Assembly (NCBI RefSeq): GCF_947503415.1
Contig: NZ_CANNDS010000001.1
Coordinates: forward strand, 744,001 to 808,000
Direction: 5' to 3'
Length of the DNA: 64,000 bases
Source: an uncultured Tateyamaria sp.
GTDB taxonomy: Bacteria > Pseudomonadota > Alphaproteobacteria > Rhodobacterales > Rhodobacteraceae
In this document: positions 1 to 64,000 of the stretch, one piece after another
How the letters are laid out: each line of letters opens with the position of its first letter
Numbering within the stretch: the stretch's first letter is position 1
Program-made: the position numbers and the translations under genes
The notes under the pieces: model-generated
Databases searched by the model: none
What the model saw: the letters and a program-made list of their open reading frames with translations, nothing else
Told to the model about the DNA's origin: nothing

Positions 1-275
1 GAAATTTCGTAGTCCTTTCCGTCTTTGTGCAGTCCCAGTTCGACGAGACCAATGGGCTGGTTGCGCTCTGTCAGGCTTACCACCCAGACGCCCGCGTTGC
101 TCGGACAAGTCAAATATCGCTTGAAGCGTGGAAACCGTTGCCTTCTAGGAACAGGGCCGCCGAGATACCGCCTGACGCATGCCTTCCCTAAGATCTTGTA
201 AAAAAACCAAAAATCCCGCTTTCCGAGCGAACGTAGCAAAAGCCGTTCTGTACGGATTTGTTTCGCAAAATTCAT
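1..275 (-). CDS. GNAT-family N-acetyltransferase, C-terminus beyond the window
   Basis: The open frame begins with ATG at 275 and runs without a stop off the left edge, giving 91 codons. The N-terminus carries the IRTERLLLR string that opens many acetyltransf_3 type GNAT domains, followed by RRYLGGP and then GVWVVSL and QPIGLVEL, which fit the strand pattern before the acetyl-CoA loop. The acetyl-CoA binding motif itself would lie beyond the edge. A longer frame on the same strand (145-372) is a shadow. The ribosome site is weak. Family assignment is from motif memory; the substrate cannot be guessed. Confidence 0.72.
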   Translation of the reverse strand, partial: MNFAKQIRTERLLLRSLGKRDFWFFYKILGKACVRRYLGGPVPRRQRFPRFKRYLTCPSNAGVWVVSLTERNQPIGLVELGLHKDGKDYEI

Positions 276-476
276 AGCATCTTACAAAGACCGACGTCCG
301 CCGCGACGCAGCATCAATGCATTTGATGCTCAGACCGGGCACCCACTGAAAGCACCGCCCGACCCACGACAAAACGTCAAATCACTTACAACTCCCACGC
401 CTTACCCTCACGATCCTTACACTTGGAAAAGTATCACTCTCACAGCCGTCCGACGCATGCAAAATACGTGTTCTGG

Positions 477-827
477 TTACAGGTCTGTCCAACGGCTCAG
501 TGCGTTGGTCTTACTGCTGGAGGCATAATAGCCCGCCAAAATGAGGCCCGACACCGACCCGATCAAAACGGTTCTTACGCAAAATTCGAATACTGATCTT
601 CCCCCGGGAATACTGCCAGACGAAATCGAGACCAGTCCGATCAACAGGGTGAAGAAAACGCTTTGTCCCAGAAAGCCGCGCCAGAAAGGTTTGTAGTGGG
701 GTGGAACGGGTTTTAGGCCAAACTTGTACAGGAGCCGGGTGTAGAGTGGTACGGCATTGGACGGCCAAATCCCTGCGTCCTGCATTTCAAGTTCTGCGGC
801 TTTGAAACGGTGTTGGTAGTCTGACAC
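477..827 (-). CDS. DUF6404-like small membrane protein
   Basis: 116 residues from a GTG start at 827. This start is chosen over the ATG at 875 because GGAGGTGAG lies 8 nt upstream of the GTG and the family starts near SDYQHRFKAAE. The first 60 residues are soluble and contain WPSNAVPLYTRLLYKFGLK followed by a PP-containing turn; two hydrophobic segments follow (about residues 55-75 and 85-105). The pattern of an N-terminal helix, a P.LYRLL.K.GLK motif and two membrane spans matches what I remember of DUF6404 proteins. The function is unknown. It stands alone between the GNAT fragment and the riboswitch leader. Confidence 0.6.
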   Translation of the reverse strand: MSDYQHRFKAAELEMQDAGIWPSNAVPLYTRLLYKFGLKPVPPHYKPFWRGFLGQSVFFTLLIGLVSISSGSIPGGRSVFEFCVRTVLIGSVSGLILAGYYASSSKTNALSRWTDL

Positions 828-1143
828 TGGACTCACCTCCATGCCCGATGAGTGTTGCACTGACATAGGAGCCATTCAACCGGACCACAGGTCGGCTTGG
901 CATGAGTTTGCCGATGTGTACGCGACAGGTTTCCGACACCGCCATCGGCACTCACCTCGAGCAGACATTGGCTGCGATCCAGAAGACGTCGTTTGGTGTT
1001 GAAAACCGCAGCGCGCTGTGCTGCGCCAGCGCCCCTGTAGCGCGCGCATCACGCATGCGCATCTGTGACAGTGCGTGATCGACAAACCCTTTGCGCGACT
1101 CGCGCAGGCTTCCTATGTCGGGCGCAGTCGCAGAGGCCGACAT
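828..1143. other. intergenic stretch without a convincing gene
   Basis: This stretch separates the DUF6404 gene (minus) from the glycine riboswitch (plus). Short open frames exist on the minus strand, the best being 952-1143 with 63 codons, but none has a recognisable domain or a strong ribosome site. It must contain the promoter for the riboswitch transcript, which I cannot place with confidence. Confidence 0.4.
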
Positions 1144-1345
1144 GGGAGAGCGCGGGACATGCCCGCCGCCGAAGGAGCAACGCCCCGGAAACTCTCAGGC
1201 ACCAAGAACCGTGCCGGCCGCGCCCCAGCAGAGGGGCACATGTGATCATCTGGAGAGTGGTTGGACGTCACGCGCCCGGCCCACCGAAGGAGAAAGCGCC
1301 GCATGCGGCGTCAAGCTCTCAGGTCTCGCGACAGATGGGGACGGA
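1144..1345 (+). promoter_or_regulatory. tandem glycine riboswitch (two aptamers)
   Basis: Two consecutive copies of the glycine aptamer core are visible. Aptamer 1 (about 1144-1240) has GGGAGAG, CCGAAGGAGCAA and ACTCTCAGG. Aptamer 2 (about 1250-1345) has GGAGAGTGG, CACCGAAGGAGAAAG and GCTCTCAGGT, ending in GACAGATGGGGACGG. The order P1 strand, CCGAAGG, CTCTCAGG in both copies is the Rfam glycine riboswitch signature as I know it. It precedes the dehydrogenase at 1402 by about 57 nt, so the gene is probably switched by free glycine. Confidence 0.93.
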
Positions 1346-1368
1346 TGCCCGGCATGGTGCAGGGCGGC

Positions 1369-1398
1369 GTCCTTGGTTCGCGTGTTTTGGGAGGACCC
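1369..1398 (+). promoter_or_regulatory. possible translational expression platform of the riboswitch
   Basis: GTCCTT at 1369-1374 can pair with GAGGAC at 1391-1396, which contains the Shine-Dalgarno sequence GGGAGGA of the following ATG at 1402. Such a stem would hide the ribosome site when the aptamers are unbound or bound, giving translational control. No U-run terminator is visible between aptamer and gene. This is an inference from complementarity alone. Confidence 0.4.
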
Positions 1399-1401
1399 CC
1401 A

Positions 1402-2634
1402 ATGACCCATATCGCCGTGATCGGCGCCGGTATCACCGGCATCACAACCGCCTATGCCCTTGCCCGCCGTGGCTACCAAGTGAGCGTGTTTGACCGCAAC
1501 CGCTATGCCGCGATGGAGACATCCTTTGCCAATGGTGGGCAGTTGTCTGCCAGCAATGCCGAGGTGTGGACCCGCTGGGGTACTATTTTCAAGGGCCTGA
1601 AATGGATGATGAAATCCGACGCCCCCCTGCTGGTGAACCCACGCCCCAGCTGGCACAAGCTGTCCTGGATGGCCGAGTTCATGGGCAATATCCCCGATTA
1701 TGAGCGCAACACGGTCGAGACCGCCCGGCTGGCCATTGCCGCGCGTGCGCATCTGTTGGAGTTCGCCAAGGAAGTGGGTGCCGATTTCGATATGGAGCAG
1801 CGCGGCATTCTGCATGTCTATCGCAAGCAGTCCGAGTTCGATCATGCCCGCCGTGTGAATGCCCTGCTGGAACAGGCGGGCCTTGAGCGGCGTGAGGTGA
1901 CGGCCGACGAGGTGCAGCGCCTTGAGCCTGCACTGAAGGCCGACACCATCGGTGGCTTTTACACCGAGAGCGACTTTACCGGCGACATCCACCGCTATAC
2001 CCGCGCGCTGAGCGACGGGTGCGAGAAGATGGGCACGGCGTTCCACTACAAAAGCAACGTGACCGACATTACGCACACGGGCGCAGGAGTGCGTTTGACG
2101 TGGGACGATGCCGGTGTGGTCGAGAAGCAGGATTTCGACGGCATTGTCGTCTGCGCCGGTGTCGGCAGCCGTGCCATTGCGTCAGAGCTTGGCGACCGGG
2201 TGAATATCTACCCGGTGAAGGGGTATTCCATCACCGTGAACCTTGATGACGTGGAGAGCCAGGCGGCGGCCCCTTGGGTCAGCCTGCTGGATGACGAGGC
2301 AAAGATCGTGACCTCGCGCCTGGGTCGCAAGCGCTTCCGGATTGCCGGGACGGCGGAGTTCAATGGCTACAATCTGGATATCCGCGATGACCGTATCCGC
2401 CCCCTGCGCGAATGGTGCGAGGCGTTCTTTCCCGACGTGTCGACGGAGCATTGTGTGCCTTGGGCCGGGTTGCGCCCCATGTTGCCATCGATGATGCCCA
2501 AGGTCGGACCGGGTGCGAAGCCGGGTGTGTACTACAACACAGGGCACGGGCATCTGGGCTGGACGCTATCGGCCGCCACGGCTCAGGCGACTGCGGATAT
2601 CATTGACGTGAACCGCATGAAGAACGCGGCTTGA
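1402..2634 (+). CDS. dadA: D-amino-acid dehydrogenase / glycine oxidase-like FAD oxidoreductase (DadA family)
   Basis: 410 residues. It opens with the FAD dinucleotide fold IAVIGAGITGITTAYALARRGYQVSVFDR and has SFANGGQLSASNAEVW, the loop that carries FAD contacts in DadA. The C-terminus has PWAGLRPMLPSMMPKVG and YYNTGHGHLGWTLS, the closing FAD-binding block of the DAO superfamily. These enzymes oxidise D-amino acids or glycine to the oxo acid and ammonia and pass electrons to the respiratory chain. ATG 1402 is chosen because GGGAGG precedes it by about 6 nt. The frame extends upstream to 1261, but that would run through the riboswitch. Control by a glycine riboswitch suggests glycine, or a product linked to it, is the physiological substrate. 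The gene is monocistronic and followed by a hairpin shared with the convergent dacB. Confidence 0.85.
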   Translation: MTHIAVIGAGITGITTAYALARRGYQVSVFDRNRYAAMETSFANGGQLSASNAEVWTRWGTIFKGLKWMMKSDAPLLVNPRPSWHKLSWMAEFMGNIPDYERNTVETARLAIAARAHLLEFAKEVGADFDMEQRGILHVYRKQSEFDHARRVNALLEQAGLERREVTADEVQRLEPALKADTIGGFYTESDFTGDIHRYTRALSDGCEKMGTAFHYKSNVTDITHTGAGVRLTWDDAGVVEKQDFDGIVVCAGVGSRAIASELGDRVNIYPVKGYSITVNLDDVESQAAAPWVSLLDDEAKIVTSRLGRKRFRIAGTAEFNGYNLDIRDDRIRPLREWCEAFFPDVSTEHCVPWAGLRPMLPSMMPKVGPGAKPGVYYNTGHGHLGWTLSAATAQATADIIDVNRMKNAA

Positions 2635-2641
2635 GGGGCGG

Positions 2642-2662
2642 GGCGGATCAAGATCCGCCTTA
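2642..2662. terminator. hairpin between convergent dadA and dacB (GGCGGA repeat family)
   Basis: GGCGGATC (2642-2649) and GATCCGCC (2652-2659) form an 8-bp stem with a 2-nt loop, followed by TTAC. The same design recurs twice at 32000-32065, also between two convergent genes. It probably ends transcripts from both sides, though the T-run is short. Confidence 0.45.
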
Positions 2663-2694
2663 CGGGGCACAGGCGGAGGTGTCCTTCGCCAGCC

Positions 2695-4185
2695 TCAACT
2701 GCCGTACACGGCGCCCCAGCGTTCGATCAGCTTTTGCTGCATGATCTTGGCCCGCCGGTTCCAGCTGCGTGCGCCTTGCGGGCGTTCGCGGTTGGCACGG
2801 GTGATGCGCGCGCGTGTCGCCTCGTCCGCGGCGAAGATGGCAAAGGCCATTTCGGTGCCATCGCGGGCGGTCATGTAGCCTGCGAGGCCCGACACGAAGT
2901 TGAGCGTGCCCGTCTTGGCGTGCACCTCCACCGGGTGGTTCTTGATCGCGCGGCGTTGGCTGTCGAGCATCGGGATCGCCTTGAGAATGGGGCGGAGCAC
3001 ATCGTTCTGCCGTGCCTTGACCAGCGTCAGCACCATGTCATCCGCCGTCATCTTGCTGGCAGCACCCAGGCCCGAGTGATCCACGAGGCGCATGTTGGCG
3101 GCCCCAAGTGTCGCCTTGGCCCAATGGTTCATTTCGGTGGCCGAGCTGCGCAGCGAAGACGGTCGCCCGCTGCGTTTGGCCGTGGCGGCCATGCCGACCA
3201 TTTCTGCGGTGATGTTGGTGGAAAAGCGCAGCATGGCGCGCAGGATCGTCTGAAGATCGTCGCTTTGGTGCAGGGCAAGCGTGGTGCCCTGCGGTGCGCG
3301 GCTGACCACCTTGGCGTTTTTCAACACGATACCTTGTGATCGGGCGAGGGTCTGGAACACGTCACCGGCATAAAGCGCGGGTTTGCGCACCGGCAGCCAG
3401 CGCGCGCCGCCATTGCCAAGTGCACCCCGTGCAACCGTCCAGTTGTCGGTGCGCCCGCCGTCGGCAAAGGTGTAGACCGGGGCCCGCCGTTCGCTGACCT
3501 GCATGCGGGCCATCGCCACATCGGGCCGGTAGCGGTTCGAGCGTGCGTCCATGGTCACATCGTAGCGGGTGCCCTGCCGTTTCCATTCAAAGTGCACGCG
3601 GTTGAAGTTCAGCGCGATGCCCGACAGTGCCGGGCTGTAGCCGACATGATTGGGCTGATCCTTGTCGATGGTGTGGACCTGCGGGAATACACCCTCCGCC
3701 ACTTTGAAATCGCCGCGCACCTCGCGAATACCTTTGGCCTTGAGTGCTGCGGCAAGCCCCGCCAATGCATTGGTGTCCAGCGTCGGGTCGCCCCCGCCGA
3801 CCAGCACCAGATCACCCTGTACCACCCCACCCGATACACCGCCGGTGGCGACGACGCGGGTGCTGAAACGGTGAGACGGCCCAAGCGTGTTGAGGGCGTA
3901 AAGCGCCGTGACGGCCTTGGCCACGGAGGCAGGCGGCGTGCCGACCTTTGCGTTGCCGCCTTCAAGCTTGGTGCCGGTTTTGGCGTCGGCCACCGCGTAA
4001 CAGACGCGCCCGCCCAGCCGGGCATCCGCGATGATGGCCTGCGGATCAGCGATGGCTTTCTTGAAATGATTGCCGCCGCGCGCACTGGGCCTGAGCGATG
4101 CCGTCGGTGGGGCAGCTAGGGCTGAAGTGGCCGTGGACCCGGCCAATGCAGCCAGAAAAAACCGTCTCGAAATCACGCGCAACAT
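2695..4185 (-). CDS. dacB: D-alanyl-D-alanine carboxypeptidase/endopeptidase, PBP4 (DacB) family, Tat-type signal
   Basis: 496 residues from ATG 4185; a GTG at 4224 in the same frame is the alternative. The N-terminus RVISRRFFLAALAGS carries a twin-arginine motif and ends in ALA-AP, so export by Tat is likely. The serine-peptidase S13 motifs are present: PPASVAKAVTAL (SxxK nucleophile), RFSTNITAEM (SxN) and VHAKTGTLNFVSG (KTG). The enzyme trims or cleaves peptidoglycan cross-links in the periplasm. It is the last gene of a minus-strand run below nadD (stop of nadD at 4232), so the GTG start would give a small overlap. A Tat rather than Sec leader on PBP4 is unusual compared with the enterobacterial enzyme. 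Confidence 0.9.
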   Translation of the reverse strand: MLRVISRRFFLAALAGSTATSALAAPPTASLRPSARGGNHFKKAIADPQAIIADARLGGRVCYAVADAKTGTKLEGGNAKVGTPPASVAKAVTALYALNTLGPSHRFSTRVVATGGVSGGVVQGDLVLVGGGDPTLDTNALAGLAAALKAKGIREVRGDFKVAEGVFPQVHTIDKDQPNHVGYSPALSGIALNFNRVHFEWKRQGTRYDVTMDARSNRYRPDVAMARMQVSERRAPVYTFADGGRTDNWTVARGALGNGGARWLPVRKPALYAGDVFQTLARSQGIVLKNAKVVSRAPQGTTLALHQSDDLQTILRAMLRFSTNITAEMVGMAATAKRSGRPSSLRSSATEMNHWAKATLGAANMRLVDHSGLGAASKMTADDMVLTLVKARQNDVLRPILKAIPMLDSQRRAIKNHPVEVHAKTGTLNFVSGLAGYMTARDGTEMAFAIFAADEATRARITRANRERPQGARSWNRRAKIMQQKLIERWGAVYGS

Positions 4186-4231
4186 AGGAGCATGTAACCG
4201 CAGCTTTGCGCCGCAAACAAGCACCTGACGA

Positions 4232-4870
4232 TCACAAATCCGAAGAGTGTGCCCAGCCGCCCTGCGCCCGGATCGCGGTGGAGGATTCTGCCGTCATGGC
4301 AACATTGACAAAACACCAGGCCGGCGGGTCGGAGGACCCCAGCATCTGGCTGGCCCGACCCGAGATACGGTAGTGCCGGTAAAGCCGGGCGGCGGGGCTC
4401 ATCCGGGCTGAAATGCGATCACCCGGCCGGGCAAGCACGCCGACCGGGACATGTTCCATGATCCACGTCCAATCCTGCCAAAAGTGAAATTGGGCGAGGT
4501 TGTCCGCGCCCATGAGCCAGACAAACCGGACGCCCCGATACCTGTGCATCAGCGCCGCAAGTGTCTCTGCCGTGTAGCGGGTGCCCAGATGCGTCTCGAT
4601 ATCTGTCACGGTCACGCGGGGGTGCTGCATGATCCGGCGCGCATGGGCCATGCGGTCAACAAGCGGTGCTGGTCCCGTCGTCTTGAGGGGATTGCCCGGA
4701 GATACCAGCCACCACACGCGGTCGAGGCCGAAGCGTTTCATCGCCTCCCGGGTGATATGCACGTGCCCGGCGTGGGCCGGATCAAACGAACCGCCCAAAA
4801 GGCCGATGGTCTGGCCCGGTCTGGCAAGGGGAAAGGCAGATTGCGTCACGTGGCTGTCCGTCTTGATCAC
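4232..4870 (-). CDS. nadD: nicotinate-nucleotide adenylyltransferase
   Basis: 212 residues. [17 protein letters not shown] contains the nucleotidyltransferase GGSFDP and HxGH motifs that bind [13 protein letters not shown] and [18 protein letters not shown] are typical NadD blocks, and the C-terminal SSTAIRAQ matches the ISSTxIR motif. It makes nicotinate adenine dinucleotide in NAD synthesis; nadE, for the last step, is at 34.1-35.8 kb. The frame could also start a little downstream of the annotated ATG at 4870, since the first 20 residues are not conserved in the family. A MOSC gene lies upstream. Confidence 0.93.
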
Positions 4871-4903
4871 GTATGCGGACCGGACGCCAAACCTGACGCC
4901 TTG

Positions 4904-5374
4904 TCAATCAACGGGCTGCACGGTGTCGCCCATTGCGACGGTGCCGGGTGTGACCACCTCGGCGCACCAGCCGCCGTGGCCCCGCACGGCGGCATACCCC
5001 CCATGGCCCATCAGCCGCTCCATCAGGCTGCATGGTGCACAGATGGTGGTAAAGCGCAGGATGGCCGTACCCACCCGTACCTCGCGCCCCTTGAGGCCAT
5101 TAAGGTTGAGGCCCCGCACCATGATGTTGCGGCGCAACAGGGTCGGGTCGATGCTGTCGCGACCAAGGCAGGATGCGATGGCAGGCAAATGTTCAGCCTG
5201 GATCAGCGTGACGGCGCGTTTGCCATTACGCCCCCGATCACCCTCAATTCCGTTGTCGCCGATCTCGGCCCGGTCGAGCACCTGAATGTCAGCCGCCCGC
5301 GCCGGGCGCACCCCGATCCAATCCACCACGCCCGGCTGTGCCCAGCGTGCCATCATGTCGTGCAATTCGCTCAT
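4904..5374 (-). CDS. MOSC-domain protein
   Basis: 156 residues. The middle has a basic turn, GIEGDRGRNGKRAVTLIQAEHLP, then NIMVRGLNLNGL and APCSLMERLMGHGGYAAVRGHGGWCAEV, with the conserved cysteine of MOSC (molybdenum cofactor sulfurase C-terminal) domains. Stand-alone MOSC proteins such as YiiM-like enzymes handle sulfur or molybdenum cofactor chemistry, but the substrate here is unknown. Its ATG overlaps the stop of the upstream hydrolase gene by 4 nt (5371-5374), so the two are translated together. Confidence 0.85.
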   Translation of the reverse strand: MSELHDMMARWAQPGVVDWIGVRPARAADIQVLDRAEIGDNGIEGDRGRNGKRAVTLIQAEHLPAIASCLGRDSIDPTLLRRNIMVRGLNLNGLKGREVRVGTAILRFTTICAPCSLMERLMGHGGYAAVRGHGGWCAEVVTPGTVAMGDTVQPVD

Positions 5375-6666
5375 CGTTCATCGCGACGGGCGGCGCGTGC
5401 CTCGATGCTCAGCAAGTCAGGCAGCCGTTCCAGTGGATAATTCGGATGCAGCACCCAAACGCCGTCCTCGTCCTGATCCAGCGGGCGCAACGTCCCCCCC
5501 GGGAAAGCCCGTGTACGCAGCGCCAGAACCACGTCGGACAGCACCGCAGGATTGTCACGGAAATAGGCATGCCCGAACCCGCCGCGCACGTTTTCGACGC
5601 GGATGAAATGCACCAACGCTTCCTTGCGCAGGCGCTCCAGTTCCCCTGCGCGGAAGTCTTCGTTGTTGAGCGCCCCCAGCCGGGTGGATCGGGTCAGATA
5701 AGCCGACAGGCGCAAGGCCCCGTCATTCGGGTTGATATAGAGGTTGATCTGCTCGAAGGATTCCGAAAACCTTTCGGCCTGCAGCCTCTGGCGCACGATG
5801 TCCACGTCCAGATCGGGCGCGGCCATGATCAGCGTACCGGTCTTGAGCATCAGCTTGGGATGAACGCCGGCGCCCCGCGCCTCGATCATCAATTCGCGCA
5901 AGGCCGTCGTGGCCACATCCGTGCCGCGCGAATGGGCGATGATGTCGATACTGTCGACCTCGGGCATCTGCGCCAGCATGCGCAGGAATTCCTTGGTGTG
6001 GTGGACCGAGAACACGCCCGCATCCCGGTCGCGGAAATACCCAAGCGGCCCGATCCCGTTGCCTGCAGGCCATGTGAACGACACCGGTACGGATTCGCGC
6101 CCGGCAAAGTGCCACATGTTGGCCAGCGTCGTCAGGCTGTCTTCGAAGTCGTTGTTGAAGCCGTGGATATAGACAAGCAAGCTACGGTTGCCGGTCTGGG
6201 CAATCTCATCTGCGATGACTGCCTGAAAGCGCGACGCCTGTTCGTTGTAGATATCCAGCGTATCCTGCAAATGGCGGAGCCGCCCGTCGGAACGCGCGTA
6301 TGGCAGTGGCGTGGTTTCGAACCGCACGATCTCTTCGAAGTCGGGCACCCAGAGGGTCGACACCTGTTCATCGGAATCCGCGCGGGTCCGGTTCAGCAAC
6401 TCTTCCCACCCCAGATCGCGCCCGAACTTGACCGTCGCTGCCCCAAACGCCATCGAATCCGATCGGCCCGAGCCATAGCTTTCGTCATCGGGCGCCCGAT
6501 CCGTCATGTAGAAAATCTTGGGTTCCGCCGTGCGCCAGACCTCAGGCACCAGATTGTCGGGATAGTTCAGGCCGCCGCGATACAGGTTGGGCGGTGGTGC
6601 GAGGCCAATGCCGACCGCACATCCCCCCAGAATGAAACACGCTGCCAGCAGGATTAACCGCCGCAT
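5371..6666 (-). CDS. lipoprotein alpha/beta hydrolase (DUF900 type)
   Basis: 431 residues from ATG 6666, preferred to the ATG at 6681 because GGAAG lies 8 nt upstream of it and the signal sequence begins there. LILLAACFILGGCAV is a lipoprotein signal with lipobox GGC. The core has LLVYIHGFNNDFEDS (oxyanion region) and IDIIAHSRGTDVATTAL, with the nucleophile serine in a HSRG elbow. This is the DUF900/alpha-beta hydrolase layout. The substrate is unknown. It is first in an overlapping pair with the MOSC gene and is divergent from ettA. Confidence 0.82.
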   Translation of the reverse strand: MRRLILLAACFILGGCAVGIGLAPPPNLYRGGLNYPDNLVPEVWRTAEPKIFYMTDRAPDDESYGSGRSDSMAFGAATVKFGRDLGWEELLNRTRADSDEQVSTLWVPDFEEIVRFETTPLPYARSDGRLRHLQDTLDIYNEQASRFQAVIADEIAQTGNRSLLVYIHGFNNDFEDSLTTLANMWHFAGRESVPVSFTWPAGNGIGPLGYFRDRDAGVFSVHHTKEFLRMLAQMPEVDSIDIIAHSRGTDVATTALRELMIEARGAGVHPKLMLKTGTLIMAAPDLDVDIVRQRLQAERFSESFEQINLYINPNDGALRLSAYLTRSTRLGALNNEDFRAGELERLRKEALVHFIRVENVRGGFGHAYFRDNPAVLSDVVLALRTRAFPGGTLRPLDQDEDGVWVLHPNYPLERLPDLLSIEARAARRDER

Positions 6667-6811
6667 GTCAGACACTTCCATAGGTTTTGTCTGTCACCGC
6701 TAACACGACTCCGCCACCATCACCAAATCCCATTTCCGCGACGGGCGGCGCATTGCCCTTTGCCCTCTTGCCGGGTAGACGGACCTGCACAGTTTTTTCC
6801 GGGAGAATGCC

Positions 6812-8467
6812 ATGGCTGCCTATCAATATGTCTATCACATGTCGGGTGTGTCCAAGACCTATCCCGGCGGCAAGAAGTGCTTTGAGAATATCCACCTGAA
6901 CTTCCTGCCCGGCGTGAAGATCGGCGTCGTGGGTGTGAACGGCGCGGGCAAGTCCACGCTGATGAAGATCATGGCCGGTCTGGACACTGATTTTCAGGGT
7001 GAGGCATGGGCCGCAGAGGGCGCCAAGGTTGGGTATCTGCCGCAAGAGCCGCATCTGGACCCGGCCCTGACCGTGCGGGAGAACGTGATGCTGGGCGTGG
7101 CAGAGAAGAAGGCCATTCTGGACCGCTACAACGATCTGGCTATGAACTACTCGGACGAGACGGCGGACGAGATGGCGGCTTTGCAGGATCAGATTGATGC
7201 AGAGAACCTGTGGGATCTGGATTCGCAGATCGACGTTTCGATGGAGGCGCTGCGCTGCCCCCCCGATGATGCGGATGTAACGACGCTATCGGGCGGTGAA
7301 GCCCGCCGTGTGGCCCTGTGCAAGCTGCTGCTCGAAGCGCCTGAAATGCTGCTTCTGGACGAACCCACCAACCACCTCGACGCCGAGACCATCGCGTGGC
7401 TGCAACAGCACCTCATCGACTACAAGGGCACGATCCTGATCGTCACCCACGACCGCTATTTCCTGGATGACATCACCAGCTGGATTCTTGAACTGGACCG
7501 CGGCAAGGGTGTGCCGTGGGAAGGCAACTATTCCTCGTGGCTGGAACAGAAAGCCAAGCGCCTCGCGCAGGAAGCGCGCGAAGACAAGAGCCGCCAGAAA
7601 ACGCTGGAGCGGGAACTGGAGTGGATGCGGCAGGGCGCCAAGGCCCGTCAGGCCAAGTCCAAGGCCCGGATCAACGCCTATAACGAGATGGCCGACCAGT
7701 CCGAGCGCGAAAAGCTGACCCGCGCGCAGATTGTCATTCCGAACGGGCAGCGCCTTGGGTCCAAGGTGATCGATGTGCACGGGCTGTCCAAGCACATGGG
7801 GGACAAGCTGCTGGTCGAGGGGCTGGAGTTTTCCCTGCCCCCCGGCGCCATCGTGGGCGTCATTGGCCCCAACGGTGCCGGCAAATCCACGCTGTTCAAA
7901 ATGCTGACCGGGCAGGAAACGCCCGATGCCGGAACCATCGAACTGGGCGACACGGTGCAACTGTCCTATGTCGACCAGTCGCGCGACGATCTGGCCGCGA
8001 ATGACACGGTATGGGAAGCCATTTCCGGCGGGGCCGAGATCATCGAACTGGGTGACGCGCAGGTGAATAGCCGCGCCTATTGCTCGTCCTTCAACTTCAA
8101 GGGCGGCGACCAGCAAAAGAAGGTGTCGCTGCTGTCAGGCGGCGAACGCAACCGCGTTCACATGGCACGACTGCTGAAAGAGGGCGGCAACGTGCTGCTG
8201 CTCGACGAGCCGACCAACGATCTGGACGTAGAGACGCTGCGGGCGCTGGAAGATGCCTTGGTGGATTTCGCGGGTTGTGCGGTCGTGATCTCGCACGACC
8301 GGTTCTTCCTCGACCGGATCTGCACGCATATCCTCGCATTCGAGGGCGACGCGCATGTGGAGTGGTTCGAGGGGAATTTCGAGGACTACGAGGAAGACAA
8401 GAAGCGGCGGCTGGGGCCGGATGCCCTTGAACCCAAAAGGCTGAAACACAAGAAATTCGTCCGCTAA
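6812..8467 (+). CDS. ettA: energy-dependent translational throttle protein EttA (ABC-F ATPase)
   Basis: 551 residues with two ABC domains and no membrane segments. Domain 1 has GVNGAGKSTL, LSGGEARRVAL and LLLDEPTNHLD; domain 2 has GPNGAGKSTL, LSGGERNRVHM and LLLDEPTNDLD. The linker with LERELEWMRQGAKARQAKSKARI is the P-site tRNA interaction motif region of EttA, and the C-terminus LGPDALEPKRLKHKKF is typical. EttA binds the ribosomal E site and couples translation to the energy state. GGGAGA precedes ATG 6812. The last 14 codons form the left arm of a long inverted repeat that continues past the stop. Confidence 0.95.
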   Translation: MAAYQYVYHMSGVSKTYPGGKKCFENIHLNFLPGVKIGVVGVNGAGKSTLMKIMAGLDTDFQGEAWAAEGAKVGYLPQEPHLDPALTVRENVMLGVAEKKAILDRYNDLAMNYSDETADEMAALQDQIDAENLWDLDSQIDVSMEALRCPPDDADVTTLSGGEARRVALCKLLLEAPEMLLLDEPTNHLDAETIAWLQQHLIDYKGTILIVTHDRYFLDDITSWILELDRGKGVPWEGNYSSWLEQKAKRLAQEAREDKSRQKTLERELEWMRQGAKARQAKSKARINAYNEMADQSEREKLTRAQIVIPNGQRLGSKVIDVHGLSKHMGDKLLVEGLEFSLPPGAIVGVIGPNGAGKSTLFKMLTGQETPDAGTIELGDTVQLSYVDQSRDDLAANDTVWEAISGGAEIIELGDAQVNSRAYCSSFNFKGGDQQKKVSLLSGGERNRVHMARLLKEGGNVLLLDEPTNDLDVETLRALEDALVDFAGCAVVISHDRFFLDRICTHILAFEGDAHVEWFEGNFEDYEEDKKRRLGPDALEPKRLKHKKFVR

Positions 8468-8504
8468 GCGGACGGAGTTCTTGTGTTTACGTTTGGGTTC
8501 AAGG
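8425..8504. repeat. large near-perfect inverted repeat spanning the ettA stop codon
   Basis: The left arm (8425-8465) lies in the last codons of ettA and the right arm (8467-8504) just after the stop. Matching blocks are CCTTGAACCCAAA with TTTGGGTTCAAGG (13 nt), AAACACAAGAA with TTCTTGTGTTT (11 nt) and GTCCGCT with AGCGGAC, separated only by small 3-6 nt bulges. The folded RNA would be a hairpin of about 35 bp with almost no loop. There is no T-run after it, so it is not a classical terminator. Confidence 0.85.
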
Positions 8505-8515
8505 CGTGCACGAAA

Positions 8516-8538
8516 GCGTGTTTGCGAAGCAAACGCGC
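8516..8538. repeat. second hairpin after ettA
   Basis: GCGTGTTTGC (8516-8525), loop GAA, GCAAACGCGC (8529-8538): a 10-bp stem with one wobble pair, directly after the long inverted repeat. It may help to end or protect the ettA transcript. Confidence 0.45.
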
Positions 8539-8605
8539 GTAGCGGCACCTAGTGGCAGTAGTGATAATTGTAGGAAACGTGGTTGGATAATGGAGGCAAC
8601 TGTTG

Positions 8606-8809
8606 ATGCCAAACAGAGTAACCCTGAACGAAGTCCTTCAGTTTATTAAAGATACCGACCAAGATGCTTTGATCGCGTTGACTGCACACGCGATGTCAGA
8701 AGTCTCAGTTCATCAAACGACTACACACCTTCGGGTCATAGAAGAATTGTCGCCAGAAGTTCGCGAAGAGTGGTTTAGCGCCTTCGATAACTTCCCAGAT
8801 CCTGCATAG
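8606..8809 (+). CDS. small protein of unknown function
   Basis: 67 residues from ATG 8606, which has GGAGG 9 nt upstream. The sequence MPNRVTLNEVLQFIKDTD through VIEELSPEVREEWFSAF looks like a compact, acidic, all-helical soluble protein with no cysteines or membrane segment. I do not recognise the family. The base composition is more AT-rich than the neighbours, and the gene sits between the ettA hairpins and the RAYT/REP locus, so recent acquisition is possible. Confidence 0.5.
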   Translation: MPNRVTLNEVLQFIKDTDQDALIALTAHAMSEVSVHQTTTHLRVIEELSPEVREEWFSAFDNFPDPA

Positions 8810-8874
8810 TCCAGACTATAAAATTGCTGACATCGCGTAATCAATCTCAGCATCTCAATTTCAAACTGAATTGC

Positions 8875-8951
8875 CGTAGGGTGCGCATTTACTGCGCACC
8901 ATTCCCCGAAAATCGACCGACCATTGGTGCGCAGTAAATGCGCACCCTACG
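8875..8951. repeat. REP-like perfect palindrome, downstream side of the RAYT gene
   Basis: Arms at 8875-8901 and 8925-8951 are 27-nt perfect inverted copies beginning CGTAGGGTGCGCATTTACTG and ending in GCGCACCA, with a 23-nt spacer. The right arm contains the stop codon of the RAYT gene at 8947. Degenerate relatives lie at 9460-9533 and 49539-49560. This is the BIME-like structure expected as a RAYT substrate. Confidence 0.85.
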
Positions 8952-9429
8952 CGGCCCAGCGTCCGTTTCTGATGTCGCGGTGAATGGATGAATACGGCCA
9001 GTCACGCGGATCGGGCACCAACCCGTGTTTCACCGGGTTGATCAGACAATACCGGATCGCATCTGCCTTGTCCGATTCCGTCCGCAGGTGATGTTCCCAA
9101 AACCGGCGTTGCCAGATGCCCCGCTCGCGCCTGAGAATATGGCTTGGGCGGCGGCGGACCGCCGTTACTTGCCGCGAAAACCGCGCTTTGATGACACTCC
9201 ACCGTTTTGAATAGTCGCAATCCCCAACGGGCAGTGTCCAGACGGCGTGGATGTGATCTGGCAATACCACCCAGGCGGCGATGTCAAACGGATGATCTGC
9301 GTGCGTCAGGCGCACGGCACTGCGCAGATGATCGATGTGACCAACCAATGAACCCCCGGCACAAGGCGAAAGCCTGACCGTGAAAAAGATGGAAGCGCCG
9401 GGAATACGCGGCCTGATGTAACTGGACAT
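8947..9429 (-). CDS. REP-associated tyrosine transposase (RAYT, Y1/HUH family)
   Basis: 160 residues. IPGASIFFTVRL is the first strand, AAWVVLPDHIHAVWTLP carries the HIH metal-binding HUH motif, and DAIRYCLINPVKHGLV carries the single catalytic tyrosine, followed by DWPYSS.HR. This is the complete TnpA-REP layout (usual length about 150-180). RAYTs nick and move REP hairpins without transposing as classical insertion sequences. Both flanks hold palindromes with the same GGGTGCGCA core, so gene and elements appear to form one working or recently working unit. The frame is intact. Confidence 0.9.
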   Translation of the reverse strand: MSSYIRPRIPGASIFFTVRLSPCAGGSLVGHIDHLRSAVRLTHADHPFDIAAWVVLPDHIHAVWTLPVGDCDYSKRWSVIKARFSRQVTAVRRRPSHILRRERGIWQRRFWEHHLRTESDKADAIRYCLINPVKHGLVPDPRDWPYSSIHRDIRNGRWAA

Positions 9430-9459
9430 ACCGAAAGGATATGCATTCGATGGTTAACT

Positions 9460-9533
9460 TAGGGTGTGCGTTTATCGCGCACTGTGCAGATGTCAGTTGC
9501 GGGCGCGCGGTGAGCAGTGAATGCGCACCCTAC
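9460..9533. repeat. imperfect REP-like inverted repeat upstream of the RAYT gene
   Basis: The left half reads AGGGTGTGCGTTTATCGCGC (9461-9480) and the right half AGCAGTGAATGCGCACCCT (9514-9532). They are diverged forms of the palindrome on the other side of the gene. Together the two elements bracket the RAYT. Confidence 0.75.
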
Positions 9534-9588
9534 AGGCACAAAAAAGGCCGCTGAAACAACGGCCCTTCGGATATTAGATGTATGCAGA

Positions 9589-9852
9589 CTACAACAAATA
9601 CGCCCACACAAACATCACCGGCAGCGCGCAAGCAAATGCGATCATGAACAGTTTCGCCGCATGGCTCACCTTGCCGAACAGCCCGTCGCCCAGTGCCCCT
9701 TCGCCGTAGTTCATGGCCGCGGACATCACGACATAGCCGCTTTTCTCCCGTTCGATCTTGGACCGGTTGATCGACGCCATCGCCGCTTGATACCGCGCGT
9801 CCTGGCGGGTTTGCTCTTCGAGGTCTGGTTGCAGATTTTCCATACGTGTCAT
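9589..9852 (-). CDS. small single-span membrane protein, unknown
   Basis: 87 residues from ATG 9852, with GGGAG about 10 nt upstream; a longer frame to 9930 would include an unlikely N-terminus. The first 60 residues are charged and helical (LEEQTRQDARYQAAM, INRSKIEREKSGYVV) and the last 20 (FMIAFACALPVMFVWAYLL) form one membrane span at the extreme C-terminus, a tail-anchored layout. The family is not recognised. It lies beyond the 3' end of the ABC transporter operon and is on the same strand, about 120 nt downstream of the substrate-binding protein gene. Confidence 0.55.
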   Translation of the reverse strand: MTRMENLQPDLEEQTRQDARYQAAMASINRSKIEREKSGYVVMSAAMNYGEGALGDGLFGKVSHAAKLFMIAFACALPVMFVWAYLL

Positions 9853-9969
9853 GTGGTGCGCTCTCCCGTGTTGGCAAAGAAGATGGGGCAAATTCCGCTC
9901 AAATCCAGCACCCGCGACAAAAAAGGCCAACCCGCAGGCTGGCCTTTGCTCAATCGGCGATTGCCGGTG

Positions 9970-10950
9970 TTAATTCAGTGCTTTGTCCGTGATCTGGTGC
10001 GTCCATGCCCCTTCGGGTGCCGCAGAAATCACCGGGTCCGAGCCGCCCGACAGCAGCGATTGCACGGTGCGCTCGTAATCCGCAGGGGACAGCGCGCCGT
10101 TGGAGCCAGCGGTCAGCTTGGCCACTTCACCCATCATCCGCTTCTGGTGCTTTTCGGTCTGCGCGCCGGTCTCATCATATTCCAGCACGATTTCGGCGGC
10201 TTCATCCGGGTTGGCTTCGGCGTATTTCCAGCCCTTCATCGACGCGCGCACAAAGCGGACCATCTTGTCCTCGAACGCAGGGTCGGTGAGGTTTTCCTCA
10301 AGCACATACAGCCCATCTTCGAGCGTCGCGACACCGTTGTCTTCGTATTTGAAAACCGTCAGCTCTTCGGGCGTCAGCCCTGCGTCGATGACCTGCCAAT
10401 ATTCGTTGTAGGTCATGGTCGACACGCACGCGGCCTGTCCGTTCACGATTGGGTCGACGTTAAAGCCCTGCTTCAGCACCTCGACCCCGTTTTCCGAGCC
10501 ATCCGTTGGAATTTCAAGCTGGCTCATCCACGACAGGAACGGGAATTCGTTGCCGAAGAACCAGACACCCAGCGTCTTGCCGGGGAAATCCTCGGTCGTC
10601 TCGACCCCTGCATCCTTGCGGCAGGTCAGCATCATGCCGGACGATTTGAACGGCTGCGCGATGTTGACCATGGGCAGGCCCTTTTCGCGGGCGGCCAGCG
10701 CGGCGGGCATCCATTCCACCGTCACGTCAGCACCGCCACCGGCCAGCACCTGCGTAGGCGCGATGTCGGGCCCGCCGGGTTTGATGGTGACGTTCAGGTC
10801 TTCTTCTTCGTAGAAGCCCTTTTCAAGCGCCACGTAATAGCCCGCGAACTGCGCCTGCGTGACCCATTTCAGTTGCAGCGTGACGTCGTCCGCCGCCATG
10901 GCCCCTGTTGCGGTCAGCGAAAGTGCTGCCAAAGTTGCTTTGATCTTCAT
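9970..10950 (-). CDS. ABC transporter substrate-binding protein, NMT1/THI5-like (pyrimidine or precursor importer)
   Basis: 326 residues with a Sec signal, MKIKATLAALSLTATGAMA. The mature start VTLQLKWVTQAQFAGYYVALEKGFY is the hallmark of the NMT1/THI5 and SsuA-like binding proteins, and GVWFFGNEFPFLSW resembles the ligand pocket of ThiY-type pyrimidine binders. It is the last gene of a minus-strand operon with two permeases, an ATPase, dihydropyrimidinase and an amidohydrolase, so a pyrimidine, hydantoin or ureide ligand is likely. That ligand is inferred from context. The gene starts 24 nt after the permease stop. Confidence 0.85.
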   Translation of the reverse strand: MKIKATLAALSLTATGAMAADDVTLQLKWVTQAQFAGYYVALEKGFYEEEDLNVTIKPGGPDIAPTQVLAGGGADVTVEWMPAALAAREKGLPMVNIAQPFKSSGMMLTCRKDAGVETTEDFPGKTLGVWFFGNEFPFLSWMSQLEIPTDGSENGVEVLKQGFNVDPIVNGQAACVSTMTYNEYWQVIDAGLTPEELTVFKYEDNGVATLEDGLYVLEENLTDPAFEDKMVRFVRASMKGWKYAEANPDEAAEIVLEYDETGAQTEKHQKRMMGEVAKLTAGSNGALSPADYERTVQSLLSGGSDPVISAAPEGAWTHQITDKALN

Positions 10951-10973
10951 GATACCCTCCGAGGTTGGTTTTG

Positions 10974-11813
10974 TTATCCGCGTTGTGATGGGTGCCAGAA
11001 GGTCACCCGCTTTTCGATCCAGGCCACGATGCCGTAGAATGCCGTGCCCGCCAAGGCGGCGACGGCGATTTCAGCCCAGACAAGGTCGATGCTCAAGCTT
11101 CCCACGCCGGTCGAGATGCGGAAGCCCATGCCGCGTGTGGGAGAGCCGAAATATTCGGCAACGATGGCCCCGATCAGCGCCAGTGTGGTGGCGATTTTCA
11201 AGCCATTGAAGATGAAGGGCATGGCCGCAGGCAGTCGCAGGCGCAAAAGCGTTTGCCAATACCCGGCAGCATAGGTGCGCATCAGGTCGCGCTGCATCGC
11301 TGACGCTTCGTTCAGGCCCTGCACCGTGTTCACGAGGATGGGGAAGAACACCATCACCACGACCACTGCGGCCTTGGACTGCCAATCAAAGCCGAACCAG
11401 TTCACCATGATGGGCGCGATGCCGACGATGGGCAGGGCCGCGACAAAGTTCCCGATGGGCAGCAAGCCCCGCGTCAGGAAGGCAGACCGGTCGATCAAAA
11501 CGGCGGCGATCAGGGCGGCAATCGCCCCGATGGCAAAGCCACGCAAAGCGCCCTTGACCACTGTTTGCTGAAAGTCAGTCCACAGGATGTCGGTGGATGC
11601 CGCAAACGTCTGCGCCACTGTGGACGGGGCGGGCAGGATGACCGGAGAGATGCCGAAGGCGTTTACCAGCGCCTCCCACACCAGCAACAGGGTCAGGCCA
11701 AAGATCACCGGAACCGCAATGCGGATTGCCCGGCTTTCCTTGCGACCAGCCAGCCACATGTTGAGCGCCCAGCCCCCCAGCCAAAGTACCAGCGCAAGGA
11801 TCAGCCAGCTCAT
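10974..11813 (-). CDS. ABC transporter permease (SsuC/ThiX-like, BPD_transp_1)
   Basis: 279 residues with about six membrane segments. The EAA-type cytoplasmic loop is seen around ALPIVGIAPIMVNWFGFDWQSK and in QRDLMRTYAAGYWQTLLRLRLPAAMPFIFNGLK, typical of inner-membrane permeases for NMT1-like binding proteins. The ATG at 11813 overlaps the stop of the upstream permease by 4 nt. The two permeases probably form a heterodimer using the ATPase at 12977. Confidence 0.88.
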   Translation of the reverse strand: MSWLILALVLWLGGWALNMWLAGRKESRAIRIAVPVIFGLTLLLVWEALVNAFGISPVILPAPSTVAQTFAASTDILWTDFQQTVVKGALRGFAIGAIAALIAAVLIDRSAFLTRGLLPIGNFVAALPIVGIAPIMVNWFGFDWQSKAAVVVVMVFFPILVNTVQGLNEASAMQRDLMRTYAAGYWQTLLRLRLPAAMPFIFNGLKIATTLALIGAIVAEYFGSPTRGMGFRISTGVGSLSIDLVWAEIAVAALAGTAFYGIVAWIEKRVTFWHPSQRG

Positions 11814-12742
11814 GGTGCCATCCCCATGCGTTTCAGCGTCACCCGCTGCGCAAGATCAAGCAGGGTGACCAGCGCCCCCGCCAACACGGCCGCAGCAAAC
11901 AGGGCCGACCAAATGGCGAGGGGTGTTCCAAACTGATCCCCGATCAGAATACGGGCACCAAGGCCAGAGATCGCACCGGTTGGCAGCTCACCCACGATCG
12001 TCCCGACAAGAGCGGCGGCAATGCCAACCTTGAGCGACGTAAAAAGGTACGGCACCGAGGCTGGCAACCGCAGGCGCAGGAAGCTTTGCAGCCCGGTGGC
12101 ATTGTATGTCCGCAACAGGTCAAGCTGCGCAGGTTGCGGTGCGCGCAAGCCTTTGACCATGCCCACAAGAACCGGAAAGAAGCACAGATAGGCCGAGATG
12201 ATCGCCTTCGGCACCCCACGCCCCTCGATCCCGACCTGCGACGACAAGACGATGATCATCGGCGCCAGTGCCACAATGGGAATGGTCTGACTGATGATCG
12301 CCCATGGCATGAGGCTCAGCTGTGCGGTCCGGGAATAGACAATCGCCACAGCTCCAACGATGCCCAGAAGCGTGCCCAATGCAAAGCCCCAAAGCGTCGA
12401 TTGCAATGTGATCCACCCGTGATAAATCAACCCACGTTTGGAGAAAGGCCGCCCCTTCTGCACCATCTCCCCCGTGGTCTTCCAAAGCTCTTGACCCACT
12501 TGGCCCGGCGTGGGCAACCGTGGCCGCTCCAGTGCATACCCCAAGGCCACATGATCTGAATTGTCCAGCATCAAGCGCCAGACCGACACGGCGCGCCGGG
12601 GCACGGACCCTTCGGGCACAACCACCTCTCCTGCCCGCTCCGCCTGATCCAGTGCAACGCGCACATTCATCGGTGCGACAGCCAGATACCAGATGCCGAC
12701 GATCACGGCCAAAACAGTGAAGACGGGCACCAGGTTCTTCAC
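11810..12742 (-). CDS. ABC transporter permease, second subunit
   Basis: 310 residues from GTG 12742. This start is chosen because GGAGG lies 8 nt upstream and it forms a GTGA overlap with the stop of the preceding small membrane gene; a TTG at 12760 is the longer option. An N-terminal span is followed by a periplasmic stretch of about 100 residues, then the transporter core with PIVALAPMIIVLSSQVG and LDLLRTYNATGLQSFLRLRLPASVPYLFTSLK, the coupling-loop motif. It pairs with the permease downstream (ATGA overlap). Confidence 0.86.
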   Translation of the reverse strand: MKNLVPVFTVLAVIVGIWYLAVAPMNVRVALDQAERAGEVVVPEGSVPRRAVSVWRLMLDNSDHVALGYALERPRLPTPGQVGQELWKTTGEMVQKGRPFSKRGLIYHGWITLQSTLWGFALGTLLGIVGAVAIVYSRTAQLSLMPWAIISQTIPIVALAPMIIVLSSQVGIEGRGVPKAIISAYLCFFPVLVGMVKGLRAPQPAQLDLLRTYNATGLQSFLRLRLPASVPYLFTSLKVGIAAALVGTIVGELPTGAISGLGARILIGDQFGTPLAIWSALFAAAVLAGALVTLLDLAQRVTLKRMGMAP

Positions 12743-12984
12743 GCCCTTATCCTCCAGCAAAAAGCCAGAGTGGCAGATGCCAGTGCTGCACCTCCAAGAC
12801 CGCCAAAAAACAGTTGCGAGAACCAGCCGTCAGAGCAATTTGCAGTCGCGTTCCAATTCGCTTTTGGAATGTCAGCACATCCTCGAAACAAGAAGTCTGA
12901 CCTTGCGGCTGAAGCGATCAAAGCGCACGTGAGGGCCAAAACCAACAGGATGACACCAGACGCCGTTTGCACCGCCTTAGTCAT
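12739..12984 (-). CDS. small two-span membrane protein embedded in the pyrimidine transporter operon
   Basis: 81 residues. The ATG at 12984 overlaps the ATPase stop by 8 nt (ATGACTAA), and its stop overlaps the GTG of the next permease by 4 nt. Such tight overlaps on both sides argue that this is a real translated gene. It has two hydrophobic segments (SGVILLVLALTCALIASAA and QLFFGGLGGAALASATLAF) with a loop holding two cysteines (RGCADIP, TANCSDG). The family is not recognised. It may be an accessory subunit of the transporter; that is inference from position. Confidence 0.6.
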   Translation of the reverse strand: MTKAVQTASGVILLVLALTCALIASAARSDFLFRGCADIPKANWNATANCSDGWFSQLFFGGLGGAALASATLAFCWRIRA

Positions 12985-13759
12985 AGGCATGCCCCGCACG
13001 CAGCCCATCCCGCACCCGATGCGCAATCTCCAGAAACTCCGGGCTTTCGCGAATGTCCAAGGGGCGTTCCTTGGGCAATGTGCTTTCGATGATATCCGTG
13101 ATCCGCCCGGGCCGCGGTGACATGACCACGATCTTGGTCGAAAGATACACCGCCTCCGGGATCGAGTGGGTGACAAAGGCAATAGTCTTTTCGGTCCGCG
13201 CCCAAAGCTGCAAAAGCTGTTCGTTGAGGTGATCGCGAACAATCTCGTCCAGCGCGCCAAACGGCTCATCCATCAGCAGAATATCCGCATCAAAGGCCAG
13301 CGCGCGGGCAATCGAGGCCCGCTGCTGCATGCCGCCTGACAATTGCCAGGGAGACTTCTTCTCGAAGCCTGCAAGCTCCACCAACTCCAGCGTCCGCGCC
13401 ACCCGGTCGGCAATATCGGCCTTGGAATACCCCATGATTTCCAACGGCAAGGATATGTTCCGCCCAATCGTCCGCCACGGATACAGCCCCGCCGCTTGGA
13501 ACACATACCCGTAAGCCCGCGCCTTGCGCGCCGCCTCAGCCGTTGTTCCGTTTACGGTGATGGACCCGCCTGTGGGTTGTTCCAGATCCGCCATGCAGCG
13601 CAGGAAGGTGGTCTTGCCGCAGCCCGAAGGTCCGATGAAAGACACGAAGTCGCCCTTGGCAATGTCCAGCGACACGCCCTTCAGCGCGTGCACAGGGCCG
13701 TCATTGGTCTGGAACGTCAGATTAAGGTTCTGAGCGGAAATCACGTTTTTAATTGTCAT
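12977..13759 (-). CDS. ABC transporter ATP-binding protein (SsuB/TauB-like)
   Basis: 260 residues from ATG 13759, which overlaps the stop of the preceding gene by 4 nt (ATGA); the frame extends to 13792 without support. Walker A GPSGCGKTTFLR, Q-loop GYVFQAAGLYPWRT, signature LSGGMQQRASIARAL, Walker B ILLMDEPFGALD and switch FVTHSIPEAV are all present. It energises the two permeases at 10974-12742. Confidence 0.92.
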   Translation of the reverse strand: MTIKNVISAQNLNLTFQTNDGPVHALKGVSLDIAKGDFVSFIGPSGCGKTTFLRCMADLEQPTGGSITVNGTTAEAARKARAYGYVFQAAGLYPWRTIGRNISLPLEIMGYSKADIADRVARTLELVELAGFEKKSPWQLSGGMQQRASIARALAFDADILLMDEPFGALDEIVRDHLNEQLLQLWARTEKTIAFVTHSIPEAVYLSTKIVVMSPRPGRITDIIESTLPKERPLDIRESPEFLEIAHRVRDGLRAGHAYD

Positions 13760-14196
13760 GCGTTTTCGGCCATCGCGGGTGATACGGTCCAAACCAGAAA
13801 GGCGGCTGCCATTGCAATAAGAATGATTGCTATGATCTCAGTGCGCGCAAGACTTCCTTCCCCGCCAATTGTCCCGAAAACCTCTCCGTAGAAGCGCGCA
13901 CTCAGAACGGCCCCAAATCCAGATGCAGTCCCGGCGGCAAGCACGGCACTCAGGCGCGTTGGAACGCCCAACGACCTTAGGCCCCACACAAGCGGCAAAA
14001 AGATCCCGAACACAGGTATGGCTGACCAGATCGCAACCATGATGGCTGTGCCGATGATCACCAGCGGGAACACCATTGGCGCTTCATCAGATCCAAGCAT
14101 CTGCGGAATGAAGTTGATGCAGCTCAGGACGAGCAGACCGATGGAATATGCCACCACCGCCCTCAAGAACAACACCCGTCCGAAGGTACTACCCAA
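13756..14196 (-). CDS. multi-span membrane protein of unknown function in the pyrimidine operon
   Basis: 146 residues from a TTG at 14196; a GTG at 14175 is an alternative start and neither has a strong ribosome site. Four hydrophobic stretches are visible (about residues 10-30, 42-62, 65-85 and 118-138), and the gene overlaps the ATPase by 4 nt. The stop of hydA is 10 nt upstream. I do not recognise the family. Its place between hydA and the transporter ATPase suggests a role in uptake or in membrane placement of the pathway. Confidence 0.55.
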   Translation of the reverse strand: MGSTFGRVLFLRAVVAYSIGLLVLSCINFIPQMLGSDEAPMVFPLVIIGTAIMVAIWSAIPVFGIFLPLVWGLRSLGVPTRLSAVLAAGTASGFGAVLSARFYGEVFGTIGGEGSLARTEIIAIILIAMAAAFLVWTVSPAMAENA

Positions 14197-14206
14197 GCCC
14201 CCACAC

Positions 14207-15667
14207 CTAAATCCCCGCCGGAATGTTCAACGGATCCCGCTCGATCATCTTGGGCGCGGTCAGCGCCTTCCACTTCGACAGCGCCACCGATGCGCTCGGG
14301 AACGCAGGCCGCGGCACGAACTTGCCCCGCCCCGGCGCGGGCTGCGAGTTTTGCCCCCAGGCCCAGATCACCTCACCCCGGCTGAGTGTATAGCGCGACT
14401 GCGCCTTCACTTCGAACCCTTCGAACACGTTGTAGTCCAGCACCGAATGATGGTTGGCGGGGCTGATCGTCTTGGTGATCTTCGGATCCCACACCACGAT
14501 GTCCGCATCCGCTCCTTCCACAATCGCCCCCTTCTTGGGGTAGATGTTCAGGATCTTGGCGACATTGGTCGACGTGCTCGCCACAAACTCATTGGGCGTC
14601 AGGCGCCCGGTCTCGACCCCTTCGGTCCAAAGCACGGCCAACCGTTCCTCCAACCCGTTGGACCCGTTGGGAATGATCCGGAAATCATCCCGCCCCGCCC
14701 GCTTCTGGTCTGTGTTGAACGCCGCGTGGTCCGTCGCCACCACCTGCAGCGACCCCGCCTGCAGGCCCGCCCAAAGCGAATCCTGATGGTCCTTCGACCG
14801 GAACGGTGGCGACATCACGCGGCGCGCCGCGTGGTCCCAGTCCTTGTTGAAATACTCAGACTCATCCAGCGTCAGGAACTGGATCAGCGGCTCGCCATAG
14901 ACCCGCATCCCCTTCTGCCGTGCGCGCCGGATCGCCTCGTGCGCCTGCTCGCAGGAAACGTGCACGATATAGAGCGGCACACCCGCTGCATCCGCGATCG
15001 TAATGGCCCGGTTCGCCGCTTCCCCTTCGAACTCTGGTGGACGACTATACGCATGGCCCTCCGGCCCCGTGATCCCCTGGTCGAAATACTTCTGCTGCAT
15101 CTCGGCTACCAGATCGCCGTTCTCCGCATGCACCATGGGCAGTGCGCCCAACTCGGCGCAGCGTTTGAAGGACGCGAACATCTCGTCATCCTCGATCATC
15201 AACGCGCCCTTGTAGGCCATGAAATGCTTGAAGGAATTGACGCCCATATCGACGGCATCCTTCATCTCGTCAAAGATGTTCTCGTTCCAGCCGGTGATCG
15301 CCATGTGGTAGCCAACGTCGGAACAGATCTGCGGCGCGGACTTGCGATGCCATTCGTTGATCGCGTTCTTGATCGACCCATCGGCACCCGGCAGACAGAA
15401 ATCCACGATCATCGTTGTCCCGCCAACAGCCGCCGCCCAAGTGCCGGACTCGAAGGTCTCCGCCGCGGTCGTCCCCATAAACGGCATCTCAAGATGCGTA
15501 TGCGGATCAATCCCGCCGGGGATGACATAAGCCCCCTCGGCATCGATGTACTCATCTCCCGACAGGTCCTCACCGATCTGCTTGATCGTCTCACCCTCGA
15601 CCAGCACATCGGCCTTCCAGGTCCGGTCCGCCGTGCAGACCATCCCGCCTTTGATTACCTTGGTCAT
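14207..15667 (-). CDS. hydA: dihydropyrimidinase / D-hydantoinase
   Basis: 486 residues, the usual family length. The amidohydrolase metal site is complete: GGIDPHTHLEMPF (two histidines near residue 57), FMAYKGAL (the carboxylated lysine near 153), MVHAEN, YIVHVS and the aspartate in ATDHAAF. It opens dihydrouracil and dihydrothymine to N-carbamoyl-beta-amino acids, the second step of reductive pyrimidine breakdown, taking the product of PreA/PreT (18.4-21.0 kb). It may also act on hydantoins. It is separated from the upstream 106-residue gene by a small repeat element at 15691-15734. Confidence 0.95.
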   Translation of the reverse strand: MTKVIKGGMVCTADRTWKADVLVEGETIKQIGEDLSGDEYIDAEGAYVIPGGIDPHTHLEMPFMGTTAAETFESGTWAAAVGGTTMIVDFCLPGADGSIKNAINEWHRKSAPQICSDVGYHMAITGWNENIFDEMKDAVDMGVNSFKHFMAYKGALMIEDDEMFASFKRCAELGALPMVHAENGDLVAEMQQKYFDQGITGPEGHAYSRPPEFEGEAANRAITIADAAGVPLYIVHVSCEQAHEAIRRARQKGMRVYGEPLIQFLTLDESEYFNKDWDHAARRVMSPPFRSKDHQDSLWAGLQAGSLQVVATDHAAFNTDQKRAGRDDFRIIPNGSNGLEERLAVLWTEGVETGRLTPNEFVASTSTNVAKILNIYPKKGAIVEGADADIVVWDPKITKTISPANHHSVLDYNVFEGFEVKAQSRYTLSRGEVIWAWGQNSQPAPGRGKFVPRPAFPSASVALSKWKALTAPKMIERDPLNIPAGI

Positions 15668-15690
15668 GTCATCGCTCCTCTGTCAGCCAA

Positions 15691-15734
15691 TTCTCTTGGC
15701 CAGAAATATCCCGGGGTCTGGGGCAGAGCCCCAG
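15691..15734. repeat. intergenic repeat element with hairpin (CTTGGC..AAATATCC family)
   Basis: TTCTCTTGGCCAGAAATATC is followed by CCGGGG and a hairpin CTGGGGC-AGA-GCCCCAG (15718-15734). A second copy with the same order of parts lies at 35833-35886. The element sits inside an operon, just before the 106-residue gene stop. Confidence 0.55.
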
Positions 15735-16055
15735 TCAGACGCTTGCAAAGCACCCCAGCGCTGGCCCATGCACGCCGATGTCCAAGGGCCCGAAGTCACT
15801 CTCTACACATAACGAGAAGTACCCCGCGCGCGGCAAGTATACCACGCGGTAGGCCCCATCGTTGCGCGTCACGGTCCAACAGCGCTGCGTGATGCCGCCG
15901 CTAAAATTAACCGTTGTCTCAAAGGGGTGCACCAAGGCATCTTCAAACGCCTGCACCAGGGCCCTGTCAGCCTCGGTGCGCCTTGGCGCATCCAGGGCCT
16001 CTGCGGCCACCAGATCAGCGATCCGGTCGGCAAGGCTCAGATCAGGGTTGATCAC
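15735..16055 (-). CDS. conserved-looking small protein between amidohydrolase and dihydropyrimidinase
   Basis: 106 residues from GTG 16055, chosen because it makes a GTGA overlap with the amidohydrolase stop at 16052; a longer frame to 16118 would run into that gene. The N-terminal half is helical and acidic (SLADRIADLVAAEALDAPRR), while the C-terminal half is strand-rich with GGITQRCWTVTRNDG and YRVVYLPRAGYFSLCVES. No signal peptide or membrane span. The family is not recognised. Translation coupled to the catabolic enzymes suggests a role in the same pathway. Confidence 0.6.
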   Translation of the reverse strand: MINPDLSLADRIADLVAAEALDAPRRTEADRALVQAFEDALVHPFETTVNFSGGITQRCWTVTRNDGAYRVVYLPRAGYFSLCVESDFGPLDIGVHGPALGCFASV

Positions 16056-17302
16056 CCGACGATCTCCGCCGTCTCGACAACCGCATGCATCAGCACATCT
16101 GTGCCAGCCGATGCCCACTCCTTTGAGATTTCTTCGGCCTCATTGTGGCTGAGCCCGTCCACGCATGGACACATCACCATGGCCGTGGGGGCCACCTGAT
16201 TGATCCAGCAGGCGTCGTGTCCGGCCCCCGAAATGATGTTCTGGTGCGAGTATCCCAGCCGTTCCGCCGCAGAACGTACCGCAGTGACGCAGCCTTCGTC
16301 AAAGGCGACAGGATCAAACCCACCCACTTTCTCAAAGGCAATGGTCAGCCCCATCTCGTCCGCAATTGTCTGACCTTCGGTGCGCAGCCGCGCTTCCATA
16401 TCCTCGATCACGCTCAGGTCCGGCGACCGCAGGTCAACGGTAAAGACCACTTTGCCCGGGATCACGTTGCGCGAATTCGGGTAGACATCGATATGCCCGG
16501 CGGCGCCCACAGCGTGCGGCGCATGGGACCAGGCAATCTCGTCCACCTTCTCCAGCACCCGCGCCATGCCCAGACCCGCATTCTTGCGCATCGGCATTGG
16601 GGTTGATCCAGTGTGGCTGTCTTTGCCTTCAATTGTCACCTGCGTCCACGACAGACCCTGCCCGTGCGTGACAACGCCGATGTCCTTGCCCTCAGCCTCA
16701 AGGATCGGGCCCTGTTCGATGTGCAGCTCGAAAAAGGCGTGCATCTTGCGCGCGCCGACATCCTCATCGCCGCGCCAACCAATGCGTTTCAACTCATCGC
16801 CAAACTTTTTCCCGTCCGCATCCTCACGATCATACGCCCAATCCTGCGTATGAATGCCCGCGAACACGCCCGAAGACAGCATCGCTGGTGCGTATCGCGT
16901 GCCCTCTTCATTGGTGAAGTTGGTCACGACAATCGGGTGCTTCGTCTTCACATCCAGATCATTCAGGGTGCGGATGATTTCCAAACCGCCAAGCACGCCC
17001 AGAACCCCATCGTACTTGCCGCCGGTCGGCTGCGTATCAAGATGGCTGCCCACATAGACCGGCAGCGCGTCCGGGTCCGTCCCCTCGCGACGTGCGAACA
17101 TGTTGCCCATCTGGTCCAGCCCCATGGTACAGCCCGCGGCCTCACACCACGACTGGAACAGGGCGCGGCCTTCTGCGTCTTCATCGGTCAGGGTCTGACG
17201 GTTGTTGCCCCCAGCCACGCCGGGGCCGATCTTGGCCATCTCCATGAGGCTGTCCCACAGCCGTTCACCATTGATCCGAAGATTTTCGCCCGGTGCCGCC
17301 AT
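16052..17302 (-). CDS. N-carbamoyl amidohydrolase (beta-ureidopropionase-like, M20 hydantoinase/carbamoylase family)
   Basis: 416 residues from ATG 17302, with GGGGA 8 nt upstream. M20-family metal ligands are visible in VYVGSHLDTQPTGGKYDG, NEEGTRYAP, FELHIEQGPILE and the C-terminal GAGHDACW plus MCPCVDGLSHNEAEE. SHTGSTPM is the dimerisation and substrate loop. In this setting it should hydrolyse N-carbamoyl-beta-alanine to beta-alanine, CO2 and ammonia, the third pyrimidine step. It is the first gene of the long minus-strand operon, 34 nt downstream of a RutR-like operator. Confidence 0.92.
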   Translation of the reverse strand: MAAPGENLRINGERLWDSLMEMAKIGPGVAGGNNRQTLTDEDAEGRALFQSWCEAAGCTMGLDQMGNMFARREGTDPDALPVYVGSHLDTQPTGGKYDGVLGVLGGLEIIRTLNDLDVKTKHPIVVTNFTNEEGTRYAPAMLSSGVFAGIHTQDWAYDREDADGKKFGDELKRIGWRGDEDVGARKMHAFFELHIEQGPILEAEGKDIGVVTHGQGLSWTQVTIEGKDSHTGSTPMPMRKNAGLGMARVLEKVDEIAWSHAPHAVGAAGHIDVYPNSRNVIPGKVVFTVDLRSPDLSVIEDMEARLRTEGQTIADEMGLTIAFEKVGGFDPVAFDEGCVTAVRSAAERLGYSHQNIISGAGHDACWINQVAPTAMVMCPCVDGLSHNEAEEISKEWASAGTDVLMHAVVETAEIVG

Positions 17303-17336
17303 GTGATGTCCCCTTTTGCCGATGGTCGATAACTTT

Positions 17337-17352
17337 TTGACCAATTGGTAAA
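17337..17352. promoter_or_regulatory. RutR-like operator between the amidohydrolase operon and rutR
   Basis: TTGACCAATTGGTAAA is a near palindrome that matches the published E. coli RutR consensus TTGACCAnnTGGTCAA at 14 of the 16 positions or better. It lies 35 nt upstream of the amidohydrolase ATG and 110 nt upstream of rutR, so one site may control both directions. Confidence 0.8.
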
Positions 17353-17461
17353 GCTACGATTGCCAGACAGCCCATTTCTGTCAAGAACTGGTTTAGCCCG
17401 ATTTGCCCAACACGGGTGCAATTGCCTAGAGTTGCGGCACCAGACACGAACAGGACGCCCC

Positions 17462-18073
17462 ATGCCCGAAGGGACAGAAAAGAAGCCGAGCCGCATCCAG
17501 ATGCGCAACCGCAGCCTGATCCTGGATGCGGCGCTTGATGTATTCTCGGTCCACGGGTTTCGCGGCACAACTTTGGATCAGATCGCAGAGGCGGCCGGGC
17601 TGTCGAAGCCGAACATCCTGTACTACTTTTCCGGCAAGGAAGAAATTCATGTCACCTTGCTGAACCAGTTGATGGAGACATGGCTGGACCCGCTTGTCGA
17701 GATGGATGCCGATGGCGACCCGCTGGAGGAATTGCTGGCCTATGTACAGCGCAAGCTGGACATGGCGCGCGACCTGCCCCGCGAAAGCAGGCTGTTCGCC
17801 GGTGAGATCATTCAAGGCGCGCCGCGGATGCTGCCGCATCTCGAAGCGGGTTTGAAGCCACTCTTCGATGAGAAATGCGCCGTGATCCAGCGTTGGATCA
17901 ATGAGGGCAAACTCGCGCCGGTGGATCCGCGGCACCTTGTGTTTTCGATCTGGTCAACGACCCAACACTACGCGGACTTTGACACGCAAGTCCGGGTTTT
18001 GATGGGCGGCGATCCACATGACAGTGCGCGCCAGTATCTGGTCCAGCTTTTCAGCAGGCTGCTCACACCTTGA
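17462..18073 (+). CDS. rutR: TetR-family regulator of pyrimidine use, RutR-like
   Basis: 203 residues from ATG 17462 (AGGA upstream); the frame extends upstream to 17345 through the operator. The N-terminal HTH has ILDAALDVFSVHGFRGTTLDQIAEAAGLSKPNILYYFSGKEEI. The C-terminal half carries SRLFAGEIIQGAPRMLPHL, LVFSIWSTTQHYADF and DEKCAVIQRWINEGKLAPVDP, all close to E. coli RutR as I remember it. RutR senses uracil or thymine and releases its operators. Matching boxes are at 17337 and 21082. Confidence 0.88.
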   Translation: MPEGTEKKPSRIQMRNRSLILDAALDVFSVHGFRGTTLDQIAEAAGLSKPNILYYFSGKEEIHVTLLNQLMETWLDPLVEMDADGDPLEELLAYVQRKLDMARDLPRESRLFAGEIIQGAPRMLPHLEAGLKPLFDEKCAVIQRWINEGKLAPVDPRHLVFSIWSTTQHYADFDTQVRVLMGGDPHDSARQYLVQLFSRLLTP

Positions 18074-18092
18074 GAGTTCATTAACCAGAATC

Positions 18093-18338
18093 ATGAACGG
18101 TTACGGCATGTATTTGGCCCAACGTGCACCACCCAATGATGCCTGGATCGACCAGTTGTTTTCGTCCAAGGCCGCGCGCAAGGGGGCCGTCGTGCGGCGT
18201 TCTCTGGCTTGGGTTCATCGTGAGGTTGGTCGCGCAGAGTTCGAGGCCGAAGTGCGCAAACGCGGCTATCACCTGATCGAGACCGCCGACCAATTGGTGG
18301 TTGTCTGCCACAACGGTCCGATCCGCCTGCTCTTCTAA
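18093..18338 (+). CDS. small conserved protein of unknown function (sometimes labelled phosphoribosylanthranilate isomerase-like)
   Basis: 81 residues from ATG 18093. MNGYGMYLAQRAPPNDAWIDQLFSSKAARKG is followed by VRRSLAWVHREVGRAEFEAEVRKRGYHLIE and a C-terminal strand pair QLVVVCHNGPIRLLF. I recall similar short proteins in Rhodobacterales annotated as N-(5'-phosphoribosyl)anthranilate isomerase, a label that the length (about 80 versus 200 residues) does not support. It lies 19 nt after rutR and is convergent with preA. Function unknown. Confidence 0.65.
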   Translation: MNGYGMYLAQRAPPNDAWIDQLFSSKAARKGAVVRRSLAWVHREVGRAEFEAEVRKRGYHLIETADQLVVVCHNGPIRLLF

Positions 18339-18366
18339 ACACATTCGCAGGGTTTTCCCGCGCCCG

Positions 18367-18388
18367 AGATTTTTCGTACGAAAAATCT
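18367..18388. terminator. perfect 22-bp palindrome between convergent genes
   Basis: The sequence from AGATTTTTCG to CGAAAAATCT is a perfect palindrome centred on CGTACG. It overlaps the preA stop at 18387 and lies 29 nt after the plus-strand gene. The A and T tracts on each side would make it a bidirectional terminator. Confidence 0.6.
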
Positions 18389-19691
18389 ATTCCGCCGCGC
18401 GCGCCGCAGGATTGTTTGGATGCGTGGTCCAGTTGGCATACTCCGGTTCAACCGTCTTGCCCGTCCTTGGGTCCGTCTGGCCGGGTTCCATCGCCTCCAT
18501 CGTGATGCAGTTTTCGACAGGGCACACGTTGACGCACAGGTTACACGCCACGCACTCATCATCGATCACTTCGAACACGCGCTCATCGGACATGGAAATT
18601 GCCTGATGCGAGGTGTCCTCGCAGGCCGCAAAACAGCGACCGCACGAAATGCACAGATCCTGATTGATCTTCGCCTTGGCCACGTAGTTCAGGTTCAGAT
18701 ACTGCCAGTCCGTCACGTTCGGCACGGCAGCGCCGCGGAAATCATCGATGCTGGCGTGACCCTTTTCATCCATCCAGTCGGACAGGCCGCTGATCATCTC
18801 CTGCACCACCTTGAAGCCGTATGTCATGGCGGCCGTGCACACCTGCACATTGCCACAGCCCAGCGTGATGAACTCCGCCGCGTCCCGCCACGTCGTGATC
18901 CCACCGATGCCCGAGATCGGCAGGCCACGAGTGTCCTCTCCGCGCGCGATTTCCGACACCATCGACATGGCGATGGGCTTGACCGCAGGCCCGCAATACC
19001 CCCCATGCGATCCTTTCCCATCAATAGACGGTTCGGGCGACATGCTGTCGAGGTCGACGGATGTGATCGAGTTGATCGTGTTGATCAGGCTGACCGCATC
19101 TGCCCCGCCAGCCTTGGCGGCGGCGGCTGGTTTACGGATATCGGTGATGTTGGGTGTCAGCTTCACGATGACGGGTTTCGAATAGTACTGCTTGCACCAC
19201 CGCGTGACCATCTCGATGTATTCGGGCACCTGGCCCACCGCAGCACCCATGCCGCGCTCACTCATCCCGTGCGGGCAGCCAAAGTTCAGCTCGATCCCAT
19301 CCGCGCCTGTGTCTTCGACCAGTGGCAGAATGGCTTTCCACGCCTCTTCTTCGCATGGCACCATGATCGACACGATCATCGCGCGGTCAGGGTAGTCCGC
19401 CTTGACGCGCTTGATCTCTTCGAGATTGGTGTAAAGGTCACGATCGGTGATCAATTCGATATTGTTCAGACCCAAGAGCCGCCGGTCCGCCCCGTAGATC
19501 GCGCCATAGCGGGGGCCGTTGACGTTCACCACCGGCGGCCCCTCGGACCCAAGCGTCTTCCAGACGACACCGCCCCACCCGGCCTCGAATGCGCGACGGA
19601 CGTTGTATTCCTTGTCCGTGGGCGGGGCCGAGGCCAGCCAGAACGGATTTGGGGATTTGATCCCGACGAAATTGCTTTGCAAGTTTGCCAT
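18387..19691 (-). CDS. preA: NAD-dependent dihydropyrimidine dehydrogenase subunit PreA
   Basis: 434 residues. The N-terminal barrel is the FMN domain of the dihydroorotate dehydrogenase superfamily: FWLASAPPTDKEYNVRRAFEAGWGG, ELNFGCPHGMSERGMGAA (active-site cysteine loop) and GIGGITTWRDAAEFI. The C-terminus has two 4Fe-4S ferredoxin motifs, CISCGRCFAACED and CVACNLCVNVCPVENC. With PreT it reduces uracil and thymine to the 5,6-dihydro forms using NADH. GGAGG precedes the ATG by about 7 nt. It lies 14 nt downstream of preT. Confidence 0.95.
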   Translation of the reverse strand: MANLQSNFVGIKSPNPFWLASAPPTDKEYNVRRAFEAGWGGVVWKTLGSEGPPVVNVNGPRYGAIYGADRRLLGLNNIELITDRDLYTNLEEIKRVKADYPDRAMIVSIMVPCEEEAWKAILPLVEDTGADGIELNFGCPHGMSERGMGAAVGQVPEYIEMVTRWCKQYYSKPVIVKLTPNITDIRKPAAAAKAGGADAVSLINTINSITSVDLDSMSPEPSIDGKGSHGGYCGPAVKPIAMSMVSEIARGEDTRGLPISGIGGITTWRDAAEFITLGCGNVQVCTAAMTYGFKVVQEMISGLSDWMDEKGHASIDDFRGAAVPNVTDWQYLNLNYVAKAKINQDLCISCGRCFAACEDTSHQAISMSDERVFEVIDDECVACNLCVNVCPVENCITMEAMEPGQTDPRTGKTVEPEYANWTTHPNNPAARAAE

Positions 19692-19705
19692 CTGTCGTCC
19701 TCCGC

Positions 19706-21028
19706 TCAGCCCATCAGGCTTGCATGAATGTCCATCGCCGCGTCGCGCCCTTCGGCCACGGCAGTCACTGTCAGGTCGTCGCCGCCGGTCGCACAGTCGC
19801 CGCCTGCCCAGATGCCATCCATGGATGTGCGCCCGGTCTCCGTCACAGCGATCTTACCACGTTCAAGCGCAGGCAGGGACTCACCCTCCAGCGTTTGGCC
19901 GATGGCGCGCAGCACCTGATCGGCAGGAATCCGTACCATTTCGCCGGTGCCGGTCATATCATCGTTCACGTATTCAAATTCGATCTCGCGCACCGCGCCA
20001 TTGCCGTGCAGTGCCTTGGGCACGACATGTGTCGTGATCCGCACGCCCTTGGATGCGGCCAAATCCTGCTCGAACACGCTTGCGTTCATGCGATCCCGCC
20101 CACGACGGTAAGCCAATGTCACATTCAAGGCACCCAGCAGCTTGGATTGCACGGCCGCATCCACGGCGGTCATCCCGCCACCGATGACCACCACATCGCG
20201 GCCAACAGGCAGGGCACCCAGATCACCTGACTGGCGCAGGTCCGCGATGAAGTCGACGGCATCCAAAACGCCTTCCTTGTCGCCACCGTCAACCGTCAGG
20301 GCATTTACGCCGCCCAGTCCCATGCCAAGAAACACAGCGTCAAAGCCAGTTGTCAGCTTTTCAAGCGCAACGTCGCGACCCAACGCAGTGTCGTGGTGAA
20401 GCGTGATGCCCCCGATCTTGAGCAGCCAATCGACCTCTTCCTGCGCAAAGCCTTCGGGTGTCTTGTAGGCCGCGATCCCGTATTCGTTCAGCCCGCCGGG
20501 CTTGGGTCGTGCATCATAGACAGTCACATCGTGGCCCAGCATCGCCAAGCGGTGCGCACAGGACAGACCCGCAGGCCCCGCCCCCACGACAGCCACGGAC
20601 TTGCCGGTGGCCGCAGCACGGGTGAAAGGATGCACCCCCTGCTCTTGCAAGTGGTCGGTCGCATAGCGCTGCAATTGCCCAATCAGGACAGGCTTGCCCT
20701 CGGCCAATTCGCGCACGCACGCCTCTTCGCACAGCGTTTCTGTGGGGCAGACCCGGGCGCACATGCCCCCCATGATGTTCTGCGTCAGGATCGTCTTGGC
20801 CGCCGCGTCCGGCGTACCGGTGGCGATCTGGCGAATGAAAAGCGGAATATCGATATCCGTGGGACACGCCGTGATACAGGGCGCGTCATGGCAGAAATAG
20901 CAGCGATCCGCCGCCACAAGCGCCTCGTGTGCGTCCAAAGCCGGGTGCAGGTCCGAAAAATTCTCGGCATATGCCGCGTCGTCCAAACGGCCCGCCGCCA
21001 CACCCGGTGAGAAAGGAGATTGCGTCAT
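19706..21028 (-). CDS. preT: NAD-dependent dihydropyrimidine dehydrogenase subunit PreT
   Basis: 440 residues from ATG 21028 (GGAG five nt upstream), chosen over 21070. The N-terminal Fe-S domain has CYFCHDAPCITACPTDIDIP and GGMCARVCPTETLCEEACVR, as in the glutamate-synthase small-subunit fold. The FAD site is VAVVGAGPAGLSCAHRLAMLG, the NAD(P)H site is VVVIGGGMTAVDAAV, and the closing FAD contact is GIWAGGDCATGG. It feeds electrons from NADH to PreA. A RutR-like operator lies 53 nt upstream of the start. Confidence 0.94.
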   Translation of the reverse strand: MTQSPFSPGVAAGRLDDAAYAENFSDLHPALDAHEALVAADRCYFCHDAPCITACPTDIDIPLFIRQIATGTPDAAAKTILTQNIMGGMCARVCPTETLCEEACVRELAEGKPVLIGQLQRYATDHLQEQGVHPFTRAAATGKSVAVVGAGPAGLSCAHRLAMLGHDVTVYDARPKPGGLNEYGIAAYKTPEGFAQEEVDWLLKIGGITLHHDTALGRDVALEKLTTGFDAVFLGMGLGGVNALTVDGGDKEGVLDAVDFIADLRQSGDLGALPVGRDVVVIGGGMTAVDAAVQSKLLGALNVTLAYRRGRDRMNASVFEQDLAASKGVRITTHVVPKALHGNGAVREIEFEYVNDDMTGTGEMVRIPADQVLRAIGQTLEGESLPALERGKIAVTETGRTSMDGIWAGGDCATGGDDLTVTAVAEGRDAAMDIHASLMG

Positions 21029-21081
21029 GTCCGCTCCATCGCAACAATCATTCGCCTGAAACGGTCTCACAGGTTCAAAAT

Positions 21082-21097
21082 TTTATCAACTGGTAAA
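21082..21097. promoter_or_regulatory. RutR-like operator upstream of preT-preA
   Basis: TTTATCAACTGGTAAA keeps the palindromic TNNCA/TGGTAAA spacing of the site at 17337 and has 12 of 16 positions in common with it. Its placement before preT links the dehydrogenase pair to the same regulator as the transporter and hydrolase operon. Confidence 0.65.
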
Positions 21098-21321
21098 AAA
21101 GCGTTCGCAAGCCCGAAAAAGCATTGCCGCACAAAGAAGCGGCAGACCGCCGGAAATCCCGAAACCACCCGGAAAACCTTGCAATGCACCAAAACAGTGC
21201 CATATTTTTCCCTGCTACATCATCTATCGACCCACTGCTCCTTTCGGCTCAGTCACTTCGATCTTATGACAACGCCAAGGCTGCCGCATAACGCGGGCAG
21301 CACATCTTAGGAGTAACGACG

Positions 21322-21528
21322 ATGGCCAACGGCACCGTCAAATGGTTCAACACCACCAAAGGCTACGGCTTCATTGCACCGGAATCCGGCGGCAAAGACA
21401 TCTTTGTCCACATCTCGGCAGTCGAGCGTTCGGGCCTCACCGGTCTGGCCGACAACCAGAAAGTGACATTCGACCTGGAATCCGGCCGTGACGGTCGCGA
21501 AAGCGCGGTCAACATCGCACTGGCCTAA
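21322..21528 (+). CDS. cold-shock-domain protein
   Basis: 68 residues. GTVKWFNTTKGYGFIAPE carries RNP1 (KGYGFI) and DIFVHISAVERSG carries RNP2 (FVHIS), the whole CspA-type fold. These bind single-stranded nucleic acids and melt RNA structure. AGGAG lies 7-8 nt before the ATG. The gap upstream (21098-21321) is long enough for the structured 5' leader often found in csp genes, but I see no clear cold-box. A strong terminator follows. Confidence 0.95.
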   Translation: MANGTVKWFNTTKGYGFIAPESGGKDIFVHISAVERSGLTGLADNQKVTFDLESGRDGRESAVNIALA

Positions 21529-21552
21529 GCCACACGCGATACCAGAATTCGA

Positions 21553-21584
21553 GGCGGTGCACTTCACGGTGCGCCGCCTTTTCC
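21553..21584 (+). terminator. rho-independent terminator of the csp gene
   Basis: GGCGGTGCAC (21553-21562), loop TTCACG, GTGCGCCGCC (21569-21578): a 10-bp stem with one wobble pair, followed by TTTTCC. Confidence 0.88.
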
Positions 21585-21680
21585 TTTTGCGAGTGTCGGA
21601 GCTTCCCGCAGGGTTTTTTTGAAACAGGGAAGTAGATGGGCTGCTTCACTTAAAAATGGCGTCGCGCAGCGGCCTTTGGA

Positions 21681-22295
21681 TCACGGGCCGTCCCAGTTGA
21701 CGTCGCCGGCCTCTTCAATGTGCAACCGGCCCTCCGGCCAAGGGACCATCAGGGCCTTGGCCGCCTCCAGATCGTCTCCCATCCATGTGGTCAGATCGGC
21801 ACGCTCCAACAGCACGCCCATGCGGTGGTGGATCGGAGCCACGTCGGCATTGGGTTCACAGGTCACGGCAGCCACTTGCGGCACCTCCAAACCACCGGGC
21901 GCGGTCCAGAGATCGGTGATGGCCGCAAAATACAAAAACCCACCGTCCTTGGGGCCAATCCGCCAGGCCGTTTTCTTGCGTTTCTCACCGGTCCATTCAT
22001 ACCAGCCATTCACCGGGATGACGGCACGGCCCACACCATCAAAGGCCGTCTTGTCAAAGACTGTCTCGGACCGCGCATTGATGATCTGCTCCATCACCGG
22101 GCGTCCGCGTGCATTGACGCGCCCCACCGGGACGATCCCCCAACGCATCCGTTTGAGCGCGCCATCGAATACGACAATTTCCTGACCGGGTGCGATGTTC
22201 TGGCGGGCAGGTTCGTTGCCAACTGTCCCCGCAGGAACACCAAGGGCGGCGGTCAGGTCCGACACCGGATCGGTGAGGAAGAACCGCCCCGGCAC
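21681..22295 (-). CDS. SRAP/YedK (HMCES-like) family protein lacking catalytic Cys2
   Basis: 204 residues from GTG 22295. The fold motifs are INARSETV (Asn near 73), PVNGWYEW (Glu near 100) and APIHHRMGVLL (His near 157), which fit the SOS-response-associated peptidase family. These proteins form a covalent bond to abasic sites in single-stranded DNA through Cys2 of a MCGR start. Here the start is M-P-G-R-F-F, so residue 2 is proline, and no in-frame upstream codon gives Met-Cys. The RMP motif is also RMG. It follows the tesA stop by 2 nt. It may act without cross-linking or have lost function. Confidence 0.85.
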   Translation of the reverse strand: MPGRFFLTDPVSDLTAALGVPAGTVGNEPARQNIAPGQEIVVFDGALKRMRWGIVPVGRVNARGRPVMEQIINARSETVFDKTAFDGVGRAVIPVNGWYEWTGEKRKKTAWRIGPKDGGFLYFAAITDLWTAPGGLEVPQVAAVTCEPNADVAPIHHRMGVLLERADLTTWMGDDLEAAKALMVPWPEGRLHIEEAGDVNWDGP

Positions 22296-22297
22296 CT

Positions 22298-22933
22298 TCA
22301 GTCCACCCGTGCAATCAGGTCTTGAACACTGGGGCCTACACCCTCGACAATCCGCGCAACGCCGTCTGCGTTCGGGTGTATGCCGTCCGGCTGCATGAAA
22401 CTGCGCACAGCAGCCGGGTCCGTGTCCGGCCCACCAAGACCCGCAAAGAAGCTTTCAAGGTAAAGCGTGCCGAACTGCGCCGAAATCTCTGGATACATCG
22501 CATCAAAAGCCTGCTTGTACTCGGGTCCGTAGTTGCCGGGCGCCTGCATGCCCACCACAAGCACCTCGACACCTGCCGCGTTGGCCGCCTGCACAATCCC
22601 TTCGAGGTTGGCGCGGCTCACCTCCGGCCCGATCCCGCGCAACAGGTCATTGCCGCCCAAGGTCACGATCATGGCATCCACATCGGGCGTGAGGGTCCAC
22701 GCCACACGGCTCAGCCCCCCTTGGGTCGTGTCACCGGACACGCCCGCATTGATCAGGTCAACGTCATGGCCCTCCGCCTCCAGCCACGCCTCAAGTTGTG
22801 GCACAAACCCCTGTTCGACAGGAAGCCCGTACCCCTGGGTCAGGCTGTCCCCCAAAGCGGCGATGGTCACCGTCTCGGCCGACACCAACCCGGCCCAAAG
22901 ACTGACGACAATTGCACCGGTTACCTTGCCCAT
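22298..22933 (-). CDS. tesA: arylesterase / lysophospholipase, TesA-like GDSL hydrolase
   Basis: 211 residues with a Sec signal (GAIVVSLWAGLVSA). The SGNH blocks are all visible: AALGDSLTQGYGLP (nucleophile Ser), NAGVSGDTTQGG, VTLGGNDLLRG and the C-terminal DGIHPNADG (Asp-His). It is a periplasmic esterase or thioesterase. It is divergent from an ABC ATPase/FtsX pair with a 50-nt gap, the same tesA-ybbA-ybbP linkage as in E. coli. Confidence 0.92.
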   Translation of the reverse strand: MGKVTGAIVVSLWAGLVSAETVTIAALGDSLTQGYGLPVEQGFVPQLEAWLEAEGHDVDLINAGVSGDTTQGGLSRVAWTLTPDVDAMIVTLGGNDLLRGIGPEVSRANLEGIVQAANAAGVEVLVVGMQAPGNYGPEYKQAFDAMYPEISAQFGTLYLESFFAGLGGPDTDPAAVRSFMQPDGIHPNADGVARIVEGVGPSVQDLIARVD

Positions 22934-22983
22934 GCTGATCCGATCTCCATATGACCTCGTAGATGATATAAAGGCCGCCTTGC

Positions 22984-23676
22984 ATGTCCGATCCAGCCCT
23001 ATCCCTCAAAAATGCAGCACTCAGTCTCGATGGCAATGCCGGGCGGGTGGATATCCTGCACGGCATCACGCTGGATGTGATGAAGGGAGAGACGGTCGGT
23101 CTGGTGGGTCCATCGGGTTCGGGCAAATCATCCCTGCTCATGCTGATGGGCGGGTTGGAACGGGCGACCGGCGGCTCAATTATGGCGTTGGGGCAGGACC
23201 TGACGGCCATGAATGAAGACGCGTTGGCCCGGTTTCGGCGTGGGCACATGGGCGTTGTCTTCCAGTCTTTTCACCTGATCCCCACGATGACGGCGCTGGA
23301 AAATGTCGCGACACCGCTGGAGCTTGCGGGCGTGCGCGATGCGTTTGACCGGGCCGAAGCTGAATTGGACGCTGTGGGGCTGGCCCATCGCAGCGGCCAC
23401 TATCCCAGCCAGATGTCAGGCGGCGAACAGCAACGCGTGGCCCTCGCCCGCGCCCTTGTCACAAGGCCCGACATTTTGTTGGCGGATGAGCCCACAGGCA
23501 ACCTTGATGGGGCAAACGGACAAGCGATCATGGACCTGCTTTTTGACCTGCGGGACCGGCACGGGGCGACACTCGTGTTGGTGACGCACGCCCCGGAACT
23601 GGCCGCGCGCTGCGACCGCGTGATCCAACTGGCCGATGGCCGGACCCTTGGACCGATGAAAGCCGCCGCAGAATGA
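22984..23676 (+). CDS. ABC transporter ATP-binding protein, LolD/YbbA type
   Basis: 230 residues. Walker A VGPSGSGKSSLLML, Q-loop VFQSFHLIPTMTALENV, signature MSGGEQQRVALARALV, Walker B ILLADEPTGNLDGANG and VTHAPELAARC are present. The FQSFHL.PT.TALENV string marks the MacB/LolD/YbbA class that works with FtsX-like permeases. Its stop overlaps the ATG of the permease at 23673 (ATGA). Confidence 0.93.
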   Translation: MSDPALSLKNAALSLDGNAGRVDILHGITLDVMKGETVGLVGPSGSGKSSLLMLMGGLERATGGSIMALGQDLTAMNEDALARFRRGHMGVVFQSFHLIPTMTALENVATPLELAGVRDAFDRAEAELDAVGLAHRSGHYPSQMSGGEQQRVALARALVTRPDILLADEPTGNLDGANGQAIMDLLFDLRDRHGATLVLVTHAPELAARCDRVIQLADGRTLGPMKAAAE

Positions 23677-26201
23677 GCCTTGCCACCTCTGCCCGTTTTG
23701 CCCGCCGCGAGTTGCGGGGCGGCCTGCGCGGCTTTCGCATCTTTCTGGCGTGCCTCGCCCTTGGGGTCGCCGCGATTGCCGCTGTCGGGTCCGTCCGCTC
23801 CGCCATCGAGGCTGGCTTGGCACGCGAAGGCGCGGCGCTGTTGGGCGGCGATGCCGAGATGGACTTCACCTACCGCTTTGCCAGCGACGCGGAACGCGCC
23901 TGGATGGAAGACGTGGCCGACGACGTGTCTGAAATCGCGGACTTCAGATCCATGGCCGTGGTCGAGCGCGGGGGCGAGACCGAACGCGGTCTCACGCAAA
24001 TCAAGGCCGTCGACAGCGCCTACCCCCTCGTTGGCGCGGTTGAGCTTGATCCCGCGATGTCCTTGCCAGACGCATTGGCCGGAACCGGTGGGCGACCCGG
24101 CGCGGTGATGGAACGCGCGCTGATCGACCGGCTTGGGCTGGCTGTGGGTGACGTGTTTCGGCTTGGAACACAGGACTTTGTGCTGATGGCGACGCTGGCA
24201 CGCGAACCGGACAGCGCGGCGGGCGGCTTTGCCCTTGGACCGCGCACCATCGTGTTGCGGACATCGCTTGAGAACGCGCAGCTGTTGGCGGCTGGCACGC
24301 TGTTCAATTCCAAATACCGGCTCAAACTGCCAGCCGGCACTGATCTGGAAGCATTGGAAACGCAGGCCCGCGATCAATTCGAAGCGACCGGAATGCGCTG
24401 GACGGATGCGCGCAACGGCGCACCGGGTGTGGCAGAGTTCGTGGACCGGTTGGGCGCATTTCTGGTGCTTGTCGGCTTGTCCGGCCTTGCCGTGGGCGGT
24501 GTCGGAGTGTCAGCCGCCGTGCGCGCGTATCTGGCGGGCAAGACAAGCGTCATTGCCACCTTGCGCACATTGGGGGCAGAACGCAGCACGATCTTTCAAA
24601 CCTATTTCATCCAGATTGGTGCCCTTTCGCTTCTGGGCATTGTCATCGGTCTGGGACTCGGTGCCCTTGTGCCCATCGCCCTTGCCCCGGTGATCGAGGC
24701 GCGGCTGCCGATCCCGGCCAGCTTCGCACTCTATCCCGTTCCCCTGATTGAGGCTGCAATCTATGGCCTGCTCACGGCCTTTGTCTTTACGCTGTGGCCG
24801 CTGGCACGGGCCGAGGATGTCCGTGCAGCCACCCTGTTCCGCGACGCGCTGGACAAGGCACGGCTCTTGCCCCGCGCGGGCTACCTGCTTTGGATCGCCG
24901 CTGGTCTGGGTGCGTTGATCGGCTTGGCGGGTGTCTTTTCCGGCACATGGCGGCTGACACTGTGGACGGCTGGCGGCATCGCCTTTGCGCTGGGTCTGCT
25001 GGCACTTGCGGCCACTTTGATCCGCTTTCTGTCACGCGTACTCGCGCCACGGGCCAAGGGGCGGCCTGCCATGCGGTGGGCGCTTGGGGCCATCTCGGGC
25101 ACACGCGAAGGGGCCGCTTCCGTGGTCTTGTCGCTGGGTCTTGGCCTGTCGGTCCTGGCCGCCGTGGGGCAGATCGACGGCAATCTGCGCAACGCCATCT
25201 CCGGCAATCTGCCCGAGGTCGCGCCCAGCTATTTCTTCGTCGATATCCAGCGCGACCAGATGGCAGGCTACACCGAGCGGTTGGAAAACGATGCGGGCGT
25301 CAGCCGCATCGACAGCGCGCCGATGCTGCGCGGCATCATCACCCAGATCAATGGCCAACGGGCCGCAGACGTCGCAGGCGATCACTGGGTCCTGTCGGGC
25401 GACCGGGGCATCACCTATTCCGAAACCCCGTCCGAAAACACACGCATCACCGACGGTGCATGGTGGCCCGAGAACTACTCAGGCGCACCGCAAATCAGCT
25501 TTGCCGCCGAAGAGGCCGAAGAGATGGGCCTGTCCATCGGCGACAGCATGACCATCAACATCCTTGGCCGCGACATCACCGGCACGATCACATCCTTCCG
25601 CGAGGTCGACTTTTCCACAGCCGGCATCGGCTTCATCCTGTCGATGAACCCGAGCGCCTTGCAGGGCGCGCCACACACATTCATTTCGACCGTCTATGCG
25701 ACGGACGGGGCAGAAACCCAGATCCTGCGTGACATCGCCAATGCCTATCCCAACGTGACGGCCATCCGCGTGCGCGACGCCATCGACCGGGTCAGCGAAG
25801 TGCTGTCCGGACTGGCCGCGGCCACCTCCTACGGCGCGGCGGCCACCCTTCTGACCGGCTTTCTGGTCTTGATCGGGGCAGCCGCTGCGGGCACCCAAGC
25901 GCGCACCTACGAAGCCGCCGTTTTGAAAACACTGGGGGCCACCCGCCGTCGCATCCTGATCAGCTTTGCAACCCGGGCCGCCCTTCTTGGCCTTGGTGCC
26001 GGGGCCGTGGCACTGGCCGCAGGCATTGCAGGCGGATGGGCCGTCAGCAATTTCGTCATGGAAACGGATTTCACGGTGATCTGGCCCTCAGCCCTTGCCA
26101 TCATCATCGGTGGGGTCACGGCAACCCTTCTTGCCGGTCTCGCCTTTGCCTGGGGTCCGCTCGCCGCGCGCCCCGCCCAGGTTCTGCGCGGGCGCGAATA
26201 A
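23673..26201 (+). CDS. FtsX-like ABC permease (YbbP type)
   Basis: 842 residues. An N-terminal span is followed by a large periplasmic domain, then blocks of membrane segments near residues 255-400, 410-450 and 700-830, giving two FtsX domains. GAERSTIFQTYFIQIGALSLLGI and LGATRRRILISFATRAALLG are the typical FtsX coupling helices. With the ATPase at 22984 it forms the transporter next to tesA. In E. coli the equivalent YbbAP has been proposed to act on lipids or hydrophobic molecules in the envelope; the substrate here is not known. Confidence 0.9.
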   Translation: MSLATSARFARRELRGGLRGFRIFLACLALGVAAIAAVGSVRSAIEAGLAREGAALLGGDAEMDFTYRFASDAERAWMEDVADDVSEIADFRSMAVVERGGETERGLTQIKAVDSAYPLVGAVELDPAMSLPDALAGTGGRPGAVMERALIDRLGLAVGDVFRLGTQDFVLMATLAREPDSAAGGFALGPRTIVLRTSLENAQLLAAGTLFNSKYRLKLPAGTDLEALETQARDQFEATGMRWTDARNGAPGVAEFVDRLGAFLVLVGLSGLAVGGVGVSAAVRAYLAGKTSVIATLRTLGAERSTIFQTYFIQIGALSLLGIVIGLGLGALVPIALAPVIEARLPIPASFALYPVPLIEAAIYGLLTAFVFTLWPLARAEDVRAATLFRDALDKARLLPRAGYLLWIAAGLGALIGLAGVFSGTWRLTLWTAGGIAFALGLLALAATLIRFLSRVLAPRAKGRPAMRWALGAISGTREGAASVVLSLGLGLSVLAAVGQIDGNLRNAISGNLPEVAPSYFFVDIQRDQMAGYTERLENDAGVSRIDSAPMLRGIITQINGQRAADVAGDHWVLSGDRGITYSETPSENTRITDGAWWPENYSGAPQISFAAEEAEEMGLSIGDSMTINILGRDITGTITSFREVDFSTAGIGFILSMNPSALQGAPHTFISTVYATDGAETQILRDIANAYPNVTAIRVRDAIDRVSEVLSGLAAATSYGAAATLLTGFLVLIGAAAAGTQARTYEAAVLKTLGATRRRILISFATRAALLGLGAGAVALAAGIAGGWAVSNFVMETDFTVIWPSALAIIIGGVTATLLAGLAFAWGPLAARPAQVLRGRE

Positions 26202-26269
26202 GCCCCGTTGCGGCGGTGCAGCAAGACATGGCACATCTATCGCGCGCAATGGAATCAAGGACCCGCCCG

Positions 26270-27139
26270 ATGACCGATCAATTGCCCATGGCCGTCACAG
26301 CGCCCCTGTCACAGGCGCAGAAAACCCAGATCATCAACCTGATCCGTCGCGCCGCCCGGGCCGAGATCATGCCCCGCTTCCGCCGCCTCGACGCAGGTGA
26401 CATCGACACCAAGAAGGACGAAACCGATCTGGTGACGCAAGCCGATACTGCAGCCGAGGCGATGATCACGCGCGGTCTGCAAATGGCCTTCCCCCACGCC
26501 CTCGTCATCGGGGAAGAAGCCGTATCCGCCAAACCAGACCTGCTGAACGGCGTGGGTGAGGCGGAACTGTGCTTTATCATCGACCCCGTGGACGGCACGT
26601 GGAACTTCGCCAAGGGCATGCCGCTCTTTGGCACGATGGTGTCGGTGTGCCGGTTCGGACAGCCCGTCTTTGGGCTGATCTACGATCCCGTCGGCAACGA
26701 TCTGATCATGGCCGACAACACCAGCCCCGCCCAATGGCTCACCCAAACGGGCCGGGTGCGCGCCATCCAGACAGCCAAGCCAAAACCGCTCGATCAACTG
26801 GCGGGGTACATGCACATCCGGCTGATGCCCCCCGCGGATCGCGCCCTCATGTGGACCAAGGTGGGAGCCATCGCCCATGCCGGGTCACTGCGCTGTTCGG
26901 CCCATGAATACCGACTGGTCGCAACCGGAGCGGTGGACTTCGTGCTGTCCGGCCACCTGAACAGTTGGGACCATGCCGCGGGCGTGCTCATCTGCCAGCA
27001 GGCGGGCGGCAAGGCGGCGATGCTGGACGGATCGGACTACAACGCCACGGTCGACAGCGGCTACTTGCTGACCGCGTCGTCCGAACAAGTGTGGGAGATC
27101 GCCGCCCGGCAGTTCGGCGACCTGATGTCAGACGCATGA
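26270..27139 (+). CDS. inositol monophosphatase / histidinol-phosphatase family protein
   Basis: 289 residues from ATG 26270, with AAGGA 8 nt upstream; the frame opens far upstream inside the FtsX gene. Metal-site motifs are DETDLVTQADTAAE, IGEEAVSA, IDPVDGTWNFAKGMPLFG (DPxDGT) and the C-terminal HLNSWDHAAGVLICQQAGG (WDxAAG). The family dephosphorylates small sugar or polyol phosphates; the exact substrate (inositol-1-P, histidinol-P or PAP) cannot be decided. It is coupled by ATGA to the next gene. Confidence 0.9.
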   Translation: MTDQLPMAVTAPLSQAQKTQIINLIRRAARAEIMPRFRRLDAGDIDTKKDETDLVTQADTAAEAMITRGLQMAFPHALVIGEEAVSAKPDLLNGVGEAELCFIIDPVDGTWNFAKGMPLFGTMVSVCRFGQPVFGLIYDPVGNDLIMADNTSPAQWLTQTGRVRAIQTAKPKPLDQLAGYMHIRLMPPADRALMWTKVGAIAHAGSLRCSAHEYRLVATGAVDFVLSGHLNSWDHAAGVLICQQAGGKAAMLDGSDYNATVDSGYLLTASSEQVWEIAARQFGDLMSDA

Positions 27140-27675
27140 CGCCCTGGTTCTTCGGCTATGGCAGCCTCGTCAACCGCGCCACGCACGACTACCCGCAGGC
27201 GCAACAGGCCACGCTGCGAGGCTGGCGACGCACATGGGTGCGGACCGCGTTGCGCGACGTGGTGTTTCTGTCGGTGCACGAGGCGCCGGGGCACAGCATC
27301 GACGGGCTGATCGCCTCCGTCCCGGGCGCGGATTGGGCAGCACTTGATCAGCGTGAAAGCGGGTACAACCGGATCGACGCCAGCCATGCCGTGCATCACG
27401 GGGCAGATGCAGGCGACATTGCCGTCTACCAGGTGCCACAAGAATCCCAACGCATGGGCGGCGATCACCGCATCCTTCTCAGCTATCTCGACGTCGTGGT
27501 GCAGGGCTTTGTGCGCGAATTCGGTCAGGCGGGCGCAGAGCACTTCTTTGCCACCACCGACGGGTGGGAGACACAGGTGCATGACGACCGCGCCGCTCCG
27601 CTCTATCCCCGCGCTCAGGTGCTGACGGCGCAGGAACGGGCGCTCACCGATCGCCTACTTGCGCAGGTTCAGTAG
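27136..27675 (+). CDS. gamma-glutamylcyclotransferase-like protein
   Basis: 179 residues from ATG 27136, overlapping the upstream stop by 4 nt. WFFGYGSLVNRATHDY contains the YGSL substrate pocket of the GGCT/ChaC fold; LRGWRRTWVR and DQRESGYNRID (with the catalytic glutamate) also match. Such enzymes release 5-oxoproline from gamma-glutamyl compounds. The last 21 nt overlap the convergent MATE gene. Confidence 0.82.
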   Translation: MTPWFFGYGSLVNRATHDYPQAQQATLRGWRRTWVRTALRDVVFLSVHEAPGHSIDGLIASVPGADWAALDQRESGYNRIDASHAVHHGADAGDIAVYQVPQESQRMGGDHRILLSYLDVVVQGFVREFGQAGAEHFFATTDGWETQVHDDRAAPLYPRAQVLTAQERALTDRLLAQVQ

Positions 27676-29046
27676 GGACAAAAGCCGCCCCTCGCGGGCA
27701 AAGCTGTCACGCGTTACATCGCCGCCTTCCGCTGCGATCACGCGGCGCGCCAACACCCACGCAACGCTGCCAAAGACGACACCTGCCAACGCCTGCCCGA
27801 TCAGCACCCCCGGTGCCCCAAAAAGCTGCGCGCCGATCCAGACCAACGGGATCATAGCGACCGTATTGCGCCCCCAATTCATCCACGTGGAATAAAATGG
27901 GTGGCCCAGATTGTTGAACGCCGCATTGGCCACAAACAACACACCATTGAAGAAAAATAGCAGCGCAAGTGGGCCGCAGAACAGGAACACCAATTGCCGG
28001 GTCAGCCCCGTAGCGGCAAACAGATCAGCAATCGGCCCCCGCAGCACAAACAGCGCCCCCGCAATCACGAAAATCACAACCCCGGCAAAGATCAGCGCCG
28101 CGTTGAACCCCGACCGCACCCGGTCATGCCGCCCCGCGCCAAAGTTCTGACCAAGGATCGGCCCGACAGCACCCGACAGGGCAAAGATCACGGCGAAGGA
28201 CAATGGCATAAGGCGCCCGACAATGGCCATCCCCGCCACGGCCTCCAGCCCGTATTGGGCCATGGAGCGCGTGACAATCGCCTGCCCCACGGGCGTCGCA
28301 AACTGGGTCAGGATGGCCGGAAACCCAATCGTCACAAGCGGCGGCAGGTCCCCGATCATGCCCGGTAGATCGGGACGCGGCAGGCCCCCATGATGGCGCA
28401 GGATCGGCAACAGGGCCGCAGCGCCAATCGCCACACGGGCCGCCACGGATGCAAGGGCGGCCCCGGTCAGGTCCAGCCCAAAGCCAAAGATCAGGATCGG
28501 ATCAAGCACCGCGTTGACACCGCCACCCCAGATGGTCGCCATCATGGCCCGCCGCGCATCGCCATAGGCGCGCAGAACGGCGCTGCCCATCATGCCCACC
28601 ACAAGAAATGGCAGCGAGGGAACGATGATCTGCAGATACCCCTCGGCCAGCGCCGCCGTCTCTCCGGTCGCACCGATCCAGGACACGAAGGTCGGGATGT
28701 TCCACCAGACAAAGGCGGAAAACAGCACGCCAAAGCCCACACCATAGGCCAGCCCATGCGCACTGCGCGATTTGGCCCGATCCGTATCGCCAGACCCAAG
28801 ATCGCGCGCCACAAGCGCGCCGACAGCAATCGCCATGCCAATGGAAAAGGACGTGGTGAAAAACAGGATCGACCCGGCGTATCCCACAGCGGCAGCAAGT
28901 TCCGCCTTGCCTAGCATCGAGATGAAAACCATGTCGATGAAGTCCACCAGAAACACTGCCATCAACCCGATGGTCGAGGTCAGGGACATCACACTCACAT
29001 GGCGCAAAAGCGACCCGGACAGGAACTTTGCCTGCCCGTCAGCCAC
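27655..29046 (-). CDS. MATE-family multidrug/Na+ efflux transporter
   Basis: 463 residues with about twelve membrane segments in two similar halves. Typical MATE stretches are VDFIDMVFISMLGKAELAAAVGYA in span 1-2 and ATPVGQAIVTRSMAQYGLEAVAGMAIVGR near the start of the second half, plus LGQNFGAGRHDRVRSG. The start is a GTG at 29046 with AAGGAA upstream. It exports cationic drugs or metabolites in exchange for protons or sodium; the substrate is unknown. Its 3' end overlaps the convergent cyclotransferase gene by 21 nt. Confidence 0.92.
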   Translation of the reverse strand: MADGQAKFLSGSLLRHVSVMSLTSTIGLMAVFLVDFIDMVFISMLGKAELAAAVGYAGSILFFTTSFSIGMAIAVGALVARDLGSGDTDRAKSRSAHGLAYGVGFGVLFSAFVWWNIPTFVSWIGATGETAALAEGYLQIIVPSLPFLVVGMMGSAVLRAYGDARRAMMATIWGGGVNAVLDPILIFGFGLDLTGAALASVAARVAIGAAALLPILRHHGGLPRPDLPGMIGDLPPLVTIGFPAILTQFATPVGQAIVTRSMAQYGLEAVAGMAIVGRLMPLSFAVIFALSGAVGPILGQNFGAGRHDRVRSGFNAALIFAGVVIFVIAGALFVLRGPIADLFAATGLTRQLVFLFCGPLALLFFFNGVLFVANAAFNNLGHPFYSTWMNWGRNTVAMIPLVWIGAQLFGAPGVLIGQALAGVVFGSVAWVLARRVIAAEGGDVTRDSFAREGRLLSLLNLRK

Positions 29047-29151
29047 GGCCGGATTCCTTCATCTTGCCAGGAAAGCTCCACCCCATTGCCCGGCAGGCGG
29101 CTGTGCCGCCATAAGGGGAGGGCCGCTTTGTCAAAGCGCCCCCCGCACGCA

Positions 29152-30477
29152 TCAGGCGCGGGCCTTCACAACCTGCAAGAGCGGCATCAGTGACGCCATG
29201 TCAGGCCCATGCCGCTGCCCGGTCAGGGCCATCCGCAAGGGCATGAAGAGCCCCCGTCCCTTGCGACCCGTCGCGGCTTTGACGGCACCGGTCCATTCAC
29301 CCCACGTGCTTGCATTGAACGGGCCATCCGGCAGCATTGCCATGGCTTCGGCCACGAAATCCTTGTCCTCATCCTCGATCACCGGATCGGTACCATCACG
29401 GCACAACGCCCACCACGGCGCGATGTCGGCGCGGGTGTCGATGTTTTCGCGGATGACGGACCAGAACGCGTCTTGCTGATCCGACGGCACTCCGGCGGCA
29501 TCAAGGTCAGACTGCACCGCCTCGACGGGCAGCGACTGCAAATACCGGGCGGTGAGCGGATTGATATCGGCCACGTCAAACTTGGTTGGTGCCGTGCCGA
29601 AATGACCAACGTCAAAGCCGTCAATCAGGCTTTCCATATCCATGCGCAACTCGACCGGATCAGACGACCCAAGGCGTGCAAGCAGGCTCAGGATCGCCAT
29701 CGGCTCAACCCCGTTGTCGCGCAGATCGCGCAAGGCCAGCGTGCCCAGACGTTTGGACAACGCCTCGCCTTGCGGGCCGGTCAACAACGAATGGTGGGCA
29801 AAGCTGGGGGCCGTGCCGCCCAAGGCTTCGATGATCTGAATTTGCGTGGCGGTGTTGGTCACGTGGTCCGATCCACGCACCACATGGGTCACGCCCATTT
29901 CGGTGTCATCGACCACCGACGCGATGGTATACAGCACTTGCCCATCGCCCCGGATCAGCACGGGGTCCGACACGCTGGCCGCATCAATGCTCACATCACC
30001 GATGATCCCATCGGTCCATTCAATGCGCTCGTGGTTCAACTTGAACCGCCACACGCCTTGGCCACGCTCTGCGCGCAGGGCCGCCTTTTCATCATCGCTC
30101 AGCGCAAGTGCTGCCCGGTCATAGACCGGCGGTTTACCCATGTTCAGCTGTTTCTTGCGCTTCAGGTCCAGCTCGGTCGGCGTCTCGAAGGCCTCGTAGA
30201 ACCGGCCAATCTCACGCAGTTTGTCAGCGGCAGCGGCATAGCGATCCAGCCGCTCGGACTGACGCTCCACCCGGTCCCAATGCAGGCCCAGCCACTCCAG
30301 ATCCTGTTTGATCGCATCGACATATTCTTCCTTCGACCGCTCTGGGTCCGTGTCGTCGATGCGCAGGATGAACGTCCCACCGGCCTTGCGCGCGATCAGG
30401 TAGTTCATCAGGGCCGTCCGCAGGTTTCCCACATGGATGTAGCCGGTGGGGGACGGGGCGAAACGTGTGGTGGTCAT
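29152..30477 (-). CDS. gltX: glutamate-tRNA ligase
   Basis: 441 residues from ATG 30477; the frame extends to 30555 without support. TTTRFAPSPTGYIHVGNLRTAL carries the HIGH-type motif (HVGN), FILRIDDTDPERSKEEY is the substrate region, and GEALSKRLG is the KMSKS equivalent. The C-terminal anticodon domain is present. It charges tRNA-Glu. Many alphaproteobacteria have two GltX enzymes, one also charging tRNA-Gln for later amidation, and I cannot tell which this is. The DUF1801 gene immediately upstream ends at 30531. Confidence 0.95.
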   Translation of the reverse strand: MTTTRFAPSPTGYIHVGNLRTALMNYLIARKAGGTFILRIDDTDPERSKEEYVDAIKQDLEWLGLHWDRVERQSERLDRYAAAADKLREIGRFYEAFETPTELDLKRKKQLNMGKPPVYDRAALALSDDEKAALRAERGQGVWRFKLNHERIEWTDGIIGDVSIDAASVSDPVLIRGDGQVLYTIASVVDDTEMGVTHVVRGSDHVTNTATQIQIIEALGGTAPSFAHHSLLTGPQGEALSKRLGTLALRDLRDNGVEPMAILSLLARLGSSDPVELRMDMESLIDGFDVGHFGTAPTKFDVADINPLTARYLQSLPVEAVQSDLDAAGVPSDQQDAFWSVIRENIDTRADIAPWWALCRDGTDPVIEDEDKDFVAEAMAMLPDGPFNASTWGEWTGAVKAATGRKGRGLFMPLRMALTGQRHGPDMASLMPLLQVVKARA

Positions 30478-30530
30478 GGCAGTCTCCGAAGGTTGCGCCT
30501 GCCTTGTCACAGGGGCCGCGCCTTGTCCAG

Positions 30531-30962
30531 TTAAGCGCGGTCCCGCACCGGCCAATGGGTCGCCAGATCACGCAACCCGGCGGCGATCAATTCTCCCAGC
30601 ACATCCATGTCCACCCGTGCCAGCCGGGTGATGTACAAACAGGACTTGCCCTTCGAATGCGGCCCCAGACGATCCAGGATGGGCGCGAAATCGGCATAGC
30701 CCGGCATGATATAGACGCTCAGCTTGGCCTTGCGCGGCGCAAAGCCTGTTGCCATCCATGTCCCGGACCGACCCGAAGCATAGGTGTAATCATACGCACC
30801 ATAGCCCACGATACCGCCGGTCCAGACCTGCGCCTCAAAACCCGTCACACCGCGAAACAGAATGTCCAGCGCCCGCGCCTCGTCCCGGCGCAGCTCTGGT
30901 TCGACATCCGTGACCCAATCTTCGAACGGGGCCGCCAGTACCTTGGTTTTCGGCTCGGACAT
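30531..30962 (-). CDS. DUF1801-domain protein
   Basis: 143 residues. FEAQVWTGGIVGYGAYDYTYASG, WMATGFAPRKAKLSVYIMPGY and LGPHSKGKSCLYITRLARVDMDVL fit the DUF1801 (YdhG-like) fold, which resembles iron-chaperone frataxin-like proteins. No signal or membrane span. Function unknown. It lies just upstream of gltX on the same strand and is divergent from the MBL gene at 31063. Confidence 0.82.
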   Translation of the reverse strand: MSEPKTKVLAAPFEDWVTDVEPELRRDEARALDILFRGVTGFEAQVWTGGIVGYGAYDYTYASGRSGTWMATGFAPRKAKLSVYIMPGYADFAPILDRLGPHSKGKSCLYITRLARVDMDVLGELIAAGLRDLATHWPVRDRA

Positions 30963-31062
30963 GGGACCTCTCGCAAAAATGAACAGACCACCGTGCGTTG
31001 TGACGCGTGACTATGCGGCAGGCGGGCTATGTTGTGGTTCTCTGACAGGAAGGATAACACCC

Positions 31063-31992
31063 ATGTCCACACCCCCCAAATTCAACCGCCGCACGGCGCT
31101 GATGAGTGCAGCAGCGCTGCCTTTGGCCGCCGCAACCGCCACGCAGGCACGCGCCGCCGCCCCGATGCTTGGCGTGGCCCAGGCCCCGTTTCGCCGCGTA
31201 AAAGTCGGCAATTTCGAGGTGACCACGCTGCTGGCGGGCACACGGTCCGTTGACGACCCGCACAGCATCTTCGGCATGAACGTCGATAAGGAAACGTTCG
31301 ACGGCGTGTCGGCAGAGGCGGGCCTGTCCACGGACGCGGCCCAGTTCTTCTTTACGCCGACGCTTGTGAACAACGGGTCGGAACTGGTGCTGTTCGACAC
31401 CGGCCTGCAAGGCGCAGGCACCGTCGCCGCGATCGAGGCGGCAGGCTACACCGCAGATCAGGTGGACAAGGTTGTCATCACGCACATGCACGGCGACCAT
31501 ATCGGCGGCATCTCGACCGATGGCACACCGACCTTCGCCAACGCCGCCTACATGACAGGGGCGACCGAGTTTGATGCGTGGTCGGGCACCGGAAACGAGA
31601 ACTTCGATGGCAAAGTGGCTCCGCTGGCCGAACAGTTCACCATGCTGGACGATGGCGGGTCCGCCGCGTCCGGGATCACGGCCATGGCCGCCTTCGGGCA
31701 CACGCCGGGGCACATGGTCTACATGGTCGAAGACGGCGGCACGCAGCTGGTGATTGGCGCCGATTTTGCCAATCACTATGTCTGGTCTCTGGCCCATCCC
31801 GATTGGGAAGTGCGGTTCGACATGGACAAGGAAGCCGCAGCCGCGACACGCAAGAGCCTGCTTGACATGATGGCCACCGACCGCACCGCGTTTATCGGCT
31901 ATCACATGCCATGGCCCGGTATCGGCTATGTCGTTGGCAACGGCGAAGGCGGCTACCGGTACGAAGCACATAGCTATCAGCTGATGCTTTGA
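31063..31992 (+). CDS. exported MBL-fold metallohydrolase
   Basis: 309 residues from ATG 31063 (AGGAAGGA upstream); the frame extends far upstream. The N-terminus KFNRRTALMSAAALPLAAA ending ARA-AAP looks like a twin-arginine signal. The metallo-beta-lactamase core has VVITHMHGDHIGG, FGHTPGHMVY, VIGADFANHYV and the final histidine in FIGYHMPWPG. Likely substrates are lactones or other esters; family members include quorum-quenching lactonases, but nothing here proves that. It is convergent with the PHB-depolymerase-like gene, separated by two hairpins. Confidence 0.88.
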   Translation: MSTPPKFNRRTALMSAAALPLAAATATQARAAAPMLGVAQAPFRRVKVGNFEVTTLLAGTRSVDDPHSIFGMNVDKETFDGVSAEAGLSTDAAQFFFTPTLVNNGSELVLFDTGLQGAGTVAAIEAAGYTADQVDKVVITHMHGDHIGGISTDGTPTFANAAYMTGATEFDAWSGTGNENFDGKVAPLAEQFTMLDDGGSAASGITAMAAFGHTPGHMVYMVEDGGTQLVIGADFANHYVWSLAHPDWEVRFDMDKEAAAATRKSLLDMMATDRTAFIGYHMPWPGIGYVVGNGEGGYRYEAHSYQLML

Positions 31993-31999
31993 CCGGCGG

Positions 32000-32065
32000 G
32001 GCGGAGGACACCTCCGCCTTACAGTTTGAAAGACAGGACAAGGCGGACCAACAGGTCCGCCTTAC
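32000..32065. terminator. two GGCGGA-family hairpins between convergent genes
   Basis: Hairpin 1 is GGCGGAGG-ACA-CCTCCGCC (32000-32018) and hairpin 2 is GGCGGACC-AACA-GGTCCGCC (32042-32061). Both are followed by TTAC. The stop of the minus-strand gene at 32062 lies in the second copy. The third copy is at 2642. Confidence 0.6.
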
Positions 32066-32874
32066 ACTTTTCCAGCCACGCGCAACCGATCCCAGGCATA
32101 GCTCAGAAAACTGCGGCGGAACGAATGACCGCCCGGAAACGTGCAAAATTCAAGGACATCGCCTGCCGCATTGTCCTGACGCTGACAGCTGAGATCGTCT
32201 AGTGCCTCGCTGGTCTGAACGCCCCCGAACGCGCCCAAATCCCGGTACATCGCCAGAACTGCGGCCACATCGCCTTGGGTCGTGTCGCCAATCGGGCGGC
32301 CCGACAGGGGCACGGTGCGATCTGCGGTGCCATGGATGTGGATCACGCTGGCCGGGGCGGTGCACGTGTCGGGTGGGCCTTGCCAGAAGGTGCCCGACAC
32401 CGGGGCAAAGCCTGCAAACAGGCCCGGCCGGTTGCACGCCAATTCCCACGTCACCATGCCACCTGCCGAAAACCCCGACATCATGATCCGGTCCGGGTCG
32501 ACCCTGAAGCGCGTGGTGATATCCTCCACCACCGCATCGAAATACGCCATTTCGGTCGCGCCGGTGCTGTCCATGTCACTGGGGGAGCCGGGCAAATCCC
32601 AGTCCGGTCCTGCCGACTTCACGGCGACAAAGGCAAGGCCCATGTCCGACACCATCCGGCGCATGTTCATGTTGCGCATCGTGCCTTGTGCCGACCCGCG
32701 GTAGCCGTGGGCAAAAACAATCGCCCCCACCGGTGTCACCCCATCATGCCCCTCGGGCAGCGCGATCCGATAGTGCCGGTCGCCCAGAACGCAATCGGTG
32801 TCGGGGCCGCATGCCATCGCCGGGGCGCTGAGCAACAGTCCGGCAATGCAGGCAGAGAGAAGTCGAGCAATCAT
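32062..32874 (-). CDS. secreted polyhydroxybutyrate-depolymerase-like esterase (LpqC family)
   Basis: 270 residues with a Sec signal (LLSACIAGLLLSAPAMA). IVFAHGYRGSAQGTMRNM is the oxyanion region, MMSGFSAGGMVTWELAC the nucleophile elbow with Ser, and HIHGTADRTVPLSG carries the Asp/His-containing stretch. The final histidine is in FPGGHSFRRS. Six cysteines suggest disulfides in the periplasm. This is the LpqC/feruloyl-esterase-like class; the substrate could be a short polyester or a feruloyl-type ester. Confidence 0.84.
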   Translation of the reverse strand: MIARLLSACIAGLLLSAPAMACGPDTDCVLGDRHYRIALPEGHDGVTPVGAIVFAHGYRGSAQGTMRNMNMRRMVSDMGLAFVAVKSAGPDWDLPGSPSDMDSTGATEMAYFDAVVEDITTRFRVDPDRIMMSGFSAGGMVTWELACNRPGLFAGFAPVSGTFWQGPPDTCTAPASVIHIHGTADRTVPLSGRPIGDTTQGDVAAVLAMYRDLGAFGGVQTSEALDDLSCQRQDNAAGDVLEFCTFPGGHSFRRSFLSYAWDRLRVAGKV

Positions 32875-32958
32875 GTGTCACGGTCCGGCTTGGCAAAGGG
32901 TGTGTCCACCTTGCCCAGCTTGGCGTGTCCCGCAATTCACATGCCCGTGTCCGGCGCT

Positions 32959-33990
32959 TCAGGCGGCATAAAAGAAACTTGGCGGGTTTACTGTTTGATC
33001 ACGTGGTTTGAGGCCCAGCCATTTGCGCACCAGCGGGGCGTCACGCTTGCGCAAGACCCGGCGTGCGGTGGCTTGCGCCGGGCGATCCGGGAAACGACCA
33101 CCAAACGCGTCCTCGAACCGGACATACGCCGCCTCAGACATTACGCCGCGCATGTCGTCACCCAAAAGCAGGCTTTCACTGCATAACCCATGCGCACGAA
33201 TGACCTCGTGCCGCTCAAACAGCAGGTGAAAATAAGTGACCAGCTTTCTATTTTCGCGCCGGACCTGATGTCCGTCGATCAGATGACCGGCCGGGATCAG
33301 CACTTGGGACGCGCCGAAATGCGCTTCGCACCGGGGATCGCTGACAAGAACGCGGTGCTGCAGGGATACGGTCAAGGGCGCCTCGGCCCCCAGCAGACCC
33401 GGTTCAAGGATGACAGGCGCGCCGCGCCCCAGCCCGGGCACGGTCGACGACGCGACCCACAACACAGGCTCCGTGCGCCCGTCGCAGGTCGGCACATGGT
33501 CGCCCGTCACGATATCATCGATGCGTTTCGGACCTGCCACGGTATCGATCAGCGTGCCGGACGCAAAGCAGGCAAAACTGTATTGCTGCGCATCCTGATC
33601 TGTCGTGTAAAACCCGGGCGACTGGCCTTGGTCGAAATTGTCGAAATACCACCCTTCGAGATCGAAATTGGGCGACCAGACAACCTGCACCAAATCGCCC
33701 TGCGGATTCAGCCCCTCGAACACGACGGCCCCTTCATTGCCGGTCAGCGGATCGCTGCGGATCACGGTCGCGTTTTCGATCGACGTGCCGCCATTGCCCT
33801 GAAACGACAGTGTATAGGTTTCGCCCACCTCGAACAGCCGCGCATCATCATCATCCGCGTGCGAGGTGATCACCAGGTTCTTGGTGGACGTGGGGGGATA
33901 GTCGAACGTACTGGTGCCGTCGCCTGAGTTGACGTTGTCATCGGTTGCAGCCGCAAATTCATTGTCTTCTGCGTAAAATGTAAGCGGCAT
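32959..33990 (-). CDS. Hint-domain protein (Hedgehog/intein type, Hint_2)
   Basis: 343 residues. The first ~140 residues are strand-rich and acidic with no signal peptide (MPLTFYAEDNEF...NFDQGQSPGFYTTDQDAQ). The Hint module starts at SFACFASGTLIDTVAGPKRIDDIVTGDHV, with the cysteine that would carry out N-S acyl shift, and continues through VSLQHRVLVSD (HxxV block) and ELLFERHEVIRAHGLCSES-like residues. Such proteins are common in Rhodobacterales, often with RTX-like or secreted partners. The C-terminal splice residues of inteins are missing, so cleavage or attachment rather than splicing is more likely. No operon partner. Confidence 0.85.
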   Translation of the reverse strand: MPLTFYAEDNEFAAATDDNVNSGDGTSTFDYPPTSTKNLVITSHADDDDARLFEVGETYTLSFQGNGGTSIENATVIRSDPLTGNEGAVVFEGLNPQGDLVQVVWSPNFDLEGWYFDNFDQGQSPGFYTTDQDAQQYSFACFASGTLIDTVAGPKRIDDIVTGDHVPTCDGRTEPVLWVASSTVPGLGRGAPVILEPGLLGAEAPLTVSLQHRVLVSDPRCEAHFGASQVLIPAGHLIDGHQVRRENRKLVTYFHLLFERHEVIRAHGLCSESLLLGDDMRGVMSEAAYVRFEDAFGGRFPDRPAQATARRVLRKRDAPLVRKWLGLKPRDQTVNPPSFFYAA

Positions 33991-34092
33991 GGTGCACGGG
34001 TCCTTTCCCGCACACCAAAACCACGAAGGCGCGAATGGCGCGTTAAACCCAAGGCCCGTTTCGTTCAGTTTCTGTCGACAATTTTCGCCAAA

Positions 34093-35751
34093 TCAACTGG
34101 GGTCGCGCCACCGGTTCACGATGGGATAGCGTCGGTCCAGCCAGAACGCCCGCTTTGTCAGCCGTGCCCCGGGTGCCGATTGGAAGCGTTTGTATTCGCT
34201 GAGGTAAATCAGCCGCTCCACCTTCTGCGCTACGTCCCGTTCAAACCCGGCAGCCACGCAATCGGCAATCGATCCGTCCTGATCCACCAGAATATCCAGC
34301 AGCGCGTCCAGATCAGGATAGTCCGGCAAGCTGTCGCTGTCCTTCTGGTCATCGCGCAACTCGGCGCTGGGCGGCTTGGTGATGATCCGGTCCGGGATCA
34401 CCTCTCCCGCATTGCCCATCATCCAGTCGCGATGGTTGGCATTGCGCCAGCGGCACGTCTCGAACACGCGGGTCTTGTAGAGATCCTTGATGGGATTGTA
34501 GCCGCCCGCCATGTCGCCATAGATCGTGGCATAACCCACCGCCACCTCGGACTTGTTGCCAGTGGTCAGCAGCATCTCGCCAAACTTGTTGGACAGGGCC
34601 ATGAGCAGCAGGCCACGAATACGGCTCTGGATGTTCTCTTCGGTCAGGCCCTCCTCCAACCCCTCGAACAACGGCGCGAGGGTCGAGGTCACCGCCGCCC
34701 GCGTCTCGGCAATCGGCACGTAATCATAGTGGCAGCCCAGCGCGGTGGCACAGGCCTCTGCATCCTCCAGCGAATGGGGGGAGGTGTATTCCGACGGCAG
34801 CATCACGCAGCGCACATTCTCGGGGCCCAGCGCATCGGCGGCGATGGTGGCCACAAGGGCGGAATCCACCCCACCGGACATGCCCAGCAGCACCTTCTTG
34901 AACCCGGTCTTGGCGCAATAGTCACGCAAGGACGTGACCATGACCCGGTAATCCTGCTCCCACGCATCGGGGTGATGCACCTTTTGGCCCTCGACGACGC
35001 GCCAGCCCTTGGGCCCGCGCTCCAGATCGACATGGGCCACCATCTCGTCAAAGACGGGCAGTTGCAGGGCAAGGGCGCCGCCGGGGTTCAGGGCAAAGCT
35101 GCCCCCGTCAAAGACCTGGTCGTCCTGCCCGCCAACCATGTTCAGGTAGATCAACGGCAGACCGGTCTCGACGACGCGCGCAACCATGTGGTTCAGGCGG
35201 GTTTCGAACTTGTCGCGGTAATAGGGGGATCCGTTGGGGACCAGCAGAAACTCAGCCCCGGTTTCCTGCAAGGTTTCAGACACTTCCGGGTGCCACGCAT
35301 CTTCGCAGATGGGGCTGCCCACACGGGTGTTGCCCACGGAATACGGACCGCCCAAGGGGCCTGCATCAAAGATGCGCACCTCGTCAAAGACGGTCTCGTT
35401 GGGCAGGTTGTGTTTCAGCAAACGGCTGACGATCTTGCCGCCCCGACAAATCAGATAGCCGTTGAACAACTCCGCCCCTTCGGTCCAGGGGCACCCAATG
35501 GCAAGGGTCGGACCATCGGCGCAGTCTTCGGCCAAGGCCTCGACCGCGCGCATGGCGGTCGTGTGAAAGGCGGGCTTCATCACCAGATCCTGCGCGTTGT
35601 AGCCGGTGATGAACATCTCGGGCAGAGCAACCAGATCAGCCCCCGCGTCACGCCCCGCCTCCCACGCGGCGCGGGCCTTGGCGGCATTGCCGGGAATATC
35701 CCCGACGGTGGGGTTCAACTGACCCAGAGTGATGCGAAATCTATCGGCCAT
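34093..35751 (-). CDS. nadE: glutamine-dependent NAD+ synthetase
   Basis: 552 residues from ATG 35751, with AAGGAG 8 nt upstream; a frame opening at 36120 is an upstream extension. The N-terminal nitrilase domain has the Glu-Lys-Cys triad: LVALPEMFITGY, LLKHNLPN and GSPICEDAWHPE. The C-terminal synthetase has the PP-loop VLLGMSGGVDSALVA, and TTGNKSEVAVGYATIYGD. It amidates nicotinate adenine dinucleotide, finishing the pathway that nadD (4.2 kb) begins. It is divergent from the MORN gene. Confidence 0.96.
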   Translation of the reverse strand: MADRFRITLGQLNPTVGDIPGNAAKARAAWEAGRDAGADLVALPEMFITGYNAQDLVMKPAFHTTAMRAVEALAEDCADGPTLAIGCPWTEGAELFNGYLICRGGKIVSRLLKHNLPNETVFDEVRIFDAGPLGGPYSVGNTRVGSPICEDAWHPEVSETLQETGAEFLLVPNGSPYYRDKFETRLNHMVARVVETGLPLIYLNMVGGQDDQVFDGGSFALNPGGALALQLPVFDEMVAHVDLERGPKGWRVVEGQKVHHPDAWEQDYRVMVTSLRDYCAKTGFKKVLLGMSGGVDSALVATIAADALGPENVRCVMLPSEYTSPHSLEDAEACATALGCHYDYVPIAETRAAVTSTLAPLFEGLEEGLTEENIQSRIRGLLLMALSNKFGEMLLTTGNKSEVAVGYATIYGDMAGGYNPIKDLYKTRVFETCRWRNANHRDWMMGNAGEVIPDRIITKPPSAELRDDQKDSDSLPDYPDLDALLDILVDQDGSIADCVAAGFERDVAQKVERLIYLSEYKRFQSAPGARLTKRAFWLDRRYPIVNRWRDPS

Positions 35752-35832
35752 GGCTGGCGCTCCTTCAACGTCCCGGCTCATGTAGCAGAAAGCCGGGCCG
35801 AGGGAACCCACCGCGACACCACCACCTCTTCC

Positions 35833-35886
35833 TTCTCTTGGCTGCAAATATCCTCGGGGGAGCTCGAGGGGGCAGACAGCCCCCTC
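35833..35886. repeat. intergenic repeat element with hairpin, second copy
   Basis: TTCTCTTGGCTGCAAATATC is followed by CTCGGGGG and a hairpin GAGGGGGC-AGACA-GCCCCCTC (35866-35886). The order of parts matches the element at 15691-15734. It lies in the nadE-MORN divergent gap. Confidence 0.55.
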
Positions 35887-36040
35887 GTCAGCCAGAAATG
35901 GCCAGAAATGGATCGTGTCGCGCGCACGCGCGTCCTTCGGATCACGTCGACCTGAACCCCATTGCCCCTCGCCGCCCCCTGTCTTACCCTTTCCCCGCTT
36001 GCCAAAGGTGGGGCAGGCCAACGAATCTGAGAGGTGAGCC

Positions 36041-37429
36041 ATGTCCGTGCGCGGTCTGATCTTCTGCCTATGCCTGTTGCCGGGGGCAGCGCTGGCCCAG
36101 TCGGGCAATGTGCTGACCAAGCAATACGATGATGGCGGCGTCTACGAAGGCACCTTCCGCGGCGGCCTCCAGCATGGCGAGGGCACGTACCGCCTGCCCA
36201 ATGGCTACGAATATTCCGGCGAGTGGGTGGACGGAGAGATCAAGGGAACCGGCACAGCCCGCTTTCCCAACGGGTCGGTCTACGAAGGCACGTTTTCCAA
36301 GGGCAAACCCGAAGGCTTCGGCAAGATCACCTTTGCCGATGGGGGCACCTATGAAGGCGAATGGCTGTCGGGGGCCATCGTGGGCGAAGGCGTGGCACTT
36401 TACGCCAATGGCGTACGCTACGAAGGCCAGTTTCGCAACGCCAAGCACCATGGCAAGGGGGTCATGCAATCCCCAAGCGGCTATGAATACAAGGGCGACT
36501 GGATCGACGGCATCAAACAGGGCATGGGGGTGATCACCTATCCCGATGGCTCTGTCTATGATGGCCAGATCGACGCGGGCAAACGGCAGGGCGAGGGCAA
36601 GCTGACCACACCTGACGGTCTGATCTATGTGGGACTGTGGGCGGACGGCCAGATCGACGGCAAAGGCACGCTCACCCAACCCAATGGCGACGTCTACGAA
36701 GGTGCGCTCCTGTCGGGCAAGCGCGAAGGCAAGGGCCGCGTGACCTATGGCAACGGCGACGTCTATGACGGGCAGTTCGCCGATGACCGCCGCCATGGTC
36801 AGGGCACCTTTATCGGCAATGACGGATACACCTATATCGGCCAATGGGCCGAAGGGCAGATCGAAGGCACGGGCCGGGTGACCTATCCTGACGGTTCGGT
36901 CTACGAGGGGCAGTTCGTCGATGACCTGCCCCAGGGGACGGGCAAGATCACCTATACGGATGGCTCCGTCTATGAAGGCGCATGGATCGCAGGCGTGATC
37001 GAAGGTCAGGGCAAGATCACCTACCCGAACGGCATCGTCTACGAAGGCGGGTTCAAGAACGCGCGCAACCATGGCAAAGGCGTGATGACCTATGCGGATG
37101 GATACCGGTATGAAGGCGCGTGGGCAGATGGCAAACGGGCAGGCACGGGCACGGCCACCTATCCGGATGGCACGGTCTACACCGGCGAATTTCTGGATGG
37201 TCAGCGCCACGGCACGGGCAAGATCGTCATGGCATCGGGCTTCACATATGAAGGTGAATGGCAGCAGGGCGAGATCAACGGGCAAGGGGTGGCCACCTAT
37301 GCCAGCGGCGACGTGTACGAAGGCACCTTCAAGAACGGCAAGCGTCAGGGCGTGGGCACCATGCGCTACGCCACCGGCGAGGAAGCCACAGGCGAGTGGG
37401 AAAGCGGTGCGCTCAACGAAGACAGCTAG
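36041..37429 (+). CDS. exported MORN-repeat protein with about 18 tandem repeats
   Basis: 462 residues. A Sec signal (LIFCLCLLPGAALAQS) is followed by about 18 copies of a 23-residue MORN unit of the form YEGxWxxGxxxGxGxxxxPDG, running from about residue 34 almost to the end with no other domain; the last unit is incomplete. Bacterial MORN proteins form long beta-solenoids that bind proteins or lipids, but the role here is unknown. The signal peptide places the solenoid in the periplasm or outside, which is uncommon for MORN proteins. The next gene starts inside its last codons. Confidence 0.92.
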   Translation: MSVRGLIFCLCLLPGAALAQSGNVLTKQYDDGGVYEGTFRGGLQHGEGTYRLPNGYEYSGEWVDGEIKGTGTARFPNGSVYEGTFSKGKPEGFGKITFADGGTYEGEWLSGAIVGEGVALYANGVRYEGQFRNAKHHGKGVMQSPSGYEYKGDWIDGIKQGMGVITYPDGSVYDGQIDAGKRQGEGKLTTPDGLIYVGLWADGQIDGKGTLTQPNGDVYEGALLSGKREGKGRVTYGNGDVYDGQFADDRRHGQGTFIGNDGYTYIGQWAEGQIEGTGRVTYPDGSVYEGQFVDDLPQGTGKITYTDGSVYEGAWIAGVIEGQGKITYPNGIVYEGGFKNARNHGKGVMTYADGYRYEGAWADGKRAGTGTATYPDGTVYTGEFLDGQRHGTGKIVMASGFTYEGEWQQGEINGQGVATYASGDVYEGTFKNGKRQGVGTMRYATGEEATGEWESGALNEDS

Positions 37430-38120
37430 GGCCGCCGCCGCAACCCTCATGTGCCTGCTTTGCGGTGCACCTGCCTGGGCCGAGTGGCGCTTTGTCGACG
37501 GATTTACCGACCCGGTGAACGGGTTTGACACCAACGCCGCGGCCAGCACCGCGCCCAATGGCACCACCCTGCACCTCTATCGCAACCCGATCGGACGGGT
37601 CTATGCCCTGATCACCCTGCCCGAAGGTGCCGCAGACATCGCCCCCGAAGGACAGGTTGCAACGCTGACGCCCGAAGGGTTCGACAGCAAGGTGATCGAA
37701 GCACGCTCCGAACCCGGCCGCGTCGTCGAATTTGCCAACAGCACAGGCCGCACCCTGCGCGACAGGCTTTGGCACGGTGAAGGCACCGCACCCGCATTCG
37801 GCACATTGCATGACCTGATCGAGGCACCCGCCGTCACCGCCAGCCTCACCTTGTCGGATGGCTCGGACCTGCAAAGCACATGGACGATGGAGGGCGCAGG
37901 CACCCCGATTGCACAGGCCCTGGGGTTGACTATCGAAGGGGCCGCCGCCGGGCAGGAGTGGGAAGATGCAGCATCGCAGGCCATCCTTGCCGCCATGACC
38001 ACATGCCAGTTCCCAACCCTGGACATGGCCTGCGTTCAGAAGGTCACAACCTGCTCGGACAAGATCAGCAAAGAGCGTGACATCGACGGCTTCGACAGCT
38101 GCGTCGCAGCCGGGGACTAG
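37407..38120 (+). CDS. exported protein of unknown function overlapping the MORN gene
   Basis: 237 residues from GTG 37407 with GGGA five nt upstream. This start gives a proper signal peptide (RAAAATLMCLLCGAPAWA-EW); the internal ATG at 37449 would cut the signal short. The mature part begins WRFVDGFTDPVNGFDTNAAAS and has strand-rich stretches, four cysteines near the C-terminus (TTCQFPT, DMACVQ, TTCSDK, DSCVAAGD) and no recognised domain. A 23-nt overlap with the MORN gene suggests translational coupling and a shared envelope role. It is convergent with the protease gene, with only 4 nt between the stops. Confidence 0.7.
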   Translation: MRSTKTARAAAATLMCLLCGAPAWAEWRFVDGFTDPVNGFDTNAAASTAPNGTTLHLYRNPIGRVYALITLPEGAADIAPEGQVATLTPEGFDSKVIEARSEPGRVVEFANSTGRTLRDRLWHGEGTAPAFGTLHDLIEAPAVTASLTLSDGSDLQSTWTMEGAGTPIAQALGLTIEGAAAGQEWEDAASQAILAAMTTCQFPTLDMACVQKVTTCSDKISKERDIDGFDSCVAAGD

Positions 38121-38124
38121 GCAC

Positions 38125-40323
38125 TCAGGCCCCGGCGACCGGATCCACGGACCGGGCCTGCACCATCAAATCTATTCGCACCTGCTCGTCTGCCGCACCG
38201 GACTGGCGCGGCTGGCGCAAAACATAATGGCCCAAGCGATCCGGCCCTTTCGGATCGCCCGTGCCCGTCTGCACGTCCAGCTTGTCCAGATAGTCCGCCA
38301 CCGTCGTCATCGCGCTGGACGGCGTGTCCAGAAACATGTCGACCAGTGCCCGCGCCACCTGCGGGGCGGCTGATGATGTCCCGCTTTGCGCGATATAGGT
38401 GCCGCTGCGTGTCCCGGCCCCCACGATGCCCGGCTGCGTGACAGACCGCTCCGACACTGCGGAAAGCTGCACTTGCGCGCCCGCGGGCATCACCTCTGGC
38501 GACGCCCCGTCCTTGGCGCGCAAGGCACCTGCACAACTGTACCGCGCCGCCCGCAAGGTCATCTCGTCATAGCCTCCGACGCGCAGCACATGTGCGCCCG
38601 TGGCCATCCCGCTCATCGTGCCGAAACGGCGCACAAGGGCGGCCCCGGGACCCGAATCCATCTCCGCCAAACGCCCGTCATCGGCGTACAGGGCGTTGTG
38701 CGGATCGATGAAATAGCTTTGGCGCGCCCCGGACCCGCTGGCCGCGAAATCCTCATCGCGCTGTATCCAGAATTGCAGACCGCCCGCCTTGATCTGCTGG
38801 GTGGGATCGGTGGCGTATCCGGGCACGGGGTCGGCCATGCGCTTGGTCACACGCAGCGTCCAGCGCCCGGCAGGCGCCGGGGTCTGATCCTGCCCCACAT
38901 CCGTCGGGGCCAGTGCCACCACATGGCGCCAGCGCCCCCCACGGCACCGCTCGGTCGACAGCTGACCAATCGGTGCACCGCCCTTGGTGACGGGAGCATG
39001 GGCGACGGTCTGCGCCGCCGGAAAGGCGAACGCGTACTGATCCAGACGCGCGTGCGCAGGCGGCACCAGTTCCACACGCAGATCATCCGGGTTCACACCA
39101 TCGGGAAACCAGATCTCGAGAAAGCTCGACGTGCGATCATCGGGGGGCAAAAACCAATCCAGAGCCACAGGGCCGGTGGCCTGCGCAAAATGCGGCTCTG
39201 TCATCACCGCGTGAATGCTCTGCATGAACATGTTGCCCGAGGGCAGCACCACGGCCGTGGGGTGGTGGGCACGGCGGGCCGCGATCATCTCGTCAAAGGC
39301 GGCCTCGACCAGCCCGTTGCCATCATGCGGCCCCGATGAATGACCATAGCTGAGGTTGATCACCAGCGGCACACGCGCGCCGGGGGCCGCATAAGCCGCC
39401 GCAATGCGCTCGGCCCGATCAAAGATGTAATGCATGGCCGACAGAACAAACATGTCCTTGCCAAAGCCCGAGGTATCGGCGCTCGCCATGGCGGGCAAAT
39501 CGACGGCAATGATTTGTACGCGGTCCTGCCTGGGGTCGCCATGTCCGGGGGTCTGCCCCGCCAGACTGTCCAGCACATGCGCCCCGTGCGAAAACATCCG
39601 GTCCAGCGGAAACCGCACCGTCGGATCGCCCCCACCGGCCAGACCGGCAGCCTGATACACGGCGCCCTCATCGCCACCGTGACGGCGGTACAATGCGTCA
39701 ATGGCGGCCTTGTCATATTCCCGACCAAACAGCATCGGCTGACCCGCCTTGGTGGCGGACTGGGACCAGCAATACTCAATGCGCGTGCCACGCCCGGATG
39801 CCGCGATAAAGTTGCGATGGGCAAAGGGAATGCCGTCATCCACGATGGCGACAATAACAATAGCGTCCTGCTGCGGTGCGGGGTCAGGTGCGGCGCTGTC
39901 GCTCCAATCTGCGCACAGGGTCGGCGCGCGCACGGGATAGTTCACATGGGCAACGACCTCTGAACCCGCCGCCTGCCCCGCCACGGTTGGCACCGGGGTC
40001 TCGTTCACAGCATCGGCAAACAGCTTCAAACCTTGCGCAGGCGTGTCGCTTGGCGCGTCATCACGCTCGCAAAACAAGGCCGGGACAAAGCGCGACCTGA
40101 AGCCATTGGCAGACCACAACACCGGGGTCCGAAACGTGCCCTGCCCGGTGGACCAATGCCCCGGCACATCGCCAATCGCGAACGGGTCATCCGCCTCGAA
40201 GACACAGGACAACACGTCAGACGCACGGTCGAGCCCCGGATGGGCATAGGCCTGACCCAACCCATGGACCCAATTCTCATACGGGCCTTGCGCACACCGC
40301 GCATAGGGCACCTGCACACTCAT
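38125..40323 (-). CDS. subtilisin-like serine protease (S8), no signal peptide
   Basis: 732 residues. The catalytic triad is visible as VIVAIVDDGIPFAHRNF (Asp near 162), MFSHGAHVLDSLAG (His near 246) and AQSGTSSAAPQVARAL (Ser near 650). The long span between His and Ser holds an inserted region of about 250 residues, including VVLPSGNMFMQ (oxyanion Asn region). There is no signal peptide, so it is cytosolic or exported by another route. Its ATG overlaps the stop of the upstream PAP2/haloperoxidase-like gene (40320-40323), so the two are made together. The target is unknown. Confidence 0.87.
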   Translation of the reverse strand: MSVQVPYARCAQGPYENWVHGLGQAYAHPGLDRASDVLSCVFEADDPFAIGDVPGHWSTGQGTFRTPVLWSANGFRSRFVPALFCERDDAPSDTPAQGLKLFADAVNETPVPTVAGQAAGSEVVAHVNYPVRAPTLCADWSDSAAPDPAPQQDAIVIVAIVDDGIPFAHRNFIAASGRGTRIEYCWSQSATKAGQPMLFGREYDKAAIDALYRRHGGDEGAVYQAAGLAGGGDPTVRFPLDRMFSHGAHVLDSLAGQTPGHGDPRQDRVQIIAVDLPAMASADTSGFGKDMFVLSAMHYIFDRAERIAAAYAAPGARVPLVINLSYGHSSGPHDGNGLVEAAFDEMIAARRAHHPTAVVLPSGNMFMQSIHAVMTEPHFAQATGPVALDWFLPPDDRTSSFLEIWFPDGVNPDDLRVELVPPAHARLDQYAFAFPAAQTVAHAPVTKGGAPIGQLSTERCRGGRWRHVVALAPTDVGQDQTPAPAGRWTLRVTKRMADPVPGYATDPTQQIKAGGLQFWIQRDEDFAASGSGARQSYFIDPHNALYADDGRLAEMDSGPGAALVRRFGTMSGMATGAHVLRVGGYDEMTLRAARYSCAGALRAKDGASPEVMPAGAQVQLSAVSERSVTQPGIVGAGTRSGTYIAQSGTSSAAPQVARALVDMFLDTPSSAMTTVADYLDKLDVQTGTGDPKGPDRLGHYVLRQPRQSGAADEQVRIDLMVQARSVDPVAGA

Positions 40324-41462
40324 GCCGACGCAAGCAGATGCTTGATGTCATCCTGCGCGCGGCTCCACAGCCACGCAAACTTGCTGTCGTCAGAAGGCAT
40401 ACCGACGGTCTCGCGCTGCATCGTGACCCCGGGAAGCGGTGTTGCAGACGCAGGCTCGAACAGGGCCATGGCGTCGCGCAGGATGAAATCGGCGCTCCGG
40501 GCCTCCGCGTCATTGGGATCAAAGGAGAAGCAGGTCAACTCCGCCTTCGCGTTCTGGCCAAGGGCCGCAATGATCCGACCCACATTGATGCCGATCATGA
40601 ACCCGGCGGCACTGTCGATAGGATAATGCACGCCCGCCACGGTGCGGTTGACGGCAACCCGGTGGCCCGTGGCCCGGATCATGGCACGCCGCTCGGACAG
40701 ATGGCTGACGCCCTGCCCCGCGGCATCCAGCAAGGCCACCAGAACGGTCGACACCGCAGCGGCCTGCGTGGCGTGGCCGCTGGGCATGCTGCCATGGGAC
40801 GGCGTCGGAACAAGCGGCACCAGACGGCTGTCCAGTTCATCGGGACGACGACAGGCAAGCGCGTGCTTGGCAGGCATGGAGGCCATCCCGGCCAGATGCT
40901 GAACCAGCAACATCAATTCGATCAGATGGGTCGACCGGCTGGCAGGCACCCCCAGCACCGGGGCAAAGAACTGCGTGATGCCCCCGGTCTGGGTGATAAT
41001 CTCGGACGCACGATCGCCGCGCTGATCCATGTAATAGCGCACCAGATTGACCTGAGTGGACAAGGTCGTGGCCGTCGCAGGCACAAAGCGCGCAAAGTCC
41101 GTACCCGCCCACGACAATGCCACGCACCCCGCATCGGGATCAGACGTGTAGACCGCCTTGAAGGCCTCAAGGAACTCCATCGTCAACAGTGTCGCGCGTA
41201 CATCCTGACCGTAACGCCCCATGTGGGTGGTCGCATTCGGATCAAGCGTCCCCCCGGCCCCGAGAGGCGGATAATCATCGGTGCCCGCCAGATGAACCAA
41301 AGCCATTGCACTGGCCTGCACCGCGCCTCCGGCGGCATACGCATCACCGTGCCCGGCATGTCCTGCATGACCGGCATGACCGGCATGGCCCGCGTGCCCC
41401 GCGTGTCCTGCATGGCCAGCGTGGCCCGCATGACCGGCGTGAAATGGCCCGAATAATGACAT
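40320..41462 (-). CDS. vanadium-haloperoxidase / PAP2-like enzyme with His-Ala-Gly repeat N-terminus
   Basis: 380 residues from ATG 41462 (AGGGGA 7 nt upstream). Residues 8-37 are ten His-Ala-Gly units in a row. The catalytic core keeps the vanadate/phosphate pocket: KHALACRRP (K-x6-RP), PSHGSMPSGHATQAA (PSGH), and NRTVAGVHYPIDSAAG (R-x5-H-x3-D). This pocket is shared by vanadium haloperoxidases and PAP2 acid phosphatases; with no membrane spans the soluble haloperoxidase-like class is favoured. No signal peptide. The His-rich tail could bind metal ions. It is the middle gene of a regulator-enzyme-protease unit. Confidence 0.78.
   Translation of the reverse strand: MSLFGPFHAGHAGHAGHAGHAGHAGHAGHAGHAGHAGHGDAYAAGGAVQASAMALVHLAGTDDYPPLGAGGTLDPNATTHMGRYGQDVRATLLTMEFLEAFKAVYTSDPDAGCVALSWAGTDFARFVPATATTLSTQVNLVRYYMDQRGDRASEIITQTGGITQFFAPVLGVPASRSTHLIELMLLVQHLAGMASMPAKHALACRRPDELDSRLVPLVPTPSHGSMPSGHATQAAAVSTVLVALLDAAGQGVSHLSERRAMIRATGHRVAVNRTVAGVHYPIDSAAGFMIGINVGRIIAALGQNAKAELTCFSFDPNDAEARSADFILRDAMALFEPASATPLPGVTMQRETVGMPSDDSKFAWLWSRAQDDIKHLLASA
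41352..41441 (-). repeat. ten 9-nt coding repeats encoding His-Ala-Gly
   Basis: Ten consecutive 9-nt units of the form CAY GCN GGN read on the minus strand. The protein repeat is exact while the codons vary at third positions (CAC/CAT, GCC/GCG/GCA/GCT, GGT/GGC/GGA/GGG). This indicates that selection maintains the peptide rather than recent DNA slippage. Confidence 0.95.
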
Positions 41463-41499
41463 TACTAAATCCCCTGAATTATTCGCAAAAAATCTTGCC

Positions 41500-43140
41500 T
41501 TAAAAACCTGCCGCTTGCAGCGCAGTGACCATGCGACGGCCAACGTCGTAATCCGCGGCCGGGTGCTTCTGGCGGTATTCCTCCAAATCGAAATACGGCA
41601 ATTGACGGCGCAGGCGCTGGCCCGTCTGCATCATCTCTTCATGCTGATCCAAGTGATAATGGGCACACAGCTTGGTGCGCAGGGTCGACACGTGACGCGC
41701 GTTCAATTCAAGCGACAGGTCAGCCAATTCGACCGCCTGTTCATACTCTTCCGCAGACACGTGAGCAAAAGATGCAAAGGAATGAAACAGATATCCCAAC
41801 GGGTCAATCGGCGACAGGCGATGCGCCTTTTCCACATATTCGACCGCCGTCGCGGAATTGTCGCGGAAGGCATGGGTCACACCGCTGAACAGCCACGACA
41901 TCGCGTCGTTGGGGTTGACCTCCAAAGCCTTTGAGAACCGTTTTTCGGCAACGCCCTGACTGTTGTTCAGCGCCGAATGGACGACCCCGTCCACAGCAAG
42001 GCACAACGAATTGTCCGGGTCCAGATCCAACGCCCGCTGCGTGAATTCAGAGGCCAGCAGCGCATCCGATTTGGCATCCGAACTCCACCCGTTCCAGATC
42101 GACATGATGTACCAGTCGCCCAACCACGCCAGTGGTTCGGCAGCATGGGGCGCGCGGGCGACGGATTCCTCGATCAATTGGCGGGCCTTGGCAAAGCTTG
42201 CCAGTTTCAGCTCGTGCATCATGCCGACCCCGGCCAGCAGCAGGCGGTGATCCTCCAGATCAGACAGGTGGCGGCCCCGGGCATAGCGCACGGTGTCAGA
42301 GGCAATCATGCGCCCGACGGCGGTTGTCAGCTCTGCGATGGCCTCGCTTTTGGATGACAGGAAATCGGCGATAGGCGCGGTAAAGGATCTGGTCCACAGG
42401 ATACGTCCCGTCGACGTGTCGATGAAATCGGCGTCCAGCGTGGCATTCAGATTCTGCGTGCGCAGCGATCCGTTCAGGCAGTAATGGGCCCCAAGGGTGT
42501 TCTGGATGGTCTGAGTATCGAGGTTCTGCACGCTCAACTGTCGCGCCGACATATGCGAGATCACCGACATCAGGCTGGATTTCGACAGCGACCGGCACAC
42601 TTCCTCGGCCACGAAATCCCCCATGACGCTCATGCTTTGGTCGCTCGAGATCAGCCGGAACGGCACAACGGCCACGGTTGGCAGAATGGACGGCGGTGGG
42701 GGTTGGTGGGCGGTACTGAACAGCCCGTAAATCTGGCTGGGGTTTTGCCGGATGTTGTTCAGCCACTCCTCGAACCCATGTTCACGGATGTCCAGACCTT
42801 CCAGGAACGTGGCGCCCCCCGGACGGCCCAGAAACCGCACGTTCTGCATGGTCAGCGTCAATTCGGAATGGGTTGCCGTCAGGAAGTCCTCGAAATCCTC
42901 GCCCAGCAGCGCCTTGATGTCAGAGACCGCCCGCCGCAGGCTCTGCCGCCCACTGTCGAACGTGGATTGGCCCCACAACGTGTCCTGCAGGAAGCTGCGG
43001 GTGCGACGCCCAAAGGGCGCAGTGGCAAGCAAGGCGAACAGGGCCTTGTGCTTGGTTCCGGTAATCTCATAGCCGTTCTGGCCCGCCTTGCGCACAACGC
43101 ACGGACCGAACAGATTGATCTCAAGCACTTTGCCAGCCAC
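41500..43140 (-). CDS. winged-helix (SARP/CadC-like) regulator with TolB-like and TPR regions
   Basis: 546 residues from GTG 43140, with GGGGGAG about 5 nt upstream; a TTG at 43164 is the longer option. The N-terminal ~100 residues (INLFGPCVVRKAG...HKALFALLATAP, SFLQDTLWG, SGRQSLRRAVSDIKALLG) are an OmpR/SARP-type DNA-binding domain. PTVAVVPFRLIS through ATLDADFIDTSTGRILWTRSF resembles the TolB-like nucleotide-cyclase-associated domain. The rest is TPR-like (WLGDWYIMS, ALDLDPDNSLCLAVDGVVH, ALEVNPNDAMSWLFSGV, AHRLSPIDPLGYLFHSF). It lies 37 nt upstream of the PAP2-like gene and is the likely regulator of the unit. Confidence 0.8.
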   Translation of the reverse strand: MAGKVLEINLFGPCVVRKAGQNGYEITGTKHKALFALLATAPFGRRTRSFLQDTLWGQSTFDSGRQSLRRAVSDIKALLGEDFEDFLTATHSELTLTMQNVRFLGRPGGATFLEGLDIREHGFEEWLNNIRQNPSQIYGLFSTAHQPPPPSILPTVAVVPFRLISSDQSMSVMGDFVAEEVCRSLSKSSLMSVISHMSARQLSVQNLDTQTIQNTLGAHYCLNGSLRTQNLNATLDADFIDTSTGRILWTRSFTAPIADFLSSKSEAIAELTTAVGRMIASDTVRYARGRHLSDLEDHRLLLAGVGMMHELKLASFAKARQLIEESVARAPHAAEPLAWLGDWYIMSIWNGWSSDAKSDALLASEFTQRALDLDPDNSLCLAVDGVVHSALNNSQGVAEKRFSKALEVNPNDAMSWLFSGVTHAFRDNSATAVEYVEKAHRLSPIDPLGYLFHSFASFAHVSAEEYEQAVELADLSLELNARHVSTLRTKLCAHYHLDQHEEMMQTGQRLRRQLPYFDLEEYRQKHPAADYDVGRRMVTALQAAGF

Positions 43141-43302
43141 GAAAACTCCCCCAGCGCCACACAAAGAAGTTAACGGAACTCCCCTGTCCGAAAAAGCGAC
43201 TTCACGCTTTATTCACGCGCCGCAATCCACCGGACCTGCCATAGTTCACCTCAGGGACACCCTGCGCCCATGTCGGGGGACTTTCAGGATGGGAGATGCG
43301 CA

Positions 43303-43512
43303 ATGATCATTACACCCAAATGCTTGCCAAGTACGGCCGCAACCGGCGAGCCGCTGACCGCGCGGGACGTGATCGACTTCCACATCCGCTGGGACGAGTT
43401 TCGCCCCGTGGCCAAGTCCATGCATGGCCTGCCGGACCTGTCGCAGGATCAGGCCGAGACCTTGTACTGGCTGATCGAACTGTCCGACCGCGTACACAAG
43501 GAAGACCTGTAA
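43303..43512 (+). CDS. small protein of unknown function
   Basis: 69 residues from ATG 43303 with GGGAG 8 nt upstream. MIITPKCLPSTAATGEPLTARDVIDFHIRWDEFRPVAKSMHGLPDLSQDQAETLYWLIELSDRV suggests a short soluble helical protein with one cysteine. No family recognised. It is divergent from the SARP-like regulator across 162 nt, which could place it under the same promoter region. Confidence 0.6.
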   Translation: MIITPKCLPSTAATGEPLTARDVIDFHIRWDEFRPVAKSMHGLPDLSQDQAETLYWLIELSDRVHKEDL

Positions 43513-43703
43513 CCGTATTTGAAACCATTTTTCAGCCAGCCCCCCGTGTCCCAACAGATCACGTGGGCCGGCCGCACAACAGGCTACGAATTCGGGGCGC
43601 ATAAGATTGCCAATGTGACCCGATTTGGCCGGAATTCGCCCGCGTATCGTAACGGCGAAACTGTAAAGTATCCGGCCAAACCTGTGCCCCGGGCTATCCG
43701 CGC

Positions 43704-45230
43704 TCAGACAAGCTCCCCCGCCGACATCCGCTCCAGAAACGCCTCCGCCTCCGACAACACGGTCGCACGGCGGTCCGCGTCCATCCGGTCCCACGTCCGG
43801 TACATGTTCCCCATCCGCGCATTGTTCGAAAACCGGTCCCGATGCCGATCCAGAAAATGCCAATACAGCAGGTTGAACGGACACGCCCCCTCGCCCGTCT
43901 TCACGCTGACCTTGTAATGGCACCCCTTGCAGTAATCCGACATCCGGTTGATGTAGGCGCCTGACGACACATAGGGCTTCGACGCGATCACCCCGCCATC
44001 GGCAAACAGCGACATGCCCACGACATTCGGCGCCTCCACCCACTCAAACGCATCCGCATAAACGGCCAGATACCACTCCGACACCTGCGCCGGATCAAGC
44101 CCCGCAAGCAGCGCAAAATTCCCCGTCACCATCAGCCGCTGAATATGGTGGGCATAGGCTTCGGCCCCCGTCTGCTCCACCGCCTTCGACACGCAACGCA
44201 TCCGCGTCTCGGCCCCCCAGTAAAACTCCGGCAACTTCCGCTGATGGTTCAACCCATTGCGGCGCGGATAGTCCGGCCCCTCGTGAAAATAGATGCCCCG
44301 CACATATTCCCGCCAGCCAATGATCTGACGAATGAACCCTTCGGCTGCATTGATGGGCGCATCGCCATCCTTCCACGCCTGCTCCACAGCGCGGCACACT
44401 TCCAAAGGATCCAGCAGGCCCACATTGATATAAAGCCCCACAACCGCGTGATAGAGAAACCGGTTCTCCGCCAGCATCGCATCCTGAAAGTCGCCAAACT
44501 TCGGCAACGCATGTTTCACGAAATGGGTCAGCGCCCGCCGCGCTTGCCCCTGATCGGTGGCAAACCAGAACGGGTGCAAATCGCCAAAATGATTGCCAAA
44601 GCGGCGCTCGACCAGCGCCAGCACCTCTTCCACCACCGCGTCGGGCGTGAACTGCATCGGCCCGCCAAAATCCACATCATCGGGCGCAGGTTTGCGGTTG
44701 TCGTGGTCGTAATTCCACTTGTCCCCGGCGGGCTTATCGCCCTCCATCATCAACCCGGTCTTGCGGCGCATCTCGCGATAGAAATACTCCATCCGCAGCG
44801 CCTTGCGCCCCTCGGCCCAGTCCTCGAACTCCTTGTGCGAGGCAATGAACCGATCATCCTCCAGCAGCGTCACGGTCAGCGGACAATCTTCCAGCGCCGC
44901 AATCAACCGATACTCCCCGGGCCGCGTCGCAATCACCTCCGACGCGCCGTACTGATCCGCCCGGCGCAGCAACTCGCCGGGGATCGACTGGCTGTTCTCG
45001 GTATCATCCGATTCGGAATAGGCAACGGTCCAGCCACCCTCCCGCAACCGCGCCGCAAACTTGCGCATGGATGCCAGAATAAACGCGATCTTCTTGGGGT
45101 GATGGGGCACATAAGACCCCTCCTCCGCCACCTCAGCCATCACGACGATGTCCGACGCCTTGTCGGCAGCATTCAACGCCGCCACATCTTCAGACAACTG
45201 ATCGCCCAAAACCAAAATCAACCGGCTCAC
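43704..45230 (-). CDS. FeS-type (6-4) photolyase / cryptochrome-related protein (PhrB, FeS-BCP)
   Basis: 508 residues from the second of two adjacent GTG codons (45230), chosen because GGAGG is then 7 nt upstream and a GTGA overlap forms with the SDR stop. The N-terminal photolyase-related domain starts SRLILVLGDQLS. The FAD-binding C-terminus has ENRFLYHAVVGLYINVGLLDP, GWREYVRGIYF and HIQRLMVTGNFALLAGLDP. Four cysteines for a 4Fe-4S cluster are in RMRCVSKAV, DYCKGCHYKV and GACPFNLLYW. Members repair (6-4) photoproducts with blue light. Confidence 0.9.
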   Translation of the reverse strand: MSRLILVLGDQLSEDVAALNAADKASDIVVMAEVAEEGSYVPHHPKKIAFILASMRKFAARLREGGWTVAYSESDDTENSQSIPGELLRRADQYGASEVIATRPGEYRLIAALEDCPLTVTLLEDDRFIASHKEFEDWAEGRKALRMEYFYREMRRKTGLMMEGDKPAGDKWNYDHDNRKPAPDDVDFGGPMQFTPDAVVEEVLALVERRFGNHFGDLHPFWFATDQGQARRALTHFVKHALPKFGDFQDAMLAENRFLYHAVVGLYINVGLLDPLEVCRAVEQAWKDGDAPINAAEGFIRQIIGWREYVRGIYFHEGPDYPRRNGLNHQRKLPEFYWGAETRMRCVSKAVEQTGAEAYAHHIQRLMVTGNFALLAGLDPAQVSEWYLAVYADAFEWVEAPNVVGMSLFADGGVIASKPYVSSGAYINRMSDYCKGCHYKVSVKTGEGACPFNLLYWHFLDRHRDRFSNNARMGNMYRTWDRMDADRRATVLSEAEAFLERMSAGELV

Positions 45231-45889
45231 CACGGCACCTCCGCCCCAGAATAGTCAAAGAACTTGCCGGTCTGCTCCGGTCCCAGCCCCTTCATGACGG
45301 ATATCAACTCATCAGCGGCCTGCCCCGGTTCCACCGCCGGATGCCGCCCCAGATATTTCTCGGTAAACGCCGTCTTCACCGTCCCCGGATGCAAGGCCAC
45401 AACCGCCGCTTGCTTGTGCGTGCGCGCCAATTCCACAGACGCCGTGCGCACCACCTGGTTCACCGCCGCCTTGGCCGCCCGATACGAAATCCACCCGCCA
45501 ATCCGGTTGTCCCCGATCGACCCAACCCGCGCCGACAACACCGCCAGAACGCCCGGCGCATCCCGATCGAGCAGGCCATGCGCATGGCTCAACACCAGCG
45601 CAGGCCCCACCGCGTTCAGCGCAAACTGATCCATCATCGCAGCAGGCTCCAAACCCTTGATGGTCTTTTCAGGCCCCGCCCCATCAATCTCCAACGCCCC
45701 CGTCGCCACGACGACAACACCATACGGCCCACGCCCCGCCAAATGCCGTGCAACAGACGCCGCATCGGTCACATCAAACCCGTCCTCAGAGCGCGACAGC
45801 CGATCAACCTCAGCCCCGCGCGCCTCAAACCCGGCCGCCAAGGCAGACCCAATGCCGCCCGACGCCCCCAATATCAAAACCTTATCCAT
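45227..45889 (-). CDS. short-chain dehydrogenase/reductase, C-factor-like
   Basis: 220 residues from ATG 45889. KVLILGASGGIGSALAAGFEARGAEVDRL is the nucleotide-binding start; SARVGSIGDNRIGGWISYRAAKAAVNQVVR holds the Ser-Tyr-Lys (S...YRAAK) catalytic set; VVALHPGTVKTAFT follows as in the CsgA/C-factor class. The substrate is unknown. It overlaps the photolyase gene by 4 nt and is probably co-transcribed with it. The frame extends to 45931 into a repeat element. Confidence 0.87.
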   Translation of the reverse strand: MDKVLILGASGGIGSALAAGFEARGAEVDRLSRSEDGFDVTDAASVARHLAGRGPYGVVVVATGALEIDGAGPEKTIKGLEPAAMMDQFALNAVGPALVLSHAHGLLDRDAPGVLAVLSARVGSIGDNRIGGWISYRAAKAAVNQVVRTASVELARTHKQAAVVALHPGTVKTAFTEKYLGRHPAVEPGQAADELISVMKGLGPEQTGKFFDYSGAEVPW

Positions 45890-45925
45890 GACCGCACCAG
45901 CTAGCCGCCAATCCCGATCCATCAA

Positions 45926-45973
45926 CTTCATCTTGCCAAATAAACTCCCCCCGGAGGGCCGGCCAGCCTCCGG
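45926..45973. repeat. intergenic repeat element (CTTGCCAAATA family) with hairpin
   Basis: CTTCATCTTGCCAAATAAAC (start of a 22-nt block, 45926-45947) occurs identically before dut at 62016-62037. It is followed here by a CCGGAGG...CCTCCGG hairpin (45951-45973). Its A/T-rich core followed by a GC hairpin resembles the elements at 15691 and 35833. Confidence 0.6.
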
Positions 45974-46005
45974 AATTCCCCACTTCCCATTTCAAACGCA
46001 GCGCG

Positions 46006-46011
46006 TATAAC
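46006..46011 (+). promoter_or_regulatory. candidate -10 box of the leu leader transcript
   Basis: TATAAC ends 8 nt before the ATG of the leader peptide at 46019, so transcription would begin at or next to the ATG, giving a leaderless start. The -35 region is weak (TTCCCA about 16 nt upstream). Confidence 0.45.
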
Positions 46012-46018
46012 TATCCCC

Positions 46019-46099
46019 ATGACACACGCCATGCATATCCCGACCGCACGCCGTTCCGGCGCGCTCCTGCGTGGCCTCCTGCTCCTAATCCGCCTCTGA
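46019..46099 (+). CDS. leucine-rich leader peptide of the leuA attenuator
   Basis: 26 codons. MTHAMHIPTARRSGALLRG is followed by LLLLIRL; 7 of the last 12 residues are leucine, mostly with CTC and CTG codons, ending in TGA at 46097-46099. No Shine-Dalgarno sequence precedes it, which fits a leaderless mRNA starting at the ATG. The stop codon lies inside the first stem of the attenuator. When leucyl-tRNA is scarce the ribosome should stall on the leucine run and change the RNA fold. Confidence 0.85.
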   Translation: MTHAMHIPTARRSGALLRGLLLLIRL

Positions 46100-46142
46100 G
46101 CGTGCCCAACGGCGCGACCGCTCAGAGGATGCCTTTCGCGCC
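46093..46142 (+). promoter_or_regulatory. transcription attenuator before leuA, with alternative stems
   Basis: CCTCTGAGCG (46093-46102) and CGCTCAGAGG (46119-46128) form a perfect 10-bp stem. GGCGCG (46111-46116) inside its loop can instead pair with CGCGCC (46137-46142), so the two folds exclude or constrain one another. A ribosome on the leader stop would cover the left arm of the first stem. No long T-run is seen, so whether the second fold terminates or hides the leuA start is open. Confidence 0.6.
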
Positions 46143-46172
46143 AAGGCCTTAGGACAGAAAAAGAGAATTCAA

Positions 46173-47744
46173 ATGACCCAAGACACGAAAACTCAGGACC
46201 GGGTTGTCATCTTTGACACAACCCTGCGCGATGGCGAACAATCCCCCGGCGCCACCATGACCCACGCCGAAAAGCTCGAAATCGCGGGCCTTCTGGACGA
46301 AATGGGCGTCGATATCATCGAAGCGGGCTTTCCCATCGCGTCCGAAGGGGACTTCAACGCGGTCAGCGAGATCGCCAAGAACGCGCAAAACTCGGTGATC
46401 TGCGGCCTTGCCCGCGCCCAACTCGGTGACATCGACCGCTGTTGGGAGGCGGTCAAACACGCCGATAAACCGCGCATCCACACCTTCATCGGCACCTCGC
46501 CCCTGCATCGCGCCATCCCGAACCTGACCAAGGACGAAATGGCCGAACGGATCGAACAGACGGTCACCCACGCCCGCAACCTCTGCGACAACGTGCAATG
46601 GTCGCCCATGGACGCCACCCGTACCGAGATGGATTACCTCTACCGCGTCGTCGAAATCGCGATCAAAGCAGGGGCCACCACGATCAACATCCCCGACACG
46701 GTCGGCTACACCGCCCCGCGCGAAAGTGCTGATCTGATCCGCAAACTGATCGAAAACGTGCCCGGCGCGGATGAGGTGATCTTCGCCACCCACTGCCACA
46801 ACGATCTGGGGATGGCGACGGCGAACTCCCTCGCCGCGGTCGAAGCAGGCGCACGCCAGATCGAATGCACGATCAACGGTCTGGGCGAACGCGCGGGCAA
46901 CACAGCACTCGAAGAGGTCGTGATGGCCCTCAAGGTCCGCAACGACATCATGCCGTTCCAGACCGGCATCGACTCGACCAAGATCATGAACATCTCGCGC
47001 CGCGTCGCCGCCGTCAGCGGTTTCCCCGTCCAGTTCAACAAGGCCATCGTCGGCAAAAACGCCTTCGCCCACGAAAGTGGCATCCACCAGGACGGCATGC
47101 TCAAAAACGCCGAGACGTTCGAGATCATGCGCCCCGAAGACGTCGGCCTGTCCGAGACCAACCTCGTCATGGGCAAACACTCCGGCCGTGCGGCCTTGCG
47201 CGACAAGCTCGAACAGCTGGGCTTCGAAGTGGGCGACAACCAACTCAAGGACGTCTTCGTCCGGTTCAAGGCGCTCGCCGACCGCAAAAAGGAAATCTTC
47301 GACGACGACCTGATCGCGCTGATGCGCACGTCCGAGGACGAGGACTCCACCCGCCTTCGCATCGTCTCGCTGGCCGTGCAATGCGGCACCGAAGGCCCGC
47401 AACAGGCCGAACTGACCATGGAGATCGACGGCGCGGTGCACAGCACCACCCAGACCGGCGACGGCCCGGTCGACGCCACTTTCAACGCGGTCAAGGCGCT
47501 CTTCCCCCACGACGCTCGCTTGCAGCTTTACCAGGTCCACGCCGTGACCGAAGGCACCGACGCGCAGGCCACAGTCTCCGTCCGCATGGAGGAAGACGGC
47601 CGCATCGTCACCGGCCAATCGGCCGACACCGACACGGTGGTGGCAAGTGCCAAGGCCTACGTCCACGCCCTCAACCGCCTGCTGGTCCGGCGCGAAAAGG
47701 GCGGCACCGACAAGGCCGAGATTAGCTACAAAGACGTCAGCTGA
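46173..47744 (+). CDS. leuA: 2-isopropylmalate synthase
   Basis: 523 residues. VVIFDTTLRDGEQSPGATMT is the acetyl-CoA/metal site of the LeuA barrel; EAGFPIASEGDF, CGLARAQ, FIGTSPLHRA and HCHNDLGMATANSLAAVEAGA (HxH metal ligands) follow. The C-terminal domain (LRIVSLAVQCGTEG through ADTDTVVASAKAY) is the regulatory leucine-binding region. It makes 2-isopropylmalate from 2-oxoisovalerate, the first step of leucine synthesis. Expression is likely set by the upstream attenuator, and activity by leucine feedback. Confidence 0.97.
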   Translation: MTQDTKTQDRVVIFDTTLRDGEQSPGATMTHAEKLEIAGLLDEMGVDIIEAGFPIASEGDFNAVSEIAKNAQNSVICGLARAQLGDIDRCWEAVKHADKPRIHTFIGTSPLHRAIPNLTKDEMAERIEQTVTHARNLCDNVQWSPMDATRTEMDYLYRVVEIAIKAGATTINIPDTVGYTAPRESADLIRKLIENVPGADEVIFATHCHNDLGMATANSLAAVEAGARQIECTINGLGERAGNTALEEVVMALKVRNDIMPFQTGIDSTKIMNISRRVAAVSGFPVQFNKAIVGKNAFAHESGIHQDGMLKNAETFEIMRPEDVGLSETNLVMGKHSGRAALRDKLEQLGFEVGDNQLKDVFVRFKALADRKKEIFDDDLIALMRTSEDEDSTRLRIVSLAVQCGTEGPQQAELTMEIDGAVHSTTQTGDGPVDATFNAVKALFPHDARLQLYQVHAVTEGTDAQATVSVRMEEDGRIVTGQSADTDTVVASAKAYVHALNRLLVRREKGGTDKAEISYKDVS

Positions 47745-47771
47745 CCTGAACACCCAACCGGGGCGAAGCCA

Positions 47772-49532
47772 ATGCAATACCACCTCAACGGCTTCCGCCC
47801 CGGCGACCCCACACAGCACCCACAGGCCGACACCACCAAAACCGACACCGACGTCCTGATCGTCGGCACCGGCCCCGCCGGACTCACGCTCGCGGCCTAC
47901 CTCGCGCAATTCCCCCACATCCGCACGCGCATCATCGAACGGCGCGACGGCCCGCTGGTCATGGGGCAAGCCGATGGCATCGCCTGCCGCACGATGGAGA
48001 TGTTCGAAGCGTTCAACATCGCCCACCTCGTGAAACACGAAGCCTACCACGTCAATGAAACCACCTTCTGGAACCCCGACGACACAGGCCAGATCACACG
48101 CACCGGGCGCATCGACGACGTCGAAGACGGGCTTTCCGAACAACCCCATGTCATCCTCAGCCAAGCGCGGGTACACGACTTCTACCTCGATCTCATGCGC
48201 AAATCGCCCACGCGGCTGGAACCGGACTACAACACCCAACTCACCGGGCTCACCATCGGGGACAGGGTCACGGCGCACACGACCCAAGGCGACATCCAAA
48301 CCCAATACGTCATCGGCTGCGACGGCGCACGCAGCGCGGTGCGCAAAGCGCTGGACATCCCTCTCAAAGGCGAAGCGGAAAACGCAGCCTGGGGCGTCAT
48401 GGACATCCTTGCGACCACCGACTTCCCCGACATCCGGCTCAAATCCGCCATCCAGTCCCGCGATCAGGGCAGCCTCCTGATCATCCCGCGCGAAGGCGGC
48501 TACATGGTCCGCTTCTACATCGAACTGGCCAAGCTCAACCCCGACGAACGGGTGGCCGACCGGGACCTCACGCCCGACCACCTGATCGCTGCGGCAAACA
48601 GGATCCTCCACCCCTACATTCTGGATGTGAAACAAATCGTCTGGTGGTCCGTCTACGAAATCGGGCAACGGGTCACGGACCAATTCGCCAACACCGCCCC
48701 CGGCGACACGACACCGCCCCGCGTCTTCATCGCAGGCGACGCCTGCCACACCCACAGCCCCAAAGCGGGGCAAGGCATGAACGTGTCGATGCAGGACGCG
48801 TTCAACCTCGGCTGGAAACTGCAAAGCGTCATCGAAGGGCGGGCAGACCCCGCACTCCTGCACAGCTACTCCGCAGAACGCCAAACCATCGCGCAGGACC
48901 TCATCGACTTTGATCGCGATTTCGCCCGCGCCTTTGCGGCCCGCGGCAAAGACCCAAAAGCCTTCCAAAGCCACTTCCAGAAACACGCCCGCTACACCGC
49001 AGGCGTCGAAACCCAATACAAATCCGGGCCACTCACAGGCGCGGACACACACCAGCACCTCGCCACAGGCTACGCAATCGGCAAACGGTTCCACTCGGCA
49101 CCGGTGATCCGCTGGGCGGACGCCCACAAAATGCAGCTTGGCCACACGATCACAGCAGACGGGCGCTGGCGGCTGTTCAATTTCGTGGGCAGCGTTGACC
49201 AGACCGACGCACTGACAGAGACCATCGCCCGGTACACGCCCACAGGCGCAGACCCGGACAGCATCATCGACCTGCGCACGGTTCTGCAAACCCCGCACCG
49301 GGATACGCAGACAGACGCCACACGCTTCCCCACCAAGGGCACGCTTCACCTGCAAGACATGGAAAAACTGTTCTGCCCGGACCCTGCGGCAGACATCTTC
49401 GATGCGCGCGGCATCGACAGAAAGATCGGGGCGCTCGTTCTCGTGCGCCCCGATCAGTACGTGTCACTAGTCCTGCCACCGCAGCAGCAGAACGCACTGG
49501 TTAACTGGTTGGATCAGATACTGAACACCTGA
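47772..49532 (+). CDS. FAD-dependent aromatic-ring monooxygenase (phenol 2-monooxygenase / 3-hydroxybenzoate 4-monooxygenase class)
   Basis: 586 residues. The FAD fold is DVLIVGTGPAGLTLAAYLAQFP, the conserved DG motif is YVIGCDGARSAVRKALDI, and the ribose motif is RVFIAGDACHTHSPKAGQGMNVSMQDAFNLGWKL. The C-terminal ~170 residues form the thioredoxin-like dimerisation domain of the phenol hydroxylase class. It hydroxylates a phenolic substrate with NADPH and O2; the substrate is unknown and no ring-cleavage genes lie nearby. It follows leuA by 27 nt on the same strand. The plus strand is unusually poor in G here. Confidence 0.88.
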   Translation: MQYHLNGFRPGDPTQHPQADTTKTDTDVLIVGTGPAGLTLAAYLAQFPHIRTRIIERRDGPLVMGQADGIACRTMEMFEAFNIAHLVKHEAYHVNETTFWNPDDTGQITRTGRIDDVEDGLSEQPHVILSQARVHDFYLDLMRKSPTRLEPDYNTQLTGLTIGDRVTAHTTQGDIQTQYVIGCDGARSAVRKALDIPLKGEAENAAWGVMDILATTDFPDIRLKSAIQSRDQGSLLIIPREGGYMVRFYIELAKLNPDERVADRDLTPDHLIAAANRILHPYILDVKQIVWWSVYEIGQRVTDQFANTAPGDTTPPRVFIAGDACHTHSPKAGQGMNVSMQDAFNLGWKLQSVIEGRADPALLHSYSAERQTIAQDLIDFDRDFARAFAARGKDPKAFQSHFQKHARYTAGVETQYKSGPLTGADTHQHLATGYAIGKRFHSAPVIRWADAHKMQLGHTITADGRWRLFNFVGSVDQTDALTETIARYTPTGADPDSIIDLRTVLQTPHRDTQTDATRFPTKGTLHLQDMEKLFCPDPAADIFDARGIDRKIGALVLVRPDQYVSLVLPPQQQNALVNWLDQILNT

Positions 49533-49538
49533 CCCCGC

Positions 49539-49560
49539 AGGGTGCGCATACACGGCACAC
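49539..49560. repeat. solitary half REP-like copy
   Basis: AGGGTGCGCATACACGGCAC shares the GGGTGCGCAT core and spacing with the palindromes around the RAYT gene at 8.9-9.5 kb. It is a single diverged arm without its partner, lying between the monooxygenase and YceI genes. Confidence 0.45.
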
Positions 49561-49568
49561 CGCCACGT

Positions 49569-50162
49569 TTACCCACTGGTGCCATCCGCATCGAACATCA
49601 GACGCAAGGTGACGGGCACGGCACGGACGATATTGGGCAGGCTGGCAAGCTCCATCAGCTTGTCGACACCGGGGTCAATCTCTGCATCAGCAGTCGACAG
49701 GAACATCATGCTGTCTGTTGTGACCATCACCTTGTCGTCGGTCAGGCGCATCACGAACATATCGCCATACAACGGCACCTCGACGCCCAGCAGATCAAGG
49801 GTGCCCTCAACCTCCATCACGGCACTGTCGCCCACGGCCACGGCCTCCATCGCGGACATGTCGATCTGGGCGGACACGGTCGCACGCGGGGCGTTCTTGA
49901 ACACATGCTCGACCATACGCTCGTTGCGGATGTCGATATGCGTCTCGACCGAAGACAGATCGATGCCAAGGGTCACGGTGCCATCCTCGGCCACGGATCC
50001 GTCAAGGGATTTGAAGCTATGCACTTCACCGGTGTCATTGAATTTGATGGACCCAAACGCAAGGTTCGACGCATCGCCATCCAGCGTCCAGCCGTCTGCA
50101 GATACAGTGGTTGCCGCCAGTGCCAATCCCAGTCCAAGGGCCGCCATACGCAATGTCTTCAT
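49569..50162 (-). CDS. YceI-family periplasmic protein
   Basis: 197 residues with a Sec signal (LGLGLALAATTVSA). The lipocalin-like YceI barrel is suggested by WTLDGDASNLAFGSIKFNDTGEVHSFKSLDGSV, LSSVETHIDIRNERMVEHVFKN and EGTLDLLGVEVPLYG. Such proteins bind isoprenoid-like lipids; the ligand here is unknown. It is divergent from mreB across about 258 nt. Confidence 0.88.
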   Translation of the reverse strand: MKTLRMAALGLGLALAATTVSADGWTLDGDASNLAFGSIKFNDTGEVHSFKSLDGSVAEDGTVTLGIDLSSVETHIDIRNERMVEHVFKNAPRATVSAQIDMSAMEAVAVGDSAVMEVEGTLDLLGVEVPLYGDMFVMRLTDDKVMVTTDSMMFLSTADAEIDPGVDKLMELASLPNIVRAVPVTLRLMFDADGTSG

Positions 50163-50345
50163 TCTATCCTCCCGAAATGCAGGTTGCTCCGGGCAAGCGG
50201 GCCCAGCTGTCGTATCAACACGACTCGGACCCAGTTTATTCGCTTCCCGTCGGAAAATTTTTCAAATTGCGATCAAAGGTTGGCGAGGTCTCGCCGACTT
50301 TCCCCCTTTTTCAACCCTTTCGTCCGTGCCTGCACGGTCCTATAA

Positions 50346-51467
<1,122 letters not shown>

Positions 51468-51613
51468 TGCGCGTTAATGTCTGGTTAACCAGCTAACGCA
51501 CTGATTTGGCGCATAAAGTAAAATGTCCCAGCGTGGGACATGTGGTCCCTTGCTCTGGCGGGGCAAATGTCGGACCATCCCGGGAACGGACCAAAACTTG
51601 AGGTGACACCGCC

Positions 51614-52504
51614 TTGGCCAAGGACCGCACACAGGTAGATTACGGCGGCCCGCTGCGGCGGCTGGTTCTGGCTGTTCTGGTGCTGGCTCTGGCAGGCACG
51701 TTCCTGCTGTGGCGCATCGACAGCCCGCGGGTGGAGCGGTTCCGGGCGCAGGTGACGGACCGGATCGTGCCCAACATGGACTGGGCCATGGCCCCCGTGA
51801 CGGGCACCATAAATCTTTTCCGCGACTTCCAAAGCTACCGCCGCATCGCCGAGCAGAATACGGAACTGCGGCGCGAGTTGCGGCAGATGCAGGCGTGGAA
51901 AGAGGCGGCCCTCCAGCTCGAACAGGAAAACGCCCGCCTCCTCGATCTCAACAATGTCCGCCTCGACCCGCGCCTGACATACATCACCGGCGTGGTCCTC
52001 GCAGACTCAGGTTCCCCTTTCCGCCAGTCCGTCCTCCTGAACGTCGGCGCTCGGGACGGGATTGTCGAAGGCTGGGCCACCATGGACGGCATCGGCCTCG
52101 TGGGCCGCATCTCTGGTGTGGCGCAGAACACCGCGCGGGTGATCATGGTCACCGACGCCTCCAGCCGCGTGCCCGCGATCATCCAGCCCTCGGGGCAAAA
52201 GGCCATCGTGGCAGGCGACAACTCCGCCGCGCCGCCGGTGGACTTTCTGGAGAATCGGGAGCTTGTGCGCCCCGGAGACCGCGTGATCACCTCCGGCGAC
52301 GGCGGCGTGTTCCCCGCGGGGCTGCTGATCGGCCAAGTGGCCGCAGACCCCGGCGGACGCTTGCGGGTGCGGCTCGCCGCAGACTACGAACGGCTCGAAT
52401 TCCTGCGCGTGCTGCGCCACTACGGCAACGAACCCGTAAGCGACGACAGCAACGTGCTCGCGCCGGGCGGGGCGGCCCTTCTGACACCGGAGGCGACGGA
52501 ATGA
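51614..52504 (+). CDS. mreC: rod-shape-determining protein MreC
   Basis: 296 residues from a TTG start at 51614 with GAGGTGA upstream. One N-terminal membrane span (LVLAVLVLALAGTFLLW), a coiled coil (FQSYRRIAEQNTELRRELRQMQAWKEAALQLEQENARL) and the strand-rich periplasmic domain (GVVLADSGSPFRQSVLLNVGARDGI, GLVGRISGV) match MreC. It links the MreB filament to PBP2. Its stop overlaps the mreD ATG. Confidence 0.95.
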   Translation: MAKDRTQVDYGGPLRRLVLAVLVLALAGTFLLWRIDSPRVERFRAQVTDRIVPNMDWAMAPVTGTINLFRDFQSYRRIAEQNTELRRELRQMQAWKEAALQLEQENARLLDLNNVRLDPRLTYITGVVLADSGSPFRQSVLLNVGARDGIVEGWATMDGIGLVGRISGVAQNTARVIMVTDASSRVPAIIQPSGQKAIVAGDNSAAPPVDFLENRELVRPGDRVITSGDGGVFPAGLLIGQVAADPGGRLRVRLAADYERLEFLRVLRHYGNEPVSDDSNVLAPGGAALLTPEATE

Positions 52505-53043
52505 TCGACACCGCCCCTTCCTCCCGCATGTGGACCATGCGCATCTCGTTCGTCGCCTTGGTGCTCGCCATCCTGTTTTTTCACCTGTTGCCACTGCAAA
52601 CGGCCACCGGGGGACTGATCTGGCCCGATCTGATTTTGACCTTTGCCATTGCATGGTCCGTGCGCCGCCCCGAATACGTGCCCGCCGTGCTGCTGGCCCT
52701 GACATTCCTGATGGCGGACCTGCTGCTGCAACGCCCGCCCGGGCTTTGGGCGCTGCTGGCGCTGATCGCCTGCGAGCAGATGAAAAAACAATCGCGATCC
52801 CTGCGCGACGCGAGCCTCGCGACCGAATTGGTGTCTGCCGTCCTGTGGATCGTGGGGGTTGGCATTGCGTATCGCCTGATCCTCGCCATCATGCTGGTCG
52901 AAGTGCCACAGCTTGGTCCCGCATTGATCCAGATCGTGGTCACGGCCATCGCTTATCCGCTGGTCGTGGCGATCACACACGCCTTCATGGGCGTGCGCAA
53001 ACCCGGTCCGGGTGACATTGACGGCAAAGGGGTACGATCATGA
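52501..53043 (+). CDS. mreD: rod-shape-determining protein MreD
   Basis: 180 residues from ATG 52501, in ATGA overlap with mreC. About five membrane segments, with LLPLQTATGGLIWPDLILTFAIAWSVRRPEYVP and LLLQRPPGLWALLALIACEQMKKQSR as in alphaproteobacterial MreD. It is an inner-membrane part of the elongasome. The end overlaps mrdA by 4 nt. Confidence 0.9.
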   Translation: MIDTAPSSRMWTMRISFVALVLAILFFHLLPLQTATGGLIWPDLILTFAIAWSVRRPEYVPAVLLALTFLMADLLLQRPPGLWALLALIACEQMKKQSRSLRDASLATELVSAVLWIVGVGIAYRLILAIMLVEVPQLGPALIQIVVTAIAYPLVVAITHAFMGVRKPGPGDIDGKGVRS

Positions 53044-54983
53044 AACGGCCTCGGATTGATGTCGAAGCGAACCACCGCCTGCTCAGCCGCCGCGCGGCGA
53101 TCCTGGGCGGGGTGCAACTGGCCTTTGTCGGCGCGCTTGGGGCGCGGATGCAGTTCCTGCAAGTCGATCAGGCCGACCAGTTCCGCCTGCTGGCCGAGGA
53201 AAACCGGATCAACATCCGCCTGATCCCGCCCTCGCGTGGGGAGATCTTTGACCGCAACGGCGTGCCACTGGCCCGCAACGTGCCCAGTTACCGGATCGTC
53301 ATCGTGCGCGAGGATGCGGGCGATGTCGAAGAGGTGGTGCAGGAACTCAGTAAACTGGTGTCCCTGGACCCCGATGAGGTCGTGCGGGCCATGGCCGAGA
53401 TGAAACGCTCTGCTCCATTCCTGCCCATCACATTCGCAGATGAGGTCAGCTGGGACGATCTGAGCCGGGTCAGTGTCAACGCCCCCGCCCTGCCCGGCGT
53501 CACGCCCGAAGTCGGCCTGAGCCGGGTCTATCCGCTCGGATCAGACTATGCCCACGTGCTGGGCTATGTGGGCCCGGTCAGTGACTACGATCTGGAACGG
53601 ATCGAAGACCCCGATCAGCTGCTCCGCATCCCCCGCTTCCAGATTGGCAAGGTCGGGGTCGAGGCCAAGATCGAAGAAACCCTGCGCGGCAAGGCGGGCG
53701 CCCGCCGGGTCGAGGTCAACGCCGCAGGACGGGTGATGCGCGAACTGGACCGGCAGGAAGGGATCGCCGGGTCCGACATGCAACTGACCATCGACGCCAA
53801 GCTGCAAAGTTATGTGCAGGCGCGGTTGAGCGGTGAAAGCGCCAGTGCCGTGGTCATGGACGCGCAGTCCGGCGATCTGCTGGCAATCTCGTCAGCGCCG
53901 ACCTTTGACCCGAACCTGTTCGTGCGCGGCATCTCCAGCCGCGACTACAAGGCACTGACCGAAAACAAGTATCGCCCGCTGGCCTCCAAGACGGTGCAGG
54001 GCACGTACCCGCCCGGCTCGACCTTCAAGATGATCACGGCCATGGCCGCACTTGAGGCCGGGCTGATCGGTCCCGACGAAACGGTCTATTGCCCCGGGCA
54101 CCTGACGGTCAGCGGCCGCCGCTTTCACTGCTGGAAACGCGCGGGACATGGATGGGTCGATCTGGAAACCTCGCTCAAACGGTCATGCGACGTCTATTAC
54201 TACGATCTGGCGGTCAAGGTCGGCATCGAAAAGATCACCGCCATGGCCAACCGGTTTGGGCTGGGTGAGCGCCATGACATCCCCATGTCGGCAGTGGCAA
54301 AGGGGCTGACGCCGACCAAGGACTGGAAGCGGCGCGTGCATGACCAAAGCTGGGTTGTGGGTGACACTGTGAACGCCTCGATCGGGCAAGGCTTCATGCT
54401 GGCCTCGCCCTTGCAGTTGGCGGTGATGACGGCGCGGCTGGCATCGGGCACGGCGGTCAAGCCACGCCTGATCAAGACCATTGACGGGATCGAACAACCG
54501 TCGGGCGCAGGTGAAAGCATGGGCATGAACGAAAACAACCTGCGCAAGATGCGCCGGGCGATGTACGAGGTTGTCAACGACCGGCGCGGCACGGCCTATG
54601 GCAGCCGCATCATCGACGATGCCGTGCGGATGGCAGGCAAGACCGGCACCAGCCAAGTGCGCAACATCACTGCAGCCGAGCGGCGCGCAGGCGTGGTCCG
54701 GAACGAGGACCTGCCATGGGAACGCCGCGACCATGCGCTGTTTGTGAACTTTGCACCCTACGACAATCCCAAATATGCCGTAGCCGTCGTTGTTGAACAT
54801 GGCGGTGGTGGATCGAAGGCCGCAGCCCCCATCGCACGGGACGTAACTTTGCAGGCGCTCTATGGCGGTGAGCCACCGCTGGAGGCGTATCCCACCAAGG
54901 ACCGTGACCGGATCAAGAACCAGCAGCAAGTCCTGCGCGGTGTCCAGCCGCTTGCCAATATCGCGGGAAGCGATCAGGCATGA
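53040..54983 (+). CDS. mrdA: penicillin-binding protein 2, elongasome transpeptidase
   Basis: 647 residues. One N-terminal span, a dimerisation domain with PSRGEIFDRNGVPLARNVPSYR, and the transpeptidase domain with YPPGSTFKMITAM (SxxK), SCDVYYYDLA (SxD/N) and GKTGTSQV (KTG). It cross-links peptidoglycan during lateral growth together with RodA. ATGA junctions lie on both sides. Confidence 0.96.
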   Translation: MKRPRIDVEANHRLLSRRAAILGGVQLAFVGALGARMQFLQVDQADQFRLLAEENRINIRLIPPSRGEIFDRNGVPLARNVPSYRIVIVREDAGDVEEVVQELSKLVSLDPDEVVRAMAEMKRSAPFLPITFADEVSWDDLSRVSVNAPALPGVTPEVGLSRVYPLGSDYAHVLGYVGPVSDYDLERIEDPDQLLRIPRFQIGKVGVEAKIEETLRGKAGARRVEVNAAGRVMRELDRQEGIAGSDMQLTIDAKLQSYVQARLSGESASAVVMDAQSGDLLAISSAPTFDPNLFVRGISSRDYKALTENKYRPLASKTVQGTYPPGSTFKMITAMAALEAGLIGPDETVYCPGHLTVSGRRFHCWKRAGHGWVDLETSLKRSCDVYYYDLAVKVGIEKITAMANRFGLGERHDIPMSAVAKGLTPTKDWKRRVHDQSWVVGDTVNASIGQGFMLASPLQLAVMTARLASGTAVKPRLIKTIDGIEQPSGAGESMGMNENNLRKMRRAMYEVVNDRRGTAYGSRIIDDAVRMAGKTGTSQVRNITAAERRAGVVRNEDLPWERRDHALFVNFAPYDNPKYAVAVVVEHGGGGSKAAAPIARDVTLQALYGGEPPLEAYPTKDRDRIKNQQQVLRGVQPLANIAGSDQA

Positions 54984-56128
54984 GCTATCTTGAGTACACG
55001 GTCAAAAATGTCCCCGCCGGGCCGCGCAAGATCCTGTTCCTGAACTGGCCGCTTGCGTTGCTGTTGGCGGCTGTTGCCGGTGTCGGTTTTCTGATGCTCT
55101 ACTCGGTCGCGGGTGGATCGTTCAGCCCATGGGCCGAACCGCAGATGAAACGATTTGCCGCCGGCTTCGTGCTGATGCTTATGGTGGCGATGGTGCCTAT
55201 CTGGTTCTGGCGCAGCATGGCGGGGGTCGCGTATCTGACGTCACTGCTCTTGCTGGTGGCGGTGGAGTTCTTTGGCTCTGTCGGTATGGGCGCGCAACGC
55301 TGGATCGACCTTGGGTTCATGCGTTTGCAGCCGTCCGAGTTGATGAAGGTGACGCTGGTGATGATGCTGGCCGCCTATTACGACTGGCTGCCCGCTTTCC
55401 GGAAATCGAGACCGTTCTGGGTGCTCTTGCCCGTCATTCTGATCCTGATCCCTGTCGCCTTGGTGTTGCGGCAACCCGACCTTGGCACCTCGATCCTGCT
55501 GCTGGCGGCGGGCGGGGGCCTCATGTTTCTGGCCGGAGTGCATTGGGCTTATTTTGCAGCTGTGATTGCTGCCATCGTGGGTTTGATCACCACGGTGTTT
55601 CAGTCGCGCGGGACAGAATGGCAGTTGCTGAAAGACTACCAGTACCGGCGGATTGATACTTTTCTGGACCCGGGGTCCGACCCGCTTGGCGCGGGCTATC
55701 ACATCACGCAGTCAAAGATTGCGCTGGGGTCCGGGGGCTGGACCGGGCGTGGGTTCATGCAGGGCACACAGAGCCGCCTGAACTTCTTGCCGGAAAAGCA
55801 CACCGACTTCATCTTTACCACGCTGGCCGAAGAGTTCGGGTTCATCGGAGCGTTTTCGCTGCTGGCCCTCTATGCCCTGATCATCCTGTTCTGCGTGGTC
55901 TCTGCGCTGGCCAACAAGGACCGGTTTTCGTCGCTTTTGACCTTGGGCATCGCACTCAACTTCTTCCTGTTCTTTGCGGTGAACATGTCGATGGTCATGG
56001 GACTGGCTCCGGTCGTGGGTGTGCCCCTGCCGCTCGTCAGCTATGGCGGGTCGGCGATGCTGGTTCTGATGCTGGCCTTTGGTCTGGCCCAAAGCGCCCA
56101 TGTGCATCGCCCACGGCAAGGTCATTGA
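54980..56128 (+). CDS. rodA: RodA, peptidoglycan polymerase (SEDS family)
   Basis: 382 residues with about ten membrane segments. SEDS motifs include AQRWIDLGFMRLQPSELMKVTLV, LRQPDLGTSILLLAAGGGLMFLAG and HTDFIFTTLAEEFGFIGA, and the C-terminal VGVPLPLVSYGGSAMLVLMLAFGL. It polymerises glycan strands for PBP2. The stop overlaps the next small gene (TGATG). Confidence 0.96.
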   Translation: MSYLEYTVKNVPAGPRKILFLNWPLALLLAAVAGVGFLMLYSVAGGSFSPWAEPQMKRFAAGFVLMLMVAMVPIWFWRSMAGVAYLTSLLLLVAVEFFGSVGMGAQRWIDLGFMRLQPSELMKVTLVMMLAAYYDWLPAFRKSRPFWVLLPVILILIPVALVLRQPDLGTSILLLAAGGGLMFLAGVHWAYFAAVIAAIVGLITTVFQSRGTEWQLLKDYQYRRIDTFLDPGSDPLGAGYHITQSKIALGSGGWTGRGFMQGTQSRLNFLPEKHTDFIFTTLAEEFGFIGAFSLLALYALIILFCVVSALANKDRFSSLLTLGIALNFFLFFAVNMSMVMGLAPVVGVPLPLVSYGGSAMLVLMLAFGLAQSAHVHRPRQGH

Positions 56129-56601
56129 TGGACCATCTGCAAGCGTTTCAGGGGCGAGATGTGCGGGCCTTGTCCGTTGCAGACCGCGACGGTTGGCGGT
56201 TGAAACGCTACGCCATCTTGGCAGACGGGCGTGAGTTTTCAGACGAGGTTGCTGCATCAAGCACTGACGCGGCCTTCGACCGATTGCCCGCCCCCGGACC
56301 GTTGGAAGCCGTCGCTGGCAATCATGGCGTCGGCTTCCAGATCATCCATTTTGCCGAAGTGGCTGTCGTATCGCCCGTGTTCTATTGGCAGTGGGGCAGT
56401 GTGCTGGCACATATCCAACAGATCCGCGCGCCATGGTCTGCGCCGACATCCTTCGACGATGGGCAAGCCGACGTGTTTGGCTGTGTCTGGGAAATGGAGC
56501 TTGTCGCGTTCGAGGTCAACGCATGGAAGACGACAATGCTTGTCGACAAGGGCACACCGGACGACAGGTCGACCCTGTATCTAAACCGGACAGCTGGCTG
56601 A
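56128..56601 (+). CDS. protein of unknown function after rodA
   Basis: 157 residues from ATG 56128, overlapping the rodA stop by 1 nt. DRDGWRLKRYAILADGREFSDEVAASSTDAAFDRLP and GFQIIHFAEVAVVSPVFYWQWGSVLAHIQQIRA suggest a soluble mixed alpha/beta fold with no signal peptide. No family recognised; I recall similar genes in roseobacter genomes without known function. Its position in the elongation operon may be incidental. Confidence 0.7.
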   Translation: MDHLQAFQGRDVRALSVADRDGWRLKRYAILADGREFSDEVAASSTDAAFDRLPAPGPLEAVAGNHGVGFQIIHFAEVAVVSPVFYWQWGSVLAHIQQIRAPWSAPTSFDDGQADVFGCVWEMELVAFEVNAWKTTMLVDKGTPDDRSTLYLNRTAG

Positions 56602-56701
56602 TCCACTTCGTCGCGACACGGCGTGGTCCTGATCACGATCAATGCTTTTGCATTTGATCGCCGTGCCGCTACACCTGTGCCAAACGCTGACCGGAGATGC
56701 C

Positions 56702-57013
56702 ATGGCCCCGCTTCACCTTGCCTTTGATGTGACCGACTGGGACATGCCCCGTACCTTCCATGGTAAGCTGATGGGCTGTGCCGAAGGGCGCAGCGCGGGC
56801 ATGTGTATTGGTCGCGATTTCATCGGGGATCGGTCCAGGTTCCCTTTGGGCAGAGCCGACACGGATAAAGTGGGTGATCGGGGTGCGTTGATGCCGCGTT
56901 CCCAGCCCGAAAAGGAGCCGGGGGAACAATTGACCATGATCTTTACTGACCCAACCGGCGACCCGATCGAGACTGCGGACATTGCTGACCTTAACGGAGC
57001 CTGCACCACATGA
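56702..57013 (+). pseudogene. decayed VOC/glyoxalase-family gene with internal deletion
   Basis: 103 codons read as LHLAFDVTDWDMPRTFHGKLMGCAEGRS at the start and EKEPGEQLTMIFTDPTGDPIE at the end. These match the two ends of a VOC metal-binding domain, which is normally about 135-140 residues. The middle is shortened, and residues that are usually aromatic or metal-binding near the first strand end are changed (GMCIGRDFIGDRSRF). The frame stays open and overlaps the ghrA start by ATGA. It may be an in-frame remnant rather than a working enzyme. Confidence 0.55.
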
Positions 57014-57942
57014 GTGTCAACGTCCTTTTTGCCGCCACGGAAGACCGCTGGACGGAGTACGAAACCCCCTTGCGCAAAGAGATAGCTGCGGCGGGCATCG
57101 ACGCACATGTTGCCACAGATATTCCCGCAGATCAGGTCGACTACATCGTCTATGCCCCGAATTCAGAGGTAAAGGACTTTGCCCCTTTCACACGTGCCAA
57201 GGCGGTGCTGAACCTGTGGGCGGGGGTGGAGGAGATTGTGGGCAATCCAACCCTGCACCTGCCTTTGGCGCGTATGGTCGATCCCGCGCTGACCCAGGGC
57301 ATGGTCGAATGGGTTGTGGGCCACGTCCTGCGTCTGCATCTGGGCATGGACGCACACATCAATGCCGCCGCAGGGACATGGGAGCCGCAAGCGCCGCCAT
57401 TGTCCTTTGACACGCCTGTGACCGTGCTGGGGCTCGGAGAGTTGGGGACCGCCTGCGCGCACGCCTTGGCCGGATTGGGTTTTCCGGTCACTGGCTGGAG
57501 CAGGACTCAAAAAGACATCCCCGACATCACCTGCCTGTCGGGTGACGCGGGGTTGGATCACGCGCTGAGCGTCGCGACTTATTGCGTGTTGCTGTTGCCC
57601 AAGACAGCGGCGACAGAAAACACGCTCAATGCCCGCACGCTTGCGTTGATGCCGAAGGGTACACGCATTCTGAACCCCGGGCGCGGACCCCTGATTGATG
57701 ACGATGCCTTGCTGGCCGCGTTGGACGCGGGCCACGTCGACCATGCCACTTTGGACGTGTTCCGCGTAGAGCCCTTGCCCGCCGAGCATCCCTACTGGTC
57801 CCACCCGAGGGTGACCGTCACACCGCATATCGCATCAGAAACACGCGCCGCATATTCCAGCAAGACCATCGCTGAAAACATACGGCGGGGTGAGGCCGGA
57901 GAGCCGTTTCTGTATCTGGTGGATCGTGGCGCAGGCTACTGA
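57010..57942 (+). CDS. ghrA: glyoxylate/hydroxypyruvate reductase A
   Basis: 310 residues. The 2-hydroxyacid dehydrogenase NAD(P) site is VTVLGLGELGTACAHALAGLGFPVTGWSRTQK, with the catalytic Arg in LNPGRGPLIDDDALLAAL, the Glu in LDVFRVEPLP and the His in PHIASET. GhrA reduces glyoxylate to glycolate and hydroxypyruvate to glycerate. It starts inside the stop of the decayed VOC gene. Confidence 0.92.
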   Translation: MSVNVLFAATEDRWTEYETPLRKEIAAAGIDAHVATDIPADQVDYIVYAPNSEVKDFAPFTRAKAVLNLWAGVEEIVGNPTLHLPLARMVDPALTQGMVEWVVGHVLRLHLGMDAHINAAAGTWEPQAPPLSFDTPVTVLGLGELGTACAHALAGLGFPVTGWSRTQKDIPDITCLSGDAGLDHALSVATYCVLLLPKTAATENTLNARTLALMPKGTRILNPGRGPLIDDDALLAALDAGHVDHATLDVFRVEPLPAEHPYWSHPRVTVTPHIASETRAAYSSKTIAENIRRGEAGEPFLYLVDRGAGY

Positions 57943-58056
57943 ACGAATATTACAGGATCGTCACGACAGGTTGTTTTGAACCGATTGGTTCCAAACTCTA
58001 AGTAAGGTGCATCAGAGCGCCCCTGCCATCTGGCTTAACCTTTCGGAGAAGATCCA

Positions 58057-58431
58057 ATGTCCAAATTCGTGACCCAAAAACTGCACGCTTACATCGACTA
58101 TCCCGTGGCCCTTGGCCTGATTGCCGCCCCCTTCGTTCTGGGCATCGGCATGGACAACGCCATTGCGTTTGCCCTGTCCATCGCAACCGGTATCGCGGCA
58201 TTGCTGCTGACCGCATTGACCGACCACGAAACCGGCCTGCTGCCGGTGCTGCCCTACAAATTCCACTTGGCCGTTGATGCCCTTGTCGGTGCCGCCTTTG
58301 TCGCGGCACCGTTCCTGTTCGGCTTCACCGGCCTTGATATGGCCTACTATCTTGTCATCGGCAGCACCGTACTGGCGGTGGTTGGCCTGCATAAAGGTGA
58401 CGACGTGATCGTCGCGCACCCTGCAGAATAA
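58057..58431 (+). CDS. small four-span membrane protein
   Basis: 124 residues with GGAG about 7-8 nt before the ATG. Four hydrophobic segments are seen as two related pairs: YPVALGLIAAPFVLGIG/AIAFALSIATGIAALLLTAL and LAVDALVGAAFVAAPFLFGFTG/MAYYLVIGSTVLAVVGLH. The A-P-F-hydrophobic-G repeat resembles SPW-type small membrane proteins, but the SPW tripeptide is absent. Function unknown. Confidence 0.75.
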   Translation: MSKFVTQKLHAYIDYPVALGLIAAPFVLGIGMDNAIAFALSIATGIAALLLTALTDHETGLLPVLPYKFHLAVDALVGAAFVAAPFLFGFTGLDMAYYLVIGSTVLAVVGLHKGDDVIVAHPAE

Positions 58432-58441
58432 CCCGTGACCC

Positions 58442-58468
58442 GGGGGCTGCGCTACGCGGCCAGCCCCC
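58442..58468. terminator. hairpin between convergent genes at 58.4 kb
   Basis: GGGGGCTG (58442-58449) and CAGCCCCC (58461-58468) form an 8-bp GC stem. The peptidase stop codon (58452-58454) lies in its loop. It is likely to act in both directions, though T-runs are lacking. Confidence 0.5.
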
Positions 58469-60464
58469 GCCCCTTAAGCAGCGCCTCAACACCGGGCAAG
58501 CGGCCCCGGAACGCTGTATAAAGATCAGCCGCATCTACACTGCCGCCCGTGCTGAGGATATGTTCCTCGAGTGCGGCGGCCTTTTCTGCATCGAAGGGTC
58601 CATCGGCTTCTTCGAAGGCGGCAAAGGCGTCGGCATCCATCACCTCGGACCACATGTAGCTGTAGTAGCCGGATGAGTATCCGTCGCCCGCGAACACATG
58701 CGCAAAATGCGGCGTTGCGTGACGCATTCCGATGGCGCGAGGCATGCCGAGGCTTTCCAGAACTTCGGCCTGTTTCTGCATCGGATCGGCAGGCGCCTGT
58801 CCGTCGTGAAATTCGAGGTCCACAAGCGCTGAGGCCACGTATTCCACCGTCTGGAACCCCATGTCATAGGTCGCCGCCGCCAACACGTTGTCGAGCATGG
58901 CCTGCGGGATCGCCTCGCCCGTATCCGCGTGGATCGCGAATTGGTGCAGGACCTGCGGCACCTCCAACCAGTGTTCGTAAAGCTGGCTGGGCAGTTCGAC
59001 GAAATCACGGGCGACGGAGGTGCCCGAGATCGACTCGTAAGTCACGTTGGACAACATCTGATGCAGGGCGTGGCCGAATTCATGGAACAGCGTGCGGGCG
59101 TCGTCATAGGACAGAAGCGCCGGATCGCCCTTGGCGAAATTGCACACGTTGATGACGATGGGTGTCTGCGGTTCGGGGAACTTGGCCTGCGCCCGCATGG
59201 CCGAGCACCACGCGCCCGAGCGTTTCGAGCCGCGCGCAAAGTAGTCCCCGATGAACACCGCCACATGCGCGCCTGCGCGGGTCACTTCCCATGCGCGGCA
59301 GTCGGGATGGTAGAGGGGCACGTCGAGCAGTTTGAACTCAAGCCCAAAGAGGCGGCTGGCGCAGTCGAAGGATGCGTCGATCATGCGGTCGAGTCGGAAA
59401 TACGGCTTCACTTCCGCCTCATCCAGATCGTGCAGGTCCTTGCGCCGCCGCTCTGCATAGAAACGCCAATCCCATGGCTCGAGCGGGCCATCGACGCCAT
59501 CTGCTTTGAGCATTTGTTCAAGTGCCCATGCATCGGCGTTGGCCTGAGATTTGGCGGGCTCCCACACGGCCATCAGCAGTTCACGCACCGCTTCCGGCGT
59601 CTTGGCCATCTCGGTTTCCAATTTGTAATTGGCAAAGTTGTCGTAGCCCAACAGCTTGGCGCGCTCTTCGCGCAGCTTCAGGATTTCGGCGGCAATGGCG
59701 CGGTTGTCAGTGTCCCCGCCATTGGCACCACGGGCCGTCCATGCGCGATAGGCCTTTTCGCGCAGGTCGCGGCGGGTGGAGAATTGCAGGAAAGGCACAA
59801 TGATGGACCGGGACAGGGTGACAACGGGGCCACCTGCATCCTTTTCGTCACCCGCCGCGCGCGCCGCATCCACGACGAACGCGGGCAGCCCGGCAAGGTC
59901 GCCTTCGCCCAGCGGCATGAACCAGTTGCGTTCGTCCGCCAGCAGGTTCTGGGTAAAAGCGGTGCCCAGTTCGGCAAGCCGCCCTTTGATTTCCTTCATG
60001 CGGGCCTCTTGGTTCCCTTCAAGGGCCGCACCGGACCGGACATAGCCGCGATGGGTCAGCATCAGCACACGCTGCTGTTCGTCGGTCAGCTCCAGTTCGT
60101 CACGCGCGTCCCAGATGGCTGCGATCCGGGCAAAGAGCGCTTTGTTGCTGGAAATATCCGCGAAATGCGCGGCCAGCTTGGGGGAAAAGTCGCGTTGCAA
60201 CGCCTCCCGCTGCGGATTGCTGTCGGCGCCTGCGACGGTGAAGAAGGTGCCAAGCACCTTTTCCAGCCCTTCACCTGCCGCCTCCAGTGCCTCGATCGTG
60301 TTGGCAAATGTTGGTGCCTCATCCGACCCGGCGATGGCGTCGATCTCAGCCTTATGCGCTTCGAGCGCAGTGTCGAGCGCAGGGGCGAAATCATCGTCCG
60401 AGATGGCATCAAAGGGGGCGATCTGAAACGGCGTGTCCCAGTCTTGCAGCAGCACGTTTGTCAT
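58452..60464 (-). CDS. M3-family metallopeptidase, peptidyl-dipeptidase Dcp/oligopeptidase A type
   Basis: 670 residues, the usual length. TLFHEFGHALHQML is the HExxH zinc site, with the third ligand in the following FVELPSQLYEHW helix. NVCNFAKGDPALLSYDD and HVFAGDGYSSGYYSYMWSEVMDADAF are typical Dcp/OpdA blocks. It is a cytosolic zinc peptidase degrading short peptides; which of the two subtypes cannot be settled by eye. Its 3' end lies in a hairpin shared with the convergent gene at 58057. Confidence 0.93.
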   Translation of the reverse strand: MTNVLLQDWDTPFQIAPFDAISDDDFAPALDTALEAHKAEIDAIAGSDEAPTFANTIEALEAAGEGLEKVLGTFFTVAGADSNPQREALQRDFSPKLAAHFADISSNKALFARIAAIWDARDELELTDEQQRVLMLTHRGYVRSGAALEGNQEARMKEIKGRLAELGTAFTQNLLADERNWFMPLGEGDLAGLPAFVVDAARAAGDEKDAGGPVVTLSRSIIVPFLQFSTRRDLREKAYRAWTARGANGGDTDNRAIAAEILKLREERAKLLGYDNFANYKLETEMAKTPEAVRELLMAVWEPAKSQANADAWALEQMLKADGVDGPLEPWDWRFYAERRRKDLHDLDEAEVKPYFRLDRMIDASFDCASRLFGLEFKLLDVPLYHPDCRAWEVTRAGAHVAVFIGDYFARGSKRSGAWCSAMRAQAKFPEPQTPIVINVCNFAKGDPALLSYDDARTLFHEFGHALHQMLSNVTYESISGTSVARDFVELPSQLYEHWLEVPQVLHQFAIHADTGEAIPQAMLDNVLAAATYDMGFQTVEYVASALVDLEFHDGQAPADPMQKQAEVLESLGMPRAIGMRHATPHFAHVFAGDGYSSGYYSYMWSEVMDADAFAAFEEADGPFDAEKAAALEEHILSTGGSVDAADLYTAFRGRLPGVEALLKGRGLAA

Positions 60465-60501
60465 GGGGGCAATCTCCTTTGAACGACGATGTAGGGCGGG
60501 G

Positions 60502-61554
60502 TCAGGGCGCCGCTACGTCTTTGCACGTTTCGCAGTCGTTTCTACGTTTGAGCCCAATCTTGCGGCTTTCACCGTAGAGCGCATCGTAGATCACCATTTC
60601 ACCGCGCAGGGGCGTGCCTGCGTCGGTGATCAGCTTGATCGCCTCGACCGCCATCATCGACCCGACCACACCGGGCAAGGGGCCGATCACGCCCGCCTCG
60701 GCACAGTTCGGGGCCAGCTCGGGCGCAGGTGCCTCTGGGAAGATACAGCGATAACAGGGGGCGTTGCGGGCCGGGTCGAAGACGCTCACCTGCCCCTCCC
60801 ACTGCGTGAGCGCACCCGAGATGAGCGGCACGCCCGCCCGCACAGCGGCGGCGTTGACCATGTAGCGCGTGTCGAAATTGTCGGTGCCATCGATGATCAG
60901 GTCGTAGTCGGCCACCAGATCATCCACAATGTCGTTTGTCAGGCGGCGATGATAGGGGCGCACCGTGACATAGGGGTTTTGAGCCTCCATAGCGGCCTGG
61001 GCCGAGAACACCTTGGGCATGCCGATGCGCGCATCGGTGTGGATGGTTTGGCGCTGCAGGTTCGTATTCTCGACGGTGTCGTCGTCGATCACTCCAATGA
61101 TTCCGACCCCTGCCGCAGCGAGGTACTGCAACACAGGCGCACCAAGACCACCTGCACCGATGACCAAAACCTTTGCATCCTTAAGGCGTTTCTGGCCCAC
61201 GCCCCCTACCTCGCGCAGAACAATGTGCCGCGCATAGCGGTTGAGTTCGGTGTCGGTGAACGGTCCATCCGGTTTGGGGGCGGCCTCGGCCTCCTTCACC
61301 TCAACCCGACCACGCAACTTGCGCAGGATGGCGCGGTAACCGACAGCAATGGCGGCAAACCCGCCTACGATCAGCCACAGGGCCGGGCTTTCGCCCGTAG
61401 CAATGCGCAGGGGGTGCAGGTCCGGAAGCGCCACCTGGATGGCAAGGACCAGCACATAAAGGATGCCGATCATCAGCCAACGCGCGCGGCGCGGGGTTTT
61501 CATGGCAGCGCCAATGCCCCAGATCACGCCCGCCAGCACAAAGACGAGAAGCAT
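60502..61554 (-). CDS. membrane-anchored MoeB/ThiF-type E1-like adenylyltransferase
   Basis: 350 residues. The first ~85 residues hold three hydrophobic segments (LLVFVLAGVIWGIGAAM, WLMIGILYVLVLAIQVAL, LWLIVGGFAAIAVGY). The rest is a complete E1-like domain: RYARHIVLREVGGVGQKRL, VLVIGAGGLGAPVLQYLAAAGVG, DDDTVENTNLQRQ, DLIIDGTDNFDTRY, and zinc cysteines in CYRC and CETC. These enzymes adenylate a ubiquitin-like carrier (MoaD or ThiS). No rhodanese domain is present. The ATG overlaps the dut stop by 1 nt. Confidence 0.9.
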   Translation of the reverse strand: MLLVFVLAGVIWGIGAAMKTPRRARWLMIGILYVLVLAIQVALPDLHPLRIATGESPALWLIVGGFAAIAVGYRAILRKLRGRVEVKEAEAAPKPDGPFTDTELNRYARHIVLREVGGVGQKRLKDAKVLVIGAGGLGAPVLQYLAAAGVGIIGVIDDDTVENTNLQRQTIHTDARIGMPKVFSAQAAMEAQNPYVTVRPYHRRLTNDIVDDLVADYDLIIDGTDNFDTRYMVNAAAVRAGVPLISGALTQWEGQVSVFDPARNAPCYRCIFPEAPAPELAPNCAEAGVIGPLPGVVGSMMAVEAIKLITDAGTPLRGEMVIYDALYGESRKIGLKRRNDCETCKDVAAP

Positions 61555-62015
61555 CAGCCGCGCCCCGTCGAACCGAAGCCACCCGCGCCGCGGGTCGTTT
61601 CATCGAGCGTGTCGACAAGCTCAAAGCCAGCCTGCACGACAGGGGCCAGCACCATTTGCGCGATGCGCATGCCATGGGTTACGTCGAACGGGAGGTTTGA
61701 GGTGTTCAGGACAATCACGCCCACTTCCCCCCGGTAGTCGCTGTCGATAGTGCCGGGGCTGTTCACGAGCGCGATGCCATGTTTCAGCGCAAGGCCCGAG
61801 CGGGGACGCACCTGTACCTCGAATCCGTGGGGGATGGCCATGGCAAGGCCCGTCGGGATCAGCGCACGGGCGCCGGGGGCAAGGGTCACAGCCTTTTGGT
61901 CCGGGAAATTGGCGCGCAAATCTGCCCCCGCCGCGCCATCCGTTTCATAGGAGGGCAAGGCAATGTCCGGGTCCGATCCAGCGACACGCGTGATTTTCAG
62001 GGCGACTGTATTCAT
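61554..62015 (-). CDS. dut: deoxyuridine triphosphatase
   Basis: 153 residues from ATG 62015; ATG 62021 gives two more residues and lies in a repeat block, so the start is uncertain. All five dUTPase motifs are present: [40 protein letters not shown] and the C-terminal [10 protein letters not shown]. It removes dUTP and supplies dUMP. It overlaps the ThiF-type gene at 61554 and follows coaBC by 52 nt, a common neighbourhood. Confidence 0.96.
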
Positions 62016-62037
62016 CTTCATCTTGCCAAATAAACTC
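62016..62037. repeat. intergenic repeat element, copy at dut
   Basis: This 22-nt block is identical to 45926-45947. Read on the minus strand it ends with GGCAAGATGAAG, supplying the extra upstream ATG (62021) of dut. No hairpin follows here. Confidence 0.55.
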
Positions 62038-62066
62038 AAATCCCATGGCGGCCAGAGGCGACGGGC

Positions 62067-63260
62067 TCAGACCAGTGCATCCGCGATCTTTCGGGCAAGC
62101 CGCATTGCCACATCTGCCTTTGACATACGCGGCCACGCGTCGGCACCTTTGTCGGTAATCAGGACCACAGCGTTCTCTGTTCCGCCCATGATCCCTGTCT
62201 TGGGCGAGACATCATTGGCGACGATCCAGTCGCAACCCTTGCGGGCGCGTTTGGCTGTGGCGTGATCCACAACGTCGTTGGTTTCAGCAGCAAAACCCAC
62301 GACGAGACCGGGGCGGCCTTTGGTCATTTGTGACACGCCCGCAAGGATGTCTGGGTTTTCCGCGAACTCCAATATCGGCAGGCCGTCCTTGGACTTTTTC
62401 AGCTTCTTGTCGCTGGCAGAGGTCACGCGCCAATCCGCAACGGCCGCGGCAAAGATGGCGGCGTCAGCCGGGAGGGCGGCATTGACCGCTGCCTGCATCT
62501 CTTGTGCGGTTTGGACCGGGACAACCGTCGCGCCCTGCGGGGCGGCCACATCTGCCGGACCCGTCACAAAGGTGACATTGGCACCCAACGCGATGAGGGC
62601 GCGGGCCAGGGCGGTGCCCTGCGCGCCGGAAGAGCGGTTGGCGATGTAGCGCACCGGATCAATCGGTTCATGCGTGGGGCCGGACGTGACAAGGATATGC
62701 TTGCCCGTCAGGGGCTTGGGGCCGAAGTGCGCCTCAACCGCGGCAACGATCTCAAGCGGCTCTGACATGCGGCCCGGGCCAAATTCACCGCATGCCATAT
62801 CTCCGTCATTAGGGCCAATGACTGCAACGCCGTCACCCCTTAGCTGTTCAAGGTTTCGCTGTGTCGCAGGGTGATCCCACATGCGCACGTTCATCGCAGG
62901 CGCAATCATAACAGGCGTGTCGGTGGCCAAAAGGAGGGTCGAGGCAAGATCATCCGCCCGGCCTTGCGCCATCTTTGCCATGATGTCCGCGGTCGCTGGC
63001 GCCACAAGGATCAGGTCGGCAGAGCGGGAAAGCTGGATATGTCCCATCTCGGCTTCGTCCGTGAGGTCGAAGAGATCGCGATAGACTTTTTCGCCAGCGA
63101 GTGCAGACACAGATAAAGGCGTCACAAACTGTTCTGCCGCACGGGTCAAAACAGGTGTCACAGCCGCACCGCGTTCGTGCAGGCGTCGGATCAGGTCCAG
63201 CCCTTTGTAGGCGGCGATGCCGCCCGTCAGGATCAGCAGAATACGTTTGTTTTGCAGCAT
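62067..63260 (-). CDS. coaBC: bifunctional phosphopantothenoylcysteine decarboxylase/phosphopantothenate-cysteine ligase
   Basis: 397 residues. The CoaC part (about 1-185) has ILLILTGGIAAYKGLDLIRRL, the PAMN motif in IAPAMNVRMWDHPA and the catalytic Cys in MACGEFGPGRM. The CoaB part has ILVTSGPTHEPIDPVRYIANRSSGAQG, the KKLKKSKDGL lysine cluster and GFAAET. It carries out two steps of coenzyme A synthesis. Confidence 0.96.
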   Translation of the reverse strand: MLQNKRILLILTGGIAAYKGLDLIRRLHERGAAVTPVLTRAAEQFVTPLSVSALAGEKVYRDLFDLTDEAEMGHIQLSRSADLILVAPATADIMAKMAQGRADDLASTLLLATDTPVMIAPAMNVRMWDHPATQRNLEQLRGDGVAVIGPNDGDMACGEFGPGRMSEPLEIVAAVEAHFGPKPLTGKHILVTSGPTHEPIDPVRYIANRSSGAQGTALARALIALGANVTFVTGPADVAAPQGATVVPVQTAQEMQAAVNAALPADAAIFAAAVADWRVTSASDKKLKKSKDGLPILEFAENPDILAGVSQMTKGRPGLVVGFAAETNDVVDHATAKRARKGCDWIVANDVSPKTGIMGGTENAVVLITDKGADAWPRMSKADVAMRLARKIADALV

Positions 63261-63391
63261 GTTGGCGCGTCCGGCTGTCTTTTAGTGTCGTGACCATAGG
63301 CGGACGGTGGGCCAAGGACCAGCCCTCGGGCCATATGGGGCCCAGCCCCCTTGCCACCAGAGACCTTTTTGAACGGGAAAAGTGCCGCGCG

Positions 63392-64000
63392 CTATTGCGT
63401 GAACACTGCGCAGGGATCGCCGCGGTCCGGGGATGCTGCGCCGTTCAGGGTCCAGGAGAAAACCCCTTCGGGCGGTTCCTGTCTTTCGCCCTGACCGATG
63501 CTGGTGACATCCAGATTAGGGCGGACGCGGGCGAGGTAGGCGGGCACCCCCCAATCAAGGCGCGCGTGGCCGTTGCCAGTGATCAGCATGACGGGCGCGC
63601 CGTACTTGTCGATGGCGGTCAGAACGGTGCGGGCGAACGCGGCGTCGCGCAGACGCTGCGCCTCGACCATGCCGCCCATCATCTCAAGCGGCATCGCCTC
63701 GCAATGGGCGTCGAACTGACCCAGCTCTCGGGCCGCCTGTTCGTCTTCCGAGAGCGGTTCGGTCAGGCCAAAAATGTCTGCTTCCGGGCCAAACGTCTGT
63801 GCCGCCCCATCGCTGAAAGCGGCGCGCATGTCTTCGCGGGGCAAAGCCGCGCCGATGATCACGGAGCTGGCTGCGAGGATGTCGGCATAGTCGGCGATAT
63901 TGGTCCAATGGAAGCCTTCCGTGGCTTCGGTCATGTCGCCGGGGTTCCGTGGGATGTCCGCCAAAGCTGATGCTTCTGCGGGTGTAAGCATTTCGAACAC
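63392..64000 (-). CDS. ChaN-like (heme-binding uptake, Tiki/PdgA family) protein, N-terminus beyond the window
   Basis: At least 202 codons, open to the right edge, so the true start is outside. HCEAMPLEMMGGMVEAQRLRDAAFARTVL and GAPVMLITGNGHARLDWGVPAYLA are the two conserved ChaN/PdgA blocks, with the histidines that bind metal or heme. In other bacteria these are outer-membrane lipoproteins; the signal would be in the missing part. The gap of 131 nt to coaBC contains no gene. Confidence 0.85.
   Translation of the reverse strand: MFEMLTPAEASALADIPRNPGDMTEATEGFHWTNIADYADILAASSVIIGAALPREDMRAAFSDGAAQTFGPEADIFGLTEPLSEDEQAARELGQFDAHCEAMPLEMMGGMVEAQRLRDAAFARTVLTAIDKYGAPVMLITGNGHARLDWGVPAYLARVRPNLDVTSIGQGERQEPPEGVFSWTLNGAASPDRGDPCAVFTQ

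Follow-up and report, generated by a model that had tools for sequence, protein, structure and literature searches.

The window, a 64,000-nucleotide stretch of an uncultured Tateyamaria sp. genome, carries three consecutive genes on its minus strand, to which all coordinates below refer. The first encodes a regulator (REG, 41500–43140) with a winged helix, a TolB/FlgO-like middle and a TPR C-terminal half; its apparent GTG start is preceded by GGGGGAG. The second (40320–41462, ATG start) encodes a PAP2/haloperoxidase-like, repeat-tailed PAP2-superfamily enzyme of 380 aa (PAP). The third (38125–40323) encodes a Csp-like S8 subtilase of 732 aa (S8), having the catalytic residues D162, H246 and S650 and the oxyanion residue N364. 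REG and PAP are separated by 37 nt (41463–41499), and the stop of PAP overlaps the start of S8 in an ATGA (40320–40323), which is the layout given in the original prediction. Judged by eye, no signal peptide was seen in any of the three proteins.

The genes had been proposed to form a fixed trio, a claim that would fall if homologues were almost never adjacent elsewhere. The gene-neighbourhood search showed the opposite. All three genes were present in 56 of the 61 neighbourhoods recruited via the S8 protease (recounted with clean models) and in 79 of the 80 named loci recruited via PAP; the two sets overlap in some genomes, and ORFs were taken from the first possible start. Gaps between adjacent members had a median of 25 nt, and 98.9% of the 272 gaps were shorter than 300 nt. 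The linkage is therefore real, and an accidental association is ruled out. Strand and gene order varied between trios, the three main arrangements accounting for 21, 18 and 11 cases in the S8-recruited set. The named set contained 70 co-directional and 9 divergent trios.

The PAP2 catalytic core spans K199 to D283 (40614–40868) and contains the predicted vanadate/phosphate pocket in full: K199-x6-R206-P207, P227-S228-G229-H230 and R273-x5-H279-x3-D283. In a 58-row alignment, K199, R206, H230, R273, H279 and D283 were invariant, S228 was found in 57 rows and G229 in 50, the other eight having Ala. PF01569 scored above its gathering threshold (46.1 vs 27.2 bits). By fold and motifs, PAP shares the helical fold and this pocket with class A acid phosphatases and vanadium haloperoxidases, and differs from both in its repeat tail. 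Acid phosphatases outranked haloperoxidases in sequence and fold searches; a haloperoxidase function cannot be considered settled.

The family matches of the other two proteins were weaker than the original prediction implied. S8 stayed below the gathering score of PF00082 (16.7 vs 21.8 bits), although the fold, the triad and the oxyanion Asn were present. The triad was confirmed as intact, since D162, H246 and S650, like N364, were each found in 61 of 61 protease rows. The nearest solved relatives were Csp germination proteases: 4i0w was matched by Foldseek at E = 3.0e-22 (TM 0.75, normalised to the target length), and 9sj6 in a profile search at 1.3e-24. Scores fell far under the curated NCBIfam cut-offs for CspBA/CspC (36.1 vs 1250 bits; 22.7 vs 675). 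Fold and sequence are thus common to the trio protease and the clostridial CspB/CspA/CspC subtilases; the trio lacks a spore context, and its protease is partnered by the REG and PAP genes. For REG, the best NCBIfam match was the HilA family, far below the cut-off (44.3 vs 589 bits). Trans_reg_C (PF00486) did not match the window REG itself; it matched the regulators of relatives L096 (1e-9) and L109 (4.4e-12) and, weakly, L283. No HTH_3-type match occurred among the regulators scanned. Main-type REG shares its domain plan, wHTH-TolB-TPR, with HilA/CadC-type and SARP-like regulators; in the literature searched, we found no description of such a regulator whose partners are a protease and an enzyme with a repeat tail.

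The N-terminus of PAP is a perfect (His-Ala-Gly)x10 array (41352–41441), confirming the ten tandem copies noted before. Residues 1–44 have pLDDT values below 50. A perfect repeat of 2–6 residues occurred in 134 of 139 distinct PAP homologues, nearly always at the N-terminus (in the NK type it is internal), and 75 different units were found, most of them tripeptides. The longest-run statistic was at least 9 within the first 170 residues of 133 of the 139 homologues; in the C-terminal 200 residues, our chance control, it never exceeded 3. Among 148 ORFs each of REG and S8, a matching repeat with a run above 5 was confined to the S8 of L118 (9), the REG of L063 (10) and one masked stretch. The description of PAP as a His-rich enzyme was only partly upheld: HAGx10 is real, and its His content is incidental, since HAG is one unit of 75 and only nine contain His. 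The idea of a His-rich metal tail was set aside on this ground. At the DNA level, the HAG array has 8 distinct 9-mers among its 10 copies. Across homologues, adjacent copies shared codons in 922 of 3320 cases, compared with 1222 ± 23 in shuffles. Codons thus differ beyond shuffling, which indicates that the peptide is conserved and not the DNA. Because the units are whole codons, the frame is kept when units are gained or lost, and on/off phase variation was likewise discarded.

We then compared the repeat unit with the sequences of its partners. Units were phased by the arbitrary rule "largest residue last", which misplaces some (SGA), and the independent-pair tests covered trios of co-directional genes whose unit has period 3; sequences of the divergent type had diverged too far for safe alignment. 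The strongest signal fell in the TPR region of REG (residues 325–520, 41575–42162; numbering from the codon at 43134, +2 for the GTG start at 43140). Residue 384 (Val in the window; 41983–41985), at position 9 of a TPR helix A and ligand-facing, was the best tracker of the unit's first residue and came first among 15301 tests of alignment columns against residue classes, which took in 1391 columns from the three proteins. In 14 independent pairs, 11 agreed, none opposed and 3 were ties, the runner-up column reaching a net of 7. Over 100 random choices of 15 independent pairs from 94 tips, 11–14 agreed and none opposed, with a net of 7–10 for the best other column. In the agreeing pairs, which are phylogenetically independent, the residue switched in the direction predicted from steric fit: units with Gly go with Phe/His at REG384, and those with Ser/Asn/Ala mostly with Gln/Asn/Val/Leu/Met. 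The class F/Y/W/H was picked after viewing the residue table; with free residue grouping REG384 still came first (11), yet three columns reached 10 and nine reached 9. When 846 PAP and S8 columns served as pseudo-labels, 6 did as well as the unit in enrichment at the ligand-facing positions of the TPRs. The unit was less exceptional by rank-test p (17 of 846), groove peak (48) and peak anywhere in REG (203). Of the top 40 tracking columns, 28 lay in REG, 10 of these outside the TPR region. A weakly powered out-of-sample test gave agreement with rule 1 in 10 of 13 cases (Gly units 8/10, others 2/3) and with rule 2 in 10 of 12.

Two further TPR residues vary with the unit. REG388 (Ala; 41971–41973), position 13 of the same TPR, is mostly Asn or His in relatives, depending on the unit. 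REG456 (Phe; 41767–41769), at position 12 of helix A in a later TPR, is mostly Thr, Ser or Gly, depending on the largest unit residue. For the third unit residue, REG456 was the best groove column (6 to 0), tied with three PAP and S8 columns. Neither this residue nor the GG/non-GG label showed overall enrichment at groove positions (610 and 679 of the 846 pseudo-labels, respectively, do as well), and u2 and u3 were dropped as labels for want of a unique column. No protease column stood out (best S8 column net 7 vs 11 for REG384); the original idea that the protease acts on or with the tailed enzyme is plausible. By these alignments, it is REG, of the two partners, whose sequence changes in step with the repeat, a point which the original prediction had overlooked. 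REG appears to read the repeat, and the change of its groove with the species-specific word suggests a private recognition code.

Ten more distant cassettes have the same plan with the parts swapped, and a protease gene adjoins all ten. L200–L203 and L279 combine a cyclase-TPR protein and a tailed PAP2 enzyme with a peptidase A4 (glutamic peptidase), and L280 combines the first two with another subtilase, a relative of that of L199 (6251–7393 of L280, plus strand, E = 6e-25). L199, L281 and L282 encode a TPR protein, a tailed PAP2 enzyme and another subtilase. Guanylate_cyc matched the regulators of L200–L203, L279 and L280. As judged from these domain matches, a nucleotide cyclase replaces the DNA-binding domain, and a glutamic peptidase or another subtilase replaces the Csp-like one.

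We consider the trio to be a three-part cytosolic recognition and control module, with a probability of roughly 0.58. The likeliest arrangement is docking of the TPR regulator on the enzyme tail, with the protease in control of the two. This docking is proposed from covariation alone, and the role of the protease from linkage, because no protease column stands out. The flexible tail would present one short peptide word in about 5–20 copies to the concave groove of the REG TPR domain, whose side-chain pockets would fit the word, each cassette having its own code. Groove occupancy would set the regulator output, which in the main type would be transcription via the winged helix and in the cyclase type probably the synthesis of cyclic nucleotides. 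Once triggered, the protease would most likely cleave either the tail or the partner docked on it, freeing enzyme and regulator from each other and switching the output. The physical binding of tail and REG, the direction of control and proteolysis as the switch are what we infer. Chances are about even for the wider proposal that these cassettes make up a naturally occurring family of private address codes at the molecular level, in which a TPR superhelix reads the enzyme's tandem word through co-evolving pockets, with dozens of tag–receptor pairs and interchangeable protease and output domains.

The tail might instead be a multi-site substrate that the partner protease trims, the unit following protease specificity and the REG covariation being indirect. 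Csp proteases cleave and thereby activate a pro-enzyme in spores, and their kinship with S8, together with the constant presence of a protease gene in the distant cassettes, favors this explanation. We still regard it as unlikely, as no S8 column stands out in tracking the repeat the way REG384 does, and distant types pair an unrelated glutamic peptidase with a like tail. Somewhat less likely still is a conflict or defence module, in which the tailed enzyme and the TPR protein would together do the sensing and the protease would be an effector that stays silent until a trigger breaks the pairing. The proteases are interchangeable among cassettes, the distribution is patchy (a protease relative in 55 of 248 family genomes), and 34 plasmid records, 21 of them Phaeobacter, carry the cassette. 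However, PADLOC models gave no significant match in the window trio (sole hit IetS vs the protease, E = 0.11), and no phage record matched PAP, so phage carriage was set aside. The stress or interbacterial role proposed originally may or may not apply.

In RRNPP systems (Rap, Rgg, NprR, PlcR, PrgX), the groove of a TPR regulator fits a short peptide encoded beside it; the receptors have an N-terminal Xre/Cro-type HTH or a Rap-type bundle, and the peptides derive from small secreted precursors and are re-imported. By analogy, the tail could be cut into short peptides acting on the TPR regulator, possibly between cells. A TPR regulator, a subtilase, a multi-copy short peptide and a groove residue that appears to covary with the unit are all present here. 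We nevertheless find this improbable: instead of being a small secreted precursor, the peptide forms a perfect tandem tail on an enzyme whose catalytic residues are conserved; no export signal was seen by eye; the units, at 2–4 residues, are very short; and the scanned regulators have a winged helix or a nucleotide cyclase instead of the RRNPP HTH. The trio also differs from RRNPP systems in its built-in protease gene and in its hosts, those found being Proteobacteria. The least probable alternative is a low-complexity leader, neutral or of structural use alone, that grows by slippage or recombination, the trio being linked otherwise. Repeated multi-unit blocks in some arrays (L074, L058, L113) and copy numbers of 5, 6 or 7 within Phaeobacter would suit it, but peptide identity is perfect despite scrambled codons, the repeat is near-universal, and the match with one REG groove position is 11–14 to 0.

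PMC10115654 describes repeat proteins designed to bind repeated tripeptides through superhelical matching, and natural TPRs that bind varied peptides with register deviations. According to it, the reading of a repeated peptide by a repeat protein is known in nature from armadillo proteins, the other cases being designed. Like these binders, and like armadillo repeats with Lys/Arg-rich peptides, the trio would set a repeat protein against a repeated peptide; the designs are artificial proteins, and a register of one unit per TPR would be hypothetical here. The claim that no system of such composition has been described agrees with our search, which found none in the literature covered (a limited coverage, with most subscription papers and all preprints outside it).

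If the docking model is right, bacteria already possess a set of tag–receptor pairs, each with a repeated peptide that is read by a repeat protein, a source of natural peptide tags and of a readable groove code. It would also imply that Alpha- and Betaproteobacteria use a new logic of intracellular signalling, and would suggest what kind of ligand wHTH-TolB-TPR and cyclase-TPR regulators bind. The window's own genome has two cassettes, with the units HAG and SAY. Differing units in two-cassette genomes were not counted as evidence, since random pairs rarely share a unit anyway. Neither HAG nor SAY is a genome-wide repeat feature; outside its own enzyme gene, neither unit occurs three times in succession.

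The three minus-strand genes of the window, encoding the winged-helix–TolB–TPR regulator (REG, 41500–43140), the PAP2-type enzyme (PAP, 40320–41462) and the Csp-like subtilase (S8, 38125–40323), matched the original prediction in their spacing, their motifs and the ten HAG units of the PAP tail. REG most likely starts at the GTG at 43140; its residues are numbered here from the codon at 43134, and the full protein requires the addition of 2. The protease fold was that of a Csp-type subtilase (4i0w, E = 3.0e-22), in agreement with the profile search. The PAP2 domain was nearest to acid phosphatases, with haloperoxidases ranking lower. Since both active sites are conserved, PAP and S8 are probably both active.

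Relatives of the protease were found at 67 places in 55 of 248 family genomes, and the neighbourhoods of 61 of these places, the window's included, were inspected. In this S8-recruited set, all three genes stood together in 56 of 61 neighbourhoods, a count unchanged with clean models. The five incomplete cases were a joint REG–S8 reading frame (L040), a cassette truncated at a contig end (L051) and three subtilase genes without partners (L054, L075, L076). L040 carries a single ORF (6598–8541) combining the regulator N-terminus with protease sequence, and the PAP gene is absent; the genome is incomplete and fragmented, and the fusion is either a deletion or an assembly error. A second, independent recruitment by the enzyme only (profile A1) returned the complete trio in 79 of the best 80 named loci out of 378 confirmed, the sole exception (L158) beginning at a contig end. 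Relative strand and gene order differ among the cassettes; therefore, adjacency itself is the conserved feature.

A perfect tandem peptide run was present in 134 of 139 distinct PAP homologues, nearly always at the N-terminus. Two of the other five are cut by contig ends (L051, L158), and the remaining tails are degenerate (L065), interrupted (L087) or without a run (L066). The same longest-run statistic never exceeded 3 on the C-terminal 200 residues of the 139 homologues. The repeat period was 3 (n = 118), 4 (n = 10), 2 (n = 4), 5 (n = 1) or 6 (n = 1), with 3.3–20.5 copies (median 9). With rotations collapsed, 75 distinct units were obtained, and Cys and Pro were absent from every one. The window tail was predicted to be disordered (residues 1–44, pLDDT < 50). 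Adjacent copies shared the same codon in 922 of 3320 comparisons versus 1222 ± 23 (minimum 1137) in 2000 within-array shuffles, and neighbouring units were identical in DNA in 49 of 1083 cases versus 81 ± 7 after shuffling. Codon sharing below the shuffled level indicates that the peptide sequence is preserved exactly and identical DNA is avoided, presumably because it would destabilise the array. Multi-unit blocks recur in some arrays, and their repetition is a plausible route of array growth. The unit was shared by 5% of cassette pairs at 50–60% PAP identity and by 74% at 70–80%. Across nine Phaeobacter cassettes (97–99.5% PAP identity for the pairs computed), the unit NSF was invariant, in 5, 6 or 7 copies.

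For 112 period-3 trios, the unit was coded as a character, and the PAP, S8 and REG columns were ranked by how well they track it once overall similarity is removed. The 40 best-tracking columns listed comprised 28 from REG, 8 from S8 and 4 from PAP; 18 of the REG columns lay inside the TPR region and 10 outside. Several tracking TPR columns were spaced by 34–35 residues (384/419/453 and 388/422/456), corresponding to equivalent positions in successive TPRs. The ligand-facing positions of a TPR are 2, 5, 9, 12 and 13 of helix A; REG384 and REG456 (Val and Phe in the window) are positions 9 and 12 of theirs. As a control with identical phylogeny, 846 PAP and S8 columns served as pseudo-labels. 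The enrichment of the whole unit at ligand-facing positions was equalled by 6 of the 846, and the groove peak of the first unit residue, located at REG384, by 5. Less striking measures for the whole unit were matched by 17 (rank test), 48 (groove peak) and 203 (peak anywhere) of the 846. The second residue was intermediate (29/846 did as well), and neither the third residue nor the 'GG' label showed groove enrichment (equalled by 610/846 and 679/846).

REG384, a Val codon at 41985–41983 in the window, was Phe, His, Tyr or Trp in 50 of 59 trios with Gly as first unit residue versus 11 of 53 with another residue (raw counts from 112 trios, uncorrected for phylogeny). On a PAP+S8 tree of 81 co-directional trios, 14 independent pairs contrasting in the first residue gave 11 in agreement, none against and 3 ties. 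Examples are GGL/Phe versus SGL/Asn (84% PAP identity) and GGA/Phe versus AGA/Leu (63%). This was the single best of 15301 column-by-class tests (runner-up column net 7), with the aromatic-plus-His class picked post hoc on data already seen. With free residue grouping, REG384 led with 11, followed by three columns at 10 and nine at 9. When 13 loci were added (94 tips), 100 random draws of 15 pairs gave 11–14 to 0 for REG384 and 7–10 for the best other column. Rules fixed before looking at the new loci were correct in 10 of 13 and 10 of 12 cases; ten of the 13 units start with Gly, so these scores are supportive and add little over the base rate. The pattern makes steric sense: Gly in the unit goes with a ring in the groove, and a unit side chain goes with more groove space.

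REG456 may form a second, weaker candidate pocket. In 81 trios, Tyr units went with Gly at this position (14 of 18), Phe units with Ser (12 of 15), and units with A, I, L, V, M, S or T as the largest residue with Thr (33 of 43). Independent pairs stood at 6 to 0, tied with three PAP/S8 columns.

Ten more distant tailed PAP2 enzymes retained the overall plan. In five (L200–L203, L279; units TGN, TSN, AGN), the adjacent genes encode a glutamic peptidase (peptidase A4) and a TPR regulator bearing a class III nucleotide cyclase domain. L280 (GGNWF) combines a cyclase–TPR regulator with a subtilase like that of L199. L199 itself (DAR) has a TPR protein with no recognised N-terminal domain and a subtilase passing PF00082, as do L281 and L282, whose PAP enzymes (L281:5068–6090, L282:4849–5799) carry the repeat as an internal NK dipeptide. 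L283 (QTQ) pairs a winged-helix regulator with an S8-like protein that the profile of this analysis matched (4e-42) and Pfam did not. These swaps leave a TPR protein, a repeat-tailed PAP2 enzyme and some protease as the constant core.

Linkage, conservation of the tail at the peptide level, its covariation with one REG groove site and the exchange of output domains and proteases were all observed. We put at about 0.75 the probability that the tail is bound by the TPR groove of REG. With less confidence at each later step, tail occupancy would set transcription or cyclic-nucleotide output, and the protease would sever or free the tail–regulator pair. Rival readings are a protease-centred code, a neutral tail, a conflict module and RRNPP-like signalling. 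RRNPP receptors are among the nearest known ideas, as are designed binders of tripeptide repeats (PMC10115654). No account of such a trio was found in the literature searched, whose coverage was limited. The component domain families of the trio are known, and the evidence for the plan is computational.

PAP matches occurred in 17 of 289 class genomes (E 1e-10); a broader profile found them in 29 of 398 phylum genomes (E 1e-15). Among the weakest loci of the class-genome search, eight (L186–L190, L192, L193, L198) had neither a repeat nor a partner gene, and L191 had a REG-like neighbour and no repeat. According to record titles, the hosts of the enzyme-recruited loci included Rhodobacterales, Microvirga, Bradyrhizobium, Rhizobium, Kiloniella, Thalassobaculum, Paraburkholderia and other Burkholderiales, and one Chromatiales symbiont. 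Two records titled Oceanobacillus sp. (L147) and Anaerolineae MAG (L151) hold cassettes that look proteobacterial, and are probably mislabelled or misbinned. The window's genome has a second complete REG–PAP–S8 cassette on another contig (C5, L096:9745–14862; SAY ×9), co-directional as in the window. Rhodobacteraceae MAG-99 carries two complete cassettes within 11 kb on the contig shared by L090 and L097, with convergent protease genes and the units GS and SAY.

The trio was also found on nine Phaeobacter plasmids, annotated as a wHTH protein, a phosphatase PAP2 and an S8 peptidase. On these plasmids (L255–L263), 3–4 common hypothetical genes lie on the opposite strand, immediately downstream of the protease. 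In the otherwise similar cassette of Parasedimentitalea marina plasmid pW43B (L264), the PAP gene carries a frameshift and bears the annotation 'hypothetical protein', with its NSF tail intact. In the window, positions 36041–37429 encode a 462-residue protein with 18 MORN stretches and a signal peptide apparent by eye.
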